Made by a program: the position numbers and the translations under genes. A stretch of 64,000 nucleotides of DNA from Planctomycetota bacterium (GTDB lineage Bacteria > Planctomycetota > Phycisphaerae > Phycisphaerales > UBA1924): contig JBCBSM010000001.1 of the NCBI GenBank assembly GCA_039819165.1, forward strand, positions 2,480,001 to 2,544,000, given 5' to 3'. Of the stretch, positions 1 to 64,000 are shown in pieces. Below the pieces are notes generated by a model. The model saw only the letters and a list, made by a program, of their open reading frames with translations, did not search any database and was not told the DNA's origin. Numbering within the stretch: position 1 is the first letter of the stretch; every line of letters starts with the position of its first letter.

Positions 1-372
1 GTGGTACCAGGCCTGCATGCGGAGTTCGTCGATGTCGCCCGGGCGGAGATGCCCGGGGAGCGTGGCGAGATCGATCTCGCCGGCGCGGAAGTCGGCCTCG
101 GGCATCGAGAGGGATAGGCCCGAGACCTGCATGTGCCAGTAGGAGACGACGCGATGCCAGGCATTCTCGCCCCGCGAGAGCTGGAAGGTGCGTTCGCCGT
201 CGGCGGTGCGCGTCAGGCCGATCTGCGTGGCGGCAAAGGGGCCGTACCACGCGTTGCCGGTGGGCAGCCGCATGGCGAGCCAGGCGACGGTGACGTTGGC
301 GAGCAGGCCGACGGCGAGCGCGAGGGCGGCCGCTCGGGCGATGCGTCGGAGGCTGCGACGCTTGGAGGGCAT
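1..372 (-). CDS. Hypothetical membrane-anchored protein (3' end beyond window)
   Basis: The reading frame starts at an ATG (complement of 370-372) and is open for 124 codons to the left edge, so the C-terminus is missing. Residues 1-10 are basic (MPSKRRSLRR). They are followed by a hydrophobic segment at about 11-34, so an N-terminal anchor or signal is likely. The rest is soluble with no motif I recognise. It is transcribed away from the rhodopsin gene. Function unknown. Confidence 0.55.
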   Translation of the reverse strand, partial: MPSKRRSLRRIARAAALALAVGLLANVTVAWLAMRLPTGNAWYGPFAATQIGLTRTADGERTFQLSRGENAWHRVVSYWHMQVSGLSLSMPEADFRAGEIDLATLPGHLRPGDIDELRMQAWYH

Positions 373-764
373 GTCCGAAGGGTACATGCGATGGGCGTCC
401 GCCGCGGGCCGCGATGGGCGATGCCCGAGGAGATGTTCGCGCGGTGCGCGAGAAATTCGCCCTGTGCTGGAAAGTGGTGGCGGGCCGCAGGGTGGCGTGC
501 GTCGCGGGTAGGCATCCCCGCGTTGCGGGCGGCCGGGGCATGTCGAACGACGCGACCGGCGAGGGGCATGTCGTGGCGTCGGCGGGGATGCCCCTGCGGG
601 AACGGGGCTCGTGCACGCTGGTTGGTCCGCCCCGGGTGATCCCGGTCGTACTAGCGGGCCTTGCCGCGGCGGGCGATGTGACAAACGGCTGCGTGCTTGC
701 TGTGGCGTTGCATTGCGATGGTGGAGACGCCGGCGGGGTGTCGGCCCCGCCCGGGAGCAATTCG
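373..764 (+). promoter_or_regulatory. 392-bp leader upstream of the rhodopsin gene with repeats
   Basis: I see no convincing gene here. The frame open upstream of the rhodopsin has no homology-like features and would add 117 residues that the family lacks. The stretch holds a direct repeat GGGGCATGTCG at 535-545 and 563-573 (28-bp period). It also holds a perfect 10-bp inverted repeat, GGCATCCCCG at 511-520 and CGGGGATGCC at 583-592. A second, overlapping pairing joins GGGGCAT 563-569 to ATGCCCC 588-594, so alternative RNA folds or an operator array are possible. No confident -35/-10 pair was found. A ribosome binding site (GGGAG at 753-757) lies 7 nt before the ATG at 765. Confidence 0.3.
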
Positions 765-1586
765 ATGCACACACTTGTGGGACTTTCTGACACCTCGATG
801 GCCCTCAACGCGGGGCTCTCCATCGAGGGCATCACGATGTACCTCTTCTGGATCGGCACCGTCGCGATGGGTGCGGGCACGGCCTACTTCTGGCTCATGG
901 CCGGCAGCGTGCCCAGGGCGTATCGCTCGGTCATGGTCGTGGCGGGCATCATCACCGCGGTGGCCTGCTTCCACTACTTCCGGATGTCGGGCATCTACCT
1001 CGAGCAGGTCGCGGGCTTGTTTAACGCCGACGGCACGCGGATCGAGGGCGCCGAGATCGGCCAGTTCCCCACGGCCTACCGCTACATCGACTGGCTCATC
1101 ACGGTGCCGCTGCTCGTGCTCGAGATTCCGCTGCTCCTGCGGCTGAAGGGCCGCGGCGGCTCGTTGTTCCAGACGCTGGTGGGCGCGAGCATCGTGATGC
1201 TGGTGCTGGCCTGGGTGGCCGAGGAATCTCCGGTCGGCGGTGGCACGTGGTGGATCACCTACCTGCTGTCCTGCGCCGCGTGGCTGTACATCGTGTTCGT
1301 GCTGTATACGAAGGTGTCGACGGAGATGCAGAACTCGCCGTCGTCGATCCAGAAGTCGCTCAAGACGCTGCGGCTGTTCATTCTGGTCGGCTGGACGATC
1401 TATCCGGTGGGCTTCCTGATGGCGCTGGCCGGCCCGGACGGCGAGTCGATCCGCGAGATGTGCTACAACGTCGCGGACGTCATCAACAAGGTGTTCTTCG
1501 GCCTGGTGTGCTACCAGGGCGTCAAGGTACTGACGGACACCGAGCACGACACCGTCGGTGACGATGTGCTGACGCGGGCGGCCTAG
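765..1586 (+). CDS. Proteorhodopsin-type light-driven proton pump
   Basis: This is a 273-residue seven-helix microbial rhodopsin of the inner membrane that uses retinal and light to export protons. Helix C (RYIDWLITVPLLVLE) gives Asp109 as proton acceptor, Thr113 and Glu120 as donor, the DTE set of proteorhodopsin. Lys242 in helix G binds retinal, with Asp238 as the second counterion. His70 matches the proteorhodopsin His75. Leu117 sits at the spectral-tuning site (PR residue 105), which predicts green absorption. Tyr166 lies where xanthorhodopsin has the glycine that opens a carotenoid-binding gap, so an antenna of that type is unlikely. I chose ATG 765 because it has a GGGAG site 7 nt upstream and gives the family's usual length. 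blh follows at once. Confidence 0.95.
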   Translation: MHTLVGLSDTSMALNAGLSIEGITMYLFWIGTVAMGAGTAYFWLMAGSVPRAYRSVMVVAGIITAVACFHYFRMSGIYLEQVAGLFNADGTRIEGAEIGQFPTAYRYIDWLITVPLLVLEIPLLLRLKGRGGSLFQTLVGASIVMLVLAWVAEESPVGGGTWWITYLLSCAAWLYIVFVLYTKVSTEMQNSPSSIQKSLKTLRLFILVGWTIYPVGFLMALAGPDGESIREMCYNVADVINKVFFGLVCYQGVKVLTDTEHDTVGDDVLTRAA

Positions 1587-1605
1587 GGCCGGGTTCGCAG
1601 CAGGC

Positions 1606-2637
1606 ATGCCGGTCGTTCTGGCCCAACTCGCTCTCCTTCCCGGCCACGCCAGCGGCGCAGGACGCCCGCTGGCGTGGCCGCGTGGTGCGGCGTACGCCGT
1701 CGCGGTGCTCGCCGCGGTGGTGCTCGGGGTCGCTGGCGTCGGCGTGTCGGGAGCGCTGGCCGGCTCGTGGGTATGGGTGATGGCGCTCGTTGTGGCCGGC
1801 ATGCCGCACGGGGCGTACGACCTCGCGGAGATGCAGCGGCGATGGGGGTTGCGTGGGGCGATGCGATCGTTCGTGCCCTACGCGGCCGCATTCGTGTCGT
1901 GCGGGCTGGCGTTCGTCGTTGCTCCCGTTGTCGTTCTGCTGGCGTTCCTTGTGCTGACGATGGTGCACTTCGGGCTCTCGGACACGAGGCATCTGCGCAT
2001 CCGGGCCAGCGGTCTAGATGGAGGGTTGCTCGGGCGAGCGCTGGCGTTTGCGCACGGCGGAGTGGTGATCGCGGCCGTATTCGCGTTCCAGCCAGGGGTG
2101 AGCTGGCGGCCGTTCGCGGAGATCGCCGGCCTGGTCGGCGGCGCCGCGGGCCCGATGGGCGTGCCCATCGCGGCGCTGCAGGCGGCGGCGGTGCTGGTGA
2201 TGGCCGTCGGCGGGCTCGTGGTCGCCGCGTCGGCGGTGATCGCCTGGCGGCACGACACGCGCATGGCGGCGGCGGAGATCATCGGCGTGCCGTTGCTCGC
2301 GGTGGCATCGGCGTCGGCGCTGCCGCCCCTACTGGCGGTGGGGATGTACTTCGTGTGTGTGCATGCGACGCGGCACTGCGTTCGCGTCGGCGATCGCGGC
2401 GATGGGGCGCTGCGGGCGTTTGCTCGGACGCACGCGCTGTCGGTGCCGTTGCTGGTGCCGTCGCTGGCGATCGTCGGGTTGCTGGCGCTGCCATTCGCCG
2501 AGCTCGGCTGGGTGCCCGCGTTCGCGCTCGCCTTCCTGCTCTTCTGCGTCGTGGCGACGCTGCCGCACCACGCGCTGTGGTTTGGCCGGGCGTGTGGTGG
2601 GTGGTGCAGCAAGCGGTCCGCCGGCGGATTGGCTTAG
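1606..2637 (+). CDS. blh: Brp/Blh-family beta-carotene 15,15'-dioxygenase
   Basis: This 343-residue multi-pass membrane enzyme cleaves beta-carotene to two retinals, the chromophore of the rhodopsin encoded just upstream (19-bp gap, same strand). The family histidine motifs are all present: GMPHGAYD (His68), HFGLSD (His121), HATRH (His253, His257) and TLPHH (His321, His322). These are the expected iron ligands. About eight hydrophobic segments cover the chain. No carotene synthesis genes (crtE/B/I/Y) occur in this window, so beta-carotene must come from elsewhere in the genome. The pairing with rhodopsin makes the assignment firm. Confidence 0.93.
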   Translation: MPVVLAQLALLPGHASGAGRPLAWPRGAAYAVAVLAAVVLGVAGVGVSGALAGSWVWVMALVVAGMPHGAYDLAEMQRRWGLRGAMRSFVPYAAAFVSCGLAFVVAPVVVLLAFLVLTMVHFGLSDTRHLRIRASGLDGGLLGRALAFAHGGVVIAAVFAFQPGVSWRPFAEIAGLVGGAAGPMGVPIAALQAAAVLVMAVGGLVVAASAVIAWRHDTRMAAAEIIGVPLLAVASASALPPLLAVGMYFVCVHATRHCVRVGDRGDGALRAFARTHALSVPLLVPSLAIVGLLALPFAELGWVPAFALAFLLFCVVATLPHHALWFGRACGGWCSKRSAGGLA

Positions 2638-2692
2638 GTCGGCGTAGTTCGGCAGAAGATCGCCCGAGGCCGCCACGCCGGCGGCGCTCGGG

Positions 2693-3193
2693 CTAGCCCA
2701 GCGGCTCGTCGCCCGTGATTTCGGCCCCGATGGCAACGGCGAAGATCTGCAGGCGGTGGCCCTTGGGTTCCAGGCCCATCTCGCGGCAGATCCGCTCGCG
2801 GATGGCCACGAGCTCGGGCACGTCGATGGCGACCGCCTCGCGGGTATCCAGGCGGACGAGGGTGTCGCTGGGGCTCTCGCCGTAGGCCAGCTGGTAGCGG
2901 GCCTGGTCGCCCTCGGTTAGCACCCGCTGGATGATGCCGGCATCCTGGAGCAGGTGGATGGTGCGGTAGACGGTGGCCTTGCTGACGCGATGCCCGAGCG
3001 TGCGGAGTTGGTCGATGACCTCTTCGGCCTCGAAGATGCGATCGAGCAGGATGATCGCATCGAGCACGCGAGCCCGCTCGGTGGTGTACTTCTGGCCCTC
3101 GGCCTTGAGCTGGCGGCGGAAGACCGCGCAGAGCGGCTCGGTGATCCGCAGGTTGTCGCCGGCGGTCTGTGGTGCGTTGGGCTGCAGGGCCAT
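2693..3193 (-). CDS. Fur-family regulator lacking the metal-binding residues
   Basis: This 166-residue protein has a Fur-type winged helix (about residues 20-95). The recognition helix is SKATVYRTIHLL and the dimerisation-domain fold ends in GHRLQIFAV. The metal sites of Fur/Zur are mostly gone. The HHHDH cluster is replaced by YGESPSD (about 104-110) and the CxxC zinc knuckle by RLDT. The E. coli His33, Glu81 and Glu108 positions are also changed; only His146 remains. It may therefore sense something else or act constitutively. It is divergent from the ModA-like lipoprotein gene across 52 bp, so both may share a control region. Known family role: DNA-binding repressor. Ligand here: unknown. 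Confidence 0.8.
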   Translation of the reverse strand: MALQPNAPQTAGDNLRITEPLCAVFRRQLKAEGQKYTTERARVLDAIILLDRIFEAEEVIDQLRTLGHRVSKATVYRTIHLLQDAGIIQRVLTEGDQARYQLAYGESPSDTLVRLDTREAVAIDVPELVAIRERICREMGLEPKGHRLQIFAVAIGAEITGDEPLG

Positions 3194-3245
3194 GCCGGAG
3201 TGTACGGACGGAAGAAGTTGGTGGCATCCGCCCGAAGAATGGGGC

Positions 3246-4094
3246 GTGGTACGGGTTTCTGCGATCGGATTGCTGCTCGCGCACTGGCTGCTGCTGGCGT
3301 CCTGTGCGGCGCGGATCGACGAGCCGTGGCGGTGGCCCTCGGTGGATCCGCCCGCCGGCGCGGCGCCCGGAGTTGGGCTGGTGCCCGTCCGCGTCGCGGT
3401 GGCCCCGTCGCTCGTGCCGCTGATGGAGCGGCTCGAGCCCTACTACGAGGCCGCCCGCCCGGGCGTGGACCTGGTGATCCACGCGGGTCCGAAGACCGGC
3501 GAGGTCGATCCCGCGCGGTGGCTGGCGCTGCGGCTGGAGCGGGGGGCGGAGGCCGACGCCTTCCTGGCCGAGTCGATGGGCCAGGTCGACGCGCTGGAGC
3601 GCGAGGTTCAGGGCTCGATGGCCTGGCTGGGCAACACGCTGGCGGTGGTGGTGCCGCGGGGCTCGACGCTCGATCGCCGGGAGCTGGCTCTGGGGCGTGC
3701 ACCGGTGCACATCGCGCTGCAGCGGAGCGAGCTGGGCCGCTGGACGCGGGCGTCGCTCCGCGAGAGCGAGCTGTGGGGCGACGTCTCGCTGGCGGCGGGC
3801 GTGTTCGATGATGGGTCGGCGATCATCGAGCGGGTGCGGTACTTCTACGAGCAGACCACGCCGCAGCGGGGCCGGCAGGAGAGCTTCGGCATCGTGTTCG
3901 GCAGCGATGCGCACGCCGCGCAGGACCGCGTGCGGGTCGTGGGCTACCTCGACCAGCCCCGGGGCGATCCGTTGGTGCACGCGATAGCGTGGTTCACCGA
4001 CGAGGGCGCGGCGCTCGCGTCGTGGCTGGCCGAGAGCGAGGACGCCCGCGTGGCGGCGGCCCGCGGGGGATTCATCGTCGGCGGGCCGAGGTGA
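3246..4094 (+). CDS. ModA-like substrate-binding lipoprotein
   Basis: The start is a GTG (3246) that gives a short signal ending in a lipobox LASC, so a lipoprotein of about 282 residues is expected. The fold pattern follows periplasmic molybdate/sulfate-type binding proteins (ModA). Landmarks are an early VAVAPSLVPLMERL, ADAFLAESMGQVDAL, the strand LAVVVPRGS, GIVFGSDA and a C-terminal FIVGGP. No ModB or ModC partner lies nearby. The gene overlaps the following membrane glycosyltransferase by 4 bp (GTGA), which suggests translational coupling. The true substrate is unclear, because the neighbours are not transport genes. It could be an orphan binding protein with a sensing or envelope role. 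Confidence 0.65.
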   Translation: MVRVSAIGLLLAHWLLLASCAARIDEPWRWPSVDPPAGAAPGVGLVPVRVAVAPSLVPLMERLEPYYEAARPGVDLVIHAGPKTGEVDPARWLALRLERGAEADAFLAESMGQVDALEREVQGSMAWLGNTLAVVVPRGSTLDRRELALGRAPVHIALQRSELGRWTRASLRESELWGDVSLAAGVFDDGSAIIERVRYFYEQTTPQRGRQESFGIVFGSDAHAAQDRVRVVGYLDQPRGDPLVHAIAWFTDEGAALASWLAESEDARVAAARGGFIVGGPR

Positions 4095-6109
4095 ACGCCG
4101 GCGGCGTGTCGCGGTTGCTGGGCGTGGCCGGCGTGGCCGGGCTCGTCGGCGGCGTGGCGGCGCTGGCGGCGATCGGCGGGACGCTCGGCTACCAGCAGAC
4201 GCTCGTTGCGATCCTGATGGAGTGGGCCCGGGGCGGCGCGCTCGCCGGCGCATACGTGGCGGCGGCGTGGGGACTGGGTGCGTGGCTTACGCCGTATCTG
4301 CTGAAGACCGAGGATGCGCCCTGGGTGGCGCCGGCCGTGGGTCTGGGCTTGATGCTCGCGATCAGCCATGCGATGGGCGTGCTGGGCATGTTCGACGTTG
4401 GCGGGCGGGTCGCGGCGGCGGCACCCCTTGCCGCGGGGCTGGGGCTGCTGGCCTGGCGGCTGCTGCAGCGGCGGGACGAGGGCCTCGCGCTGCATCCGGC
4501 GGCGCTGTGCGTCGTGCCGGGCGCCGCGGTGCTGATCGTGGCGGCGGCGAGCCCGCCCGGCTGGCTCTGGGCGAGCGAGGGCTTCGGGTACGACACGCTG
4601 GGCTACCACCTGCAGCTGCCCGGCGAGTGGGCCCGGGACGGCCGGCTGTGGCCGGTCGAGCACAACGTGTACTCGCACCTGCCGGGCTACGTCGAGGCGG
4701 CGTTCCTGCACATGGCGTCCGTGCTGGGCGTCGGGCCGGGAGTGCCGATCGCGTCGGGCGGGGGCACGGCGATCCTGGCGGCCCAGATGCTCAGCGCGTG
4801 GACGGCGCTGCTGGCGGCGGTGCTCCTCGCGCGGGTGTGCTACGCGGCGTGCCGGGCCGTCGAGACGGAGCACGCAGCCGGCATCGCGACGGCGTGCGCT
4901 GCGGTGGCGCTCGGCACCCCGTGGATGCTCGTGACGGGCACCCTGGCGTACAACGAGCCCGCGGTGCTGGCACTCGGCGCGGGGGCGATGCTGGGGGCGA
5001 TGGACGGGGGCGCCCGGCCTCTCGTGCGGTGGGGCGTGGCGGCGTTCCTTGTCGGGTCGGCGTGCGGCGCGAAGCCGACGGCGCTGTTCATGGTGACGCC
5101 GGTGGTCGGCCTGTTGCTGCTATGGCGGACGCCCGCGCGGTGGTGGCTCGCGTTTGGCGGCGTCGCGGTCGTGGTGGGCACGCTCACGCTCGTGCCCTGG
5201 CTTGCGCGCAACTGGGCGGCGGCGGGCAACCCGGTGTTCCCGGCCCTCGACGGCGTGTTCGGCCTGGGGCACTGGACGGCCGAGCAGCATGGACGGTGGA
5301 AGTCGGGCCATGCGTTCGACGGATCGCTGGGAGATCGGCTGGCGATGCTCGCCTCGGGGGACCGCGGCCTGCTGCACCCGCAGTGGGGCGTGCTGGGCGT
5401 TCTCATGGTGCTTGGCGTCGCGGCGTGCGGGGTGCTGCGCGGCGGGGTGCGGCTGGTGCTCGTCGCGGGCTTCGTGCTGCAGCTGGCGGCGTGGTACGCG
5501 CTCACGCACCTGCAGTCGCGGTTCTTGATGCCGCTGATGCTCACGGGCGTGCCGGCGATTGCGGTGGCCCTGTCTGCGCTGCGGCGGCCGGCGGCGGCGG
5601 TCATCGCCGCGTCCGTGCTGGCGACCGTGCAGGCTGGCTTCGCGGTGGCGTTGTACGCCGGGGAGCGGAACGGCAGCCCGAACGCGGCCATCGCGACGGG
5701 CGTGGCGCCGTTCACGACGCCGCCGGCGGACGCGTCGCGTGCCGGCCCGGTGCCCCTGCTCAACAACCTGTTGCCCCGCGATGCCCGCGTGCTGCTGGTG
5801 TTCGACGCGCGACCGCTATACCTCACGCGGCCCGTGCTGTACTCGACGACGTGGGACGCCTCGTCGCTGGCCAAGGCGATCGCTGCGTCGCCCGATGATC
5901 CGGCGTCGTGGGTGGCGGCGCTGCAAGGACGAGGGGTGCGCTGGATGCTGGTGCACACGGGTGAGTTCGATCGGCTGGGGCGGTCGGGCTGGCTCGACCC
6001 GGCGTTGACCACGGAGAACCTCGAGCGGCTGCTCGGGCAGGGCCGAGTCGTGCGGGCGTGGGACGGCGGGGTGCTGCTGGTCGATCTCGGCGCGGCGGCG
6101 ACGCCATAG
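4091..6109 (+). CDS. Multi-pass membrane protein, ArnT/GT39-like glycosyltransferase
   Basis: This 672-residue protein starts at a GTG inside the stop of the previous gene. It has roughly a dozen hydrophobic helices, and a soluble C-terminal tail from about residue 540 with Rossmann-like strands. An acidic motif after the third or fourth helix (YDTLGYHLQLPGEW) resembles the Asp-containing periplasmic loop of GT39/GT83 glycosyltransferases, which use polyprenyl-phosphate sugars. The following gene is an LPG-flippase-like protein, so an envelope lipid or glycan job fits. The substrate cannot be read from sequence, and the family call is by topology and this motif only. Confidence 0.55.
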   Translation: MNAGGVSRLLGVAGVAGLVGGVAALAAIGGTLGYQQTLVAILMEWARGGALAGAYVAAAWGLGAWLTPYLLKTEDAPWVAPAVGLGLMLAISHAMGVLGMFDVGGRVAAAAPLAAGLGLLAWRLLQRRDEGLALHPAALCVVPGAAVLIVAAASPPGWLWASEGFGYDTLGYHLQLPGEWARDGRLWPVEHNVYSHLPGYVEAAFLHMASVLGVGPGVPIASGGGTAILAAQMLSAWTALLAAVLLARVCYAACRAVETEHAAGIATACAAVALGTPWMLVTGTLAYNEPAVLALGAGAMLGAMDGGARPLVRWGVAAFLVGSACGAKPTALFMVTPVVGLLLLWRTPARWWLAFGGVAVVVGTLTLVPWLARNWAAAGNPVFPALDGVFGLGHWTAEQHGRWKSGHAFDGSLGDRLAMLASGDRGLLHPQWGVLGVLMVLGVAACGVLRGGVRLVLVAGFVLQLAAWYALTHLQSRFLMPLMLTGVPAIAVALSALRRPAAAVIAASVLATVQAGFAVALYAGERNGSPNAAIATGVAPFTTPPADASRAGPVPLLNNLLPRDARVLLVFDARPLYLTRPVLYSTTWDASSLAKAIAASPDDPASWVAALQGRGVRWMLVHTGEFDRLGRSGWLDPALTTENLERLLGQGRVVRAWDGGVLLVDLGAAATP

Positions 6110-6120
6110 GCTGCAGGCCG

Positions 6121-7176
6121 ATGGACGAGGTGGACACACCCGGGAGCGCGTCACGGAGCAGGGCACGGCTGCTCGCGAAGCTCGCGGCGCAGACGCTGGG
6201 CTTCCTGATCGGCATCGCCATGCTGGGCTACTGCGTGCAGCTGGCGCTGTCGGGCGAGAACCGGCGGGCGCTGCAATCGCTGAGCGAGGCCAGCCCGGCG
6301 GCGCTGCTTGCCCTGGTGGGGCTGTCGGCGATCAGCGTTATGGCCAACGGATTGATCTTCTGGGCGACGCTCGCGCCCGTGCGGCGGCTGGCGGCGATCG
6401 ACGTCGTGGCGACCAACTTCCTCTCGACCTTCCTGGCCAATCTGCCCTTCAAGATCGGCCTACTCGTGCGGATCGCGATCCACACGCGGCGGGATCGCGT
6501 GCCGCTGGCAACGGTGATGGCGTGGATGGCGGCGGTATCGGCGACGCTCGTGATGGCCTCGGGCGCACTGCTGGTAGCGGCGCTGGTGCGGGATGCGACC
6601 GGGCCGCTCACGGCGCCCCTTGCGGTCGTGCTGATGGCGGCCGGCTGCGCGGCGATGGTCTTCGTCGCGCGGCGGCTGTCGGGCGAGGCGGGCCACCGCC
6701 GGCTGTCGCGGCTGATCGCGCGGTTCGGCGGCCGGCGGGCGATGCGGATGGCGCGGGGCGACGTCGCCCGGCAGCTGCACGCGGGCATCGACATGCTCGC
6801 CGACGGTCGCTGGATCGCCGTCGTGATGCTGGCCCGCGTGCTGGACTTCGCGGCCCAGTCGCTGCGGATGATCGTCGCCGGGGATCTCGTGGACGTCGCC
6901 GTCCGTCCGACGAACGGCATGATCATCGCGGGGGGGCACTACGTCGTGGGCGCGGTGTCGCCCTTCGGCATGCTGGGGTTCCGCGAGGGCGGGGCGGTCG
7001 GCATCGCGGTGCTGCTAGGCTATGACAAGGACGGCTTCGCGCCCGTCTCGTTGCTGGCCAGCGGCTCGGAGATCATCGCGACGATCACCGGCGCAGGTCT
7101 CGCCATCGCGTGGTTGCGGCTGGACCGCATCCTGCGCGGGAAGACCGCGGGCAAGCGGCGGGCACCGGCGGCGTAG
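6121..7176 (+). CDS. Lysylphosphatidylglycerol synthase/flippase-like membrane protein (UPF0104-type)
   Basis: This 351-residue integral membrane protein has about eight helices. It resembles the flippase half of MprF and the AglD/UPF0104 family: a long N-terminal helix, TNFLSTFLANLPFKIG in the middle, and a C-terminal GGHYVVGAVSPFGMLG followed by FREGGAVG. There is no aminoacyl-transferase domain, so it is the membrane part only. It lies 11 bp after the glycosyltransferase gene and 8 bp before nadE, and is probably cotranscribed. Known relatives move or modify envelope lipids. The exact lipid here is not known. Confidence 0.65.
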   Translation: MDEVDTPGSASRSRARLLAKLAAQTLGFLIGIAMLGYCVQLALSGENRRALQSLSEASPAALLALVGLSAISVMANGLIFWATLAPVRRLAAIDVVATNFLSTFLANLPFKIGLLVRIAIHTRRDRVPLATVMAWMAAVSATLVMASGALLVAALVRDATGPLTAPLAVVLMAAGCAAMVFVARRLSGEAGHRRLSRLIARFGGRRAMRMARGDVARQLHAGIDMLADGRWIAVVMLARVLDFAAQSLRMIVAGDLVDVAVRPTNGMIIAGGHYVVGAVSPFGMLGFREGGAVGIAVLLGYDKDGFAPVSLLASGSEIIATITGAGLAIAWLRLDRILRGKTAGKRRAPAA

Positions 7177-7184
7177 CCTCGCCC

Positions 7185-8882
7185 ATGCGCATCGCCCTGG
7201 CGCCCATCAACCCAACGGTCGGCGACGTCGCCCGCAACGCCGACCTGGTGCGGGCGGCCTACTCGGCCACGCGGGACCGCGTCGACGTGGTGGTGCTGCC
7301 CGAGTTGGCGATCAGTGGGTATCCGCCGCGGGACCTATTGCTGGAGCCGGGCTTCCTGTCGGCCTGCCGGGCGCACGCATGGGCGCTCGCCGAGGCAACG
7401 GCGAACGGGCCGGTGCTGGTCGTGGGCTGCCCGACGCACGAGGGCGCGGTGGTCCGCAACAGCGTGCTGGTGCTGCGGGACGGCGGCGTGCAGTGCGTGT
7501 ACCACAAGCGGCTGCTGCCGACGTACGACGTATTCGACGAGGATCGCTACTTCGAGCCCGGCGGCGAGCCGTGTGTGATCGACGTGGGTGGACGGAGGCT
7601 GGGCCTGGCGATCTGCGAGGACCTGTGGATGGGCGAGGACGCGGGCTTCGCGTCCCGCTACGAGGGCGCGGCCGATCCGGTCGCGGAGCTGGTGGCCGCC
7701 GGCGCGTCGGTGGTGGTGGCGCCGTCGGCCAGCCCGTTCGTCGAGGGCAAGCACGCGCGGCACGAGGGCATCGTGCGTGCGCACGCGGAGCGGCACGGCG
7801 TGTGGGTGCTGGGCGTCAACCAGGCGGGTGGCAACGACGACCTGATCTTCGACGGGCACGCCATCGCGGTCGACCCCGCCGGTGCGCTGCGGTACGCCGG
7901 GGCCCGCTTCGGCGGCACGCTGGAGAAGGCCGAGACCACGATCGTCGACGTCGACGACCCCGGGGCGGCGGTGGGCGATCCGTTCCTGGATGCGGGCGAC
8001 GATCGCACACTGGTGGAGGCGCTGGTCGTCGGCGTGCGGGACTACTGCCGCAAGACCGGCTTCGCCCGCGCGATCATCGGGCTCTCGGGCGGCATCGATT
8101 CGGCGGTGACGGCGGCGATCGCGGTGCTGGCGCTCGGTCCCGAGAACGTGCTGGGCGTGGCGATGCCCGGGCCGTACTCGTCGGCGCATTCGATGGACGA
8201 TGCGCTCGCGCTGGCCCAAAGCCTGGGCGTGCGCTGCCCGGTCGCGCCGATCGCGCCGCCGATGGAGGGCTTCCGCGGGACGCTCGACGAGCTGTTCGCG
8301 GAGTTCGATCATGCGAGGCTGGGCGAGCGGCTGCCGGACGTGACCGAGGAGAACCTCCAGAGCCGGCTGCGGGGCACGATGCTGATGTCGATCTCGAACC
8401 GCACCGGCGCCATCGTGCTGACGACGGGCAACAAGAGCGAGCTGGCGGTGGGCTACTGCACGCTCTACGGCGACATGAACGGCGGGCTCGCGGTGCTGGC
8501 CGACGTGCCCAAGACGCGGGTGTACGCGATTGCGCGGCACGTGAACGTGGCGTGGAGCGAGCTCGGCTTTGCCGGCCCGCCGATCCCGCGGAACACGATC
8601 GACAAGCCGCCGAGCGCCGAGCTGGCGCCCGACCAGCGGGACGACGACACGCTGCCTCCCTACGACGTGCTCGACCGGATCGTCGAGATGCGGGTGGAGC
8701 GCAGGATGACCGTCCGCGAGATCGCCGGAGAGGGCTTCGATCGCGAGCAGGTCGACCGGATTGCCGGGCTCATCGCCCGCAACGAGTACAAGCGTCGGCA
8801 GGCGGCGATCGCCCTCAAGGTGACGTCGGTGGCGTTCGGTCCGGGGCGGCGGATGCCGATTGCGCAGGCGTGGCTCGGGTGA
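7185..8882 (+). CDS. nadE: Glutamine-dependent NAD+ synthetase
   Basis: This 565-residue, two-domain cytoplasmic enzyme carries out the last step of NAD synthesis, amidating deamido-NAD with ammonia from glutamine. The N-terminal nitrilase domain has the catalytic triad in LPELAISGYPPRDLL (Glu40), YHKRLLPTYDVFDE (Lys) and LAICEDLW (Cys). The C-terminal synthetase has the ATP pyrophosphatase loop LSGGIDSA and TTGNKSELAVGYCTLYGD. Length matches bacterial glutamine-dependent NadE. I chose ATG 7185, which follows the previous stop by 8 bp and begins the conserved MRIALAPINP strand. Confidence 0.95.
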   Translation: MRIALAPINPTVGDVARNADLVRAAYSATRDRVDVVVLPELAISGYPPRDLLLEPGFLSACRAHAWALAEATANGPVLVVGCPTHEGAVVRNSVLVLRDGGVQCVYHKRLLPTYDVFDEDRYFEPGGEPCVIDVGGRRLGLAICEDLWMGEDAGFASRYEGAADPVAELVAAGASVVVAPSASPFVEGKHARHEGIVRAHAERHGVWVLGVNQAGGNDDLIFDGHAIAVDPAGALRYAGARFGGTLEKAETTIVDVDDPGAAVGDPFLDAGDDRTLVEALVVGVRDYCRKTGFARAIIGLSGGIDSAVTAAIAVLALGPENVLGVAMPGPYSSAHSMDDALALAQSLGVRCPVAPIAPPMEGFRGTLDELFAEFDHARLGERLPDVTEENLQSRLRGTMLMSISNRTGAIVLTTGNKSELAVGYCTLYGDMNGGLAVLADVPKTRVYAIARHVNVAWSELGFAGPPIPRNTIDKPPSAELAPDQRDDDTLPPYDVLDRIVEMRVERRMTVREIAGEGFDREQVDRIAGLIARNEYKRRQAAIALKVTSVAFGPGRRMPIAQAWLG

Positions 8883-8919
8883 GCCATTGCCGCGTTGCGT
8901 GGCGCCCCTAGCATGCCGC

Positions 8920-9825
8920 GTGGGCACGGTGGGCTCCGCATCGGGGAATGGCAGCACGGGCGGGCGGCGCAGGCCGCACACGCTGGCGTCGCTGGCCAAG
9001 ATGGCCGATCGAGGCGAGCCCTTCGCCTGCCTGACGTGCTACGACGCGTCGACGGCACGGCTGCTCGAGGCCGCGGGCGTGCATGTGCTGCTCGTGGGCG
9101 ATACCGCGGCCGAGGTCATCCTCGGGCTCGACCGGACCATCGAGATGCCGCTGGACGTGCTCATCGCGCTCACCGCGGCGGTGAAGCGTGGCGCACCCAG
9201 CGTGGTCGTCATGGGCGACATGCCGTTCATGTCCTACCAGGCGTCGGCGGACGAGGCGGTCCGCAACGCGGGGCGCTTCCTGGTGGAGGGCAAGGCCGAC
9301 ATCGTGAAGCTCGAGGTGGACGCGAGCTTCGCGCCGCTGGTGGCGCGGCTGGCGGCGGCGGGCGTGCCGGTGTGCGCACACGTGGGAAGCAAGCCCCAGC
9401 ACGTGAAGCGGACGAGCGGGTACAAGGCCGAAGGTCGCACGCCCGCGGCGGCGGCGCGGGTGCTGGCCGATGCGCGGGCGCTCGGGGACGCGGGTGCGGC
9501 CATGCTGCTGGTCGAGGCGGTGCCGAGCGAGGTGGCCGACGAACTGGTGGCGTCTGCGGGCGTACCCGTTATCGGGATCGGTGCGGGCACGGCGTGCCAC
9601 GGGCAGGTGGTCGTCCTGCACGACGTTATGGGTCTCCTGGATCACTCCCCGGGGTTGGCCCAGCCCGTCGCGAACCTGGGGCCGCAGATCCGCGAAGCGG
9701 CTATGGAATGGGTGCGCCGCGTTGCCGAACGAAGCTTCGGCGGCAAGGAGTTCTCGATGCAGCGCCCGGCCGCCGGCGGCGGTGGTGGAGGCGACGGGGA
9801 GCCGGCGGCGACGCATCCCGGCTAG
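8920..9825 (+). CDS. panB: 3-methyl-2-oxobutanoate hydroxymethyltransferase (divergent)
   Basis: This enzyme makes ketopantoate from alpha-ketoisovalerate and methylene-tetrahydrofolate, the first committed step to pantothenate and CoA. Conserved landmarks are GDT(AAEV), MGDMPFMSYQ, KLEVD, GYKAEGRT, LLVEAVP and VIGIGAG..GQVVVLHD. The magnesium ligands (Asp of GD, Asp of MGD, Glu of KLE) and the catalytic Glu are kept. The usual GDSLGM is altered to GDTAAE and KIEGG to KLEVD, so it is a divergent member. The start is uncertain: GTG 8920 or GTG 8929. The extreme C-terminus is a glycine-rich tail absent in typical PanB. Confidence 0.85.
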   Translation: MGTVGSASGNGSTGGRRRPHTLASLAKMADRGEPFACLTCYDASTARLLEAAGVHVLLVGDTAAEVILGLDRTIEMPLDVLIALTAAVKRGAPSVVVMGDMPFMSYQASADEAVRNAGRFLVEGKADIVKLEVDASFAPLVARLAAAGVPVCAHVGSKPQHVKRTSGYKAEGRTPAAAARVLADARALGDAGAAMLLVEAVPSEVADELVASAGVPVIGIGAGTACHGQVVVLHDVMGLLDHSPGLAQPVANLGPQIREAAMEWVRRVAERSFGGKEFSMQRPAAGGGGGGDGEPAATHPG

Positions 9826-9864
9826 CGTGCCGCCGGCGGGACCGGCCCAGCACGGAGGCAACGC

Positions 9865-11274
9865 ATGCGACGATTCATGAGCTTCGGACCGGCCGCCGTC
9901 GTGCTGCTCACCGTCATCGCGGCGCTGGTAGCGGCGCCCGAGGTCGTCCGCCGCGTGGAGCACGCGCAGGCGGGCGTGCAGGTGCGATTGGCCCGCCAGG
10001 AGCTGCGGCAGGACGACATCCTCGAGCGGATCAACCGCGCGACGCGGGCCATCGCCCAGTCGGTCGAGCCGGGCGTGGTCCACCTGATGACCGGTGGTCG
10101 CTGGGGCGGCGGGGCCGCGGGGTCGGGATGGGTGTACGACGACGCGGGCCACATCGTCACCAACGCGCACGTCGTCGGCGGGTCGGACTCGGTCAGCGTG
10201 CAGCTGCACACCGGGCGGACGCTGCGGGCCGAGGTGCTGGGCGTCGACGTGTTCACCGACATCGCGGTGCTGCGGGCCGACGAGATGCTCGGCGGCGTGC
10301 CGCTGCTGCGCGCCAGCGGCGAATTGCCCCAGCAGGGCGATCGCGTGTTCGCGTTCGGGTCGCCGTTCAACTTCAAATTCTCGATGAGCGAGGGCATCGT
10401 GTCCGGGCTGGGGCGGGACCCCAACACGGGCGGCGGCAGCGCCTTTACGAACTTCATCCAGACCGATGCCGCGGTGAACCCCGGCAACTCGGGCGGGCCG
10501 CTGGTGGACGTTCGCGGGCGGGTCATCGGCATGAATGTGGCGATCGCCACCGGCCGCAGCGGCAACGGCGAGGCGACGGCCGACGAGGGCCAGTCGGCGG
10601 GCATCAGCTTCGCCATCCCGCTGCCGACCATCGAATCGGTGGTCGACCAGCTCATCGAGAACGGCCGCGTGGCCCGCGGGCGGCTCGGCATCGCGTTCGA
10701 TCCGAGGCGGAGCCGCAGGCCGATCATCGACGGCGGCGAGTTCCGCGGTCTGGGCGTGCTGGTGGGCGACATCACCCAGGGTGGCCCCGCGGAGAAGGCC
10801 GGCCTGATGCAGAACGACGTCATCGAGTCGATCGGCGGCCAGGCGGTGCCGAGCCGGCAGCTGCTGCGGGCCGTGGTCAACACGATGCGGCCGGGCGAGG
10901 AGCTGGAGGTCGTGGCGTGGCGCGACGGCGCGGCGATCCGCACGCTGGTGGTGCTCGACGAGCTGGACCCGGTGAACGCCGTGGGGCCGGCGACGGCGAA
11001 CATCCTCAGCCGCGAGGTGGGCCTCGTGGTCAACCTGGGCGACGACTCGGTGACCGTGCTGCGTGTTGCGGCCGATTCGCCCGCCGACCGTGCGGGCATC
11101 GAGGCCGGCCAGCGGATCCTGGAGGTCAACGGCCGCCGCATCGATGGAATCTCGGGCTTCATCGAGGCCGTGGCGTCCTCCCGCATCGGCCTGGGTCGCG
11201 CGACCGAGTTCGTCGTGCGGGGCCCGGGCGAAGACGATGAGCCGCGGAGCGTGACCGTCCGCGTGCGGCTCTAG
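9865..11274 (+). CDS. HtrA/DegP-like serine protease with two PDZ domains
   Basis: This 469-residue periplasmic or membrane-anchored protease handles envelope protein quality control. Residues 7-24 form an uncleaved anchor or signal. The trypsin-like domain has the catalytic triad His102 (TNAHVV), Asp132 (TDIAVL) and Ser209 (NPGNSGGPL). It is followed by two PDZ domains, about 225-315 (GLGVLVGDITQGGPAEKAGL) and 365-469 (ADSPADRAGIEAGQRIL). The layout and length match DegP/DegQ/MucD. It ends the plus-strand run and converges on a minus-strand lipoprotein gene 24 bp away. Confidence 0.93.
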   Translation: MRRFMSFGPAAVVLLTVIAALVAAPEVVRRVEHAQAGVQVRLARQELRQDDILERINRATRAIAQSVEPGVVHLMTGGRWGGGAAGSGWVYDDAGHIVTNAHVVGGSDSVSVQLHTGRTLRAEVLGVDVFTDIAVLRADEMLGGVPLLRASGELPQQGDRVFAFGSPFNFKFSMSEGIVSGLGRDPNTGGGSAFTNFIQTDAAVNPGNSGGPLVDVRGRVIGMNVAIATGRSGNGEATADEGQSAGISFAIPLPTIESVVDQLIENGRVARGRLGIAFDPRRSRRPIIDGGEFRGLGVLVGDITQGGPAEKAGLMQNDVIESIGGQAVPSRQLLRAVVNTMRPGEELEVVAWRDGAAIRTLVVLDELDPVNAVGPATANILSREVGLVVNLGDDSVTVLRVAADSPADRAGIEAGQRILEVNGRRIDGISGFIEAVASSRIGLGRATEFVVRGPGEDDEPRSVTVRVRL

Positions 11275-11298
11275 CCCCACTCGACGAACGCAGCGGGG

Positions 11299-12090
11299 CT
11301 ACTGGTCCACGGCCAGGCGGATCGTGACGCTTGCGCCGAACTGGGGCGTGCGCTCCGGGTGGGCGATCCACTCGGGCTCGTCGATCCACGAATCCGGGCT
11401 GAGTGTCGTCGTGAGGGCGACCACCTCGGAGCCGAAGGTGTGCAGGCCGACGAGTAGGCCCGTGGCGTCCGCGACGTAGCGGGTGTCGTCGTCCTGCAGC
11501 AGCGAGCCCGCAAAGACCCACCGCGGATCGCCGCCGCCGGGGCGGAAGGGCGTCGCGTCGTCGGCGTGCGTGATGAACTGTTCGATCGGCTCGCCCGGCG
11601 GTGGTGCTTCGCTCGGTCGCAGGGTTACGGCAACGCGCGGGCCGTCGGCGGCCGAGGTGATCGCGAAGCGGCCGTCCCAGGCGACGCGTCCCGGCGTGCC
11701 GGGCTCGAGACCCAGCGCGAGGAGTGCGGCGTGGACGTGGGCGGGGCGTGCGCTCGTCAGGACGAGGGCCTCGTGGTCCTTGCCGCTGGCGGGCGTGACG
11801 GCGACGGCCTCGAGGTAGCGGATCAGGACGAAGCCGGTGCGGTCCCGCTCGCGGACGTCGATGGGCACGATGCCGTCGAACTCGATCCAGCGCTCACCGA
11901 CGTGCAGGCGGACGCCGGGGAAGGCCTCGACGGCCGGCGGGGCCGGTGCTGACTCCGCTGGCACGGGCGCCCGCGCGGTGGCGTTCGCCGCGGCGGGCGG
12001 TTCTGTGTCCGAGGTCTGCGTGGACGGCTGGGGGAGGGGCGGATCGGCCAGCGGCCTAGGCGTGCCGCAGGCCGCCAGCGCCAGCAGCAC
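11299..12090 (-). CDS. Hypothetical lipoprotein downstream of murD
   Basis: The product has a hydrophobic stretch LPLVLLALAAC ending in a lipobox cysteine, then a Pro/Ala/Thr-rich linker of about 45 residues and a folded domain of about 200 residues. No family is recognised. The start is uncertain. GTG at 12090 leaves a very short signal, while the open frame runs further up inside murD with only CTG/TTG choices. It overlaps the end of murD by about 35 bp, so it is probably translated by coupling. A role in the envelope is inferred from the lipobox and the murD neighbour only. Confidence 0.55.
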   Translation of the reverse strand: MLLALAACGTPRPLADPPLPQPSTQTSDTEPPAAANATARAPVPAESAPAPPAVEAFPGVRLHVGERWIEFDGIVPIDVRERDRTGFVLIRYLEAVAVTPASGKDHEALVLTSARPAHVHAALLALGLEPGTPGRVAWDGRFAITSAADGPRVAVTLRPSEAPPPGEPIEQFITHADDATPFRPGGGDPRWVFAGSLLQDDDTRYVADATGLLVGLHTFGSEVVALTTTLSPDSWIDEPEWIAHPERTPQFGASVTIRLAVDQ

Positions 12091-13447
12091 GAGCGGCAGC
12101 GAAGCGGTGCGCCAGCGTGCGGAACGCGTCGCCCCGCTGCTCGAAGTGGTCGAACTGGTCCCAGGACGCGCAGCCGGGGCTGAGCAGCACCGCGCCGCCG
12201 GCAACGTCGGCGTGTGCCGTTGCCGCCTCGAAGGCTCGCTCGAGCGTGCCATGGTGCTGCGCCCTCCCGCCCGCGGCCCGCGCCTCGTCCACGATGCGCG
12301 GGCCCGTTGCACCAATGGTACAGAGGGCGACGCCGCGGGTGGCGAGGCGGGCGATGGCCGCGAGGTCGACGCCCTTGTCCGCGCCGCCGGCGATGAGCGC
12401 GATGCGGTCGGGCGGCGTGCGCTCGGCGACGGCGTCGACGGCGAGCGCCGCGGCCTCGGGCGTGGTGCTCTTGCTGTCGTTGTAGAACGCGACGGTGCCG
12501 CCGGCGGCCGCGGCATCCACCACGTGCTCGAGGCGGTGCGGCAGGCCCGGGAAGCCGGCGATGGCGTCGCTGGCGGCCGCGGGCATCGCGATTCCGAATC
12601 GGCCGAGGGCGGTCCGGGCGGCGGAAAGTGCGCAGGCCGCGTTGTCGCGGTTGTGCGCCCCGGGCACCCGGAGCGGCGGCGGGTGCTCGGTGCGGGGGTC
12701 GATCCGCGTCGGCGTGTTGAGGTCGGGCCACAGGTCGGCGGGCGCCACGAGCGCGTCGCCGGCGTGCTGGTGGCGGGCGATGTGCCGCTTGCTGGCCTGG
12801 TAGTGCTCGAAGGTGCGGTGCCAGTCGAGGTGGTTGGGGCGGATGTTGGTGACCACGGCGGTGCCGGGCGACCAGGCATCGCGGCCGAGCCAGTGCAGCA
12901 TGAAGCTCGAGAGTTCGAGCACGACGAAGGCGCCGGCCAGGGTGTCTGCCGGTGCGTCGTCGATGGCTTCGAGGATCGAGCCGCCGATGTTGCCGCCGAG
13001 CAGGCATTGCTGGCCAGCGGCCTCGATGGCGCGGGCGATCATCGTGCTGGTGGTGCTCTTGCCGGCGGTGCCCGTGACGCCGATGGTCCTCGCGCGGTCG
13101 GGCAGCCGCTGGATGGCTAGGCCGATCTCGGTGGTGACGGACACGCCGGCGTCGTCGGCGGCGGCGAGGAACTCGTTGTCCCACGGTGCGGGCACCGCCG
13201 GGCTGGCGACCACGAGGTCCGCGTCGCGGAAATCGGCAGCGTCGTGGCCGCCCAGTCGCAGCTGCACGCGGCCGTCGCCGATGAACGGATCAAGAGCGTG
13301 CAGCGGTTCGCTGAGGCTCGCGGCGTCGGCTCGATCGGTCAGCAGCACGCGGGCGCCGTGTCGTGCGAGCCACCGGGTGACGCCCAGCCCCCCGCCGAAG
13401 CGGCCCAGGCCCATCACCGTGACTCGTGCGCCGGCGGGATCGAACAC
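12056..13447 (-). CDS. murD: UDP-N-acetylmuramoylalanine--D-glutamate ligase
   Basis: This 463-residue cytoplasmic Mur ligase adds D-glutamate to UDP-MurNAc-L-Ala in peptidoglycan synthesis. It shows the N-terminal Rossmann strand VTVMGLGRFGGGLG and the ATP loop GVTGTAGKSTT (Lys130). ELSSFML, NHLDWH, HRLEHV, YNDSKSTTPEA and LSPGCASWDQF are all signature MurD positions. Length is normal. It sits 10 bp downstream of a D-amino-acid aminotransferase-like gene that could supply its D-Glu substrate. Its presence agrees with planctomycetes making peptidoglycan. Confidence 0.95.
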   Translation of the reverse strand: MFDPAGARVTVMGLGRFGGGLGVTRWLARHGARVLLTDRADAASLSEPLHALDPFIGDGRVQLRLGGHDAADFRDADLVVASPAVPAPWDNEFLAAADDAGVSVTTEIGLAIQRLPDRARTIGVTGTAGKSTTSTMIARAIEAAGQQCLLGGNIGGSILEAIDDAPADTLAGAFVVLELSSFMLHWLGRDAWSPGTAVVTNIRPNHLDWHRTFEHYQASKRHIARHQHAGDALVAPADLWPDLNTPTRIDPRTEHPPPLRVPGAHNRDNAACALSAARTALGRFGIAMPAAASDAIAGFPGLPHRLEHVVDAAAAGGTVAFYNDSKSTTPEAAALAVDAVAERTPPDRIALIAGGADKGVDLAAIARLATRGVALCTIGATGPRIVDEARAAGGRAQHHGTLERAFEAATAHADVAGGAVLLSPGCASWDQFDHFEQRGDAFRTLAHRFAAARAAGAGGLRHA

Positions 13448-13456
13448 GGCGTATGC

Positions 13457-14356
13457 CTAGGCGACGGACGCGGGGGTGGGAGCAGCGGTGGTGGCGGAGG
13501 CAGTGGCCACGCCGGTGATCTGCGCGCGGCAGTCCTGGAGGACGCGGTCCAGCAGCCGCCGGGCGACGGGGCCCGGCGTGCCGTCGCCGACCGTGCGGCC
13601 GTCCAGGCTCACCGCGGCGGTCACGATCGACGTCGTGCCCACCAGGATGATCTCGCTGGCGTCGGCGATCGCCTCGATGGGCACGGGGCGTTCCTCGATC
13701 GCCGCGTCCAGTTCGAGGCAGCGGGCCCGCGTCACGCCGTGCAGGATGGAGACGCCGTCGAGGGCCGGGGTCACGGGCCGGCCGCCGAGCACGAGGATGA
13801 GGTTGGACGCGCAGGCCTCGGTGACGAAGCCGTCGCGGTGCATGAGCACCTCGTCGCCGCCGGCGTCCCGGGCGTCGTAGGCCGCCAGCACGTTGCCCAG
13901 CAGCGAGATCGACTTGAGGTGCCCGCGGGCCCAGCGGGTGTCGGCCGCGGAGGCGAGGCGGATCGTCGGCGGGGCGGCGTAGGTCTCGAGGGGCGGCTGC
14001 TCGGTGGCGAAGGCGAACACCGTGGGTGCGGCGGCCTCGCGGAGCGTGCGGGCGCGGACGGGCTCGCCCGGACCGGGCTCGCCGCGGGTGACCTGCACGT
14101 ACATGAAGGCGTCGCGGAGGCCGTTGGCGCGGCACAGGTCCTCGGCGATCCCGGGCAGCCTGCTCGCGTCCCAGGGGATGCGGGCCTCGGCTAGGCCCTC
14201 GGCCATGCGGCGGACGTGGCGATCGACGGCCATCGGCACGCCGTCGAAGACGCGGACGCCCTCGTAAACGCCGTCGCCGAAGAGGAAGCCGCGGTCGAAC
14301 ACGCCCACGCGGGCGGCGGGTGCGGGCAGCAATTCGTCGTTGAGGTGCACGATCAC
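13457..14356 (-). CDS. Class IV aminotransferase, D-amino-acid aminotransferase-like
   Basis: This 299-residue PLP enzyme of fold type IV (IlvE/DAAT/PabC family) has the PLP lysine Lys148 in RGHLKSISLLGNVLA and the conserved Glu180 in GFVTEACASNLILV. The N-terminal FDRGFLFGDGVYEGVRVFDG is also typical. The segment before and after the lysine (RW..hxKSxxLLxNVLA) looks more like D-alanine aminotransferase than branched-chain IlvE. Next to murD, a role in making D-glutamate or D-alanine for the wall is plausible but inferred. A branched-chain or aminodeoxychorismate role cannot be excluded. The last 20 residues are a low-complexity Ala/Thr tail. Confidence 0.8.
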   Translation of the reverse strand: MIVHLNDELLPAPAARVGVFDRGFLFGDGVYEGVRVFDGVPMAVDRHVRRMAEGLAEARIPWDASRLPGIAEDLCRANGLRDAFMYVQVTRGEPGPGEPVRARTLREAAAPTVFAFATEQPPLETYAAPPTIRLASAADTRWARGHLKSISLLGNVLAAYDARDAGGDEVLMHRDGFVTEACASNLILVLGGRPVTPALDGVSILHGVTRARCLELDAAIEERPVPIEAIADASEIILVGTTSIVTAAVSLDGRTVGDGTPGPVARRLLDRVLQDCRAQITGVATASATTAAPTPASVA

Positions 14357-14452
14357 GGGGGAGAGTATCGGAGGGCGGCGCCGGGTCGCGACACAGAAGC
14401 CCGATGGGCTTCTCGATCGCGCCGGGGTTGCTCGAAGCCGGCCGCCGCGGCG

Positions 14453-16759
14453 CTACCAGATGGCGACCGGATCGACATCGATCGCAACGTGCGCATCGCT
14501 CACCAGGCCGTGCTCGGCGCGGAGCCGCTGCAGGCCGGCCCGCAGGTCGCCGGCGCTGCGGGCGTAGACCTCGACGCCCACGCGGTGCTCGTCGTGCGTC
14601 CGCTCGAGCGGCGCGGGCGCGGGGCCCTCAACGCGGGCGCCGCTGCCGAAGCACGCCCGCAGGCGGTCGGCCAGGACCATCGCGTCGGCCTCGGCTCGTT
14701 CGTAGGAGCGATCGCGGACGACGATCCAGGCGGCCCGGGTGAACGGCGGCAGGCCCGCCCGCTCGCGGATGGCAAGCTCGCCGGCGGCGAAGCCCTCGTA
14801 GTCGTGGGCGGCGGCCGCAACGATCGCCGGCAGTCTCGGGTTGAGCGTCTGGACGATGACCCGGCCCGGGTGGTCGCCGCGGCCCGCCCGGCCGGCGACC
14901 TGGCTGATGAGCTGGTAGGTCCGCTCGTGGCTCCGCCAGTCGGCGATGCCCAGGGCGGTGTCGGCATCCACGACGCCCACGAGGCGGATGTTGGGGAAGT
15001 CGAGGCCCTTGGCGATCATCTGCGTGCCGAACAGCACCCGGGCCGACCCGTCGGCGACGCGCCGCAGCACGGCGGCGTAGTCGGCCGGCCGGGCCATGGT
15101 GTCGGCGTCCATGCGGGCGATGGCGTCGGGCGGCAGGTCCAGCCTGAGGGCCAGCTCGTCCTCGAGCCGCTGGGTGCCGTGGCCCAGGCGGATCGTGCCC
15201 CTGCCGCACACAGGGCATGCACGTGGCAGCAGTTGCTCGGCGTGGCAGTGGTGGCAGCGGACCAGGCCCCTCGAGCTCGCGACGCCCTTGCGGTGGAAGA
15301 CCATGGCCGACGAGCATGAGTCGCAGGACAGCGCCCAGCCGCAATCCGCGTCCGGGCAGGCGACGACGCGGGCGAATCCCCGGCGGTTGAGCAGCAGCAC
15401 GGCCTGGCCGCCGCCGTCGAGCGTGTCGCGGAGCGCCGACCGCAGGCACGGGCCGAGGAGTTGCATGCGGTCGCCGGCGTCGCGGGCCAGCTTCCGCTGC
15501 TCGGCGATGTCGACGACCTCGACGGTGGGCAGGCCGGCGGCTCCGGGCGGTCGCGTGGCCAGGCGGTGCAGGGCGTACCGGCCCGTCTGGGCATTCCGCC
15601 AGCTCTCGAGGCTGGGCGTGGCCGACCCGAGCACGACCGGGCAGCCCTCGACCTGGGCCCGCTTGATGGCGGTGTCCCGGCCGTGGTAGCGGGGGGCCTG
15701 GTCCTGCTTGTAATCGCCGGCGTGTTCCTCGTCGACGACGATGAGGCCGACGTTCTCCAGCGGCGCGAACAAGGCCGACCTGGGGCCGACGGCGATGCGT
15801 GCCCGGCCCCGCGCGAGCAGATCCCAGGCGTGGTGCCGCTGGCCGGCGTTGAGCCCCGAGTGCATCACCGCGACGCCGTCCTCGCCGAGCATCGGCACGA
15901 AGCGGGCCCGGAATCGCGCCGCGAGTTGGGGCGTGAGGGCGATCTCGGGCACGAGCACGATGCCGGTGCGGCCCGCGTCGATCACGCGCTGGAGCAGCCG
16001 CAGGTAGACCTCGGTCTTGCCCGAGCCCGTGACGCCGAACAGCAGGTGCACGCCGAAGGCACCGAGGGGCACGCCCTCGATGGCGGCGGCCTGTTCGTTC
16101 GTCGGCGTGGGCGGCGGGCCGGACTCGTCGAGCGTCGCGGCCATGTCCCCGCGCGTTCGAACCTCCGAGAGCGTCTCGGGCGCCAGCAGCCCCTCGCGGA
16201 TAAGGCGGCGCACGGGAGCGGCGTTCTTCGCGCCGACGCGTCGGGCGAGAACGCGCTCGTCGAGCGGCCAATCCGCCTCGTCGATTGCGCCGAGGGCCTC
16301 CCAGGCGCGGCGGGCGGCGGGCGGCAGCGGCTGCTGCGGCGAGGCGCTGGTGGGCCGCAGCGCCACGCGGGTCCGGCGGCCCACGGCCTTCTTGACGGCC
16401 GCCGGCAGCATCGCCGCCAGCGCGATGCCCAGCGGGCAGGCGTAGTAGTCCGCGATCCAGCGGCCCAGCTCGACCACCGCGGGCGGCAGCCTCGCGTCGC
16501 CGATGGCATGCAGCCGGCGGAGCTTCGCGGGGTCGAGGCCGTCGAGCAGCTCGGCGTGGCCCGCGGCGATGATGACCCCGCGGGCGCGTGTCCGGCCCAG
16601 CGGCGCCGTGCATGCCCGCCCGACGAGGGCAGCGGGCTCGGCCGCGGCGTCCTCGGGCAGCGCGTAGGTCAGCGTGGCGGCGCGGCCGTCGATCGCCCGC
16701 TCGAGCGCGACGCGGACGAGCGGGCCGGCGTCGTCGTGTCCGAACAGTCCGGGCGGCAC
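14453..16759 (-). CDS. priA: Primosomal protein N' (replication restart helicase)
   Basis: This 768-residue superfamily 2 DNA helicase reloads the replisome at stalled forks. It has an N-terminal fork-binding domain and Walker A GVTGSGKTEVYL. The DEEH box is in VDEEHAGDYKQDQAPRYHGRD. Zinc-binding cysteines occur in two groups between the helicase lobes (CPDADCGW..CDSC and CHHCHAEQ..CPVCG). The C-terminal helicase motifs GTQMIAKGLDFPN and QVAGRAGRGDHPG are present. Length matches the family. It is followed by the metzincin gene upstream on the same strand, with 72 bp of CGGCTCGAC-rich spacer. Confidence 0.95.
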   Translation of the reverse strand: MPPGLFGHDDAGPLVRVALERAIDGRAATLTYALPEDAAAEPAALVGRACTAPLGRTRARGVIIAAGHAELLDGLDPAKLRRLHAIGDARLPPAVVELGRWIADYYACPLGIALAAMLPAAVKKAVGRRTRVALRPTSASPQQPLPPAARRAWEALGAIDEADWPLDERVLARRVGAKNAAPVRRLIREGLLAPETLSEVRTRGDMAATLDESGPPPTPTNEQAAAIEGVPLGAFGVHLLFGVTGSGKTEVYLRLLQRVIDAGRTGIVLVPEIALTPQLAARFRARFVPMLGEDGVAVMHSGLNAGQRHHAWDLLARGRARIAVGPRSALFAPLENVGLIVVDEEHAGDYKQDQAPRYHGRDTAIKRAQVEGCPVVLGSATPSLESWRNAQTGRYALHRLATRPPGAAGLPTVEVVDIAEQRKLARDAGDRMQLLGPCLRSALRDTLDGGGQAVLLLNRRGFARVVACPDADCGWALSCDSCSSAMVFHRKGVASSRGLVRCHHCHAEQLLPRACPVCGRGTIRLGHGTQRLEDELALRLDLPPDAIARMDADTMARPADYAAVLRRVADGSARVLFGTQMIAKGLDFPNIRLVGVVDADTALGIADWRSHERTYQLISQVAGRAGRGDHPGRVIVQTLNPRLPAIVAAAAHDYEGFAAGELAIRERAGLPPFTRAAWIVVRDRSYERAEADAMVLADRLRACFGSGARVEGPAPAPLERTHDEHRVGVEVYARSAGDLRAGLQRLRAEHGLVSDAHVAIDVDPVAIW

Positions 16760-16831
16760 GGGCGTGAGTGTACCGCGGCTCGGCTCGACCTAGCCGGCTC
16801 GACCGACTTGCTTCGATCTACTCGGCTCGCC

Positions 16832-19627
16832 CTACGGGCACCCGTCCTGGAATGCGTTCTGGAAGCAGAGCAGGTCGAAGAGGTCGAGGCTTCCCGAGCC
16901 GTCGCAGTCGGCGGCAGGGTCACCGTCGTGGAAGGCGTTCTGGAAGCACAGGAAGTCGAAGAGCTCGAGTTCGCCGTTGCCGTCGCAGTCGGCGTAGCAG
17001 AGGGCTTCGCACTCATCGGGCACGCCGTTGGCGTTGCGATCGGTGCTGCGGCCGCCGGCGATGTCGCAGGAATCGGGGATGCGGTTGAGGTTGCAGTCCG
17101 TCGCGTCGCCCGGCACGAAGTCGAAGCCCCTGGGATGATCGAGCCGTGCGTCGACGCCCTGCACGTAGGTGAACATCAACTTGCCGTTGCGGTCGTCGTA
17201 GCGGAGCAGGTGCGGGAAGGTCAGGTGCAGGCCGCTGGTCGGACCGCCCGGCATCCGCCCGTGCATGCGGTTGATGCTCACGTACACGTCGCCGTCGGGT
17301 CCGCGGCGGAGCCCCCAGGGATGCACGAGCCAGCGATCGCCGCCGTCGTGCCAGAGCCCCAGGAACGCGCCGGTATCGCCGTCGAATGCGAGGATGGCGT
17401 TGGCCTCGTTCTCGGCGACCAGCAGCAGGTGCGTGCCGTTGCCCTGGGGCAGGAAGAGCATGCCGCGGCCGTGGTGGAGGTCGCCCGAGCCGTGTTCGAC
17501 GAACTGGCCGACGAATGCGCCGGTGCCGCCGTCGAACTCCATGACGCCGATGTGCTCGCCCGTCACGAAGAGGTTGCCGTCGGGCCCGGTGGCCATGCCG
17601 TGGGGCATGTGCAGGCCGGCGGCGTTGGGCGGCACGAAGTCGCCGAGTGGTACTCCGGTCGCCGGGTCGTATCGGCGGATGGCGTTGGCCTCACGGTCGG
17701 CGACGAGCAGCGAGCCGTCGCGTGCCAGGTGGAGCGCCGTGGGGTAGGCCAGTCCGCCCGCGCCGCCGGCGACGAGCTCGCCGACGAGCCCGCCGGCGGC
17801 ATCGAACTCCACGACGCGGGCGTCGCCCGCGCTGGCGACGAGCACGCGGCCATCGGACGTAATGAGCACGTCGGTGGGATCGTCCAGGATGCCGCCGCCG
17901 GCCTCGGCGCGCAGCACGCCCGTCTGGTACTGGTATTGCTTGATGAGCCCGTCGCCCGAGCCGGCGACCCACGCGTTGTGGGCAAAGCCGAGCGCGTCGA
18001 TGTCGATGATGCCGTCGCCGTCGCAGTCCTGGCACTCGTCCAGCACACCGTCACGATCGATGTCCAGCGCCATGTTCTGGTTGATCTCGGCGTGGTCCGC
18101 GGCGCCATTGGCGTTGCAGTCGGCGTCGCACTCGTCGGGGATGGCATTGCCATTCTCGTCGCGACTAAAGGCGAAGCGGATGTCCATCTCGTCCGGCACG
18201 CCGTTGGCGTTGCAGTCGGGCTCGCACTCGTCGGGCACGCCATTGGTATTGAGATCGAGGCTCGTGCCCGCCGCGATGTCGGCATCGTCGAGGGTGCCGT
18301 TGGCGTTGCAATCCTCGCACTCATCGGGCACGCCGTTGGCGTTGGCGTCCGCGCTGGTGCCCGCGGCGATGTCGTCTGCATCGGGCACGAAGTTGTTGTT
18401 GCAATCGAGCGAGAGGCGCAGGGGGTTGCAGTCGAAGACCCGTTGCCGCACGCCGGTGTGGAAGTAGCCCTGCGTGAGGGCGCTCCCGCCGCTGAAGGTC
18501 TGCGAGCAGTAGCTCATCAGCGTGCCGCGGCGCGGCGTGCTGAGCGGATCGTCGCAGGCGTCGACGCCCTCGTCGTGCGTGTGCCGGGCGCCGAGGTTGT
18601 GGCCGACCTCGTGGGCGGCGATGCGGAAGTCCTGGTTGAACGCGGTGGGGTTGGTCGGGTCGGGCAGGATGCCGAGGCCGTAGGCTACCCACGAATCGCG
18701 GCCGCAGAGCCGTGCCGCGCCGCCCGCGCGGGCGTTCTTGTCGCCCGACATGAGCTGTCCGATGTCGTAGTCCACGCCCGGGAAGTCGCGGGGCATGCCG
18801 GCGCCCCCGGAGTACGGATCGTCCGGCGTCGTCCACACCCGGAGGTAGACCAAGTCCAGCCGCACGCCGAGGTCGCGGCTGGTGACGTCGGTCACCATGC
18901 CGTACACCTGGATGAGGTACACGGCGGTCTCGCGGGCGTCGCCGAAGAGCTCGAAGAAGCGGAAGTCGCACTCGACCGCCAGCCGAGCGCGGTGCAGGCC
19001 CCGCACCGGCGGGGGTGGCGGCGGCGGGGGTGTGGGCCCGTTGGCGGCGGCGGCATCCCGGAGGCCGAGCCGCGGGAAGGCGGCTCCGCAGAGCGTGGGC
19101 GTCGCCAGCCCGCCGGCGACGCGGGTGCGGAACACCGCGACCTCGCCCGCCGCAAGCGCCACGCCGCCGGCCTTCGGGTCTCCGCCGACGGACGAGACTG
19201 CGTACGCCGGCCGGCCCGCGCCCAGCTCGATGCGGCCGACGGTCGAGCCATCGGCGATCGACAGGAAGACGTGCGAGCCGGGGACGCCCTCGACGCGGCC
19301 GCGCCAGATCGCGACCTCGCCGATGTCGATCGGCGCCTCGTGGCCGGCCGGGCCGGCGGCCACGACCACGGCGTCCGGGGCGAGCAGCGGCATCCGCTCC
19401 AGCACGAGGTCGAGCGACTGGCCCCCGATCCAGACGCCCGGCACCGCGAAGGCCTCGTCGGGTGGCATGTTGCGGGCGGTACGCAGCGCGTCGGCGTCGA
19501 TGCGGATGACCCCGAGATTCGCCGCCTGATCCGCGGTACGCAGGAGGCGGATCTGCGGCGTGGCGAGGCCGCTGGTCGCAGCCAGCAGCAACATAACAAG
19601 GCAGAGCGTCGCGTGCATCCTCGGCAT
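16832..19627 (-). CDS. Secreted modular metzincin with TSP3-like, NHL and dockerin-like repeats
   Basis: This is a 931-residue exported protein. Residues 1-22 are a signal peptide (cleavage near SGLAT-P). A propeptide-like region (about 25-195) leads through a proline run to an M12B-type metalloprotease domain. That domain has the zinc motif HEVGHNLGARH (His339, His343, His349) and a Met-turn LMSYC. Next come about five Ca-binding DCNxNGxPDEC-type repeats (about 415-555). A six-bladed NHL-like propeller follows (about 570-840). The C-terminus is a tandem of dockerin-like EF-hand repeats (DCDGxGxLxLFDxLCFQNAF). The start at 19627 has a GGAGG site 6 nt upstream; the longer frame has none. Likely role: extracellular proteolysis or polymer attack. 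The substrate is unknown. Confidence 0.85.
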   Translation of the reverse strand: MPRMHATLCLVMLLLAATSGLATPQIRLLRTADQAANLGVIRIDADALRTARNMPPDEAFAVPGVWIGGQSLDLVLERMPLLAPDAVVVAAGPAGHEAPIDIGEVAIWRGRVEGVPGSHVFLSIADGSTVGRIELGAGRPAYAVSSVGGDPKAGGVALAAGEVAVFRTRVAGGLATPTLCGAAFPRLGLRDAAAANGPTPPPPPPPPVRGLHRARLAVECDFRFFELFGDARETAVYLIQVYGMVTDVTSRDLGVRLDLVYLRVWTTPDDPYSGGAGMPRDFPGVDYDIGQLMSGDKNARAGGAARLCGRDSWVAYGLGILPDPTNPTAFNQDFRIAAHEVGHNLGARHTHDEGVDACDDPLSTPRRGTLMSYCSQTFSGGSALTQGYFHTGVRQRVFDCNPLRLSLDCNNNFVPDADDIAAGTSADANANGVPDECEDCNANGTLDDADIAAGTSLDLNTNGVPDECEPDCNANGVPDEMDIRFAFSRDENGNAIPDECDADCNANGAADHAEINQNMALDIDRDGVLDECQDCDGDGIIDIDALGFAHNAWVAGSGDGLIKQYQYQTGVLRAEAGGGILDDPTDVLITSDGRVLVASAGDARVVEFDAAGGLVGELVAGGAGGLAYPTALHLARDGSLLVADREANAIRRYDPATGVPLGDFVPPNAAGLHMPHGMATGPDGNLFVTGEHIGVMEFDGGTGAFVGQFVEHGSGDLHHGRGMLFLPQGNGTHLLLVAENEANAILAFDGDTGAFLGLWHDGGDRWLVHPWGLRRGPDGDVYVSINRMHGRMPGGPTSGLHLTFPHLLRYDDRNGKLMFTYVQGVDARLDHPRGFDFVPGDATDCNLNRIPDSCDIAGGRSTDRNANGVPDECEALCYADCDGNGELELFDFLCFQNAFHDGDPAADCDGSGSLDLFDLLCFQNAFQDGCP

Positions 19628-19742
19628 CGAGATCCTCCGGCGATCCTCCGTGCAGGTTACCGCAGATCGGGGCGGCGTTCGAGGGGATCTCGCCGCGGAT
19701 GCCTGGGAATGTGGGCTCGAACTCCCGGGTACCATCTCTTCG

Positions 19743-20942
19743 ATGACCGAGACCGGCCCCAGCGTTCGCCCCGCCGCCCGGCCCGTCGCTCGCCTTGCGC
19801 TCGCGGACGGATCGATATTCGCGGGCGCCGCGTTCGGCGCGGTGGATGCCGCCCCGGTCGCGGCCGAGGTGGTCTTCAACACCGCCATGTCGGGCTACCA
19901 AGAAAGCCTGACCGACCCGAGCTACCGCGGCCAGATCCTGGTGCAGACCTTCCCGATGGTCGGCATCGTGGGTGCCAATGAGCGGGACATGGAGAGCGGC
20001 CGCGTGCAGGCCTCGGGCCTGGTCGTGCGGGAGCTGGCCGGCCGGCACAGCAATTACCGCGCGAGCATGAGCCTGCCCGAATTTCTCGAGCGGTACGGCG
20101 TGATGGGCCTGGCCGGCGTCGACACGCGGGCGCTCACGCGGCGGATCCGATCGGCGGGCGCGATGATGGGCGTGCTGAGCGCCGACGCGCGGGCGAGCGA
20201 CCTGGACCTCATCCGCATCGCGCAGGACGCCGGCGGCATGACGGGGCGCAACCTCGCCGGTGAGGTCAGCCCCGCCGAGGCGACGCGGCCGGCCGCCGAT
20301 CGGCTGTGGCGGCTATCCCCGCCGGCACGAATCGCGCAGGACGAGAAGCTCGTCGTGGTCGCCCTGGATTGCGGCGCCAAGCGGGCGATCTACGACCACC
20401 TCCTCGCGCGCGGCTGCGAGGTCGTCGCCGTCCCTTGGGATACGCCGCCCGATCGGCTGCTGGCGATCCTGGAGGAGGAGGACGCCGCCGGCCTGTTCAT
20501 CAGCAACGGCCCGGGCGACCCGGCCGCGGTGGAGGCGACCATCGAGGCGCTGCGGTCGATCCTGGCGCGGCGCGAGGCTCTGCCGACCTTCGGCATCTGC
20601 CTGGGCAACCAGCTGCTGGCGCTCGCGGCCGGTGCGTCGACCTACAAGCTCAAGTTCGGCCACCGTGGCGCGAATCAGCCCGTGCTGCACGCCGCCACGG
20701 GCCGGGTCGAGATCACCAGCCAGAACCACGGCTTCGCGGTGGATCGCGCATCGGTCGAGGCCGCCGGCGGCGAGGTGACGCACGTGCACCTCAACGACGA
20801 CACGGTCGCGGGCTTCCGCCTCAAGGGCCGGCCCGTATTCGCGGTGCAGCACCACCCCGAGGCCAGTCCTGGCCCGCACGAGGCTGGTTACCTATTCGAC
20901 GAGTTCGTGGCGGCGATGCGAGCGGCCCGCGGCGCGTCCTAG
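19743..20942 (+). CDS. carA: Carbamoyl-phosphate synthase small (glutaminase) subunit
   Basis: This 399-residue cytoplasmic subunit hydrolyses glutamine and passes ammonia to CarB for carbamoyl phosphate, which feeds arginine and pyrimidine synthesis. The N-terminal CarA domain has VVFNTAMSGYQESLTDPSY. The class I amidotransferase has the nucleophile Cys286 in FGICLGNQLLALA, with GHRGANQPV, TSQNHGFAVD and HHPEASPGPHE, which holds the His/Glu pair. The large subunit carB is not in this window. ATG 19743 starts the conserved part; the upstream frame extension overlaps the divergent protease promoter. The gene's end overlaps the convergent rhodanese gene by 4 bp. Confidence 0.95.
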   Translation: MTETGPSVRPAARPVARLALADGSIFAGAAFGAVDAAPVAAEVVFNTAMSGYQESLTDPSYRGQILVQTFPMVGIVGANERDMESGRVQASGLVVRELAGRHSNYRASMSLPEFLERYGVMGLAGVDTRALTRRIRSAGAMMGVLSADARASDLDLIRIAQDAGGMTGRNLAGEVSPAEATRPAADRLWRLSPPARIAQDEKLVVVALDCGAKRAIYDHLLARGCEVVAVPWDTPPDRLLAILEEEDAAGLFISNGPGDPAAVEATIEALRSILARREALPTFGICLGNQLLALAAGASTYKLKFGHRGANQPVLHAATGRVEITSQNHGFAVDRASVEAAGGEVTHVHLNDDTVAGFRLKGRPVFAVQHHPEASPGPHEAGYLFDEFVAAMRAARGAS

Positions 20943-21412
20943 GCGCCCTGCGGCGATCCGGCGGGCACGACCTGGCACTGCGCGCCATCGCGGGTGTACC
21001 GCGGCACGCTGGTGTCGACGCCCATGGACCAGACGTCGATGCCGCCGGCGATGGAGTGGCTGTCGTCCATGCCGCAGCCGCGGAGGGCGAGCGCCGCCTT
21101 GATCGACCGGATGCCGTGGTGGCAGAAGGTCAGGATGGTGCGGCCGCGGGCCAGGTCCTCGATGTCGTCCAGGTGGTCGTTCAGCTCGTGCAGCGGGGCG
21201 TGGATCTCGTCGTGTCCGCCCGGCAGCGTGGCGATCTCCCGCTCCTCGGCCAGGCGGACATCGACGAGGATGGCCTGGCCATCGGCGAGCATGGTTCGTG
21301 CCGACGATGGGCACACCTCGTAGGCGGGCTTGAAGGGATAGCCCGCCGGCAGCCCACGATCGTCGATGTCGGGACAGGCGGGCTTGCTGGTGGTGGCGTC
21401 GTGGTTGCTCAT
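20939..21412 (-). CDS. Rhodanese-domain protein
   Basis: This 157-residue single rhodanese domain has strands around ILVDVRLAEEREIATLPGG and the active loop FCHHGIRS, where the cysteine would carry a persulfide. Family members move sulfur or act as sensors. The partner is unknown. A short N-terminal extension precedes the domain (about residues 1-35) and a 20-residue tail contains another cysteine (AQCQVV). It converges with carA (4-bp overlap of stop codons) and lies 52 bp from the minus-strand lipoprotein gene. Confidence 0.8.
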   Translation of the reverse strand: MSNHDATTSKPACPDIDDRGLPAGYPFKPAYEVCPSSARTMLADGQAILVDVRLAEEREIATLPGGHDEIHAPLHELNDHLDDIEDLARGRTILTFCHHGIRSIKAALALRGCGMDDSHSIAGGIDVWSMGVDTSVPRYTRDGAQCQVVPAGSPQGA

Positions 21413-21464
21413 GCCGCATTCGCTCCGGGGGTCTGGTCCCAGTGGGTCCGGCCTGATGGGGCGT

Positions 21465-22073
21465 CTAGCCGAGGTCGCCCGGGCGCGGTTCGTAGGGCAC
21501 GCCGCGGGGCCGGTTGGGCTCGCCCACGGGCTGGCCCGTGCGGGGCAGCGGGTCGGCCCACCGATGCGGCGCCCGCTCGTACTCGGGGCTCGGCGAGGCG
21601 TCCAGGTTCCATGGAGCGATGTCCACCATCGCCCGCACGGGGATCATCGCCAGATCGAACGTCGTGATCCAGGGCCAGGTGATCAGCGACTTGAACTGGT
21701 GCCAGTTGCCCGAGCCGTAGTCGTGCACGCCCAGCAGCATGGGCATGTCTCCGTGGTACCGCCGATCACCCGTGACCGGCAGCCGGGGCGGCAGGTAGTG
21801 CGGGGGGTGCAACACGAGGTCGCTGGGCACGACGACGGCCGTCGGGCTCCACCCGCGGCGGTCCATCACGTCGATGGGCTCGGCGGGCGTGATTGCGAGA
21901 TCGGCGTCGCCGTCTTCCGCCGCCCGCAGCGTCGGCAGCGACGCGATGCCGCCGACCGTTCCGTACTCGGCGGTGTAATCGGCGTTGGCGTCGGGGTCGC
22001 CGAGGCGGGCCGCGTAGCAGCCGCTCATCAGCACCGAGGCGGCCAGCACGCACGCGAGGGGCAGGGTCCTCAT
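21465..22073 (-). CDS. Hypothetical lipoprotein
   Basis: ATG 22073 gives a clean lipoprotein signal, MRTLPLACVLAASVLMSGC, with lipobox LMSGC. The mature part (about 183 residues) is rich in Pro, Trp and Tyr with a hydrophobic patch ITWPWITTFDLAMIPVRAMVD near the C-terminus. This resembles the YceK-like small lipoproteins that carry FDLxxxPxD motifs, but the similarity is weak. A longer start at 22106 would add 11 basic residues and is less likely. Function unknown. Confidence 0.6.
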   Translation of the reverse strand: MRTLPLACVLAASVLMSGCYAARLGDPDANADYTAEYGTVGGIASLPTLRAAEDGDADLAITPAEPIDVMDRRGWSPTAVVVPSDLVLHPPHYLPPRLPVTGDRRYHGDMPMLLGVHDYGSGNWHQFKSLITWPWITTFDLAMIPVRAMVDIAPWNLDASPSPEYERAPHRWADPLPRTGQPVGEPNRPRGVPYEPRPGDLG

Positions 22074-22157
22074 GGGGCGATGGTAGGGGCGGCGGAATCG
22101 GTGCACGCGCGGCTCGGTTCGGGACGGGATGCGGGCGCGGCCGATCCGCGCCGGAGC

Positions 22158-22805
22158 TCATTCCGGATCATCGGCCATCCCGACGAGCCGCTCGATCGCG
22201 TCGGCCGCGAGCTCGGGCTCGAAGCCCCGGCGGGCGAGGGCCGCGAACAGCCGCCGACGGGTCGCCTCGGGCGTTAGGTTGAGGCCCGCGAGCCGGCGGA
22301 GCTGGGCCTCGGCGACGGCCAGGGCCCGATCGGCCTCGTGCTCCTCGGGTGCGTGCTCGTCCAGGGCCTCGTGGATGAGCGGATCGCCGATGCGGAAGCG
22401 CTCCAGCCGCTCGCGGATGGCCTCGCGGGCGTGGGGGCGTTGGTCGGCCATCTGCTCGGCGAGCGTGCCGGCCAGCCGCTCGTCGTCGATGACCCCCGCG
22501 GTCCGCATCGCCTCGATCACCCGCTCGACTGCGGCGGCGGGATAGCGCGTGGCGAGGCGTTCGCGGAGTTCGGCCTCGGAGCGGGGGCGGACCCGCAGCA
22601 GCCGGTGCGCCGCCAGCCGCGCGCCCGCCTCGCCGATGGCCCGGCCGACGCGCTCCTGCACCGCGAGCGTCCAGGGGTCGCCGTGCACGAGGTTGTGGTC
22701 GGCCAGCGCCGCGTTGTCGAGGGTGGCCCGGGTGCCGTCGGGCGTGGCCAGCCGCCAGCGGTCGGGTCCGCTGGGCTTGATCTCGATGTGGCCCTCGGTG
22801 TCCAT
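22158..22805 (-). CDS. recX: RecX-family regulatory protein
   Basis: The family role is to bind and restrain RecA filaments. The 215-residue chain has the three-helix repeats of RecX. RLLRVRPRSEAELRERLATR matches the conserved first repeat (LxxRxRSxxELxxRL), followed by VIEAMRTAGVIDDERLAGTLAEQ (typical hxxLxxxGhIDDxxFA). ATG 22805 is chosen, although ATG 22832 would add nine residues and overlap the upstream TPR gene by 14 bp. recA is not adjacent here. It is probably cotranscribed with the small TPR protein. Confidence 0.82.
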   Translation of the reverse strand: MDTEGHIEIKPSGPDRWRLATPDGTRATLDNAALADHNLVHGDPWTLAVQERVGRAIGEAGARLAAHRLLRVRPRSEAELRERLATRYPAAAVERVIEAMRTAGVIDDERLAGTLAEQMADQRPHAREAIRERLERFRIGDPLIHEALDEHAPEEHEADRALAVAEAQLRRLAGLNLTPEATRRRLFAALARRGFEPELAADAIERLVGMADDPE

Positions 22806-22818
22806 GCCGGTGTGTCCG

Positions 22819-23127
22819 TCACGCCATCTCATCGAGCAGGGCCGCGATCTCGCCCGCGGCCTTGGCGTTGCCGTCCCGCTCGGCGAGCGCCAGTCCCCGC
22901 CGCAGCGTCTCGACCGCCTCGTCGCCCCGGCCCAGCTCGCCCAGCGATCGCGCCATGTGGAAGTAGGCGTAGTGCTCGTGCGCGTCGCTCTCGATGCACC
23001 GCGCGTACCAGCCGACGGCCTCGCCGTGGTCGCCCGCCTTGGCGTGCTCCTGGGCGAGCGCGTAGAGGGCGAAGGGGTCGCCCGGTTCGGCTTGCAGGAT
23101 CTTCTGGAGCTGGGCGATTCGGTCCAT
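22819..23127 (-). CDS. Small tetratricopeptide-repeat protein
   Basis: This 102-residue protein is made of about two and a half TPR motifs. DPFALYALAQEHAKAGDHGEAVGWYARCIE and HYAYFHMARSLGELGRGDEAVETLRRGL show the W/L-G-Y-A-F-A-P spacing. No signal peptide or extra domain is seen. It is likely a cytoplasmic protein-protein adaptor. It precedes recX on the same strand, so both probably share a transcript. Such short TPR proteins are common and their partners are hard to predict. Confidence 0.75.
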   Translation of the reverse strand: MDRIAQLQKILQAEPGDPFALYALAQEHAKAGDHGEAVGWYARCIESDAHEHYAYFHMARSLGELGRGDEAVETLRRGLALAERDGNAKAAGEIAALLDEMA

Positions 23128-23197
23128 GGGCGGGGGCGTCTCGGCTAGTGTTGCCGCTCAGGGTGACCGGTACTGGATCTGTTCGAGGAGTGTAGCG

Positions 23198-24046
23198 ATG
23201 GCGATCGACAAGGTGGGCGTGGTCGGAGCGGGGCAGATGGGCGGGGGCATCGCCCAGGTGGCCGCCGTCGCGGGGCTGGACGTGCTGGTCTACGACGCGG
23301 CGGCCGAGCAGATCGAGAAGTGCCGGGCCACCCACCAGAAGCTGCTGGCCCGCGCGGTCGAGAAGGGCCGCATGGAGCAGGCCGACGCGGACGCCGCGCT
23401 CGCCCGCATCAGCTATGCCAGCGACGTGGCCGCCATGGCCGACCGCGACATCGCCATCGAGGCCGTGGTCGAGAACGAGGACGTCAAGCGGAGCGTCTTC
23501 GCCGACCTCGACGGCGCCTGCAAGGACGGCTGCATCCTGGCCACGAACACCAGCAGCATCTCGATCACCGCCATCGCCGCGGCCACCACGCGGCCGCAGC
23601 ACGTCATCGGCATGCACTTCTTCTATCCCGTGCCGGTGATGAAGCTGGTGGAGGTCATCAATGGGCTGGCGACCGAGGAGGGCGTGACCAAGGCCGTGCT
23701 GGAGCTATCCGAGCGGATGGGCAAGACGGCCGTCCCCGCCAACGACCGCGCGGGCTTCGTCTCCAATCGCATCCTGATGCCGATGATCAACGAGGCGTTC
23801 TACACCTGGATGGAGGGCGTCGCCCAGCCCGAGCACATCGACGCCATCATGAAGCTGGGCATGAACCACCCGATGGGCCCGCTGCAGCTTGCTGATTTTA
23901 TTGGATTAGACACCTGCGCCCACATCATGAACGTGCTGGCCGACGGGCTGCACAGCGAACGCTACCGCCCGTGCCCGCTGCTCGAGCAGCTGGTGACGGC
24001 GGGGCGGCTGGGCAACAAGAGCGGGCATGGGGTGTACGAGTACTAG
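23198..24046 (+). CDS. 3-hydroxyacyl-CoA (3-hydroxybutyryl-CoA) dehydrogenase
   Basis: This 282-residue NAD-dependent enzyme oxidises 3-hydroxyacyl-CoA or reduces acetoacetyl-CoA in fatty-acid or butyrate/PHB metabolism. The Rossmann loop is VGVVGAGQMGGGIAQVAA. The catalytic pair is in GMHFFYPVPVMKLVEVI (His) and AFYTWMEGVAQPEHID (Glu), and FVSNRILMPMINEA is a strong family motif. Length matches single-domain PaaH/Hbd. A GAGGAG site ends 7 nt before the ATG. The gene stands alone, with no thiolase or crotonase nearby, and its stop codon begins a heptad inverted repeat. Confidence 0.92.
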   Translation: MAIDKVGVVGAGQMGGGIAQVAAVAGLDVLVYDAAAEQIEKCRATHQKLLARAVEKGRMEQADADAALARISYASDVAAMADRDIAIEAVVENEDVKRSVFADLDGACKDGCILATNTSSISITAIAAATTRPQHVIGMHFFYPVPVMKLVEVINGLATEEGVTKAVLELSERMGKTAVPANDRAGFVSNRILMPMINEAFYTWMEGVAQPEHIDAIMKLGMNHPMGPLQLADFIGLDTCAHIMNVLADGLHSERYRPCPLLEQLVTAGRLGNKSGHGVYEY

Positions 24047-24139
24047 GCAATGGGCAATGGGGAATAGGCAATGGGGAATGGGACAGAGACGGGAGCGGGA
24101 TGCCCACTTTCCATTCCCTATTGCCCATTGCCCATTGCC
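24046..24139. repeat. Heptad tandem repeats forming a long imperfect inverted repeat
   Basis: Five tandem heptads GG(C/G)AAT(G/A) occupy 24046-24080. Four heptads in the opposite orientation, (C/T)ATT(G/C)CC, lie at 24112-24139, separated by 31 bp. The left arm can pair with the right over about 28 bp with two mismatches. The block starts on the last base of the dehydrogenase stop codon and has much lower GC than its surroundings. It resembles the short heptameric intergenic repeats known from cyanobacteria. It could act as a terminator or mRNA stabiliser, or be a mobile repeat. Confidence 0.85.
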
Positions 24140-24183
24140 CTCTCCATCGAAGCACGAAGATCACCGACCAACCGGAGCACGAC

Positions 24184-24582
24184 ATGCGCATCAAGCTCGC
24201 AGGAATCCCGATCTCCGATCAGGCCCACGCCCTGGCCTTCTACACCGAGAAGCTCGGCTTCGTGAAGAAGGACGACATGGAGGTCGCCCCCGGGCACCGC
24301 TTCCTCACCGTGGTCAGCCCGGAGGAGCCCGACGGGGCGGCCCTCATGCTCGAGCCCAGCGGCGAGCACCCGGCCACCAAGGCGTGGAAGACCGCCCTGT
24401 ACGGCGAGGGCATCCCGGTCACCGCGTTCAGGGTCGACGACATCGCGGCCGAGCACGAGCGGCTGTCGGCCGCCGGCGTGCAGTTCAAGGGCGGCATCAG
24501 CGAGATGCCCGGCTCGAAGGTCGCGATGCTCGACGACACGTGCGGGAACTGGGTGATGATCTATGAGGAGACGGGCAGCTAG
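24184..24582 (+). CDS. VOC (glyoxalase/bleomycin-resistance-like) protein
   Basis: This 132-residue vicinal-oxygen-chelate fold protein has two beta-alpha-beta-beta-beta units. It starts IPISDQAHALAFYTEKLGF, a typical first motif, and ends with SKVAMLDDTCGNWVMIYEE, the conserved D(P)xGN..h. Members bind a divalent metal and act on small molecules. The substrate cannot be inferred. A GGAG site lies 7 nt before ATG 24184. It converges with the PEP-CTERM gene, with a 4-bp overlap of stop codons. Confidence 0.82.
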   Translation: MRIKLAGIPISDQAHALAFYTEKLGFVKKDDMEVAPGHRFLTVVSPEEPDGAALMLEPSGEHPATKAWKTALYGEGIPVTAFRVDDIAAEHERLSAAGVQFKGGISEMPGSKVAMLDDTCGNWVMIYEETGS

Positions 24583-25169
24583 CGCCGCCGGCGGACTGCG
24601 GCCAGTCCCCCGATCGCGAATAGCACGGCCGTGCCGGGCGCCGGGATGGCGGCCGTCATGTTGTCCAGGATGTGCGCGCTTGTGCCCGGCGTGTAGTCCA
24701 CGAAGTCGAGCGTTTCGCCCGGATCGCCCACCCAGCCGACGAATAGCGGCGTGGTGCCCGGCGTCATCATGGCGCTCTCGATGCCCGAGCTGGTGTTGAA
24801 GTTGTACATGCCGTCGAGTTCGCTGAAGTAGTCGAAGCCCAGGGCCGTGACGCCCAGGCTGGTGCCGCCGACGCCCTGGATGATCTCGCCGATGCCGGCC
24901 TCGACGCCGAGGTAGGCCTGCCCGGTGCCGATGGGCGAGGGATCGATGATCTCGGCGGTGCCGGCGCGGTCGATCTCCGCGGCGCCTCCGCCGATGATGG
25001 TGGGCGTAGGGATGAGGCCCAGCCCGAAGCCCTCGAAGTCCTCGTCCCAGGCCGGCGCGAAGCTCATCGCGGCCACGGCGGCGTCGAAGGACGCCCGATC
25101 GGTGAAGATGTCGGCGTGCGCGCTGGCGGCAGCGCACGCGACGATCGCGCACACGGTGTTACGGGTCAT
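24579..25169 (-). CDS. Secreted PEP-CTERM-type protein
   Basis: This 196-residue exported protein has a signal peptide of about 20 residues (ending SAHA-D) and a beta-rich middle without known domain. The C-terminus is IPAPGTAVLFAIGGLAAVRRRR, a sorting tag of motif, hydrophobic helix and Arg cluster. The motif is PAPGT rather than PEP, as often seen in Phycisphaerae. Known role of the tag: processing and surface anchoring by an exosortase, none of which is in this window. The start at 25169 has a GGAGGAG site upstream; the longer frame lacks one. Confidence 0.85.
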   Translation of the reverse strand: MTRNTVCAIVACAAASAHADIFTDRASFDAAVAAMSFAPAWDEDFEGFGLGLIPTPTIIGGGAAEIDRAGTAEIIDPSPIGTGQAYLGVEAGIGEIIQGVGGTSLGVTALGFDYFSELDGMYNFNTSSGIESAMMTPGTTPLFVGWVGDPGETLDFVDYTPGTSAHILDNMTAAIPAPGTAVLFAIGGLAAVRRRR

Positions 25170-25341
25170 GTCTCGTCTCCTCCACCCCCGATGGGGGCGT
25201 CGGGCCGGATGTCTCACGTCCGGCGTCCTGTCCTCTCGTATTGCTTCCTCGCTGCCGTCCTGCAGGCGCATTAGAACGGAGCGGGATCGGCCACGCAAGC
25301 CGTAATTGGAGCGCAGGCGCCGTTGCGGAGCCGAGGGATCC

Positions 25342-26490
25342 CTACGCCGGCAGCCCGCCGCGGACGGCCCTGAGCACGTCGGCGGGGTTCAGCGTGCCCG
25401 CCTGGTTGGCGATCTGGGGCTGGTGCTGGTCGTAGAGGGCCTTGCCCTTGCCCAGCTCCTGGGTGAAGAGGCTCTTGAGATCGACGCTGCTGAGCGTGCG
25501 GCCGCCGGCGTAGTAGGCATGGGCGACCTTGCCGATGGCGTAGGTGCTGGCGAAGGTCATCATCGGGCCCGTGGCGGTCTTGACGACGGCGCCGGCGGTC
25601 TTGCCCAGGGCCTTCTTGGCGAGCTTGCCCAGCGCCTTGCGGGCGAAGTTCTCGAGCATCTGCGAGGTGGCGCCCATGCCCAGCGTGGCGATGAACTCCT
25701 TGATGTGGCCCGCCCCCAGGCTGTGCCCGTGCCGCTTGCCGATGACGTAGACCATCCGCGTCTGCAGCGGCAGGATGGCCATGGTTGCCAGGTTCTGCGG
25801 CATGAGTTCGAGCGCGCCGTTGAGGATGGCGTAGCGGAGGATGATGCCCTGGATCTCGGCGGGCGACATCTCGGCGGGCGAGGCCTCGGCGGACGACTCG
25901 GCCGAGGCCGTGGTGACGGCGGGGGTCATCGCGGCGACCTCGGCGGGCGCGAGCGCCGCGGCGGCGTCCATCTGGGAGGGCGCGTGCGTCTGCGCCGGGC
26001 CCGCCGGGGCGGCCGAGGGCACGGCCGACGCGGGCATCGCCCTCCCGCCGTCGTAGGCGGGCGAGGGCGCCACCGGCGCGAGCAGCGCGTCGGCGTCCAC
26101 GGTCTCGTCGGCGTCGCCGAGCCGCTCGGCCTCGTGCTCGAAGGCGACCGCCTCCTCGTGGTCCAGCGCGAGCGCCGCCTCGAGCTGGTCCAGGAAGGCC
26201 TGCTCGGCCTCGGTCGCCTTGCCGTCGGCGTCGGCGATGCACACCGCCATCTCGAAGGCCATCCGCTTGGCCTCCTCGCTCCGCAGCCGGGCGGCCTCGT
26301 CGGCGAGGCTGGTCTGCTTGAGCATCACCTTCTGGTAGAGTGCGGGCAGGCCCGGCAGCTCGTGCTCGGCGGCGAGCCCGTCGAACAGCGTGCGGAGGTG
26401 CTCGCGTTCCTCGGCGGCGGAGCGGCCATCGGCGAGCGCGGCCATGAGCGAGAGGGCGAGGACGGCTTGGGCTTCATTGGCGTCGAGCAT
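25342..26490 (-). CDS. TerB-like / DUF697-like two-domain protein
   Basis: This 382-residue protein has an N-terminal helical domain (about 1-115). Its pattern of acidic and His residues (LMAALADGRSAAEEREHL..AVCIADADGKATEAEQAFL) matches TerB, a tellurite-resistance-type metal-binding fold. A low-complexity Ala/Pro linker (about 130-215) leads to a C-terminal DUF697-like domain. That domain carries ILRYAILNGALELMPQ, LPLQTRMVYVIGKRHGH and glycine-rich helices that probably insert in the membrane. ATG 26490 is chosen because further upstream the frame overlaps the divergent asparaginase gene. Function is unknown; stress or envelope sensing is a guess. Confidence 0.7.
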   Translation of the reverse strand: MLDANEAQAVLALSLMAALADGRSAAEEREHLRTLFDGLAAEHELPGLPALYQKVMLKQTSLADEAARLRSEEAKRMAFEMAVCIADADGKATEAEQAFLDQLEAALALDHEEAVAFEHEAERLGDADETVDADALLAPVAPSPAYDGGRAMPASAVPSAAPAGPAQTHAPSQMDAAAALAPAEVAAMTPAVTTASAESSAEASPAEMSPAEIQGIILRYAILNGALELMPQNLATMAILPLQTRMVYVIGKRHGHSLGAGHIKEFIATLGMGATSQMLENFARKALGKLAKKALGKTAGAVVKTATGPMMTFASTYAIGKVAHAYYAGGRTLSSVDLKSLFTQELGKGKALYDQHQPQIANQAGTLNPADVLRAVRGGLPA

Positions 26491-26538
26491 ACACGCGATG
26501 GTATCCGGCGGGGTCGCCGCCCTGCATAGCCTGCGGGC

Positions 26539-27714
26539 ATGACCACCACCAGAAGAAGCGTGCTGCGGGCGGCGCTGGCCTCGGGCATGGGCCTCGCCGT
26601 CGCGCCCTCGGTGCTCGCCCGTTCCGCGTCGCGCTCCCGCGAACGAGGGCATCCGGGCGACGCGCCCCGCAACGGCCCGGTGGTTGTTTCGAGCGCCAAC
26701 GGACTGCCGGCCACCGAGCGGGCCTTCGCGCTGATGGGCGAGGGCTACGACCCCGCCGACGCGGTGGTCGCGGGCGTCACGCTGGTCGAGAACGATCCCA
26801 ACGACCTCACCGTGGGCTACGGCGGGCTGCCCAACGAGCGGGGCGTCATCCAGCTGGACGCCTCGGTGATGCACGGGCCCACGCACAAGAGCGGCGCGGT
26901 GGCGTGCATCGAGAACATCAAGAACCCCGCGGCCGTCGCGCTGCTGGTGCTCAAGCGGACCGACCACTGCCTGATCGTGGGCGAGGGCGCCCGCGAGTTC
27001 GCCATCCAGCACGGCTTCCGGCACGAGGACCTGATGACCGACCGCACCCGCCGGCTCTTCCTGCGGTGGAAGGCCAACGGCAACCCCACCGACGACTGGC
27101 TCGACGACGACCAGATGGACTGGGACGCCCGCGACGAGCGCAACAACGGGCTGGGGCCCATTGGTCGCGCACCGAACCCGTTTGGCGAGGAACTCGAGAG
27201 CCTCGCAGCCGACTACGACGTGCGCTGGCGGGGCGGCGTGCCCTACACCACCGGCACGATCAACTGCTCGGCCGTCGACGCCAACGGCGACGTGGCCAGC
27301 TGCACGACCACCAGCGGACTGTCGTGGAAGATCCCCGGCCGCGTGGGCGATTCGCCCATCTGTGGCGCCGGCATGTACTGCGACAACGACGTGGGCGCCG
27401 CGGGCGGCACCGGGCGGGGCGAGGCCGTCATCGTCAACTGCGGCGCCTTCTCGATCGTCCGCGCGATGGAGCGGGGGCTGACGCCCACCGAGGCGTGCCT
27501 GGAGGTCGCCGGCGACATCGTCCGCCGCACCAAGGAGAAGCGGCTCCGCGGCCCCGATGGAGACGGAACCGGCCGCGTGAACTTCAATGTCACGCTCTAC
27601 GCCGTGCGGAAGGACGGGGCCTACGGGTCCGCGTCGATCTTCCCGGGCGGCCGCTTCGCGGTGTGCGACGCCAATGGCAATCGCCGCGAGGCGTCGGCGT
27701 CGGTGTACGAGTAG
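26539..27714 (+). CDS. Tat-exported N4-glycosylasparaginase (Ntn hydrolase)
   Basis: This 391-residue precursor starts with a twin-arginine signal (TTRRSVLRAALASG..SVLA), so it is folded before export. The body is an N-terminal-nucleophile asparaginase of the glycosylasparaginase family. The self-cleavage site is at TTGTINCSAVD (nucleophile Thr in GTINC), followed by WKIPGRVGDSPICGAGMYCDNDVGA. GRGE then binds substrate. Family reaction: release of aspartate from N-linked Asn-GlcNAc, or isoaspartyl dipeptides. It is divergent from the TerB-like gene by 48 bp. Together with the M28 peptidase it suggests periplasmic peptide or glycopeptide breakdown. Confidence 0.9.
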   Translation: MTTTRRSVLRAALASGMGLAVAPSVLARSASRSRERGHPGDAPRNGPVVVSSANGLPATERAFALMGEGYDPADAVVAGVTLVENDPNDLTVGYGGLPNERGVIQLDASVMHGPTHKSGAVACIENIKNPAAVALLVLKRTDHCLIVGEGAREFAIQHGFRHEDLMTDRTRRLFLRWKANGNPTDDWLDDDQMDWDARDERNNGLGPIGRAPNPFGEELESLAADYDVRWRGGVPYTTGTINCSAVDANGDVASCTTTSGLSWKIPGRVGDSPICGAGMYCDNDVGAAGGTGRGEAVIVNCGAFSIVRAMERGLTPTEACLEVAGDIVRRTKEKRLRGPDGDGTGRVNFNVTLYAVRKDGAYGSASIFPGGRFAVCDANGNRREASASVYE

Positions 27715-28194
27715 TCACTCGATCCAGATCGTCCATCGAAGCAGCAGGACCGTGACCGCGAGAAAGATCGGCGGCGCTGCAAGACGCAGGCACAGTCCCC
27801 GGACCCCAAGCGGTTCGCGTGCGGCACGCCGAGCCTTCACCACCAGCACCGCAAGCAGGCACATGACCAACCAGGCATACAGGCCGCCCAGCAGCCCGAG
27901 CAACAAGACGGTCATCGATTGGTCCAGAACGGGCGTTGTCGGGTCGTACAATTCCTCCGGCCAGGAAGCCTGCCAGGGATAATAACCCACGAAGCGAACG
28001 CCCTCGACGATGTTGGCTATCCCGGCGAGCAGCGGGATAAGCGGCACGAGCAGGAGGCCACTCATCAGCCGGTTCAGGAACCGCAGGCGTCCGCGGCCGA
28101 GGGTGAGCCGCTCCCCTTGCGTTGCTCCGCACTCGGGGCAGGTGGCGCTCGGGTCGAGATCCCGCAGGTCGTAGGTGCACCTCGGACACCGCAT
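27715..28194 (-). CDS. Small membrane protein with N-terminal zinc ribbon
   Basis: This is a 159-residue protein. Residues 1-25 hold CPRCTYDL and CPECG, a CxxC..CxxC zinc ribbon of the kind common in planctomycete membrane proteins. Three hydrophobic helices follow, at about 43-68, 90-120 and 135-155. A GTG directly before the ATG (28197) could also start it. The stop codon abuts that of the asparaginase gene, a convergent pair. Function unknown. An intrinsic terminator at 28287-28310 insulates it from the upstream peptidase gene. Confidence 0.6.
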   Translation of the reverse strand: MRCPRCTYDLRDLDPSATCPECGATQGERLTLGRGRLRFLNRLMSGLLLVPLIPLLAGIANIVEGVRFVGYYPWQASWPEELYDPTTPVLDQSMTVLLLGLLGGLYAWLVMCLLAVLVVKARRAAREPLGVRGLCLRLAAPPIFLAVTVLLLRWTIWIE

Positions 28195-28276
28195 CACTCA
28201 TCGTACGGATCCGCTGGCGAGCATCGCGAAGCCGGGGCGGCCGCTTGGTGGGCGGGCACGGTGCATGCTCGCCATG

Positions 28277-28310
28277 GCAGAAGAAACGAACCCCGCACGG
28301 GCGGGGTTCG
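28277..28310 (-). terminator. Intrinsic terminator of the M28 peptidase gene
   Basis: A perfect 10-bp stem (CGAACCCCGC at 28287-28296, GCGGGGTTCG at 28301-28310) has a 4-nt loop. On the minus strand it is followed by a T-rich run, TTTCTTCT, at 28286-28279. It lies 34 bp past the stop of the peptidase gene. This is the clearest Rho-independent terminator I found in the window. Confidence 0.85.
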
Positions 28311-28343
28311 CAGCGCAGCGTGGCGGTGGGAGTGGCGTTGCCG

Positions 28344-30239
28344 CTAGCGACCCTCGAGGGTCACGGTCAGCGTGACCTCCTCGCCGTCGCGCATCACGCC
28401 GACGTTGACGGTGTCGCCCGGGCTGTGGCGGGCGACCAGCTCGCCCAGCGTGCCCGTGTCGAGGATCTTCTGGCCGTCCCAGCGGACGAGGCGGTCGCCC
28501 GAGCGGAGGCCGGCCTTGGCCGCCGGCCCGTTCTCGGTCACTTCGGCCAGCAGCACGCCCGACTCGTTGTCGTCGGCGTCGAGCACGACGCCCACGCGGA
28601 CGCGGCGCTCGCCGGCGGCCTCCCGCTCGCGCTGCTGCTGCCGCTCGCGCTGCTCGCTGGCGGTGATGAAGCGGAACTTGCCGGGCCGCACGGCCGCGTC
28701 GGCCACGATGTTCTCGTACATCCGCACCGTCTTGACGGCGCCCACGCGGTTGATCTTGTCGACGGTGTCGGCGGGCGTGTGGTAGTCGCTGTGGAAGTCG
28801 GCGATGATGCTGAACAGCACCGGCACCTCGGCGCGGTAGAAGGGCAGGTGGTCGCTGCCGCCGCTGAAGCGATCGGGGATGACCGCCTCGAGCCCCGAGG
28901 CGTCCACGTGCGGCTGGATGAACTCGCCCAGCCCATCGGCGGAGAAGCCGCCGGCGACGAGCACCCGCTCGTTCTCGATGCGGCCGATCATGTCCCAGTT
29001 GACCATCAGCATGTGATCGTCGATGGGCGCGATCGGATCGACGACGTAGTGCCGTGCGCCGTTCAGGCCGCTCTCCTCGGCGTCGAAGCCGACCAGCAGG
29101 ATGCTGCGGCGGGGCGTGGCATCGTCGGCGAAGCGCTGGCTGAGCTTGTCGGCGATCAGGATCACGCCCGCGGTGCCCGAGGCGTTGTCGTCGGCGCCGG
29201 GGTGCAGGGTGCCGGCATCGCCCGTCCGCGAGCCGAAGTAGCCCATGCCCAGGTGGTCCAGGTGGGCGCCGACCACGATCCACTCGTCGGCCAGGTCGCC
29301 CACGCCGCGGATGACGCCGCCGATGTTCTCGGCGATGAGCTGGGTGCGATCGGCCTCGCCGCCCAGGGCAATCTCGAAGCCCAGGTCCTTCAGGCCGTGG
29401 CCCTCGTCGGCGTGCTCGCGGAGGTCCATCAGCGAGCCGTCGAAGCCGGCGGCCTTGAGCATCCGCTCGGCGGCCTTGGGGCTCATCATGCTCACGGGTG
29501 CGTCGGCGTCGGCGCCGCCGGCGAAGCGGGCCAGCTGCTCGGCTCGGGCGTCGTTGGCGCCCGGCGTGTTGATGATGATGATGCCCTCGGCCCCGCGCTC
29601 CGAGGCGGCCCGCAGCTTGTTGGCGAACGCGGCCCTGGGCGACCAGCCCCGCTCGCCGTCGTTCCACAGGCTGCGGCCGTTCTCGTCCATGGGCTCGAAG
29701 CGGAAGAGCACCGCGATCTTGCCCTCGAGGCTGTCGCCCTCGGCGTAGCTGCTGTAGCCGTCCGGCCCGTTGTCGATCGAGTAGCCGACGAAGACCGCCT
29801 CGCCGCGCGCCTCGCCGGTGCTGCCCATGCCGGTGAACATGAAGTCCTTCTCGGCGTCGAACTCGATGCGGCGGTTGCCGTTCATCGCCATGAGCGACTC
29901 GCTCTGCACCTCCCAGGTGCCGCGGAGCGGGAAGGGATCGCGGTAGGTCGAGAAGGCGTTGCCGTCCTCGTCGGGGAAGGCCGGCTCCAGGCCGTACTTC
30001 TCGAAGTGGAACTCGATGTAGCGCTTGGCCAGTTCGCTGCCCTCGGTGCCGGGCACGCGACCGCCCATGAAGGGGTTGGCCAGGGTCGAGATGTGCATGT
30101 CGTACGCGCGGACGTCCTCGGCCGAGTCCATCAGTGCGTCGGAGATCGGCGAGCCGTTCTGGGCGTGGGCGGCCGCGCCGCAGAGGGCGACGAGCGCCGC
30201 GGCGCAGGCGAAACGGCGGGGGAGGGAGTCGATGCGCAT
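28344..30239 (-). CDS. Secreted M28 zinc aminopeptidase with PA and PDZ domains
   Basis: This 631-residue exported enzyme has a signal peptide ending AAAHA-Q. A PA-like insert (about 140-290) sits inside an M28 peptidase. Its zinc ligands are visible in AHLDHLG (His), GADDNASG (Asp), DAEESGL (Glu pair), NWDMIG (Asp) and DYHTPADT (His). After a charged coiled stretch rich in Arg, Glu and Gln (about 525-545), a C-terminal PDZ domain (about 550-631) has AEVTENGPAAKAGLRSGDRL. M28 plus PDZ is known from bacterial aminopeptidases that degrade peptides outside the cytoplasm. It is divergent from the zinc-linked ABC unit by 101 bp, which may be relevant as it needs zinc. Confidence 0.9.
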   Translation of the reverse strand: MRIDSLPRRFACAAALVALCGAAAHAQNGSPISDALMDSAEDVRAYDMHISTLANPFMGGRVPGTEGSELAKRYIEFHFEKYGLEPAFPDEDGNAFSTYRDPFPLRGTWEVQSESLMAMNGNRRIEFDAEKDFMFTGMGSTGEARGEAVFVGYSIDNGPDGYSSYAEGDSLEGKIAVLFRFEPMDENGRSLWNDGERGWSPRAAFANKLRAASERGAEGIIIINTPGANDARAEQLARFAGGADADAPVSMMSPKAAERMLKAAGFDGSLMDLREHADEGHGLKDLGFEIALGGEADRTQLIAENIGGVIRGVGDLADEWIVVGAHLDHLGMGYFGSRTGDAGTLHPGADDNASGTAGVILIADKLSQRFADDATPRRSILLVGFDAEESGLNGARHYVVDPIAPIDDHMLMVNWDMIGRIENERVLVAGGFSADGLGEFIQPHVDASGLEAVIPDRFSGGSDHLPFYRAEVPVLFSIIADFHSDYHTPADTVDKINRVGAVKTVRMYENIVADAAVRPGKFRFITASEQRERQQQREREAAGERRVRVGVVLDADDNESGVLLAEVTENGPAAKAGLRSGDRLVRWDGQKILDTGTLGELVARHSPGDTVNVGVMRDGEEVTLTVTLEGR

Positions 30240-30310
30240 GGGGTATCTCCGCTGGTGGATCCTGGCGGCGCGGGAACCCTCGCGCCCGCGTCCGGTCCGG
30301 GTGACGCAGC

Positions 30311-30318
30311 AATATATG
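30311..30318. promoter_or_regulatory. AT-rich -10-like island in a divergent promoter region
   Basis: The 101 bp between the M28 peptidase and the ABC unit are very GC-rich except for AATATATG. This island resembles a -10 box for the plus strand (23-30 nt before GTG 30341) and, read the other way, CATATATT for the minus strand. No good -35 is visible at the right distance, so this is a weak call. Confidence 0.25.
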
Positions 30319-30340
30319 GCCCGCCCCCTACCATCGTTGC

Positions 30341-31717
30341 GTGCGAAACTCCCCTGCCACGGCGGTTCTCGGTCGTGCCCCGCGGGCCCCCTGGGTGCTC
30401 GCGCTGGCGGTGCTTGCCCTGCTGGGGGCCTCCCCGGCGCTCTCTCGCCCGGCCGGGCACCCCCAGGACGGCCCGCACGCCGACCTGCGGATCGCGGTCG
30501 AGCCCGACGGCGTTCGCTTCGCAGCCGGGCTGAATCTCGCTTTCCTCGATGAGGCGCTGGCCGTCCCGCGGGAGACGCCCGACGCGGTCGCCGACGTCGA
30601 GGTCGCCCAGCTGCGGGAGGCGCTGGAGACCTACTTCCGCGAGCGGGTCGTGGTCGAGATCGACGGCGTCGAGGTCACGCCCGTCTTCGAGAGCTTCACC
30701 TTCCTGAACGATCCCGACCCCTCGCTGGCGGGCATCTACCCCCGCTTCGGCATGCGGGCGCTCATGCGGGGCGCCATCGTCGCGCGGTACCCGGCGCTCG
30801 AGGCGCCCGAGGTCGTCCGCGTGACCTGGCCGACGTACCCGCGGGACATCGTCGCCGGCGAGATGGAGGGCGCGACCGGGCCCGATGGGCTGCCGCCATT
30901 CATGGTCCTCGAGGCCCAACTGCAGGCGCTGGGCGGCCTCGAGATCGTGCGGTTCTCGAGGGCGAAGCCGACCATCGAGTGGTTCGCCTCGGACGCGGCC
31001 GCGGACCGCTTCGCCCGCGTGCCGCCGGTGGAGGTCGAGTCGCCGAGGCTCGAGGTGTCTCTCGTGCTGGTTGGCCTGGTCGGCTGCGCCCTGATCGCGT
31101 CGATCGTGGCCATCCGCTCGCTGGGCTGGGGCCGCGGTGTGCTCGCGGGCGGCGCGATGCTGCTGCTGTCGTCCATGGCCGCCGTGGGCATGCGGGATAT
31201 CGCGCCCGTGCCGCTGCCGATGCTCGGCTCGGTGTCGACGACGCTCGACGAGGATCGAGCGGTCGAGGTGTTCGCGCCGCTGCACGCCAATCTGTACCGT
31301 GCCTTCGACTACACGGATGAGGGCGAGGTCTACGACGCGCTGGAGCGTTCGGTGCGGGGTGATCTGCTGGGCACGCTCTACGACCAGATCTACAACTCGC
31401 TGCTCGATGCCGAGAACGGCGGCGTGCTGGGCATCGTGACGGGCGTCGAGCCGCTGGAGACGAGCCTGATCACCTCGATGGTGCAGGCCGACGGGCCGCC
31501 GGAGTTCCGGGTGCTGCACCGCTGGCGGGTCGAGGGCACGGTGTACCACTGGGGCCACTCGCACACGCGGCTCAACGAGTACCGGGCGGCCTATACCGTC
31601 ACCGGCACCGAGGACGGCTGGCGGATCACCGACCACCAGATGCGAAGCCAGCGGCGGGTGGACGACAGCGGGCGCGTGATCGACGATCTTCCGCCGCCGC
31701 TGCCGACCGAGCTGTAG
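30341..31717 (+). CDS. Hypothetical membrane protein, first gene of a zinc-linked ABC unit
   Basis: This 458-residue protein starts at GTG 30341. Residues 15-35 form a signal or anchor. A soluble periplasmic domain (about 45-235) contains two repeated beta-rich stretches. Two transmembrane helices follow (about 239-259 and 265-284), then a C-terminal domain of about 170 residues with conserved-looking aromatic and His residues (HRWRVEGTVYHWGHSHTR). I do not recognise a family. It lies 22 bp before the ATPase gene and looks like a dedicated subunit of that system, perhaps linking the transporter to its periplasmic parts. The function is inferred only from its position. Confidence 0.6.
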   Translation: MRNSPATAVLGRAPRAPWVLALAVLALLGASPALSRPAGHPQDGPHADLRIAVEPDGVRFAAGLNLAFLDEALAVPRETPDAVADVEVAQLREALETYFRERVVVEIDGVEVTPVFESFTFLNDPDPSLAGIYPRFGMRALMRGAIVARYPALEAPEVVRVTWPTYPRDIVAGEMEGATGPDGLPPFMVLEAQLQALGGLEIVRFSRAKPTIEWFASDAAADRFARVPPVEVESPRLEVSLVLVGLVGCALIASIVAIRSLGWGRGVLAGGAMLLLSSMAAVGMRDIAPVPLPMLGSVSTTLDEDRAVEVFAPLHANLYRAFDYTDEGEVYDALERSVRGDLLGTLYDQIYNSLLDAENGGVLGIVTGVEPLETSLITSMVQADGPPEFRVLHRWRVEGTVYHWGHSHTRLNEYRAAYTVTGTEDGWRITDHQMRSQRRVDDSGRVIDDLPPPLPTEL

Positions 31718-31739
31718 GGAGTTGCCGACCGAGCTCGCC

Positions 31740-32447
31740 ATGGAAGGTCCCGCCGACGAGAGACCGTCCCCCATCGTCGCCCGCGGCCTGCGGTTCGCCT
31801 TCCCCGGGGCGGCCGAGCCGACGGTCGATCTGCCCGCGCTCGGCCTGGGCGAGCTGGCCATTCGTGCGGGCGAGCACACCGCCTTCGTCGGGCCCAGCGG
31901 GTGCGGCAAGACCACGCTGCTGCGGCTGTTCACCGGCATCCTGCGGCCGACCTCGGGCGAGATCGAGCTGGCGGGCCGCCGGCTGGATCGCCTGGGCGAC
32001 GCGAGCCGTCGGGCGCTGCGGATCACCGCCGTGGGCATGGTGTTCCAGCGGTTCGCGCTGCTGGGCTACCTGACGGCGCTGCAGAACATCCTGCTGCCCT
32101 TCCGTGTGAATCGCGCGCTCGCGCTCGATGACGCGGCCCGGGAGCACGCCCGCCGGCTCGCGGAGGCGACGGGCATCGCCCTCGCGCTCGCCCGCCGGCC
32201 GGCGAACCTCAGCCAGGGCGAGCAGCAGCGGGTCGCGATCTGCCGGGCGCTCGTCACGCGGCCCGACCTGATCGTCTGCGACGAGCCCACGGGAAACCTC
32301 GACCCCGCGCGCGCCGCGTCGGTCATCGAGCTGATCCTTCGGCAGGCCGACGAGACGGGCGCGACGGTGCTCCTGGTCACGCACGACCACGCGCAGCTGG
32401 CGCACTTCGCCCGCGTGATCGACCTTCGCGGGGAGCCCACGCCGTGA
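31740..32447 (+). CDS. ABC transporter ATPase, LolD/MacB-like
   Basis: This 235-residue cytoplasmic ATPase has Walker A GPSGCGKTTLL, Q-loop VFQRFALLGYLTALQNILLP, signature LSQGEQQRV, Walker B LIVCDEPTGNLDP and H-loop VTHDH. The signature and NLD form match the LolD/MacB/FtsE group, not ZnuC. ATG 31740 is chosen; a TTG at 31722 has its purine run too close. The stop overlaps the permease GTG by 4 bp. The partner permease and the histidine-rich lipoprotein that follow suggest an unusual zinc-related machine. Confidence 0.92.
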   Translation: MEGPADERPSPIVARGLRFAFPGAAEPTVDLPALGLGELAIRAGEHTAFVGPSGCGKTTLLRLFTGILRPTSGEIELAGRRLDRLGDASRRALRITAVGMVFQRFALLGYLTALQNILLPFRVNRALALDDAAREHARRLAEATGIALALARRPANLSQGEQQRVAICRALVTRPDLIVCDEPTGNLDPARAASVIELILRQADETGATVLLVTHDHAQLAHFARVIDLRGEPTP

Positions 32448-33610
32448 GGCTGCTGCCGCTGGTCCTAGCGCACGCCGCGCACCACCGGGGCCGCACGCTG
32501 CTGCTGGTGGGGTGCGTGGCGGTCGCGATGGTGGTGCCGCTGCTGAGCCGGGTGCTTGTCGCCCGCTTCGAGGCCAACCTGCACGCCCGGGCCGACACCG
32601 TGCCGCTGGTCGTGGGGGCGAAGGGCAGCCGCTTCGATCTGGTGTTCGCCGCGCTCTATTTCCGCGAGGCCGATCTCGCCGCCACGCCGCACCGCGTGTA
32701 CGCATCGCTGGTGGCCGACGAGCAGGCAACGGCGATCCCGGTGCACGCGGAGTTTGCCGCCGAGGGCGTGCCCGTCGTGGCGACATCGATCGAGTACCTG
32801 CAGGCGCGGGGGCTACGGATCGCCGAGGGCCGCGCCTTCGCGCGGATCGGCGAGGTCGTCCTTGGTGCGGATGCAGCCGCACGACTGGGCGTCGCGCCCG
32901 GCGGCAGCGTCTTCAGCGACCAGCGGGAGGCCTACGACATCACAAGCCCGCCATCGGTCAAGCTCGACGTCGCCGGCGTGCTCGCGCCCACGGGCGGCGT
33001 CGACGACGGCGTCATCCTGGCCGACCTCGAGACGGCCTGGGTGCTCGAGGGCATCGCGCACGGTCACGCGGAGGCCGAGTCGATCGATCGCGAGGACCTC
33101 GTGCTGGGCGCGACCGAGGACCACGTCGCCCTCTCCGGCGCCGTCAGCACCTACCAGGAGATCACCGACGAGACCGCGGCCAGCTTCCACGTGCACGGCC
33201 CGCGGGACAACCTGCCGCTGACGGCCGTCCTCGTCTACCCGCGGGACGACAAGGCCCGCACTATCCTCGCGTCGCGGCTGAACGCGACGCCTGATCTGCA
33301 GGCGGTCCGGCCGTCGCGGGTGATCGACGATCTGGTCGCCTTCGTGGTCCGGCTGCGACAGATCTTCGACGCGCTCGCGGTGCTGCTGGCGGCGTCGACC
33401 GCGGCGCTGATCGTGCTCATCGGCGTGCTGAGCTACCGCCTGCGGGCCGACGAGATCCGCACGCTGACCGACATCGGCTGCGGGCGGGCGACCGTCGGGC
33501 TGTTGTTCGGCCTAGAGCTCGCGTTCGTGCTGCTGGCGGCGGCCGTGCTGGCGGGGGTTCTGGCCCTCGCCGTGGTGTCCGTGGTGGCGGGCGTCACGCC
33601 ATACTTGTAG
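32444..33610 (+). CDS. ABC permease, FtsX/MacB/LolC-like
   Basis: This 388-residue permease has the FtsX layout. There is one helix at about 18-38, a large periplasmic domain (about 40-300) and three helices at the C-terminus (about 300-325, 345-368, 370-388). The motif EIRTLTDIGCGRATV between the second and third helices is the usual coupling loop (EIAxLRxxGAxxxxI). The GTG start lies in the ATPase stop. Such permeases do mechanotransmission or lipoprotein release rather than classical import. Pairing with a TroA/ZnuA-like lipoprotein is therefore notable. Confidence 0.85.
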   Translation: MRLLPLVLAHAAHHRGRTLLLVGCVAVAMVVPLLSRVLVARFEANLHARADTVPLVVGAKGSRFDLVFAALYFREADLAATPHRVYASLVADEQATAIPVHAEFAAEGVPVVATSIEYLQARGLRIAEGRAFARIGEVVLGADAAARLGVAPGGSVFSDQREAYDITSPPSVKLDVAGVLAPTGGVDDGVILADLETAWVLEGIAHGHAEAESIDREDLVLGATEDHVALSGAVSTYQEITDETAASFHVHGPRDNLPLTAVLVYPRDDKARTILASRLNATPDLQAVRPSRVIDDLVAFVVRLRQIFDALAVLLAASTAALIVLIGVLSYRLRADEIRTLTDIGCGRATVGLLFGLELAFVLLAAAVLAGVLALAVVSVVAGVTPYL

Positions 33611-33672
33611 TGTTCACCAGTGGTGGTGCGCCGAAGGTGGTGCGTAAGAGTCTCGAGATGGAGGTGCGGAGC

Positions 33673-34761
33673 ATGCAAGCAACGTGGATGATCCGGCTGC
33701 TGGCCTGCGCGGCGCTCGCCGCGGCAACCTGGACGCTCGCTGCGTGCGAGCAGAATCAGGCCGCGGCCGACGCGGAGGCGGCGGGCGAGGACGTCGTGCT
33801 GGCGACCTTCTACCCCACCGAGTACTTCGCCACGCGGATCGCCGGCGGGCTGGTCGAGGTCGGCTGCCCGCTGCCCGCGGACGCCGACCCGATCTTCTGG
33901 CGGCCCTCGGGTGACGCCATCGCCCGATACCAGCGCGCGGGCCTGGTGGTCACCAACGGGGCCGAATTCGAGAAGTGGGTGGCGGGTGCGCCGCTGCCGC
34001 GGTCCCGCGTCGTGGAGTCGATCTCGGTGGCCGCGCTGGAGCAAGCGGGCGGGCCGATCACCATGGAGACGATCACGCACAGCCACGGACCGGAGGGCGA
34101 GCACAGCCACGAGGGCATCGACGGGCACACCTGGGTCGATCCGACGCTCGCGATCGCGCAGGTGCGGGCCATCGAGGCCGCGATGGCGGCGCGGTGGCCC
34201 GAGCACGCCGCCGACTTCGCCGCCAACGGCGAGGCGCTGGTCGAGAACCTGCGCGCGCTCGATGCCGCCCTCACCGAGGCCACGTCGCTGCTGGAGGGCG
34301 CCACGCTGCTGGCCAGCCATCCCGCGTACAACTACCTCGCCCGCACCAAGGGATGGGACATCCACAATTTGGACCTGGACCCCGAGAGCGCCGACGTCGA
34401 CGCGGTGGTTGAGGCCGTGCACGAGGCGCTGCACGAGCACGAGCATGACCACGGGCACAAGCACGGCCACGAGCATGACCACGGGCACGAGCACGCGGAC
34501 GACGAGGCCGCGGGCCACGACCACTCGGGCGACTCCGCCGACGCGGACCATGACCACGATGCGCAAGACGGCCCGATCATCCTGCTGTGGGAGGGCCAGC
34601 CCACCGCCGAGATCGTGACGGCCCTCGCCGATCGGCTCGGCGTCCGCAGCGTGCTGTTCACCCCGGCCGAGAGCCGCGGTGCGCTGGCCGAGGGGCAGGA
34701 CTACCTCGACGCGATGCGGGGCAACGTCGAGCGGCTGCGGGAGGCGGCGTCGGCCCTCTAA
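33673..34761 (+). CDS. TroA/ZnuA-like zinc-binding lipoprotein with His-rich loop
   Basis: This 362-residue protein has a lipoprotein signal (TLAAC, Cys25) and two lobes of the metal-binding cluster 9 family. Metal ligands seen are His152 (GHTWVDP), His216 (ASHPAYNYLA) and Glu307 (LLWEGQP). The usual first histidine (DPHxxxP) is replaced, since the sequence reads DADPIFWRP. A histidine/aspartate-rich insert spans about 254-296 with more than a dozen His, as in ZnuA zinc-collecting loops. A smaller His patch is at 136-146. ATG 33673 has GGAGGT 8 nt upstream. It closes the ABC unit, and zinc is the likely ligand. No ZnuB/ZnuC pair is present here. Confidence 0.85.
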   Translation: MQATWMIRLLACAALAAATWTLAACEQNQAAADAEAAGEDVVLATFYPTEYFATRIAGGLVEVGCPLPADADPIFWRPSGDAIARYQRAGLVVTNGAEFEKWVAGAPLPRSRVVESISVAALEQAGGPITMETITHSHGPEGEHSHEGIDGHTWVDPTLAIAQVRAIEAAMAARWPEHAADFAANGEALVENLRALDAALTEATSLLEGATLLASHPAYNYLARTKGWDIHNLDLDPESADVDAVVEAVHEALHEHEHDHGHKHGHEHDHGHEHADDEAAGHDHSGDSADADHDHDAQDGPIILLWEGQPTAEIVTALADRLGVRSVLFTPAESRGALAEGQDYLDAMRGNVERLREAASAL

Positions 34762-34897
34762 CGCTCGCACCTGGTCGAAACCCACCCGGCGGAAATCTGC
34801 AGGACGAGCACCGGCGGGACCGTTGTACCGCTGTATCGGCTGCAAGGCCGTGCACTCGTCCTCGCCGTGCACTCGATGACGCGACCCGGGAGCTGCG

Positions 34898-35902
34898 GTG
34901 CGCATGTCGGTGGTCATCCCGAGCCGGGGCGGGGCCGATGGCCTGCTGCCCCGCTGCGCGCGAGCGGTGCTGGACCAGGCCGACGGCGGCGTGGAGATCC
35001 TGCTCTCGATCGACGCGGCCGCGTGCCCGCCGTCGATCCGCGAGCTCGGTCGCGACCGCCGCGTCACCATCCTGACGGGGCCTACCGGCGGTCCGGGGGT
35101 CGCGCGGAACCGCGCGCTGCGGATCGCCCGCGGCCGGCTGGTGCTGTTCCTGAACGACGACGTGGTGCCGTGCGATGGGCTGCTGCAGGCCCACGAGGCA
35201 TCGCACGATTCCGAAGAGCACGGCGGCCCGCGGCTGGTGCTGGGCGATGCGCCCTTCGCGATTCCGCCGGACGACCGAGGCCTGGACCGCGTGGTCCGCG
35301 AGACGCCGCTGCTGTTCTTCTACAGCGAGATGGACGCCCGCGATCCGCAGCGCGACTGGGGCTTCCGCCACGCATGGACGCTCAACCTGTCGCTGCCGCG
35401 TGCGATCTGTCAGCGTTTCGACGAACGCCTCCGCCATCCGATGTTCGACGACCTCGAGTGGGCCCACCGCGTCCAGAGGGCCACGGCCGCGCCCGTGGTG
35501 TACCGCCCGGGGGGCCGCGGCATGCACGAGCACCGCTACACGCCCGCGGCCATCGCCCGCCGCGAGGCCCTGCTCGGCCATCAGGCGGCGTGCCTCGCGC
35601 GAGCCAACCCCGCGTGCGCCCGCGCGGTGTTCGGCGACCGCTTCGATCTCACGGATCGCGCCGCGGACGACGCCCGCGCGACGCTTGCCGATCGCGCTGC
35701 AGCCGAGCGCGCGTACGCAGAGTTTGTGGCGCAGGCCGAGCGGTCGGCGGCGTCGATCGATCCGAGGCGGGTGTACGAATCGGCCTGGCCGTGGCGGCGG
35801 GCGGCGCGGGCGGCGGGCTATCTCTCGGCCATCGCCCGCGAGGACGTGCACGCCGCCTGCGCGAGCGCGATGCGGGCGATCGGCGTCGCGGTGGCGGCGT
35901 GA
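34898..35902 (+). CDS. Family 2 glycosyltransferase
   Basis: This 334-residue GT-A fold enzyme begins MSVVIPSRGGADGLLPRCARAVL. It has GGPGVARNRALRIARGRLVLFLNDDVVP, in which NDD is the metal/sugar-nucleotide (DxD-like) motif. ED-like FDDLEWAHR comes later. It starts at GTG 34898 with GGGAG 5 nt before; ATG 34904 is possible. The C-terminal 100 residues are helical. It is the first gene of the glycan cluster and is coupled by a GTGA overlap to the next one. Donor and acceptor unknown. Confidence 0.8.
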   Translation: MRMSVVIPSRGGADGLLPRCARAVLDQADGGVEILLSIDAAACPPSIRELGRDRRVTILTGPTGGPGVARNRALRIARGRLVLFLNDDVVPCDGLLQAHEASHDSEEHGGPRLVLGDAPFAIPPDDRGLDRVVRETPLLFFYSEMDARDPQRDWGFRHAWTLNLSLPRAICQRFDERLRHPMFDDLEWAHRVQRATAAPVVYRPGGRGMHEHRYTPAAIARREALLGHQAACLARANPACARAVFGDRFDLTDRAADDARATLADRAAAERAYAEFVAQAERSAASIDPRRVYESAWPWRRAARAAGYLSAIAREDVHAACASAMRAIGVAVAA

Positions 35903-38055
35903 CCGCCGGGCCCATCGTGCTCTTCGGCAGCCGCCGCCCGCTCGACCAGTTCGCGGGCGTGCCACAAGCGCTGCGGTCGCGGGGCATCGAGGTCCTGTCC
36001 GAGCGGCTCTGGGGGAGCGAGGCCGACCGCGGCCTGCACGCGCACCCGGGAGTGCTCGGCCGCGCCGGCCTGCTGGCGTTCGCCGACCTCTCCCACCGCA
36101 TGGATGCCCGGCCGACGTGGCTCGCGCAGCATCGGGGCACGCCCACGGTGCTGCTGGCGGACGGCGTGGTCGACTTCGCGACGACCTATCTCAACCCCTG
36201 GATGGGCCGGCGATTCATGCGACCCGCGCCGCAGGATGTGGTCCTCGCACTAGGCCCTCTGCAGGTCCGGCTGCTCGAGGCCATGGGCAACCGCGTCGTG
36301 CGCACCGGGCTCCCGCGGCTCGACGGCCTGCGGGAGCGCGTCGAGGCGGCGCGGCCGCACACCCTGAATCGCTGGCTGCTGGTCGCGACCGCGAACACTC
36401 CGGCGCTCGATGCAGCCGCACGCTCGCGCATCCTCTCGGCGCTCGCGCAACTCCGGGAGGAAGCGGCTCGCCGCGAGATCGCCGTGCGATGGCGGCTCAC
36501 GGGCGACCTGGGCGAGCGCCTGGGCGTGCGGGTCGATCGGGCGCCGCTCGCCGATGCGCTCGCCGGCGCGTGGGGCGTCGCTAGCACCGCCAGCACGCTC
36601 GTCGTCGAGGCCATGCTCGCGGGCGTCCCGACTGGGGTCGTGCATCCCCATCCCTGGCCGCTCTGGGTGCCCGCGGCGTTGCAGTGGACGCCGCGTGGCG
36701 ATGCCGCCGCGGAGGACGATCGAATTGCGCAGGCCATTGGTCGCGCGACGGCCGCGGTGTCTGCCGCCGAATCCGGGATCGCTTCGGCGCTGGGCAATCA
36801 CGATCCGTGTGTTGGTGGTGCCGATCAGATGCTTGATCGCTTGGCCTCATTCGGGCCCGCGGAGTTCGCGGCCCAGGATCGACTGTTCGGTCTATTGCAC
36901 ACGCGCGATGCCGCGAAACGTGTGGCTGATGCCCTCGTGGATGAACACGATTGCGCGCAGCCTTACGGGCGTCGAGCGGCGACGGAGCCCGAGCGGCTCG
37001 GCCGGACGCGCATCGAAGTCGGTCCAAAGCGCACGCGGCGTCTGGTCGTGCTGCTGCGTTGCGGCGGCGCGGAGCCCACGCCCGAGGTGCGTCGTGCGAT
37101 GCGGCTCGCGGCAATGGCCAACGACGGCGGGACCGCCGAGGTGCACGTTCTGCTGGTGCCCGATCGGCCGGGCAACTTCGAGGTGGTCCATGTACCCGCG
37201 GTCGAGGACGAATCGTGTGTGCACCTGCACGTGCCCGAGCCGACGCTCGGCACGCACGAGCGGATCGAGGAGCTTCTCGTGGCCGTGTCGCGGCTGCGGC
37301 CCGATGTGCTTGCCGTCAACGACAAGCGCGACGGGTGCGTCGCGGCAATCCTCGCGCTCCGGGGCGTGCCGGCGATGGCATTCGCAGAGCTCGATGGAGT
37401 GGACGACGAGCAAGGCGTGGTGCGTGCGTTGGACGCTGCCCCTCGCGTGCGGCACGACTTGTACCCCGATTCGTGCGTGCGGATGCCCGATGACCCGCGG
37501 TGGCCGCCGCGCATGCCCGGCGACCATGCCGCCGCGGACGCGTGGATCGCCGGCAGGCTCCGCGAGGCCGGCTATGAGCGGGTGGCGCTGGAAGGGCCCG
37601 AACCTGGTTGCGACGCCGTGCTCGTTCCCGCGTTGGCGCGGCGTCCCGATCCGGAGGACGTCGAGCGTTGGCGGGCGAGCGGGCTGGCCGTGGGCGTCTC
37701 GCCCAACCTGTGCGTGGAGGCCGGGGTGCGACGGGCCGAGTGCGCGATCGATCGGCTGGTGGCCATGGGCTGCGGCCGCATCGCGGTCGCCGGCACGGAT
37801 CGCTCGTCCGTCTTCACGGGCGCGGTGCTCCGCGGGGAGCCCATCGTGGGCTGGATCGACGCGGCGGCCGACGATCACGCCACGCACATGGGCCTGCCCG
37901 CCGCGCCGCCCGATCGGGCGATGGATCGGCTGCGGCCCGACGGCGCGATCGCGCTCGATGCGGGGGTCGTGCGTGCGCTGCCGCGCGAGATCGCGGTTCT
38001 GCCGACCATCGACGCCTCGGAGGCCGACGATCAACCGATCGCCGCTACCCGCTAG
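35899..38055 (+). CDS. Large hypothetical glycan-cluster protein
   Basis: This 718-residue protein starts at a GTG within the upstream stop; the longer open frame into the glycosyltransferase is a shadow. Residues 1-300 have alternating strands and helices like a GT-B or CDP-glycerol-transferase-type fold, with ASTASTLVVEAMLAGVPTGVVHPHP resembling a GT-B donor-site loop (TxxSxxxEAhxxGhP). The second half (about 360-718) repeats Rossmann-like units, with acidic patches and many Cys/Met. No transmembrane segment is seen. It may be a double glycosyltransferase; I am not sure. The end overlaps the convergent CgeB-like gene by 11 bp. Confidence 0.55.
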   Translation: MTAGPIVLFGSRRPLDQFAGVPQALRSRGIEVLSERLWGSEADRGLHAHPGVLGRAGLLAFADLSHRMDARPTWLAQHRGTPTVLLADGVVDFATTYLNPWMGRRFMRPAPQDVVLALGPLQVRLLEAMGNRVVRTGLPRLDGLRERVEAARPHTLNRWLLVATANTPALDAAARSRILSALAQLREEAARREIAVRWRLTGDLGERLGVRVDRAPLADALAGAWGVASTASTLVVEAMLAGVPTGVVHPHPWPLWVPAALQWTPRGDAAAEDDRIAQAIGRATAAVSAAESGIASALGNHDPCVGGADQMLDRLASFGPAEFAAQDRLFGLLHTRDAAKRVADALVDEHDCAQPYGRRAATEPERLGRTRIEVGPKRTRRLVVLLRCGGAEPTPEVRRAMRLAAMANDGGTAEVHVLLVPDRPGNFEVVHVPAVEDESCVHLHVPEPTLGTHERIEELLVAVSRLRPDVLAVNDKRDGCVAAILALRGVPAMAFAELDGVDDEQGVVRALDAAPRVRHDLYPDSCVRMPDDPRWPPRMPGDHAAADAWIAGRLREAGYERVALEGPEPGCDAVLVPALARRPDPEDVERWRASGLAVGVSPNLCVEAGVRRAECAIDRLVAMGCGRIAVAGTDRSSVFTGAVLRGEPIVGWIDAAADDHATHMGLPAAPPDRAMDRLRPDGAIALDAGVVRALPREIAVLPTIDASEADDQPIAATR

Positions 38056-40174
38056 CGGCGGCGTCTTGGCGCAGCATGCCGACGACGGCCTCGGCGAAGC
38101 CATCCATGCCCAGTCGCTCCCGGCACCGGGCGGCGATCCGCGCGGACAGGCCGCGGCGGTGGTCCTCGTCGGAGGCGCGTTCGACGATCCGCTCGAGCCC
38201 GGCCTCGTCGGCGAATGTCGAGTCGGCGAGGTCGACGAAGATCCAGCCGGGGGCTCGGTCGGGTGGGGGCGGCGGGCCCTTGGGCGCGTCGAGGATGTCG
38301 CGCTCCTGCTTGGCGGACACCGCGAGCACGCCGGCTTCGCCTAGCTCCAGGCCCAGCCTCCGCCATTGCTCGGCGGCGTCCGCCAGTTCGGGGTGGTCCG
38401 CGATGGCGTAGGCGCGCTCCCGCGTGCCCGCCATGCACGCGTCGAAGGGTTGCGTGCCGACGAGCACGTTGAGCGCATGGCTGCGGATGCGGTCGACGTC
38501 CTCGAAGGTCCGCCGGCCGACCGGCAGCCCTCCCGCGAAGGCGATCTCGGCCACGCGCTGGTGGACCAGCCCGCACACCGAGGCGTGCAGCGACACGCGG
38601 GCCAACTGGTACGCGGCTCGCAGGTCCTCGCCGTGCAGCAGCTCGGGCCGGGCGTGCTCGGCCAGGTCGGCGTGCACCGCCCAGCCGGGATCGCCGTAGA
38701 GGTGGAATCGCCAGCCGCGACGCTCCGCGATGCGGGCGGCCCAGCGGGCGGTTTCCTGGCGGAACATCAGGTCTGCCAGCGGCTGGGTGAAGCCGTGCAT
38801 GAGCACGGAGAACGCCGACGGCGCGGGCTCCCCGCCGAAGGCTCTCGCCAGCGCGGACTGCGTCAGCGTGCGCAGCTCGGGCAGCAGGCGCGCCCCGGGC
38901 GCGGCGGCGCGGGCGATCGTCGCGGGCAGCAGCTCGGCCACGCGTTCGGCCGCGCGGCCCGCGGGGGTCTTGGGGTCCAGCGTGCGGATGTTGCGTTCGG
39001 CGAAGCGCTCGGGCGGCTCGCTGTGCCGCGTCGCCATGGCGATCTCGCACCGCAGCTCATCGCGGCCGCGCACCGGCGCCGCGTGGAACTTGCCGGCCGA
39101 CGCGGGGTTGTGCCAGCGCAGCGTGCGGCGGGGGTGGAAGCCCATGCGGCCCAGCATGTCGGGGTAGATGCTGCCCGCCGCGAAATCGTTGGGCCGCGCG
39201 AGCAGGCTGGGCTGGCCGTTGAAGAAGTGGGGCATGGCGTCCTGCACCCAGGTCACCAGCGGCACGTGCGGCGGCAGCACGGGGCCCAGCTGCGGCCGCA
39301 TGTAGTTGATGAGCACCACGGCGTCGGGCCGCAGCGCCAGCACCTCGTGCGCGTAGCTCAGCTGCGTGAACCGCGTGTGGCTGTCGCGTTCGAGCATCAC
39401 GCGAACGGTGTGGCCCTGGGATTCGAGCGAGCGGGCCAGGTCGGCGGCCGAGTGCTTCATGTAGGTGCTGTACCGCGTCGTGCAGATGAGCACCCGCAGC
39501 GGCTGCCCGCTCCGCAGGTTGGCGCGGGGGTCGTGCGTGGCCTGCAACTCCCGCAGCCGCACCATCTGGTGCTGGAGCGTCCGCTGCTGGTCGCGGGCGG
39601 CCTGGAGCACGATCTCGGCGTAGGCCCGCCAGCCCTCGGCCGCCGGGGCGCCGGGCGTGGCGTGCACGGCCTTGGGTAGCTGGTCGTGCGGGTGCTCGCG
39701 GAGGTAATCGGCCAGCTCGCTCCGGGCATCGGGGCCGACGAACCACTCGATGTTGCTGGCGTCGAGCAGCTGGGTCGCGGCGTTGGGGCCCCGCCGGGCG
39801 GCCAGCTCGCCCAGCCCCGCCAGCAGCGCCTCGGGCGAGGGCTCGCACACCAGCACCCGCGGTCGGTAGCCGTCGGTGCGCTGCTCGATCTCGGCGTACG
39901 CCTTCCAGAGCAGGTCGGGCGGATCGACGCCCACGATCGCCAGCGGCGGCGGCAGCGACTCCTGGTCGGGCGTGGGCAGCAGCCGCTCCGGCAGCTGGGG
40001 CGCCGCGATCGAGCCGGTCTTGTCGAGGTACGCGTGCAGGCGATCGGGCAGGTCAGCATCGAGCGACACGCGGCCGGCGAGCTTGTCGGCCATGATCGGC
40101 CAGACGATCCCCGCGTGGGCCGCGGCGGGGGCGCGTGCCGAGGCCGGCGTGTGGACGGCGGGGAGGGCGGACAT
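38045..40174 (-). CDS. CgeB/DUF3880-like glycosyltransferase
   Basis: This 709-residue protein is the only minus-strand gene in the glycan cluster. The middle (about 225-330) reads RVLICTTRYSTYMKHSAADLARSLESQGHTVRVM, then VVLINYMRPQL and PLVTWVQDAMPHFF. This is the pattern of CgeB-type or DUF3880 GT-B proteins, including Maf-like surface modification enzymes. The C-terminal half has WRFHLYGDPGW and LHASVCGLVHQRVAEIAFAGGLPVGRR, a donor-binding loop. Start ATG 40174 is chosen; GTG 40201 would add nine residues. Probable job: sugar transfer to a surface polymer or protein. Confidence 0.65.
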   Translation of the reverse strand: MSALPAVHTPASARAPAAAHAGIVWPIMADKLAGRVSLDADLPDRLHAYLDKTGSIAAPQLPERLLPTPDQESLPPPLAIVGVDPPDLLWKAYAEIEQRTDGYRPRVLVCEPSPEALLAGLGELAARRGPNAATQLLDASNIEWFVGPDARSELADYLREHPHDQLPKAVHATPGAPAAEGWRAYAEIVLQAARDQQRTLQHQMVRLRELQATHDPRANLRSGQPLRVLICTTRYSTYMKHSAADLARSLESQGHTVRVMLERDSHTRFTQLSYAHEVLALRPDAVVLINYMRPQLGPVLPPHVPLVTWVQDAMPHFFNGQPSLLARPNDFAAGSIYPDMLGRMGFHPRRTLRWHNPASAGKFHAAPVRGRDELRCEIAMATRHSEPPERFAERNIRTLDPKTPAGRAAERVAELLPATIARAAAPGARLLPELRTLTQSALARAFGGEPAPSAFSVLMHGFTQPLADLMFRQETARWAARIAERRGWRFHLYGDPGWAVHADLAEHARPELLHGEDLRAAYQLARVSLHASVCGLVHQRVAEIAFAGGLPVGRRTFEDVDRIRSHALNVLVGTQPFDACMAGTRERAYAIADHPELADAAEQWRRLGLELGEAGVLAVSAKQERDILDAPKGPPPPPDRAPGWIFVDLADSTFADEAGLERIVERASDEDHRRGLSARIAARCRERLGMDGFAEAVVGMLRQDAAASG

Positions 40175-40221
40175 AGGGGCGACATCGGTGCCGCATTCCA
40201 CCGTGCTGCAGAAGATGGCCG

Positions 40222-41604
40222 ATGAGGCTCCCCGTGAGCACCGCCGCCCCCGCCGACATCGCGCCGCCCTGGCACCCCGCTGCGCCCAGGCTGCCGCTGG
40301 TGCCCCAGCTCCGCGAGCGGCTGCTCGACCGCACCGCGGCGTGGCTCGCGGCGCGGGGAATCCGCCGCATCGCGCTCTATCCCGGCGGCCGCCACACCCG
40401 GGGCGTCATCCGCCAGCCCTGGCTCGTGCACGGCATCGAGGTCGCGGCCGTGCTCGACGATCGGCCCCGGAGCGCGTCGATGGCCGGCGTACCGGTCCTG
40501 GAACCCCATGCGGCGCTTGCCGACGCCGCGCCGGCGTTCGACGCCGTCGTGCTCAGCACGATCGAGCACGAGCAGGAACTGGGCGCGAGGGCCCGCGAGC
40601 TGTTCGCGGATTCGGGCGTCGAGGTCGTGGGCCTGTACGCACCCGATGACTCGATCTGGGGGGCGGGCGAGACCGCCGAGCGGCTCGTTCAGCAGGGGAT
40701 GGCCCGGAGTGACGCCGCCTGGCTCGTCGAGAACCGGGCCGAGCGGCACGATGCGCTCGCCGGGGTCATTCCGCCGGCGCGGACCGAACTGCACGCTCGT
40801 CGGTACGAGCTTGCGGCCCAGCTCTTGCGTGATCGCGGCGGCGGGCGGGCGGCCGACCTTGCGTGCGGCACCGGCTACGGCAGCGCCCTGCTCGCCCGCA
40901 TCGGCGGCGCGGAGGAGGTCGTCGGCGTGGACCTCGACGCACACGCCGTGGACTACGCCACCCGGCGGCACGACGCGGGCGGCCGGGCCGTGTTCCGCTG
41001 CGGCGACGCGACCGAGACGGGCCTCGAGACCGGCGGCATCGATCTGGTGGCCAGCTTCGAGACCGTCGAGCACGTCGCCGACGCGCAGGGCCTGCTTGCC
41101 GAGTTCCACCGCGTGCTGGCCCCGGATGGTGTCCTGGCCATCAGCACGCCCAACCGGCTCGGCCCGACACCCTACCACGTGCACGACTTCGGCTTCGCGG
41201 AGTTCCGCCGCCTGCTCGAGTCGAGATTCGTGGTCGACCGGTGGGTCGGCCAGCTGCCAACCGACGAGGTGTTCGCGGCCGATTTGCCGCCCGGCATGTG
41301 GCCGCTGGAGCCCGCGCGTGCGGAGCGGGACGACTGGTCGGGCGGCGGCGGCAAGCCGGAGTTCCTGCTGGCCGTCTGCCGCAAGGCGGGCGCCGCGCGG
41401 GTGCCCGCAACGCCGCTGCGGGTCGACGCGGGCGTCGACTGGCCGACGCTGTGGGCCGCCGTCACGCAGCTGGGCCACGCCGCCGTCCGGCTGGAGGGCC
41501 CCGAGGACGCGCTCGATGCCGGCGTGCGTCAAGGGGAAGCCGCGGGCTACCGCACCATCGAGTCCCGGAGCGGCGTCCGCGTGCTGCACTCCGGCGGCGC
41601 ATGA
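40222..41604 (+). CDS. SAM-dependent methyltransferase with N-terminal extra domain
   Basis: This is a 460-residue protein. Residues 1-160 form a nucleotide-binding-like domain (RIALYPGGRHTRGV, DAVVLSTIEHEQEL) of the type found in front of some sugar-modifying methyltransferases. Residues 185-400 form a class I methyltransferase with ADLACGTGYGSALLA (motif I), GVDLDAHAV, SFETVEHV and LAISTPNR. It is transcribed divergently from the CgeB-like gene (47-bp gap). It likely methylates a sugar or small intermediate of the cluster's glycan. Confidence 0.78.
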   Translation: MRLPVSTAAPADIAPPWHPAAPRLPLVPQLRERLLDRTAAWLAARGIRRIALYPGGRHTRGVIRQPWLVHGIEVAAVLDDRPRSASMAGVPVLEPHAALADAAPAFDAVVLSTIEHEQELGARARELFADSGVEVVGLYAPDDSIWGAGETAERLVQQGMARSDAAWLVENRAERHDALAGVIPPARTELHARRYELAAQLLRDRGGGRAADLACGTGYGSALLARIGGAEEVVGVDLDAHAVDYATRRHDAGGRAVFRCGDATETGLETGGIDLVASFETVEHVADAQGLLAEFHRVLAPDGVLAISTPNRLGPTPYHVHDFGFAEFRRLLESRFVVDRWVGQLPTDEVFAADLPPGMWPLEPARAERDDWSGGGGKPEFLLAVCRKAGAARVPATPLRVDAGVDWPTLWAAVTQLGHAAVRLEGPEDALDAGVRQGEAAGYRTIESRSGVRVLHSGGA

Positions 41605-41728
41605 GCCCATCGGACGGGCCATTTCTGCAGCACGCCGCCGCCCGAAGCCGAAGCTCCTGCAGCGCTAGGAGCGGGCAGCGAGCCGCGGCGGGGTCGCCGT
41701 GCGCGAGGCCATCGGAGGGCCGCACGCC

Positions 41729-43099
41729 GTGAACGTCGCATTCATCGGGCTCGGCAAGCTGGGCTTCCCGTGTGCCGTCGGGCTGGCGATGCGCGGCCGG
41801 ACGGTGTGGGGCTACGACACCGATGCCGCCCTCGTCGATGGTTACCGCCGCGGCGAGGTGACGCCCTTCGAGCCGGGCCTCGCGGACCAGTACGCCTCCT
41901 GCCGCGAGCGCATGCACTACGCCGGCAGCCTCCGCGAGGCGATCGCAAAGAGCGAGGCGATCCTCGTCGCCGTGCCCACGCCGCACGCGCCGATGCACGA
42001 TGGCTCGCGGCCCTACGACGGCGTGCCGCGGGACTTCGACAACGAGCCCATCCGCCGGTGCGTCGCGGATGTTGCCCGCTGCCTGGCCGACCTAGACGAC
42101 GGCGTCTTCCGCACGGTGTTCATCGTGTCGACGGTCACGCCCGGCACGACCATCGAGACGCTGCTGCCCGCCATGGCCGAGCACGCGGGCGATCCCGCCG
42201 CGCCGGGCGCGAACTGGGGATTGGTCTACAACCCGTTCTTCATCGGCCAGTCCACGGTGGTGCGGAACTTCCTCGATCCCGAGTTCGTGCTCGCGGGGCA
42301 TGCGCCGGATCATCGGGCCCGCGCGCGCACCGAGCGAGCAACCGAGGCGCTGTACGGATCGCTGCACGACAAGCCCATCCGCAACATGGGCTGGACCGAG
42401 GCCGAGTGCGTCAAGCTCTGCTACAACACCTATCTTGGCCTGAAGGTGCTCTTCGCCAACGGCGTGATGGAGCTGTGCCACAAGCTCGACGACTGCGACT
42501 GCGACGTCGTCAATGGCGCACTCAAGCTCGCGACCGATCGCCTGATCAGCACGAAGTACATGGACGGCGGCATGGCCGACGGCGGCCCGTGCCACGGTCG
42601 CGACCAGATGGCGATGTCCTTCGCCGCCCGCCGCGCCGGCATCGGATTCGACGTCTTCGACATCATCAATCGGGGCCGCGACGAGCAGACGGCATGGCTC
42701 GCGGACCTGATCGAGGAGCACCGCCGGGGGCGCGACGTGGTGCTGCTGGGCATGGCCTTCAAGCCCGGCACCAACCAGACGCAGGGCAGCCCGGCCATCC
42801 TGCTGGCACGGACGCTCGAGGCCCGCGGCGTGACGCCCGTGCTGCACGATCCGGTGCTCGCGGCCGATGCGGTGCTGCCCGCGACGCCCGCGCTGTACTT
42901 CATCTCGACCAACTGGCCCACCTACGCGGGCCACACCTTCCAGCGGGGCGACACCGTCATCGATCCGTGGCGGATGCTGTCGGCGAACGACCTGCCCGAG
43001 GGCGTGGAGTACGTGCCCATCGGCATCGGCCCGCGATCGAGTGCGCACGCGGCCGCCGCCATCGAGCCGAAGACCCAGTCGGCGATGGCCAGGGGGTAG
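41729..43099 (+). CDS. UDP-glucose/GDP-mannose dehydrogenase-family protein (atypical)
   Basis: This 456-residue NAD-dependent nucleotide-sugar dehydrogenase has an N-terminal VNVAFIGLGKLGFPCAVGLA (Rossmann) and VAVPTPHAP. ECVKLCYNTYLGLKVLFANGV is the dimerisation helix with the catalytic Lys. The cysteine loop is DGGPCHGRDQ in place of the usual GGSCFPKD. The C-terminal domain starts GMAFKPGTNQTQGSPAILL. The substitution around the catalytic cysteine makes the exact substrate doubtful. GTG 41729 follows GGAGG by 10 nt; GTG 41699 is an alternative. It supplies a uronic-acid-type sugar to the cluster, by inference. Confidence 0.8.
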   Translation: MNVAFIGLGKLGFPCAVGLAMRGRTVWGYDTDAALVDGYRRGEVTPFEPGLADQYASCRERMHYAGSLREAIAKSEAILVAVPTPHAPMHDGSRPYDGVPRDFDNEPIRRCVADVARCLADLDDGVFRTVFIVSTVTPGTTIETLLPAMAEHAGDPAAPGANWGLVYNPFFIGQSTVVRNFLDPEFVLAGHAPDHRARARTERATEALYGSLHDKPIRNMGWTEAECVKLCYNTYLGLKVLFANGVMELCHKLDDCDCDVVNGALKLATDRLISTKYMDGGMADGGPCHGRDQMAMSFAARRAGIGFDVFDIINRGRDEQTAWLADLIEEHRRGRDVVLLGMAFKPGTNQTQGSPAILLARTLEARGVTPVLHDPVLAADAVLPATPALYFISTNWPTYAGHTFQRGDTVIDPWRMLSANDLPEGVEYVPIGIGPRSSAHAAAAIEPKTQSAMARG

Positions 43100-43102
43100 C
43101 CC

Positions 43103-44011
43103 ATGAGCGTCCGCGTCGTTGGCGTCTACCGGCTGCTCTACGGCAGCGATTTCATCGCCGAGTCGCTCGCATCGGTGTACGACGCGTGCGACGCCATCCT
43201 GTGCTTCGTGGGCCGGCGTCCCTTCGGCGGGCGCAACTCCGTGCGGTACTTCGGCCGCGAGGTCTTCTTCCCGCACGACATCGACGGCGTGGGCGATGCC
43301 ATTCGTGCCTGGGCCAGCGAGCACGATGCGGCCAGCAAGATCCGGATCATCGAGAACCCCCACGACGCGCTGCTGAAGAACCAGCTCGGCACGCTCGTCG
43401 ACCGCTACGTGCTTCCCGGGTACGACTGCACGCACGTGCTCCAGGTCGAATGCGACGAGGTCTGGCACGCCGACGCCATGGCGGCGCTGCTGCACGCCAT
43501 GGAGGGCGACGCCGACGAGATCCTCTCCATCAACGACCTGTTCTGGCGCTCGCCGAGGTACGTGAGCCGGCGGCAGAACCCCTACGCGGTCGCCCGGCGG
43601 ATCACCGATCGCACGACCATCGGCGAGACCGGCAACGCGCTCATGAGCGTGCGGGACGACCTCCGCCGTGTGCAGCCCGAGCGCGTCCGCGTGCACAACT
43701 TCGGCTACGCGAGCAGCGCCCGGACCATGTTCTGGAAGCACCTGGCCGGGCTGAGCTTCAGCCGGGATCTCGGCCTGGACTCGACGCCGCGGGAGGAGTG
43801 GTTCGAGGACGTGTGGCGGCCGTGGAACTGGCACGCGAACCGACGCACCGACCTATGCCCGTCGATCGGCTACCCGGACGCGTTCGCGCCCGCCGAGCCG
43901 TACCCGCTGGACGACCTGCCGGCGAGCATCCGGTGGCGGTTGCAGCACGATCCGCTGGCCGAGTGGCTCGAGGCCGAGCGGCGCGAGCCGGTCGCGGAGG
44001 GCGCCGCATGA
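43103..44011 (+). CDS. GT2-like glycosyltransferase of the glycan cluster
   Basis: This 302-residue protein begins MSVRVVGVYRLLYGSDFIAESLASVYDACDAILCFVGRR, a glycosyltransferase-2-like start. HVLQVECDEVWH gives a DxD-like acidic site. The rest is rich in Trp, Arg and His, with no membrane segment. It starts 3 bp after the dehydrogenase stop and ends in a 4-bp ATGA overlap with the radical SAM gene, so the two should be translated together. Acceptor unknown. Confidence 0.62.
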   Translation: MSVRVVGVYRLLYGSDFIAESLASVYDACDAILCFVGRRPFGGRNSVRYFGREVFFPHDIDGVGDAIRAWASEHDAASKIRIIENPHDALLKNQLGTLVDRYVLPGYDCTHVLQVECDEVWHADAMAALLHAMEGDADEILSINDLFWRSPRYVSRRQNPYAVARRITDRTTIGETGNALMSVRDDLRRVQPERVRVHNFGYASSARTMFWKHLAGLSFSRDLGLDSTPREEWFEDVWRPWNWHANRRTDLCPSIGYPDAFAPAEPYPLDDLPASIRWRLQHDPLAEWLEAERREPVAEGAA

Positions 44012-45147
44012 GCGACGTCACCCTTTCCGTGAACGGCTCGCCGCTGTTCTCGAGCAGCGCGGTGGTCACGGTCGACCCGATCGAGGCCGCGATCGCCGAG
44101 CGGTACCTGCGGCCCAGCGAGCAGGAGCACAGGTTCACGTCGACGGGCGTCAAGTTCTGGAAGCACCGGGCCGCGATGGAGGGCTACCGCGACGGCACGG
44201 GCCACAGCGTGATCTCGACGCACATCGCGCCGGAGGGTCGATGCAATCTCTCGTGCGACTACTGCTCGGTGACGCACCGCACGTTCCACAGCACCATCCC
44301 GCTCGAGACGATCCAGGACTACGTCACCAAGCTCAAGAGCCGGGGCCTCAAGGCGGTCATCCTCACGGGCGGCGGCGAGCCCACGGTGTATAAGCATTTC
44401 AACGAGCTGGGCGAGTGGCTGCTCGACGAGGGGCTCGACCTGGCGCTCATCACCAACGGCACGCAATTCAAGCGGGTCTCCGATCGCATCCTCGACGGCC
44501 TGAGCTGGCTGCGGATCTCCATGAACCGCTTCGAGCACTGGGAGCGGCGGATCACCGTGCCCATGGATCGCGTGGGCGCGGGCACGGTCGTGGGCATGTC
44601 GCTCTGCCACTCGGGCGACAACAGCGACGACGAGTTCCTCGAGAAGGTCGGCCGCATCGCCGACGAGAACGGCGTTTCGTACGTGCGTGTGCTGCCGGAC
44701 TGCATGCTGCCGCAGGCCGAGCTGGTGCGGGAGCATCGCCGGCTCCAGTCGCTGTTCGATGCCATGCCCGCGGGCGGCAAGTTCTTCCACCAGGTCAAGA
44801 TCCACTCGGCCCCAACGCAGTGCACCTGCCACCAGTCGTTCTTCCGGCCCTACCTGTCCGAGGAGGTTGACCCCGAGAGCGGCGAGCCGGGATTGGTTTT
44901 CCCGTGCGATTCGGTCGTCCTCAACGACCAGGCCATGAAGTTCAAGTCGATCTTCGCGGTCTGCCGGCCGCACGAGATCCTGGACTACCTCGACGGCAGG
45001 ATCGAGCAGAAGTTCGACGCCACGGTGCACTGCACGGGCTGCGTCTTCGCCCGCACCGTCAACATGCTGGACGACTACGTCCGCAAGGGCGAGGAGCACT
45101 TCGACGAGTTCGAGCACGCGGAGATGCGGCATGAGAACTTTGTCTGA
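44008..45147 (+). CDS. Radical SAM enzyme in the glycan cluster
   Basis: This is a 379-residue protein. The cluster-binding motif CNLSCDYC uses Cys79, Cys83 and Cys86. It is followed by LTGGGEPTVYKHFNEL (GGE motif) and ITNGTQFKRV, the standard TIM-barrel positions. The C-terminal third carries several further cysteines (TQCTCHQSF, FPCDS, CRPHE, HCTGCVFA), which could bind an auxiliary Fe-S cluster as in SPASM-type enzymes. It overlaps the next methyltransferase by 17 bp. Possible tasks are sugar epimerisation, dehydration or methyl chemistry on the glycan; none can be chosen from sequence. Confidence 0.82.
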   Translation: MSDVTLSVNGSPLFSSSAVVTVDPIEAAIAERYLRPSEQEHRFTSTGVKFWKHRAAMEGYRDGTGHSVISTHIAPEGRCNLSCDYCSVTHRTFHSTIPLETIQDYVTKLKSRGLKAVILTGGGEPTVYKHFNELGEWLLDEGLDLALITNGTQFKRVSDRILDGLSWLRISMNRFEHWERRITVPMDRVGAGTVVGMSLCHSGDNSDDEFLEKVGRIADENGVSYVRVLPDCMLPQAELVREHRRLQSLFDAMPAGGKFFHQVKIHSAPTQCTCHQSFFRPYLSEEVDPESGEPGLVFPCDSVVLNDQAMKFKSIFAVCRPHEILDYLDGRIEQKFDATVHCTGCVFARTVNMLDDYVRKGEEHFDEFEHAEMRHENFV

Positions 45148-45862
45148 ACTCGCGACGCGGCCGGCGTCGCAGATCGAGGCCCGGCCCGTCGTCGCCTACG
45201 ACGAGACCTACTACGAGCGAGGCGTCGAGGCGGGCGTCTCGGGCTACAGCAACTACCGCTGGCTGCCCGAATTGACCATCCCCATGGCGATGACCATCAT
45301 CGACACGCTGGGCATCCGCCGCGGCCAGAGCGTGCTCGACTTCGGTTGCGCCAAGGGCTTCGTCGTCAAGGCGATGTGCATGCTCGGGCGGGACGCCGAG
45401 GGCGTGGACATCTCGCCCTACGCCATCGAGCACGCCGACGCGGCCGTCGTGGACCGCGTGCACCTGATCGACGAGCTGCGGCGCTGGCCGGGCCGTCCGC
45501 GGTTCGACTTCGGGTTGGCCAAGGACGTGCTCGAGCACGTACCGCACGGGGCCATCGACGGCGTCGTCGAGTCCCTGTCGGCCCGCTGCGGCACGCTCCT
45601 GGTGGTCGTGCCCATCGGCGACGGCCAGCGGTACACCATCGAGGCCTACGAGCGCGACGCCACGCACGTCATCCGCCAGCCCGCCGCGTGGTGGGCCGAC
45701 GCGCTGTCGCGGCACTTCGCCTCGGTGTCCTGGAGGTGGCACGTGCCGGGCATCAAGGACAACTGGCAGCGTGTGCATCCCCGTGGCAACGCCGTGCTCG
45801 TCGCTCGCGGTGGCCGATCAGTAGACCCAGCCGGACACGCCGAGGCCCCGTCGGCATGCTGA
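45131..45862 (+). CDS. Class I SAM-dependent methyltransferase
   Basis: This 243-residue methyltransferase has motif I SVLDFGCAKGFVVKAM, motif II AEGVDISPYAIEHA and FDFGLAKDVLEHVPH. The N-terminal YDETYYERGVEAGVSGYSNYRWL resembles methyltransferases that act on sugars or sugar nucleotides. It overlaps the radical SAM gene at its start and the fusion methyltransferase by 7 bp at its end. The three are surely one translational unit. Confidence 0.82.
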   Translation: MRTLSELATRPASQIEARPVVAYDETYYERGVEAGVSGYSNYRWLPELTIPMAMTIIDTLGIRRGQSVLDFGCAKGFVVKAMCMLGRDAEGVDISPYAIEHADAAVVDRVHLIDELRRWPGRPRFDFGLAKDVLEHVPHGAIDGVVESLSARCGTLLVVVPIGDGQRYTIEAYERDATHVIRQPAAWWADALSRHFASVSWRWHVPGIKDNWQRVHPRGNAVLVARGGRSVDPAGHAEAPSAC

Positions 45863-47502
45863 TCTGGGCGTGCTGCGAGCACCGGGCCGCCCGGCACGCG
45901 GACTATCGCGGCCACGCGCTGCTCGTCGATTGGGACGCCAAGCGCGTCGTCCGCCGCGTCGATGCCCCCGAGCTGTTCGATGCCGACGCCGATCCGGATA
46001 GCGCCACGCGGTACAACCGCGGCGTCCGCGGCGTGCTGGAACTCGCGGGCGAGCCGTGCATGCTCACCCAGGGCGGGCTGCTCTCGCTCGATGCGCAGGC
46101 GCTCGCGCCCGGCCGCGGCCGCCGGCTGCCGCAGCGATCCGGCGGGCACTATGCGATCCATGGTCCGGACGGCCTGCTGTGGTACAACGCCTGCGTGCCC
46201 GATGCCATCCTCGCGGTCGATCCCGCGACGCTCGAGGTCCGCCGCCGGATCGACCTGGCCGACTGCGACGAGATCGTCGACCGGCTCGGCCTGAACCCCC
46301 ACCGTTACGAGCCCGATGCCGAGCTGCACGCGATCATGCAGACCGCGTTGCAGGCCGAGGTCGATGCGGGCCGGGCCGACCAGCTGCACGTCAATACGCT
46401 GCAGTGGCGGGGCGACACGCTGTACGCCTTCGCGTGCCGCAAGCAAGCGCTGCTGGAGGTGTGGCCCCGCCAGCGGGTCGTGTTCCGCGACGAGCGGCTG
46501 CAGATGCCCCACGACGGCTGCTTCCTGCCCGACGGGCGGCTGATCGTCAGCGATTCGAGCCGGTCGGCCGTCCGCGTGTACGCCGAGGGCGCGACCGACC
46601 GCGGCGGCATGCTCGCCTCGATCGCGATCCCCCGTCCGCCCCACGCCGCCCCGCCGAGGCACGCCAAGCCCGGCTTCGTCCGCGGCATGCTGCACCTCGG
46701 CGGCGGCCGGGTCCTCGTCGGCACGAGCCCGTTTGCGCTCTACGAGATCGATGTTGATGCGGCATCGGTCGTCGGCGGCATGGTGTTCGGTGACGACCCG
46801 AGCCAGACCTGCCATGGCATCTCCGTTGCGGGGTCGATCGTGCGGGCGGCCCTGTGTCCGACGCACGAGCCACCGGTCCGGCTGAACCTCGGCGGCGGCT
46901 TCCGATGGCGGCAGCCTGGATGGATCTGCCTCGACGCCACGCTGGGTTACGACCTGGCCGAGCGGTTGCTCGCCGACTACGGCGACGCGTCGGTCGAGGC
47001 CATCTTTTGCTCGCACACCCTCGAGCACCTACCCGTCGATCGCGCCGCCGCCCTCGTGCGGGACTGCCGCCGCGTGCTGAAGCCCGGCGGCGTGCTGCGG
47101 CTGGTGCTGCCCGACTGCGAGCGGCTCGTGCGGGCCCACAACGACGGCGATGACGCCCTGCTCGCGGACCCGACGTTCGCCCGGCACTTTCCGAGCGTCG
47201 AGCGGGCGGTCGTTGCCCTGGGCGGCAACCCGTGCGATCCGCCGTCGCAGGTCGAGGCCAAGCCCCACGACCGCCACTGGTTCTTCTGGGACCGCTACTC
47301 GCTCCAGTGGCTGCTGATGTGGGCGGGCTTCGAGCGCGTCCAGCCGGCGTGCTTCGGCCGCTCGCGGCACGCGGGCATGGCCAAAGCCGCAACCATGGAC
47401 AAGGCGTCGGGCTTCCCGGTCTCGGGCTTTGACAACCCCCTGACCGAGGCGATCTCGGTGTACATCGAGGGCGTCGCCGCCTCGGCGGCGGGCCCCGTCT
47501 GA
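45856..47502 (+). CDS. Fusion: propeller-like N-terminal domain plus SAM methyltransferase
   Basis: This 548-residue protein starts at ATG 45856; the frame upstream is a shadow of the previous methyltransferase. Residues 1-330 are beta-rich with repeated GLLWYNACVPDAILAVDPAT / LQMPHDGCFLPDGRLIVSDS-type blades, and resemble a DUF4915-like propeller. Residues about 335-548 are a methyltransferase of the polysaccharide type: VRLNLGGGFRWRQPGWICLD, SHTLEHLP, RVLKPGGVLRLVLPD. The combination suggests that the propeller holds a glycan while the catalytic half methylates it. No signal peptide is seen, so action is cytoplasmic. It ends the glycan cluster. Confidence 0.7.
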   Translation: MLIWACCEHRAARHADYRGHALLVDWDAKRVVRRVDAPELFDADADPDSATRYNRGVRGVLELAGEPCMLTQGGLLSLDAQALAPGRGRRLPQRSGGHYAIHGPDGLLWYNACVPDAILAVDPATLEVRRRIDLADCDEIVDRLGLNPHRYEPDAELHAIMQTALQAEVDAGRADQLHVNTLQWRGDTLYAFACRKQALLEVWPRQRVVFRDERLQMPHDGCFLPDGRLIVSDSSRSAVRVYAEGATDRGGMLASIAIPRPPHAAPPRHAKPGFVRGMLHLGGGRVLVGTSPFALYEIDVDAASVVGGMVFGDDPSQTCHGISVAGSIVRAALCPTHEPPVRLNLGGGFRWRQPGWICLDATLGYDLAERLLADYGDASVEAIFCSHTLEHLPVDRAAALVRDCRRVLKPGGVLRLVLPDCERLVRAHNDGDDALLADPTFARHFPSVERAVVALGGNPCDPPSQVEAKPHDRHWFFWDRYSLQWLLMWAGFERVQPACFGRSRHAGMAKAATMDKASGFPVSGFDNPLTEAISVYIEGVAASAAGPV

Positions 47503-47650
47503 ACCACTACCCTTGGCCGCCGCACGATTGACGGGCCGTGCGCCCGTGCTTATCGTCATCGTCCACGAGGCTCCGGCCGTATCATTCGTCCTTTGTTTGG
47601 ATTGCACGTCGGCCTGAACGCGTCGCAGTCCGGCAGACCGAGGATTTTCG

Positions 47651-47851
47651 ATGCTTCCCGCGCAACGCCAATCGCACGGCCGAACCCGCCGCCGCCGCTC
47701 GCACGACTCGCTCAAGGGCGTGTCGGTCACGCTGTGCCCCGTGACGAGCATGCCCAAGGGCCACCACCGCGTGTGCCGCCAGTCGGGCTACTACCGCCCG
47801 GGGCTGACCATCGTCGTTCCCAAGCTCGGGATCGGCGTCGAGCGTGCGTGA
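47651..47851 (+). CDS. rpmF: 50S ribosomal protein L32
   Basis: This 66-residue basic protein begins MLPAQRQSHGRTRRRRSHDSL, close to the L32 start, and has LCPVTSMPKGHHRVCRQSGYY where the zinc ribbon sits. Only one cysteine of each CxxC pair remains (Cys29, Cys42); the partners are Thr and Ser, so it should not hold zinc. A GAGG site precedes the ATG by 7 nt. The order rpmF-plsX-fabH is classic and supports the call. The tail (GLTIVVPKLGIGVERA) is longer than usual. Confidence 0.82.
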   Translation: MLPAQRQSHGRTRRRRSHDSLKGVSVTLCPVTSMPKGHHRVCRQSGYYRPGLTIVVPKLGIGVERA

Positions 47852-47947
47852 TCGCCCCGCCGGCGGCGTTCGGGTGCTGACCAAGCCGTCGTCCGCCGGC
47901 CGCCGAACACGCGGCCTCGTGTTCCGGGGCCGCCGGGAGTCCGCCTG

Positions 47948-48988
47948 ATGCGACTGGCCGTGGACGTCATGGGCGGCGATCACGCCCCCGACGCCATCCT
48001 CGCGGGCTGCTTCCAGGCCCTCGATGCCCTGAACGAGGGCGACCGCCTCGTGCTCGTGGGCGACGAGCCGACCATCCTCGACGTCGCTCGGGAGCAGGGC
48101 GTGGACTCGGGTCGCTTCGACGTGATCGCCACTACCCAGGTCGTCGAGATGGGCGAGAGCCCCGCCCGCGCCGTACGCGTCAAGACCGATTCGTCCATCG
48201 TGCGGTCTGCCGCGCTGGCGTCGCACAAGTCCAGCGACCCCGTCGACGCGGTGCTCAGCGCGGGCAACACCGGCGCCTGCGTGTCGGCGGCCATCATGCA
48301 CCTCAAGCGGCTGCCCCGCGTGCATCGCCCGGGCATCGCCGTGACCATCCCGGGCTTCCAGGGGCCCATCGTACTGTGCGATGCGGGCGCCAACCCGCTG
48401 CCCAAGCCGACGCACCTGTGGCAGTACGCGGTGATGGCCGAGGCGTATGCCCGCCAGGCGCTGCACATCGAATCGCCCCGGGTGGCCGTGCTCAACATTG
48501 GGGCCGAGGAGGGCAAGGGCACCAACCTCATCCAGCGTTCGCGGGACCTCATCGCCGCCTCGCCCGGCATCAACTTCATCGGGTACATCGAGGGTCGCGA
48601 CTTCTTCGACGGCGCCGCCGACGTGGTCGTCACCGACGGGTTCGTGGGCAACACCGTGCTCAAGATGGCCGAGGGCCTGGCGCGGAGCCTCTTCGGCGCA
48701 GTCGCCCACGCCATCTTCGACATGGATGCCGAACTGGCGCTCAAGATCGAGCCGGCGATCAAGTCGCTCTATCGCAAGAGCGACTACGAGGAACTCGGCG
48801 GGGCGCCGCTGCTGGGCGTCAACGGCACCTACATCATCGCGCACGGCTCGAGCAAGGCCAAGACGATCGCCGCCTCGATCCGCAACGGCTTCGCGTCGCT
48901 CCGCGCAGGCCTCAACGACGCCATCGCCGCCCGCCTCGAGGAGGTCGAGGGCGCCGTCGACGCCGATCTCGTGCGGGAGTCGGCATGA
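47948..48988 (+). CDS. plsX: Phosphate acyltransferase PlsX
   Basis: This 346-residue enzyme makes acyl-phosphate from acyl-ACP for membrane phospholipid synthesis. It begins LAVDVMGGDHAPDAILAG, the hallmark PlsX start. It has VKTDSSIVRSAALASHK, SAGNTGACVSAA, LNIGAEEGKGTNLI and DVVVTDGFVGNTVLKMAEG. Length is typical. GGAG lies 8 nt before the ATG. The stop overlaps fabH (ATGA), matching the conserved lipid operon. Confidence 0.95.
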   Translation: MRLAVDVMGGDHAPDAILAGCFQALDALNEGDRLVLVGDEPTILDVAREQGVDSGRFDVIATTQVVEMGESPARAVRVKTDSSIVRSAALASHKSSDPVDAVLSAGNTGACVSAAIMHLKRLPRVHRPGIAVTIPGFQGPIVLCDAGANPLPKPTHLWQYAVMAEAYARQALHIESPRVAVLNIGAEEGKGTNLIQRSRDLIAASPGINFIGYIEGRDFFDGAADVVVTDGFVGNTVLKMAEGLARSLFGAVAHAIFDMDAELALKIEPAIKSLYRKSDYEELGGAPLLGVNGTYIIAHGSSKAKTIAASIRNGFASLRAGLNDAIAARLEEVEGAVDADLVRESA

Positions 48989-50001
48989 CCAGCCGAGGCT
49001 TTCCGGGCGCGGCCATCGTCGGGTCGGGCATGGCGCTGCCCCAGACGCTGCTGACCAACGCCGATCTCGAGCGGATGATGGACACCAGCGACGAGTGGAT
49101 CCGCCAGCGGACGGGCGTCGTCCAGCGGCGGGTGGCCAAGCGTGAACTCGGCGAGAGCACCGCCATGCTGGGCAGCCGCGCGCTCGAGGCCGCGCTGCAC
49201 GACGCGGGCCTGGGCCCGACCGACCTGGACCAGATCGTCGTCGCCACGATGACGCCCGACATGCCCACGCCGTCGGCCGCATGCCAGATCGCCGCCGCCG
49301 TCGGCGCCGGGACCGTGGGCGGGTTCGATCTGTCGGCCGCCTGCTCGGGCTTCGTGTTCGCCCTCAACACCGCCGACGCCCTCGTTCGCGCGGGCACGGC
49401 CCGCACCGTCGGGCTGGTGGGCGTGGACATCATCACCCGCCACGTCGACTACTCCAACCGCGCCCGCGGCACCTCCATCCTCTTCGGCGACGGCGCGGGC
49501 GCCATGATCATCCAGGGCTGCGACGACGATGCGCTCGGCGTGCAGGCGCAGGCCATGCACACCGACGGCGCGCGCTGGCCCGACCTGTTCGTCCCGATGG
49601 CCGACGCCGACTTCCCGCCCGACTTCGACCACGAGCGCGACGGCTTCGATCTGGGCAGCCTGCACATGAACGGCCGCGCGGTCTTCAAGTTCGCCGTCAC
49701 GACCTTCGGCGACGTGATCCAGGAGACGCTCGACAAGGCGGGCCTCGCCGCCGACCAGATCGACCACTACGTGTGCCACCAGTCCAACCGCCGCATCCTC
49801 GATGCCGCCCGCGAGCGTTTCGGCCTGCCCGAGAGCAAGCTGCACGTCAACATCGATCGCTACGGCAACACCGTCGCGGCCAGCGTGGCGTTGTGCTTCG
49901 CCGAACTGAGGGCCGAGGGCCGCATCGAGCCCGGACAACTTGTGATGTTCCTGGGCTTCGGCGCCGGGCTCACGTGGGGCAGCAGCCTGTGGCGGGTCTA
50001 G
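48985..50001 (+). CDS. fabH: 3-oxoacyl-ACP synthase III
   Basis: This 338-residue enzyme starts fatty-acid synthesis by joining acetyl-CoA to malonyl-ACP. The catalytic Cys120 is in SAACSGFVFAL, the His in YVCHQSNRRI and the Asn in DRYGNTVAAS. EWIRQRTGV near the start and the C-terminal FGAGLTWG are typical. It begins inside the plsX stop. Its own stop TAG belongs to the left terminus (CTAGAGCA) of the repeat element at 49998-50124, so the element abuts the coding region exactly. Confidence 0.95.
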   Translation: MTSRGFPGAAIVGSGMALPQTLLTNADLERMMDTSDEWIRQRTGVVQRRVAKRELGESTAMLGSRALEAALHDAGLGPTDLDQIVVATMTPDMPTPSAACQIAAAVGAGTVGGFDLSAACSGFVFALNTADALVRAGTARTVGLVGVDIITRHVDYSNRARGTSILFGDGAGAMIIQGCDDDALGVQAQAMHTDGARWPDLFVPMADADFPPDFDHERDGFDLGSLHMNGRAVFKFAVTTFGDVIQETLDKAGLAADQIDHYVCHQSNRRILDAARERFGLPESKLHVNIDRYGNTVAASVALCFAELRAEGRIEPGQLVMFLGFGAGLTWGSSLWRV

Positions 50002-50124
50002 AGCATCTTCGAGCGCTCCGTAGCGGCCGTCCGGCCGCACACTCGCTCTCGTGCGGCGTCGCCGGAGTGCATCCGGCGGGCCTAGACGGACGCACACGCT
50101 ACATCTGCATCGAATCTGCTCTAG
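49998..50124. repeat. Dispersed hairpin element, copy 1 (complete, CTAGAGCA inverted termini)
   Basis: This 127-bp element is bounded by CTAGAGCA (49998-50005) and TGCTCTAG (50117-50124), a perfect 8-bp inverted pair. Inside is hairpin 1: GAGCG 50011-50015 and CGCTC 50044-50048 around GCGGCC/GGCCGC (50023-50028, 50033-50038). Hairpin 2 is CGCCGGA/TCCGGCG at 50060-50078 with loop GTGCA. It fills most of the fabH-fabD gap. Related copies occur at 52555-52592 and 56200-56296. Confidence 0.85.
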
Positions 50125-50164
50125 CCGCGAGCGGCGCGACGAGCAACGGGAAGGGCGACCGGCC

Positions 50165-51091
50165 ATGAGCGACGCCATCGTGGTGCTGTGCCCGGGCCAG
50201 GGCGCCCAGGCGGTGGGCATGGGCCGGGCGTGGGCCGATGCCAGCGACGCCGCCCGGGCGATCTTCGAGCAGGCCGACGCCGTGCTGGGCGACGAGCTCG
50301 GCGCGCCGCTGTCGGCCCTGTGCTTCGATGGCCCGCCCGAGACGCTCAACCGCACCGACGTCAGCCAGCCGGCGATCTACGTCGCCTCGGTGGCGTCGTG
50401 GCACGGCTGGGGCGACCATCCGCCGCTCGCCGCCACCGCAGGCCTCAGCCTGGGCGAATACACCGCGCTGCACCTCGCGGGCGCCTTCAGCTTCGAGGAT
50501 GGCCTGCGGCTGGTCACGCTGCGCGGCCGGGCGATGCAGGACGCCGCCGAGGCCGCTCCGGGCGGCATGCTCGCGCTCATCGGCGCCGATGAGGCCGCCG
50601 CCCAGAGGGTCTGCGATGAGGCCCGCCAGGGCGCCGTGCTGGTCTGCGCCAACTTCAACGCACCGGGCCAGGTCGTGCTCAGCGGTGACGCCGAGGCCAT
50701 CTCCCGCGCCCAGGAGCGGGCGTCGGCCGACGGCCTGCGGACCGCGCCGCTGCCGGTGGCGGGGGCGTTCCACTCGCCGTTGATGGAGCCCGCGGCCGAC
50801 CGCCTCGCCGAGGCCCTGGCCACCACGCCCGTGCGGGCCCCGGGCTGCCCGGTATCGTCCAACGTCACCGCGCGGCCGCACGAGGCCGACCCCGATTCCA
50901 TCCGCCGCCGGCTGGCCGAGCAGCTCACCAACCCCGTTCGGTGGGCGGACGGCTGCGCGAACCTGCGGGCCGAGCCGTCCCTCGCCGATGCCGCCTGGCA
51001 CGAGCTGGCGCCCGGCAAGAGCCTCGCGGGCATGATGCGGCGGATCGACCGGGCCGTCCGCATCGCGACGCACGACCAGCCGGAGGGATAG
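50165..51091 (+). CDS. fabD: Malonyl-CoA--ACP transacylase
   Basis: This 308-residue enzyme loads malonyl groups on ACP. It has CPGQGAQAVGMG at the N-terminus, the nucleophile Ser95 in GLSLGEYTAL, the catalytic His203 in AGAFHSPLM and the ending SNVTA..NPVRW. It starts at ATG 50165, 40 bp after the repeat element. The extra codons of the longer frame lie within the element and are not coding. It is part of the fab block. Confidence 0.95.
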   Translation: MSDAIVVLCPGQGAQAVGMGRAWADASDAARAIFEQADAVLGDELGAPLSALCFDGPPETLNRTDVSQPAIYVASVASWHGWGDHPPLAATAGLSLGEYTALHLAGAFSFEDGLRLVTLRGRAMQDAAEAAPGGMLALIGADEAAAQRVCDEARQGAVLVCANFNAPGQVVLSGDAEAISRAQERASADGLRTAPLPVAGAFHSPLMEPAADRLAEALATTPVRAPGCPVSSNVTARPHEADPDSIRRRLAEQLTNPVRWADGCANLRAEPSLADAAWHELAPGKSLAGMMRRIDRAVRIATHDQPEG

Positions 51092-51252
51092 CCAGAGAGG
51101 CCCCGGCTGCGGCATTCGCCCCTAGGCTGCTCCGGGGCCACACCATCCACCAGGGCCGAACCGCCGCCGATGCCGCGGCGAATCGACTCGGCAGGGGGCG
51201 GCCTCGCCCCGCGGACCGGGATTCGCCGGCCGCCTGCTTTGGAGAGCCACGC

Positions 51253-52545
51253 ATGTCCATCCGCCGCAACGGTGTCGTCCGCGTCCTGGGGCTGGTTGCC
51301 GCCGCCGTGCCCGCGGTGCTGGTGGCCTGCAGCGAGCCCCCGCCCCCGCCGCCCCCACCCCCGCCGCCTCCGCCGCCGCCTCCGCCGCCGATGGTCGACG
51401 CCACCGAGGTGCTCGCCTCGATGGACGTGGACGCCCGCATCTCGGCCTCGCCGGACATCCGCGTGCTGGCCGAGCACGAGCCGTTCATCCGCGCGTCCTT
51501 CGAGTTCGCCGACGCGCTCGCGCGGGGCGACGACGAGGCGTTCCAGGGCATGCTGTCGGCCAGCGCCCGCGGCGTGATGGACGACCTGCTGTTCAGCGGC
51601 GGGTGGTACGACGCCATCGACCAGGTCGAGCAGGTGCGGCTGGTGTTCCTGGCGCCGGACGCCGAGGCCGAGGGGATCAGCGTGGGTCCCGCGGCGTCGT
51701 TACCGGGCGCGGGCGGCTTCGAGCCGGGCTCGCTCGAAGCGCTGTCGCAGGGCATGGCCGATGCCTTCGCCACGGGCCTGCAGGACATGCCGCCCGAGAT
51801 GATGCAGGTCATGCAGGACATGGTCCAGGCCATGGCGGCGTTCGGCGGCGACCAGGCACGATTCGAGCGGGAAATGAACGCCGCCGCACGTTCCGTGCTC
51901 GCCGCCGATGCCTCGCTCCGCAGCGATCTGGCGAGCGCGCTCAACATGCCCGCCGATGCCAGCGCCGACGACATCGTGGCCCAGCTCGATGATCCGGGCT
52001 CGGGCATCCAGGATTCGCTTTCGGGCGGCGCCGGCAGCGTCGAAGAAATGGAGGTCTTCGTGCGGCTCCTCCAGGGCATCGAGGCCGAGGCCGGCGTGGA
52101 TCCAAACGTCAGACAGGTGGCAACCTCCATCCGCCGGCTCGCGCAGGTCGACCTCGCGGGTGCCGCGGCGGGCGTGGGCTCGCCCGCGCCATCCTCGGGC
52201 TTCGCGAGCGATGTCGACGCCGCGGGTGCCATCATCCTCGCCGTCCAGACCCCGGGCGAGGCCTACATCACCGGCTGGTCTGCCCGCCCGAGCGGCGGCT
52301 CCTGGGTCTTTAGCGGCGCGCCCACCGTCAACGCCACCGCCGCCCGCGCCACCGCCATGGACGGCTCGGTCGGCTCGCAGAGCTTCAGCATCGCCGCCGT
52401 CGCGGCCGCGGTCGACCTCGGCGGAGACGACGCCGGCCAGATCGGCCCCGAGGAGCCCGAGCCCGAGGCCCAGCCCCAGGACGACGGCGGCGGCCGCGTC
52501 CGCACGACGCCCCGCGGGCCCATCCGCATCCCCGGCGGCGGTTGA
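51253..52545 (+). CDS. Hypothetical lipoprotein with an 18-proline spacer
   Basis: This 430-residue protein has a lipoprotein signal (AVLVAC) followed at once by Ser-Glu and 18 consecutive prolines, then a folded domain. The domain (about 45-400) has helices rich in Met, Asp and Ala (MPPEMMQVMQDMVQAMAAFG) and ends in a low-complexity acidic/Pro tail. The proline rod probably lifts the domain off the membrane. Its translation should need EF-P. GGAGAG precedes the ATG by about 6 nt. It sits between fabD and fabG, an unusual insertion. No family recognised. Confidence 0.65.
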   Translation: MSIRRNGVVRVLGLVAAAVPAVLVACSEPPPPPPPPPPPPPPPPPPMVDATEVLASMDVDARISASPDIRVLAEHEPFIRASFEFADALARGDDEAFQGMLSASARGVMDDLLFSGGWYDAIDQVEQVRLVFLAPDAEAEGISVGPAASLPGAGGFEPGSLEALSQGMADAFATGLQDMPPEMMQVMQDMVQAMAAFGGDQARFEREMNAAARSVLAADASLRSDLASALNMPADASADDIVAQLDDPGSGIQDSLSGGAGSVEEMEVFVRLLQGIEAEAGVDPNVRQVATSIRRLAQVDLAGAAAGVGSPAPSSGFASDVDAAGAIILAVQTPGEAYITGWSARPSGGSWVFSGAPTVNATAARATAMDGSVGSQSFSIAAVAAAVDLGGDDAGQIGPEEPEPEAQPQDDGGGRVRTTPRGPIRIPGGG

Positions 52546-52554
52546 TGTGTCCCT

Positions 52555-52592
52555 GAGCGCTCCGTAGCGGCCCTCTGGCCGCACACTCGCTC
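52555..52592. repeat. Dispersed hairpin element, copy 2 (core hairpin only)
   Basis: Hairpin 1 of the element is present, with 36 of 38 bases identical to copy 1: GAGCG 52555-52559, GCGGCC 52567-52572, GGCCGC 52577-52582, CGCTC 52588-52592. The CTAGAGC termini and hairpin 2 are missing or decayed. It sits 9 bp after the polyproline lipoprotein's stop, in the gap before fabG, and could form a transcript-end structure. Confidence 0.8.
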
Positions 52593-52721
52593 CTGCGTGC
52601 CCGCGACGCCGGGCGAACCGAGGCCAATCATTGACTCCACGCGGGGCGCGTCGATCGCGCCCCGCTGTCTTTCCACGACGCTTCGATGGGCCCCGCCGGG
52701 CCCGCCGCGGAGGCCCCACCC

Positions 52722-53468
52722 ATGGCAGATGACACCCAACGCGTCGCGCTCGTGACCGGCGCCAGCCGCGGCATCGGCCGCGCGATCGCGCAGCGGCTCG
52801 CCGCCGATGGCCGGCACGTCGTGCTCGCCAGCCGCTCGCCCCAGCCCCTCGAGGAGGCCAAGGCCGAAATCGAGGCCGCCGGCGGCGCCGCCAGCGTGCT
52901 GCCCGTCGACGTCGGCGATCGCCAGGCCCTCGCCAGCGGCATCGACTCGGTCGTCAAGGAGCACGGCCGGCTCGACGTGCTAGTCAACAACGCCGGCATC
53001 ACCCGGGATACGCTCGCGCTGCGCATGACCGACGAGCAGTGGGACGAGGTGCTCGGCGTCAACCTCACCAGCGCCTTCGTCGCCTGCCGCGCCGCGGCCC
53101 GCAGCATGATGAAGAACCGCTTCGGCCGCATCGTCAACATTGCGTCGACGACGGCGGTCGTCGGCAACGCGGGCCAGGCCAACTACGCCGCCGCCAAGAG
53201 CGGGCTCGTCGGCCTCACCAAGACGCTCGCCCGCGAGCTCGGCAGCAAGGGCGTGACCGCCAACGTCGTTGCGCCGGGCTTCATCGAGACCGACATGACC
53301 GCCAACCTGCCCGACGAGGCCAAGGACCACGTCCTCAAGCTCATGAGCGTGCCGAGGCTGGGCGCCGCCGACGACATCGCCGCCGCCGTCAGCTACATCA
53401 GTAGCGACGATGCCGGCTTCCTGACCGGCCAGGTGCTGTGCGTGGACGGCGGCCTGACGATGTGCTGA
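52722..53468 (+). CDS. fabG: 3-oxoacyl-ACP reductase
   Basis: This 248-residue short-chain dehydrogenase carries out the first reduction of the fatty-acid cycle with NADPH. It has the cofactor loop TGASRGIGRAIA, NNAGITRD, the catalytic Ser142, Tyr155 and Lys159 (NYAAAKSG) and PGFIETDMT. The C-terminus ends LCVDGGLTMC, as in FabG. ATG 52722 has GGAGG 8 nt upstream, better than the longer start at 52686. acpP and fabF, which usually follow, are not seen; instead a convergent TPR gene begins. Confidence 0.93.
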   Translation: MADDTQRVALVTGASRGIGRAIAQRLAADGRHVVLASRSPQPLEEAKAEIEAAGGAASVLPVDVGDRQALASGIDSVVKEHGRLDVLVNNAGITRDTLALRMTDEQWDEVLGVNLTSAFVACRAAARSMMKNRFGRIVNIASTTAVVGNAGQANYAAAKSGLVGLTKTLARELGSKGVTANVVAPGFIETDMTANLPDEAKDHVLKLMSVPRLGAADDIAAAVSYISSDDAGFLTGQVLCVDGGLTMC

Positions 53469-53490
53469 GCGGCAGCGGCGATCGCCAGCG

Positions 53491-54858
53491 CTACCCAGCC
53501 CGCCGCCGGAGCAGGATCTCCATCGCGAACCAGCGGGCGGCCGTCGCGACGCGGTGGGCGCGGATCTGGAACTGCAGCCGCCGCATCGAGGCGTCGTCGG
53601 GGTCCACCGACAGGCCCTGGCGGATCCAGTAGCGGGCGCGGCCCCACTGCTGCTCGCGCATCAGCGCCAGCGCGATGTTGTGCATCGCCGGCACGAAGCG
53701 GGGGTCCAGTCGCACGGCCTCGCGGGTCGCCTCGATGCCACGCAGCCGCTCGCCCGCGTGGAAGTGCGCGAGCCCGAGCCAGTGCCACAGTGCGCCATCG
53801 CCGGGACGCATCCGGACGGCCCGGTGCAGCACGCGGATGGCGAGCTTCTCGGCGCCGGCATCGATGAGCAGCTCGCCCAGTTCGGCCAGCGCGGGCCCGT
53901 CGGGCGTTCCGCCGTCCCGGTTGACGCGATCGACCTCGGCCTCGAGCAGCTCGACGGTCTGGGCCTGGGCATCGGCCGGCCCCGCGGCGAGCATCAGCCG
54001 CGCGAGCCGCCGGGCGACCTCGCCGTTGCCGGGCTCCAGCCGCCGCGCAACGTCCAGGTGCACCATCGCCCGGGACGCATCCCCCCGCTTCTGGTACAGC
54101 TGGCCCAGTTCGGCGTGGGCCTCGGCGTGGTCGGGCTCGATCTCCAGCACGCGGCCGAACTTCTCTCGCGCCTCGTCCAGGCGCCGCATTTCCACGAGCA
54201 GGCGACCCAGCGACATCAGCACGCGGATGTCACCCGGGTCCTCGCGCAGCTCGATCAGGAACAGCTGCCGTGCTCGCTCGTGGCGGCCGGTCTGCCAGTA
54301 GGCCTCGGCCAGCTTCGCCTGCACGCCGGGCAGCTCGGGCTCGAGGCGAGCGGCCTCGCGGAGGCACCACACCGCGCGATCGAGCTTGCCCCGCGTCAGC
54401 AGCGAGCCGGCGATGGCCGAGTACGCCTCGGCGCACTCGGGCTTGCGCTGCTGGAGCATGTAGAAGGCAAGCTCGGCGTCGTCGTGCTCGCCCAGCTCGG
54501 CGAAGGCCTCGATCCGCGCAATCGCGGGATACACCTCGTCGGGCTCGGCGGCCTCGGCCTTGTCGAACCATCCCAACGCATCCCGCGTGCGGCCCGAGCG
54601 GACCAGATTCACGCCCGTCGCCATCGCGGCGTTGAAGTCGCCCGTGCGGAGGTTGTACGACTCGGAGAAGGCGTCGGCGGCCTCGTCGTAGCGGCCGTCG
54701 GCCTCGAGTGCCACGCCCAGATTGAACTGCCAATCGGGCTGGAAGGGATTCAGCGCGATCGCCTCGCGGAGCGCGGCGGCAGCCTCGGCCCAGCGGCCCG
54801 CTTCGTACAGCGAATGGGCCCGCTCCACGTGGGCCTCGGCCTCGATCCAGTCGCTCAT
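53491..54858 (-). CDS. Multi-TPR protein
   Basis: This 455-residue protein is built almost wholly of tetratricopeptide repeats (about ten). Blocks such as AALREAIALNPFQPDWQFNLGVALEADGRYDEAADAF show the expected spacing. There is no signal peptide or catalytic domain, so it is probably a cytoplasmic scaffold. A basic C-terminus (AARWFAMEILLRRRAG) could touch membrane or nucleic acid. It converges with fabG (22 bp) and is divergent from the radical SAM gene. Confidence 0.85.
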   Translation of the reverse strand: MSDWIEAEAHVERAHSLYEAGRWAEAAAALREAIALNPFQPDWQFNLGVALEADGRYDEAADAFSESYNLRTGDFNAAMATGVNLVRSGRTRDALGWFDKAEAAEPDEVYPAIARIEAFAELGEHDDAELAFYMLQQRKPECAEAYSAIAGSLLTRGKLDRAVWCLREAARLEPELPGVQAKLAEAYWQTGRHERARQLFLIELREDPGDIRVLMSLGRLLVEMRRLDEAREKFGRVLEIEPDHAEAHAELGQLYQKRGDASRAMVHLDVARRLEPGNGEVARRLARLMLAAGPADAQAQTVELLEAEVDRVNRDGGTPDGPALAELGELLIDAGAEKLAIRVLHRAVRMRPGDGALWHWLGLAHFHAGERLRGIEATREAVRLDPRFVPAMHNIALALMREQQWGRARYWIRQGLSVDPDDASMRRLQFQIRAHRVATAARWFAMEILLRRRAG

Positions 54859-55030
54859 GCCTACCCCGATCCTGCCTCCGGCAGTTTACGCGGCGAGCCC
54901 GCCGGGGTTCAACGCGGAGCGCTCGCCCGGCCTCTTGTATCGTCGGCGCTGCGGCTTGTTCTTGCCAAACCGCTCGTGCCGCCGGCCCGCACTCCAAGCG
55001 CCAACCAGCCGGGGACTCCCGCTCTTCTCT

Positions 55031-55072
55031 TTGGTTGATCTCCGAGAGTTTTGTTTGTATATTGATAGGTAT
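55031..55072 (+). promoter_or_regulatory. AT-rich probable promoter of the radical SAM gene
   Basis: This short AT-rich stretch contrasts with the surrounding GC-rich DNA. It contains TTGGTT (55031-55036) and TATATT (55058-55063), a possible -35/-10 pair with a long 21-bp spacer. The ATG follows 9 nt after the TATATT, so a leaderless or near-leaderless message is possible. No Shine-Dalgarno site is seen. Confidence 0.4.
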
Positions 55073-56203
55073 ATGGCCGAGGACGACTTCGCCCATCGCG
55101 ACGCCCTGCCCGGGGGGCCGGCGCACCGCCGCGGGGCGGCGCTCAACCCGGGCAACCGCTTCGAGTCCGTCCGCCTGCACGTGCTGGGCGAGGAACTCGA
55201 CCGCCAGCTCATCGAGCGCGAGGACGGGGATGGACGCCTCCGCCGGGTGCCCCGCCAGGTCTTCGCCGACAAGAGCAGGTCGATCATCAACCGCGTGGCG
55301 CCCACCAGCGACGTGCCATTCGACTGGACCGTCAATCCCTACCGCGGCTGCGAGCACGGCTGCGTCTACTGCTTCGCCCGCCCCTACCACGAGTACCTGG
55401 GCTTCAGCTGCGGCCTGGACTTCGAGACCAAGCTCATGGCCAAGCCCGACGCGCCCGACCTGCTGCGGCGGGAACTCGCCCGCCCCCGCTGGAAGCCCGA
55501 GCCCATCGTCATGTCGGCCATCACCGACATCTACCAGCCCATCGAGCACACCCACCGCATCGCGCGCGGCTGCCTGGAAGTCCTGGCCGAGTGCCTCCAG
55601 CCCGTCTCGACCATGACCAAGAGCGCCATGGTGCTCCGTGATGCGGACCTCTGGTCGACGCTGGCCGCGAGGAACGCCGGCCGCGTCACCATCACCCTCG
55701 TCACGCTCGATCGGGTTCTGGCCGAATCGCTCGAGCCCCGCGCGTCGGCCCCGAGCGCCCGGCTGCGGGCCATCCGCGAGCTCACGGCCGCCGGCGTGCC
55801 GGTCACCGTCAACGTCGCGCCGGTCATTCCGGGGCTGACCGACGCGGAGCTGCCCGCGATCCTCGAGGCCGCGGCCGACGCGGGCGCACGCCGGGCGTCG
55901 TGGGTGCTGCTCCGGCTGCCGCACCAGCTCAAGGACCTGTTCCTCGATTGGCTCCAGCGCAGCGTGCATCCCGATCGTGCGCGGCGGGTCGAGTCGCTGC
56001 TCCGCCAGAGCCACGGCGGCACGCTCTACCACGCCGACGCGAAGCGTGGCCGTGGTCGCGGACCGATCGCCCGACAGATCGCCCAGAACTTCGACGTCTT
56101 TACTCGCCGCTACGGCCTCAACCGCGACGTCCGCCCGCTCTCGGGGCGGCACTTCCGGCGGCCCGAGGACGGCGGGCAGATGCGGCTCTTCGACGTCGGC
56201 TAG
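55073..56203 (+). CDS. PA0069-family radical SAM protein
   Basis: This 376-residue enzyme has its [4Fe-4S] site at Cys93, Cys97 and Cys100 (RGCEHGCVYCFARP). The flanking NPYRGCEHGCVYC..HEYLGF, SAITDIYQPIEHTHRIARG, TMTKSAMVLRD and LRLPHQLKDLF are typical of the PA0069/Rv2578c-type family, related to spore photoproduct lyase. The cellular role of this family is not settled; DNA repair has been suggested. Its stop TAG is part of the CTAGAGC terminus of repeat copy 3. It is divergent from the TPR gene. Confidence 0.88.
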   Translation: MAEDDFAHRDALPGGPAHRRGAALNPGNRFESVRLHVLGEELDRQLIEREDGDGRLRRVPRQVFADKSRSIINRVAPTSDVPFDWTVNPYRGCEHGCVYCFARPYHEYLGFSCGLDFETKLMAKPDAPDLLRRELARPRWKPEPIVMSAITDIYQPIEHTHRIARGCLEVLAECLQPVSTMTKSAMVLRDADLWSTLAARNAGRVTITLVTLDRVLAESLEPRASAPSARLRAIRELTAAGVPVTVNVAPVIPGLTDAELPAILEAAADAGARRASWVLLRLPHQLKDLFLDWLQRSVHPDRARRVESLLRQSHGGTLYHADAKRGRGRGPIARQIAQNFDVFTRRYGLNRDVRPLSGRHFRRPEDGGQMRLFDVG

Positions 56204-56296
56204 AGCCACCTGTATCGCTCCGTCGCGGCCTCCGGCCGCACACTCGCGAGCCGATCCCACGCAGGAGTAAATCCTGCGGGGATCAGCCTGCTCTAG
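56200..56296. repeat. Dispersed hairpin element, copy 3 (CTAGAGC termini, supplies two stop codons)
   Basis: This 97-bp element is bounded by CTAGAGC (56200-56206) and GCTCTAG (56290-56296). Hairpin 1 is GCGGCC/GGCCGC (56225-56230, 56234-56239) and hairpin 2 is CGCAGGA/TCCTGCG (56260-56278, loop GTAAA). The left TAG ends the radical SAM gene, and the right end (read on minus) gives the TAG of the hotdog gene. The whole convergent gap is thus the element. Confidence 0.85.
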
Positions 56297-56760
56297 CTCG
56301 GGGACGCCGGCCTCGCGAACGCGAGCACCGTCCAATCCTGCGCGAGCACCTCTGTTTCACCAGCCGCGAGCGTTGCGACGCGCATGCCGACCAGCCCGCG
56401 ATCGGGCCGCGACGGCCTTGGTGGCGTCAGCTCGATGATCTCGGCCTCGGCGTGCAGCACCATGCCGGGCAGCACGGGGCGGCGGAATCGGATTGCATCG
56501 ACCCGCACGCCGACGAGGGGCGCCGCGCCGAACGGCTTCGCGCGCACCATCAGGCCCATCGTCAGCGAGAGCGTGTGCCAGCCGCTGGCGACGAGCCGTC
56601 CGAAGAAGCCGGCCTCGGCCGCGACGCCGTCCAGATGCATGGGCTGCGGGTCGTACCGGGCGGCGTACTCGCTGATGGCGTCCGCGGTCACCTCGATCGA
56701 CGCCGTGCGGAAGCGCTGGCCGATCGAAAGATCCTCGAAGTGCAGCCCGTCCGTGCTCAC
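56293..56760 (-). CDS. MaoC-like hotdog-fold hydratase
   Basis: This is a 155-residue hotdog protein with [22 protein letters not shown] at the start and YDPQPMHLD, the Asp/His hydratase motif. [16 protein letters not shown] follows. Members hydrate enoyl-CoA or related thioesters. The GTG start (56760) lies inside the stop of the VOC gene (GTGA), so it is translated after it. The stop is supplied by the repeat element. Confidence 0.82.
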
Positions 56761-57197
56761 GTCGCGAAGAGCTGCCCGCGATCGGCGAAGGCCTTGAATT
56801 CCAGCGCGTTGCCCGAGGGGTCGCGGAAGAACATGGTCGCCTGTTCGCCCGGCTCGCCCTCGAAGCGGACGTAGGGCTCGATCACGAATTCGACGCCGGC
56901 CTCGCGGAGCGTAACCGCGAGCGTCCGCCACGCGTCCATGCCGAGCACGACGCCGAAGTGGGGCACCGGCACGTCGTGGCCGTCGACGGCGTTGGCGATC
57001 GCGTCCCCGGCCTCGCCCCGACCGTCGCCGGCCCGGCTGCTCCCAGACAGATGCGCCACGATCTGGTGACCGAACAGGTCGAAGTCGATCCACGTGTCGC
57101 TGCTGCGTCCCTCGGGGCAGCCCAGCAGCCCGCCATAGAAAGCGCGGGCCGCGACCAGATCGTGCACGGGGAAGGCCAGGTGGAAGGGATCGGGCAT
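56757..57197 (-). CDS. VOC-family protein (glyoxalase-like)
   Basis: This 146-residue protein begins [23 protein letters not shown] and ends [15 protein letters not shown], the two metal-binding half-site motifs of VOC enzymes. Its middle has [11 protein letters not shown] with the third ligand region. Coupling to a hotdog hydratase is suggestive of small-molecule or acyl-CoA metabolism. The substrate is unknown. It is divergent from the GNAT gene with 57 bp between. Confidence 0.82.
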
Positions 57198-57254
57198 GGA
57201 GCGATGATACGCTGAGGGTCCGCGTGTACGCGACGAGCACAGCGAGGGAGACAC

Positions 57255-57722
57255 ATGCTGATCGACGCCATGGAGGGGCACGTCCCCGAGATGCTCGAGG
57301 TTGCCGCCGACTGCGGCCTGTTCGACGAGCCCCAGCTCGGCGTGCTGCTGCAGACCATCGAGCGGCATTTCCGCGGGGAGTCCGAAAGGCACGAGCTCTG
57401 GCTGAACGACCTCGCAGGCGACCGCGTGATCTCGGTGGCGTATTGCGCCGAGGAGGTCATGACCGATCGCGTCTGGAACCTGCTGTTCATCGCGGTCCGC
57501 ACCGACTTCCAGAACCAGGGGAGGGGTGGCCGCGTGCTGGGCCAGGTCGAGGCGGCGCTGCAGGATCGAGGCTGCCGGATGCTGATCATCGAGACCGCCA
57601 GCGGCGAGGATTTCGCCGATACGCGAGCGTTCTACGAGAAGCACGGCTACGACCGGGAGGGAACCGTGCGGGACTTCTACGAGCAGGGCGTCGACAAGAT
57701 CGTCTTCCGCAAGCTGCTGTAG
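57255..57722 (+). CDS. GNAT-family N-acetyltransferase
   Basis: This 155-residue acetyltransferase has the acetyl-CoA loop in [22 protein letters not shown] (Q/RxxGxG/A), then [21 protein letters not shown], the usual motif B end. GGGAG lies about 8 nt upstream of the ATG. Members acetylate amines of small molecules or proteins. It stands alone, between the VOC gene and the convergent hydrolase gene. Confidence 0.85.
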
Positions 57723-57759
57723 GTGCCGCGCACGGAGCGCAGATCCATCGCTGCAACCT

Positions 57760-58842
57760 TCACGTCGAGTCCTTCTCTTCGGGGCTCGTCACGAGCACGT
57801 TCGAAGCCAGGTCGTCGCGGATCCGCTGGTGTAGCGAGTCCTCCGCCAGCCCGCCGACGAGCCGGCCGGCCTTCTTGAGCTCCCCCTTGCTGGGGAAGGC
57901 CAGGTGGCACACCGGATCGCCCGGCGCGACAGCCGGGATGGTGGTCATGCCCAGGACGATGCCGTCCCGCGGCGCGGGCAGGACGTTCTGCGCCACGCCC
58001 ATCAGGTCGGTGTTGGTCGCGATGGGTTCTCCCGCGCGGACGATGTCGCCCGGGGCGGCGTGGAACTCTAGGAAGCCGCCGTGCTCGGCGCGGATCCACT
58101 TGGTCGCGTCGGTCTCGATGCGGTAGGGCGGTTCCTCGGGCTCGCCGTCGACCATGCCCAGGAACCTCAGGCAGTTCGTAATGCCCCGCGTGGCGTACTC
58201 CACGACGCCCGGCTCGACCTTCCAGACCTCGCCCGCCTCGAGGATCAGCGTCTGGCAGCCCGCCGCGCACGCGCTCGCCCGCAGCGAGCCCTTGGGGCCC
58301 TGGCCGCTGACGATCAACTCGGCGCCGAACGCACGGGCGAACGCCGCGAGCGTCGCGTTGCCCATATCCGCGCGGACGTTGGGAAAGTTGGTCCGCCGCA
58401 CCGCCGCCGTGTGCAGGTCGATGCCGTACGCACAGCGCTTGATGATCTGGTCGAAGAACGACCAGGCGGTGCGGGCCGCGGCGCTGCCCTGGGGCGAGCC
58501 GGGGAATGACCGATTCAGGTCGCGGCGGTCGGGCAGGTAGCGCGTGTGCCGCTCGAAGCCCGCGATGTTGACCACCGGCACGAGCACCAGCGTGCCCGCG
58601 GCGATCTCGAAGGGGCGCTCGCGGATGATGTGCCGGATCGCGCCGGTGCCGTTGATCTCATCGCCGTGGACCGCGGCCGTCACGCACACCGTGGGGCCCT
58701 CTCGGACGCCTCGCCACACGCAGACGGGCACCCGGACGGGCGCGCCCGAGTAGCTCTGCGAGAGCGGCAGCGAGGTCGACACCCGCGCGCCGGGATCGAC
58801 CCGCGTGCCGAACCAGGTCGAGGCGTCGCCGGCGTTGCTCAC
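57760..58842 (-). CDS. AstE/aspartoacylase-like zinc hydrolase (M14 family)
   Basis: This 360-residue hydrolase has zinc ligands His59 and Glu62 ([12 protein letters not shown]) and His144 (GIDLHTA). [10 protein letters not shown] binds the substrate carboxylate. The C-terminal part has a biotinyl/lipoyl-like beta fold ([19 protein letters not shown]). Family members remove acyl groups from N-acylated amino acids or trim peptides. The GTG start overlaps the stop of the RimK gene, and that gene overlaps the protease, so all three are coupled. A role in trimming or editing added glutamates is inferred. Confidence 0.85.
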
Positions 58843-60044
58843 GAGGGCTCCAGGTTCTCGAGCAGCTGCGGATCGAGCTTCTTGGCGCTCACACGCCGGC
58901 GTCGCCGCTGCTTCTCGGGCACCAGGCTCCGCATCTCCTCGAGCTTGCCGTAGCACAGCAGCTTGTCGCCCGCGATCAGCTCCCGGGAGCTCTTGGGGTT
59001 CGAGAAGACCGCGGTGCCGCGGTGCAGGTTGAGCACGGCGATGTCGCGGTCCCGCAGCCCCGATTCGCCGATGGTCTTGCCGACCAGTTCGGAGCCCTCG
59101 GGGATGATGACGTCGGCCACGCCGTAGCCCTTGGTCACCGTCAGCCGCTGCCGCAGGTCGATCTCGGGGAAGTTGACCTGGTTGGCGATGTAGTCGATGA
59201 TCGCGCCGGCGATGTCCAGCCCCGTCGCGCCCTCGATGCCCTCGAGGCCGGGCGAAGAGTTCACCTCCATGATCTGCGGGCCGTCGACTCCCTCGAGCAT
59301 GTCCACGCCCGCGACGCGGAGGCCCATGATCTGCGCCGCCCGCACCGCGGCCTGCTCGAAGGCCGGATCGAGCTGCACCCGCTCGGTGCGGCCGCCGCGG
59401 TGGACGTTGCTTCGGAATTCGTCGCCCTGCGCCACGCGTCGCATCGCCGCGACGACCGTATCGCCCACCACCAGCGCCCGGATGTCCTTGCCCTTGCTCT
59501 CGCTCACGAATCGCTGGATCAGCACGTTCTGCTTGGCGGTCTGCAGCGTCTCGATGATCGCCTCGGCCACCTTGGTCGATTCGGCGAGGATCACGCCCAC
59601 GCCCTGCGTGCCCTCCAGGATCTTGATGATGATCGGCGCGCCGCCCAGCCGCTCGATGGCGGGCAGCACGTCCGCGCGGTCCCGCACGAACGCGGTGTGC
59701 GGGATGCCGATGTCGTGCCGGCTGAGGATCTGCATCGACCGCAGCTTGTCCCGCGAGTTGGTGATGCCGTTGGCCGTGTTGGGCGTGTAGACGTCCATCT
59801 GCTCGAACTGCCGGACGACCGCGGTGCCGAAGTAGGTGATCGACGCCCCGATCCGTGGCAGGATCGCGTCGTACTCGCTCAGCGGCTTCGAGCGGAAGTA
59901 GAGGTCGGGCTCGCCCTCCTCCAGATCGATGGTGAACCGCAGCGTGTTGAGCACCTTGACCCCGTGGCCGCGCTCGGCGGCGGCCTGCCGGAGTCGCTTG
60001 GTGCTGTAGGCCCTAGGAGCCATCGACAGGATCGCCAGCTTCAC
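58839..60044 (-). CDS. rimK: RimK-like ATP-grasp ligase with C-terminal RCK_C-like domain
   Basis: This 401-residue protein has an N-terminal KLAILSMAPRAYSTKRLRQAA, as in RimK. The ATP-grasp core follows (about 100-295: PIIIKILEGTQGVGVILAE, DIRALVVGD, VAGVDMLEG, QIMEVNSSPGLEGIEGATG). RimK adds glutamates to ribosomal protein S6. Here an extra C-terminal domain (about 305-390: YGVADVIIPEGSELVGKTIGE, DIAVLNLHRG, GDKLLCYG) resembles the TrkA-C/RCK_C ligand-binding domain, which E. coli RimK lacks. The start GTG lies in the protease stop. The tail is strongly basic (RRRRRV). Confidence 0.88.
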   Translation of the reverse strand: MKLAILSMAPRAYSTKRLRQAAAERGHGVKVLNTLRFTIDLEEGEPDLYFRSKPLSEYDAILPRIGASITYFGTAVVRQFEQMDVYTPNTANGITNSRDKLRSMQILSRHDIGIPHTAFVRDRADVLPAIERLGGAPIIIKILEGTQGVGVILAESTKVAEAIIETLQTAKQNVLIQRFVSESKGKDIRALVVGDTVVAAMRRVAQGDEFRSNVHRGGRTERVQLDPAFEQAAVRAAQIMGLRVAGVDMLEGVDGPQIMEVNSSPGLEGIEGATGLDIAGAIIDYIANQVNFPEIDLRQRLTVTKGYGVADVIIPEGSELVGKTIGESGLRDRDIAVLNLHRGTAVFSNPKSSRELIAGDKLLCYGKLEEMRSLVPEKQRRRRRVSAKKLDPQLLENLEPS

Positions 60045-60526
60045 GTCCGTGCCTCCCCGGCCTGATCGTCGCCTGCCGCCGCCACGCCGGGCGGCGTCGT
60101 CAGCAGATAGGTCCGCGCCGGATCCACGACGAACCGGTCGGCCAGCGCGGTGCGGCCGATCAGCATGCGGCAGAGCATGCCGGCGCGGCACACCAGGCTC
60201 AGCTCGATGTCCAGTTCGTGCTCGCCGATGCGGATCCGCGTCACGCACACGTGCCGCTCCTGCGCAGCGCCATGGCTGGGCTTGACCACGCTCGTGCGCG
60301 CCGGCTCGGCGGTCACCCATCGGGTCCGCCGCGTCGGCCGCAACCGCGACACCACCTCGAAGCGCAGCAGGCCGTCGGGTTGCTCCTCGACCGCGGCAAC
60401 GTCGATGGCGCTCGTGCGGGCGCCGGTGTCGATCTTGGCCTTGACGCCGCGGAAGCCCCACTCGGGCAGGTCCACCCGCTCCCGCCAACCGATCGTTGCG
60501 AGCGAGCGATCGCGTTCCATCGCCAT
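60041..60526 (-). CDS. RimB-like ATP-dependent zinc protease (retropepsin-like)
   Basis: This 161-residue protein begins with IGWRERVDLPEWGFRGVKAKIDTGARTSAI, the hallmark of the RimB/PF05618 family, with catalytic-type Asp33 in DTGA. GMLCRMLIGRTAL closes the fold. RimB-type proteins control glutamate removal from RimK-modified S6 in Pseudomonas. Here it is the first gene of the three-gene RimK operon, in a GTGA overlap. ATG 60526 and ATG 60520 are both possible starts. Confidence 0.85.
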   Translation of the reverse strand: MAMERDRSLATIGWRERVDLPEWGFRGVKAKIDTGARTSAIDVAAVEEQPDGLLRFEVVSRLRPTRRTRWVTAEPARTSVVKPSHGAAQERHVCVTRIRIGEHELDIELSLVCRAGMLCRMLIGRTALADRFVVDPARTYLLTTPPGVAAAGDDQAGEART

Positions 60527-60530
60527 GAGT

Positions 60531-61478
60531 TTATCCGGGCGAACCATGCGATGTGCGACGGCCGCGAGCGCGTTCGTGCTTCGCGGGCCAGGCGGGCGGC
60601 GGAAAGCGCCACGATCGCCCGTTCACGATACCGCCCCGCGTGATCTCGCGCGGCGTCCTGCCGAAGGCGCGCCGGAGCCACCGCGTCAGATGGGCCTGGT
60701 CGGCAAAGCCGACCTCGCTCGCCACCGCGATGGGCGCCGCGCCGGCTTGGAGCCTGGCGATCGCCTGCTCGAGCCGCGCCGCCAGCACGTAGCGGTGGGG
60801 GGGCATGCCCGTCGCCAGGCGGAATGCGCGGGCGAAGTGGCCTCGGCTCAGTCCCGCGACGCCGGCAAGCTCGAGCAGGCCCAGGCGCGCCCCAAGCTGG
60901 TCGTGGATGAACTCCAGGACGCGCCGCGTCGTGGCGGCATCCAGCGCACGCGTCCCAGCGTGCCGGAACGGACCGCGCACGTCGCCGTAGCGATGCATGA
61001 GATGCGTCGCCGCCCGAAACGCAACGGTCTCGGCCCGCAGCGTGGACCAACCGGGTTCCGTCAAGCAGGCGGACATGGCGCACGAGAGCAGCCAGATCTC
61101 GGCGTCGCTCTCGTCGAATGCGTGGCGAACCTCAACCGAGGTCCGCCGGCCGCCGGTGATGTCGTCCGCCACGTCGTTCAGGAAGTCCGGGTCCAGCCAC
61201 AGGTGCAGGGAGCGCGGCCGCGTCGTGCTGCGCCACGCCCAGGACAGCCCCTGTTCGGCCGGCAGCACGTTGCACTGGCCAACAGCCGGCCGCCCTCGAT
61301 GCGATACTCCGCCTCGGTGCTGCTCGGCCTGTTCATTGCCGGCTGCGTGCACGACGACGAGATGCGCGGAGTGCCCGGCGGCCATCTCTACCGAGTCGCG
61401 GCGCTGGTTCTTCCTGATCGCAATCCCGAATCCCCGCCACGCATGGGATGCGCTCGAGGCCTGGATCTCCGATTCCAT
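60531..61478 (-). CDS. AraC-family transcription regulator
   Basis: This 315-residue protein has an N-terminal cupin-like sensor (about 1-150) and a C-terminal double helix-turn-helix. The helices are GLLELAGVAGLSRGHFARAFRLATG and PIAVASEVGFADQAHLTRWLRRAFGRTP, the second being the conserved GFxDQSHLxRxFRxxxGxTP signature. The start at 61478 is preferred, although an ATG at 61532 extends the frame by 18 residues. It may control the adjacent SnoaL/DJ-1 pair, which is divergent, but this is inferred. It lies only 4 bp from the RimB-like gene. Confidence 0.85.
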   Translation of the reverse strand: MESEIQASSASHAWRGFGIAIRKNQRRDSVEMAAGHSAHLVVVHAAGNEQAEQHRGGVSHRGRPAVGQCNVLPAEQGLSWAWRSTTRPRSLHLWLDPDFLNDVADDITGGRRTSVEVRHAFDESDAEIWLLSCAMSACLTEPGWSTLRAETVAFRAATHLMHRYGDVRGPFRHAGTRALDAATTRRVLEFIHDQLGARLGLLELAGVAGLSRGHFARAFRLATGMPPHRYVLAARLEQAIARLQAGAAPIAVASEVGFADQAHLTRWLRRAFGRTPREITRGGIVNGRSWRFPPPAWPAKHERARGRRTSHGSPG

Positions 61479-61600
61479 CACGTCGAGGGGGTGCTGCGGA
61501 CTGGATTGGCCCATGCCGTGCACCCCGCGCATGCGTCGAGAAATGACGAAGCCTCACGAATCTTCTCGCCCGACCGAGCCGGCCCACGAACCGTAGCGGC

Positions 61601-62008
61601 ATGGATGCCACGCAGTTATCGCTGGAGTTCTTCGACGCATACAGGCAGCAAGACATCGAGTCGATGGTCGCCCTGTTCCATCCGGAGGCCACGATCCGGT
61701 ACGTCCCCTTCGCGATGGAGGGGGGACTCGAGGAGGCAGGCGTCTCGGCCTGGGGCGGCCTGATCGATGCGTTCCCGGACCTCTCGAATCGGGTCGAGAA
61801 GGTGTGGGACGCCGGAACGACGGCGTTCGCGCGCGTCTATATCTCGGGCACCCAGGCCAAGGACGCGTTCGGCGTGCCCAACCGCGGCCGACGGTACGAC
61901 CTCGAGCACCTGTTCGTGATCGAAACCGATGATGGAAAGATCGTCCACATGACGAGCTACTGGGACAATGCCGAATGGCTGCGGCAGCTCGGACAGAACT
62001 CGCTCTAG
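61601..62008 (+). CDS. SnoaL/NTF2-like protein
   Basis: This 135-residue protein of the cone-like NTF2 fold has LSLEFFDAYRQQDIESMVALFHPEATIRYVP at the start and HLFVIETDDGKIVHMTSYWDN near the end, matching SnoaL-like polyketide cyclases and related isomerases. There is no further domain. It is followed after 18 bp by a DJ-1-like gene and faces the AraC regulator, a layout typical of small stress or detoxification operons. Confidence 0.8.
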   Translation: MDATQLSLEFFDAYRQQDIESMVALFHPEATIRYVPFAMEGGLEEAGVSAWGGLIDAFPDLSNRVEKVWDAGTTAFARVYISGTQAKDAFGVPNRGRRYDLEHLFVIETDDGKIVHMTSYWDNAEWLRQLGQNSL

Positions 62009-62026
62009 GCAGGAGGGCTTGCGACG

Positions 62027-62716
62027 ATGGGTGATGTCCCCAGCATTCTGGTTGTGCTGACCAGCCACGATCGCCTCGGCGATACTGGTGATCCCACCGG
62101 GTTCTGGCTCGAAGAACTCGCGGCGCCGTACTTCGTCTTCCGAGATGCGGGGGCGCGCATCGTGCTGGCCTCGCCGAAGGGCGGCCTGCCGCCGATCGAT
62201 CCCAAGAGCCAGCTGGACGAGTTCCAGACCGACTCCACGCGGCGTTTCATCGACGACGCCGCCGCCATGGAGCAACTCCGATCGACGCAGCTACTGGATG
62301 GGGTCGACGAGGCCGGGTTCGACGCCGTCTTCTTCCCCGGAGGGCACGGACCGCTCTGGGACCTCGTGGAGAACGCGGACGCGATCCGGCTCGTCGAGCG
62401 CTTCTGGGCGGCACGCAAGGCGGTCGGGGCCGTATGCCACGCCCCGATCGTCTTCAGGGGCGCCAAGGACGCGGAAGGCAATCCGATCGTCAAGGACAAG
62501 CAGGTCACCGGCTTCTCCAATTCCGAGGAAGCGGCGGTCGGCCTCGCGGAAGTCGTCCCGTTGCTCGTCGAGGACGAACTGGTCCAGCTGGGCGGCCGCT
62601 ACGAACGCGCGGCGGACTTCGTGCCCTTCGTGCTCCGCGATGGCCTGCTGGTCACGGGCCAGAACCCCGCATCCTCCGCCCCGGCGGCGGAATTGCTGCT
62701 GGAGAGCCTGGGCTAG
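62027..62716 (+). CDS. DJ-1/PfpI (Hsp31-like) protein
   Basis: This 229-residue protein has an N-terminal Rossmann-like strand (SILVVLTSHDRL), TGFWLEELAAPYFVFRDAG with the conserved Glu, and FFPGGHGPLWDL. The nucleophilic cysteine elbow is AVCHAPIVF. Length and the GFxxEE motif point to the YhbO/Hsp31 branch, known as glyoxalase III or protein deglycase candidates. It is probably cotranscribed with the SnoaL-like gene. Confidence 0.87.
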   Translation: MGDVPSILVVLTSHDRLGDTGDPTGFWLEELAAPYFVFRDAGARIVLASPKGGLPPIDPKSQLDEFQTDSTRRFIDDAAAMEQLRSTQLLDGVDEAGFDAVFFPGGHGPLWDLVENADAIRLVERFWAARKAVGAVCHAPIVFRGAKDAEGNPIVKDKQVTGFSNSEEAAVGLAEVVPLLVEDELVQLGGRYERAADFVPFVLRDGLLVTGQNPASSAPAAELLLESLG

Positions 62717-62776
62717 GACAACGCTTCCTCCCCGGAGTGCCGCACGCGGCGAGCATGGAAGCAACTCGCCGTTGGC

Positions 62777-62798
62777 GTGCCGCGCAGCAACGCGGCAC
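62777..62798. other. Perfect hairpin in the DJ-1/DinB convergent gap
   Basis: GTGCCGCG (62777-62784) and CGCGGCAC (62791-62798) form an 8-bp stem with a 6-nt loop. There is no T-tract, so it is not a standard terminator. It may still end or stabilise transcripts of the converging genes. Confidence 0.45.
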
Positions 62799-62903
62799 CG
62801 ACCAAATAGCCATCGAGCAGTTGTGCGGTGGTGTGGAGTGACTGCCTGGGCCGGGTCTGGGAGAGAAACCCATCTGTATCGACTCAACACATGGATGTCG
62901 GCT

Positions 62904-63557
62904 TCACTCGAAGCAGCGGCGGCCGCGAGCCTTTAGCGAACTGATCTGGCCCGTATGCATCGCCTCGTGTTCGATGAGATGGAAGATGACCCATTCGGGC
63001 GTTGCCTCGTACTCCCGATCCGTCGGATCCAACCGAAGACGACGCCATTCCTCAAGACTGATCCCGGCCATCTCTCGGCGCAGGATCGTGCGGGTTCGGC
63101 CAAGAAGACTGATGTGCTCGCTGAGCGGCCGTCCCGTCACGCGTGCCAAGCAGCCGGACTCGTTTCCGAAGGGCAGTAGTCCGAGGATCTCTGGGGGCAT
63201 CTCGGTGCGTTCTAGGATCTCGCCCCACAACCAGCCCATCTCGACATCCGCGATGTGATACAGCAGCGAGCCAATGGAGTTCTCGCGGCCGTCGTGTCCC
63301 TCCCAGTCGATGAGCCGCTGGTCGAGATCGCCGATGATCCGCAGTGTCCGGCTCCGAACTTCTTCGAGTGCCCAGAGCCATCTGCCGATCTCCGGGGCAA
63401 TGCCGTCCACGGATCGAACAAAGAGCTTCTCGGCGTGCGGTTTGGTCACGATGTGGCTCAGCGTATCGCCCAAAGCCGTTCCTGCCCGGAGCGATACTTC
63501 ATCGATCCAGCGAATCAACACCGGATGACAAGATACGGTTGAATCTGCCGCAACCAT
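62904..63557 (-). CDS. DinB-like metal-dependent protein
   Basis: The family fold is a four-helix bundle with three histidines that bind a metal. Here His residues are seen in LLYHIADVEMGW and EHEAMHTGQI, and HIVTKPHAEK precedes the bundle. Length with the chosen start is 217 residues. ATG 63572 would add five residues. Codon use is less GC-biased than in most neighbours. Members are often stress or thiol-linked transferases. The gene lies 42 bp downstream of tRNA-Pro. Confidence 0.72.
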   Translation of the reverse strand: MVAADSTVSCHPVLIRWIDEVSLRAGTALGDTLSHIVTKPHAEKLFVRSVDGIAPEIGRWLWALEEVRSRTLRIIGDLDQRLIDWEGHDGRENSIGSLLYHIADVEMGWLWGEILERTEMPPEILGLLPFGNESGCLARVTGRPLSEHISLLGRTRTILRREMAGISLEEWRRLRLDPTDREYEATPEWVIFHLIEHEAMHTGQISSLKARGRRCFE

Positions 63558-63598
63558 AAGTGGTCCCGGCATTTGCCGGGGCCATCAGGTCTGCAAAG

Positions 63599-63672
63599 TC
63601 GGGGTGAGAGGATTCGAACCTCCGACCTTCTCGTCCCGAACGAGACGCGCTACCAAGCTGCGCTACACCCCG
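63599..63672 (-). tRNA. tRNA-Pro (anticodon CGG)
   Basis: Read on the minus strand, the 74 nt fold into a full cloverleaf: acceptor stem CGGGGTG/CACCCCG, D-arm with GG in the loop, and anticodon stem TCTCG/CGAGA around a loop with anticodon CGG. The T-arm is GGAGG-TTCGAAT-CCTCT. CCA is not encoded. The anticodon reads CCG proline codons, abundant in this genome. Confidence 0.95.
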
Positions 63673-63753
63673 GAGGACGCGATGGTATGCCGCGGCCGGC
63701 GTCTCCGCCCGCAGCCGGTGAGACGGGGCTGGCTCGGAGGGCCGAGGACGGCC

Positions 63754-64000
63754 TCAGTTTTCGCTCTGGAACCGCGGCGTGGCGGCGTAGACGTTGTCGT
63801 CCACCTCGCCCGGGTTGCCGTCGGGGCCCGACGAGTAGAAGTAGGGCACGCCGTTGATGCACAGGCCGCCGTCGGCGTCGCCCTGCACCGGGTCGCGGCG
63901 GATCTCGCCGGGGAAGTAGCTGCCGCCGTCGGGGGCCGGGCCCAGGAAGTCCGGGTCGTTGAGCTGCTCGGGGTCGAGCCGCAGGCCGTGGAAGCGGGGC
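63754..64000 (-). CDS. Pseudopilin-like protein, C-terminal part (5' end beyond window)
   Basis: About 82 codons run from the right edge to a TGA (complement of 63754-63756). The sequence has FYSSGPDGNPGEVDDNVY near the end, which resembles the calcium-loop C-terminus of type II secretion major pseudopilins (YSxGxDGxxGTxDDI). The N-terminal prepilin motif would lie outside the window, so the call is tentative. Confidence 0.45.
   Translation of the reverse strand, partial: PRFHGLRLDPEQLNDPDFLGPAPDGGSYFPGEIRRDPVQGDADGGLCINGVPYFYSSGPDGNPGEVDDNVYAATPRFQSEN

What the first reader, a model, noticed from the sequence alone, without database searches (positions are those of the whole stretch)
30341..34761. 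Zinc-linked ABC unit with an FtsX/MacB-type permease
A histidine-rich TroA/ZnuA-like lipoprotein is encoded with a LolD-like ATPase, an FtsX-like permease and a novel membrane protein, not with ZnuB/ZnuC. From memory, the Vibrio zrg zinc system has a comparable mix. Here the first metal-site histidine is changed (DPI for DPH), so metal handling may differ. The divergent neighbour is a zinc peptidase.
Basis: partly seen in the sequence, partly recalled or inferred. Interest (0 to 1): 0.62.

Follow-up and report, generated by a model that had tools for sequence, protein, structure and literature searches.

The report
Zinc-type ABC system with FtsX permease
Four neighbouring genes, kept together in many kinds of bacteria, appear to build an ATP-driven machine that handles a metal (most likely zinc) outside the cell membrane with a permease type normally used for other jobs, a relative of the poorly understood Vibrio Zrg system.

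Summary
Window 30341-34761 holds four tightly packed genes: MEM (two-TM protein), an FtsE/LolD-type ATPase, an FtsX/MacB-type permease (FTSX) and a ZnuA/AdcA-like lipoprotein (SBP). They form a conserved unit: in 298 genomes of the class MEM (29) and FTSX (28, plus one split gene) occur in the same genomes, and all 23 SBP genomes have MEM. In 70 informative SBP loci of named genomes FTSX lies upstream in 59; an ABC-3 (ZnuB-type) permease in 0 of 114 loci. Eleven histidines are fixed: FTSX 77 of 77, MEM 70 of 70, SBP 90 of 90 sequences. The first ZnuA-site histidine is missing in 88 of 89 SBPs, so it is a family trait. MEM's N-domain is predicted to have the ZrgA fold, its C-domain an NTF2-like fold: MEM-ATP-FTSX mirrors zrgA-C-B, with a ZnuA-like lipoprotein added. 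Metal handling is well supported; zinc is likely but unproven, no Zur box was found, and import versus periplasmic delivery (perhaps to the co-located M28 peptidase) is open. New variant of a Zrg-type system.

The parts
30341..31717 (+). MEM: signal peptide, ZrgA-fold domain, two-TM hairpin, NTF2-like domain
   Evidence: no family match
30464..30988 (+). MEM residues 42-216, predicted ZrgA / Ang-1 fold
   Evidence: Z 11.2 (9gce), 11.1 (8f1b), 10.5 (7amx); sequence profile not significant
31238..31660 (+). MEM residues 300-440, predicted NTF2-like domain
   Evidence: Z 12.6 (5had)
31547..31564 (+). MEM HWGHSH motif, H403, H406, H408
   Evidence: His in 70 of 70
31722..32447 (+). ATPase of FtsE/LolD/MacB type
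   Evidence: ABC_tran 108.9 bits
32444..33610 (+). FTSX: FtsX/MacB-type permease
33059..33067 (+). FTSX HGH motif (H206, H208) in the periplasmic domain
   Evidence: His in 77 of 77
33185..33196 (+). FTSX FHxH motif (H249, H251) in the periplasmic domain
   Evidence: His in 77 of 77
33673..34761 (+). SBP: ZnuA/AdcA-like lipoprotein
   Evidence: PF01297 131.8 bits; fold Z 26.9 YcdH, 26.5 AdcA
33886..33894 (+). DPI in place of DPH (first ligand of the ZnuA site lost)
34075..34116 (+). THSHGPEGEHSHEG hairpin with four invariant His
   Evidence: 90 of 90 at H157, H159, H165, H167; modelled as two strands at moderate confidence
34126..34128 (+). H173, second site ligand
   Evidence: His in 67 of 90
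34318..34320 (+). H237, third site ligand
   Evidence: His in 87 of 89
34420..34557 (+). long His-rich tail, nearly confined to close relatives
34591..34593 (+). E328, acidic site ligand
   Evidence: Glu in 86 of 87; aligns with AdcA
28344..30239 (-). divergent M28 peptidase with PA and PDZ domains, recurrent neighbour in Planctomycetota

Best explanation
A Zrg-like, split MacB/FtsX-type ABC system for a transition metal, most likely zinc. Shown by computation: the four genes are a conserved unit; each of the three exported or membrane components carries invariant histidines; the SBP has the ZnuA fold with a rewired site. Inferred: the SBP lipoprotein captures the metal with its His hairpin, H237, E328 and (in most) H173, a site likely to release faster than a four-ligand one; it docks on the periplasmic domain of the FTSX dimer, whose HGH and FHxH histidines take the metal; MEM, held in the membrane by its hairpin, adds two further metal modules that feed or receive it; ATP hydrolysis drives periplasmic shape change (mechanotransmission, as in MacB) that makes the handover one-way and supports metal acquisition beside the conventional ABC-3 system of the same genome. 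Whether the ion crosses the membrane through FTSX is not shown.
For: Unit: co-occurrence in 298 genomes; FTSX upstream of the SBP in 59 of 70 loci, ATPase adjacent in 52 of 54, MEM in 43 of 46; order kept in 51 of 52 complete loci; ATPase and permease fused in one frame in L060; 14 of 14 tested genomes whose MEM or SBP locus lacked FTSX have it elsewhere, one in two pieces. Metal: invariant His; SBP nearest to zinc proteins AdcA and YcdH. Zrg link: fold; permease; zrgA-ATPase-permease order in 6 of 10 fetched ZrgA loci.
Against: No Zur-like box in the window or 44 relatives. MEM and ZrgA are not joined by sequence profiles (E 0.07). Phosphatase-linked FtsX permeases (86 and 91 bits) are as close to FTSX as ZrgB is (80-96 bits). 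Six of 29 MEM genomes lack the SBP at E<=1e-40, so it is not always needed or is replaced. A rival reading of the P. aeruginosa relative is export of pyochelin-cobalt (PMC11481552).
Confidence: 0.55

Rival explanations
1. Periplasmic metallation machine: ATP drives release of metal from the weakened SBP to extracytoplasmic metalloproteins, such as the linked M28 peptidase, without moving it across the membrane.
For: FtsX/MacB-type proteins are known for mechanotransmission rather than ion conduction (recalled, and stated for MacB in passages of PMC11481552). M28-PA-PDZ peptidase gene beside MEM in 18 of 31 class genomes and 17 of 80 named-genome loci, and directly downstream of the SBP in two loci, L132 and L137. 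In seven loci MEM and the peptidase stay paired although the ABC genes are elsewhere.
Against: The peptidase was not found beside the unit in the other 61 of 80 loci, so it cannot be the general client; L132 and L137 may be one lineage; linkage may only reflect a shared promoter region.
Confidence: 0.18
2. The metal is nickel, cobalt or copper rather than zinc in some or all members.
For: Methylomagnum plasmid set lies near nikR, TonB-type receptors and copC; Paracoccus plasmid set has two DUF4198 genes, a family with a nickel-bound structure (PMC12537917, passages); no Zur boxes; MEM N-domain also matches a copper-bound domain.
Against: Nearest solved SBPs by sequence and fold are AdcA and YcdH; the ZrgA system is zinc-linked (PMC9820375).
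Confidence: 0.2
3. A MacB-type exporter of a metal-binding small molecule or of excess metal, the SBP and MEM acting as sensors or scavengers.
For: PMC11481552 argues this for PA4064/PA4065, a related permease pair.
Against: No MacA-type adaptor match in the window proteins scanned; the partner is a ZnuA-fold SBP; no biosynthesis genes recur among the 25 families listed for flanking genes.
Confidence: 0.1
4. Lipoprotein release (Lol-type) or cell-division (FtsEX-type) machine with an unrelated SBP gene next door.
For: The ATPase scores best with FtsE and LolD models.
Against: All far under cut-off (FtsE 161 of 265 bits, LolD 160 of 308, LolC/E 14 of 362); co-occurrence with the SBP and fixed His.
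Confidence: 0.03

Closest known systems
ZrgABCDE (Vibrio) and PA4063-PA4066 (P. aeruginosa)
   Same: Split ATPase and FtsX/MacB-type permease; order metal-binding protein - ATPase - permease; MEM N-domain predicted to have the ZrgA fold; FTSX homologous to ZrgB (PMC9820375, PMC9817125 passages).
   Different: No PF10986 match for MEM; MEM adds a TM hairpin and an NTF2-like domain; a ZnuA-fold lipoprotein takes the place where zrgE stands; ZrgB does not keep the HGH and FHxH motifs; no Zur box found.
ZnuABC / AdcABC / TroABC (cluster A-I metal importers)
   Same: SBP fold and three of four AdcA site ligands.
   Different: First His lost in 88 of 89; permease is FtsX-type, not ABC-3.
MacB, LolCDE, FtsEX, YtrF (MacB/FtsX superfamily)
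   Same: ATPase and permease superfamily.
   Different: Scores far below family cut-offs; metal SBP partner; four invariant His in the permease.
Ang-1 'anglerase' domain of HupE/UreJ-2 and DUF4198 proteins
   Same: MEM N-domain matches Ang-1 in fold (Z 11.2); some MEMs have His right after a likely signal-peptide cleavage site.
   Different: Attached to a hairpin and NTF2-like domain, not to a HupE permease; the window's own sequence does not fit the simple AxA-His pattern.

Membership tests
Zrg system | ZrgA family protein (PF10986) | tested here: not met
   MEM: no Pfam match in the window protein; PF10986 not among the 11 families matched by 26 members; own genome has no PF10986 match; hhalign to ZrgA E 0.07
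Zrg system | ZrgA fold in the gene before the ATPase | tested here: met
   Predicted fold, Z 11.1 with 8f1b, rmsd 3.2 over 127; prediction only
Zrg system | Separate MacB-type ATPase and four-TM FtsX-type permease homologous to ZrgC/ZrgB | tested here: met
   but phosphatase-linked permeases score alike
Zrg system | ZrgE (DUF3299) present | tested here: not met
   The SBP follows the permease; none of six scanned window proteins matches DUF3299; rest of the genome not searched for it
Zrg system | Zur regulation | tested here: inconclusive
   No match to five recalled consensus boxes above shuffles; Zur motif of this group is unknown to me
Zrg system | Growth defect under zinc limitation without znu | not testable with these tools
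   needs experiment
Cluster A-I SBP (ZnuA/AdcA) | Fold | tested here: met
   PF01297; Z 26.9 and 26.5
Cluster A-I SBP (ZnuA/AdcA) | Four-ligand site | tested here: not met
   First His missing in window and in 88 of 89
ZnuABC system | ABC-3 permease (ZnuB) | tested here: not met
   0 of 114 loci at E<=0.01 with the own-genome ABC-3 protein as query; two control loci found
MacAB-TolC | MacA adaptor beside MacB | tested here: not met
   No adaptor match in the window proteins scanned nor among the 25 of 100 families shown for flanking genes
LolCDE | LolC/E and LolD equivalog scores | tested here: not met
   14.3 of 362 bits and 160 of 308 bits

The most novel reading that the evidence does not exclude
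An ATP-powered periplasmic metal-transfer machine: an FtsX-type engine that does not import zinc but pulls it off a deliberately weakened ZnuA-type lipoprotein and loads extracytoplasmic metalloproteins (in Planctomycetota the linked M28-PDZ peptidase) through a relay of invariant histidines in three proteins.
Probability: 0.18. Interest if true: 0.85.

Novelty: new variant of a known kind. Interest (0 to 1): 0.64.

Why it matters
Whether FtsX/MacB-type ABC proteins can move or deliver metal ions is contested: V. cholerae ZrgABC behaves as a zinc acquisition system, while the P. aeruginosa relative has been argued to be an exporter. This family pairs such a permease with a true ZnuA-fold lipoprotein and keeps eleven histidines without exception in the sequences examined, four of them in the permease, which gives point mutants that can decide the question. 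It also exposes a ZnuA subfamily (at least 233 loci) that database names would call ordinary zinc-uptake proteins but whose partner is not ZnuB.

Tried and rejected
Zur box: not found. Five recalled consensus strings gave 0, 0, 0, 1 and 0 of 45 upstream regions at p<=0.05 (about 2 expected); the shuffle used two-base blocks, a rough control. The promoter alignment of the window and five same-genus loci shows a conserved AATATA and a conserved start region but no AT-rich palindrome that I could see.

Sequence homology of MEM to ZrgA: not significant, so only the fold match is kept. Sequence search of solved structures with MEM: nothing meaningful. Viral fold library: no match at E<=0.001. Phage collection: no FTSX match.

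Recurring extra partners: of 89 flanking genes listed I gave 71 to Pfam, leaving out 18 that looked doubtful, overlapped the peptidase or had been scanned; only 25 of 100 families are shown, the commonest being EamA in 3.

My gene finder is simple and missed genes; statements on the four genes rest on HMM hits to stop-to-stop frames. L061 and L064 (first MEM search) are an N-domain-only hit and a broken hit and are not counted as members. L046's SBP is very divergent (21%); it was left out of alignment A4 but kept. Site geometry could not be measured: model coordinates are not readable. Bit scores of ZrgB and of FtsX, YtrF, MacB come from different profiles and are not strictly comparable. Record titles 'Cyanobacteria' (L091) and 'Clostridia' (L115) are MAG labels I do not trust.
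Full report
What is there. The four genes lie on one strand; the first gap is 4 bases, the ATPase and permease overlap by 4, and 62 bases separate the permease from the ATG at 33673. The ATPase is of the FtsE/LolD/MacB type. The permease is a divergent FtsX/MacB-type protein just under the Pfam cut-offs; its family profile finds FtsX (8idb, E 6.7e-7) and YtrF among solved structures. The last gene is a ZnuA-family lipoprotein. The first, MEM, has no match in Pfam or NCBIfam at E<=1. The same genome has a conventional set elsewhere (ZnuA-family SBP, ABC-3 permease, ATPase, with an iron-dependent-repressor-type regulator), one ZIP protein and three Fur-family matches.

Is it a unit? MEM was first found in 31 of 298 genomes of the class. 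Around these places, counting the window, MEM, ATPase, FTSX and SBP are together in 14 (one with an extra gene before the SBP, one with a very divergent SBP); seven have MEM, ATPase and FTSX without an SBP nearby; seven, all of one family, have MEM beside the peptidase without the ABC genes nearby; the rest are cut by contig ends or unclear. Profile searches of the same 298 genomes gave MEM in 34 at E<=1e-10, of which five match the N-domain only and 29 reach beyond it; FTSX at E<=1e-60 in 28; the SBP at E<=1e-40 in 23. All 28 FTSX genomes have MEM; the 29th MEM genome (G249) has FTSX in two pieces on two contigs; all 23 SBP genomes have MEM. Fisher p is 1.7e-38 for MEM/FTSX, not corrected for relatedness. 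Six MEM genomes lack the SBP at that threshold; one of them (G285, locus L046) has a very divergent SBP beside FTSX.

A scan of named genomes with the SBP profile gave 233 relatives, of which the best 80 were kept. Of the 70 with at least 1300 bases upstream, FTSX is upstream in 59 (58 within 1 kb); the ATPase is adjacent in 52 of 54 and MEM upstream in 43 of 46 of those with enough sequence. In 52 loci with hits to all four (50 of these 80 plus two plasmids), the order is kept in 51. Record titles include Planctomycetota, Verrucomicrobiota with Kiritimatiellia, Gemmatimonadota, Zixiibacteriota, Riflebacteria and Pseudomonadota. Eleven of the 70 lack FTSX nearby; their neighbours look unrelated by eye. 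An ABC-3 permease was found in 0 of 114 loci even at E<=0.01, while two control loci were found at 1e-23 or better.

I then looked in whole genomes for the missing parts: seven genomes with MEM alone and seven of the eleven with an SBP alone all have FTSX elsewhere (14 of 14, one in two pieces; four further genomes in that call were already known to have FTSX). In six of the MEM-only genomes FTSX and an SBP are neighbours at another place (G255, G182, G231, G084, G209, G246). In three genomes with MEM-ATPase-FTSX and no SBP nearby (G148, G245, G131) the best SBP hit is weak (62-106 bits) and may be an ordinary ZnuA. The parts mostly travel together even when unlinked.

Where the histidines are. 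Among distinct sequences matching at E<=1e-30, FTSX H206, H208, H249 and H251 are His in 77 of 77; MEM H403, H406 and H408 in 70 of 70; SBP H157, H159, H165 and H167 in 90 of 90, H237 in 87 of 89, E328 in 86 of 87. One of the two search patterns contains H167 and H173, so these are favoured by selection; MEM and FTSX were not selected so. Of eight related permeases (six ZrgB, two phosphatase-linked) none keeps all four: most do not align there, and two have His at the place of H208 only. Hydropathy puts the FTSX residues between the first and second TM segments and the MEM residues after the TM hairpin; that both are outside the cytoplasm is inferred from the known topology of this superfamily and from MEM's signal peptide.

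The SBP site. Against AdcA the first His is missing while the second, third and acidic ligands align. The first place holds Ile 43, Ala 41, other 4, His 1, gap 1 in 90 distinct SBPs; the second is His in 67 and another residue in 23. The conventional SBP of the same genome has His at these three places and Glu at the fourth. The fold is kept (Z 26.9, rmsd 2.6 over 259 with YcdH; 26.5 with AdcA). The His hairpin is modelled as two strands, at moderate confidence (pLDDT about 64-68). A rewired, faster-releasing site is my inference.

MEM. The model (pLDDT 86.7, pTM 0.74, 26 sequences) has an N-domain matching the copper-bound Ang-1 domain (9gce, Z 11.2), ZrgA (8f1b, Z 11.1) and PA4063 (7amx, Z 10.5), and a C-domain matching NTF2-like domains (5had, Z 12.6) (one search is a second look at Foldseek's list). 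Sequence profiles do not join MEM to ZrgA (E 0.07). A crude pattern for a cleavage site followed by His fits 36 of 74 MEM rows, not the window's own; this recalls the N-terminal-His metal proteins of PMC12537917 (passages read; it names ZrgA as the closest structure to Ang-1). In a Paracoccus plasmid the MEM match is a short protein covering the C-domain, after a DUF4198 gene. MEM-ATPase-FTSX thus has the order zrgA-zrgC-zrgB shown by the locus tags in a table of PMC9817125 (passage read), with the SBP at the place of zrgE; six of ten ZrgA loci that I fetched show zrgA-ATPase-permease. ZrgA itself passes the cut-off in 1 of 199 genomes of the window's phylum and 11 of 94 of a gammaproteobacterial sample.

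Mechanism and controversy. In V. cholerae zrgA matters under zinc limitation when znuA is missing, and ZrgB is noted as MacB-like (PMC9820375: abstract, first two of six parts and passages read). PA4063 binds zinc with micromolar affinity (PMC8561739, passages). PMC11481552 (passages) argues that PA4064/PA4065 exports pyochelin-cobalt. The present family, with a ZnuA-fold partner and four fixed His in the permease, favours direct metal handling by this transporter type. Import against periplasmic delivery is undecided. The M28-PA-PDZ peptidase beside MEM in 18 of 31 class genomes and 17 of 80 named-genome loci, and directly downstream of the SBP in L132 and L137, keeps the second reading alive in Planctomycetota; some of the 17 are the same genomes as among the 18.

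Novelty. Library searches for FtsX+zinc+ZnuA+permease (8 papers, listing seen, none on this by title and start of abstract), zinc+substrate-binding protein+MacB+Planctomycet (0), cluster A-I+FtsX+zinc (0) and mechanotransmission+zinc+solute binding protein (3, listing) did not show this unit described. Most subscription papers are not held. I file it as a new variant of the Zrg kind and not as a member, because the PF10986 and ZrgE tests were not met.

Noticed in passing
window 414-2637 (+): A bacteriorhodopsin-family gene (PF01036, 144.8 bits) followed by a beta-carotene dioxygenase gene (PF15461, 110.6 bits): a rhodopsin with its retinal-making enzyme in this planctomycete.
   Followed up: partly
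window 2744-3100 (-): A Fur-family regulator (PF01475, 71.1 bits) lies in the same window, about 27 kb from the unit; whether it is a Zur is unknown.
   Followed up: no
L003:2952-4292 (-): The conventional ABC-3 permease of this genome carries a C-terminal iron-dependent-repressor metal-binding domain (PF02742, 39.4 bits), an odd fusion.
   Followed up: no
L132:8001-10874 and L137:183-3053: In two Planctomycetaceae contigs an M28-PA-PDZ peptidase gene directly follows the SBP gene, a second arrangement of the peptidase linkage.
   Followed up: partly
L065:4992-10092: Paracoccus liaowanqingii plasmid: the unit is flanked by two DUF4198 genes, and the MEM match is a short protein covering the C-domain only.
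   Followed up: partly
L067 and L068: FtsX-type permeases related to FTSX stand beside an ATPase, a short hypothetical gene and an alkaline phosphatase in Deinococcus and Rhizobium plasmids: another uncharacterised sibling system.
   Followed up: no
L162:1368-5301: A ZrgA gene without an FtsX-type permease nearby, next to genes that read like zur, znuB and znuA (ZrgA, ZnuA and ABC-3 by HMM or phmmer, zur by eye).
   Followed up: no
L059:3258-5840 (-): An 860-aa frame without Pfam match is inserted between FTSX and the SBP in one genome.
   Followed up: no
L034:11796-13070 (+) and relatives: In the same genus a glucose/sorbosone dehydrogenase-type gene (PF07995) follows the SBP in L034; the same cluster is near the SBP in L035-L038, but not in the window.
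   Followed up: no
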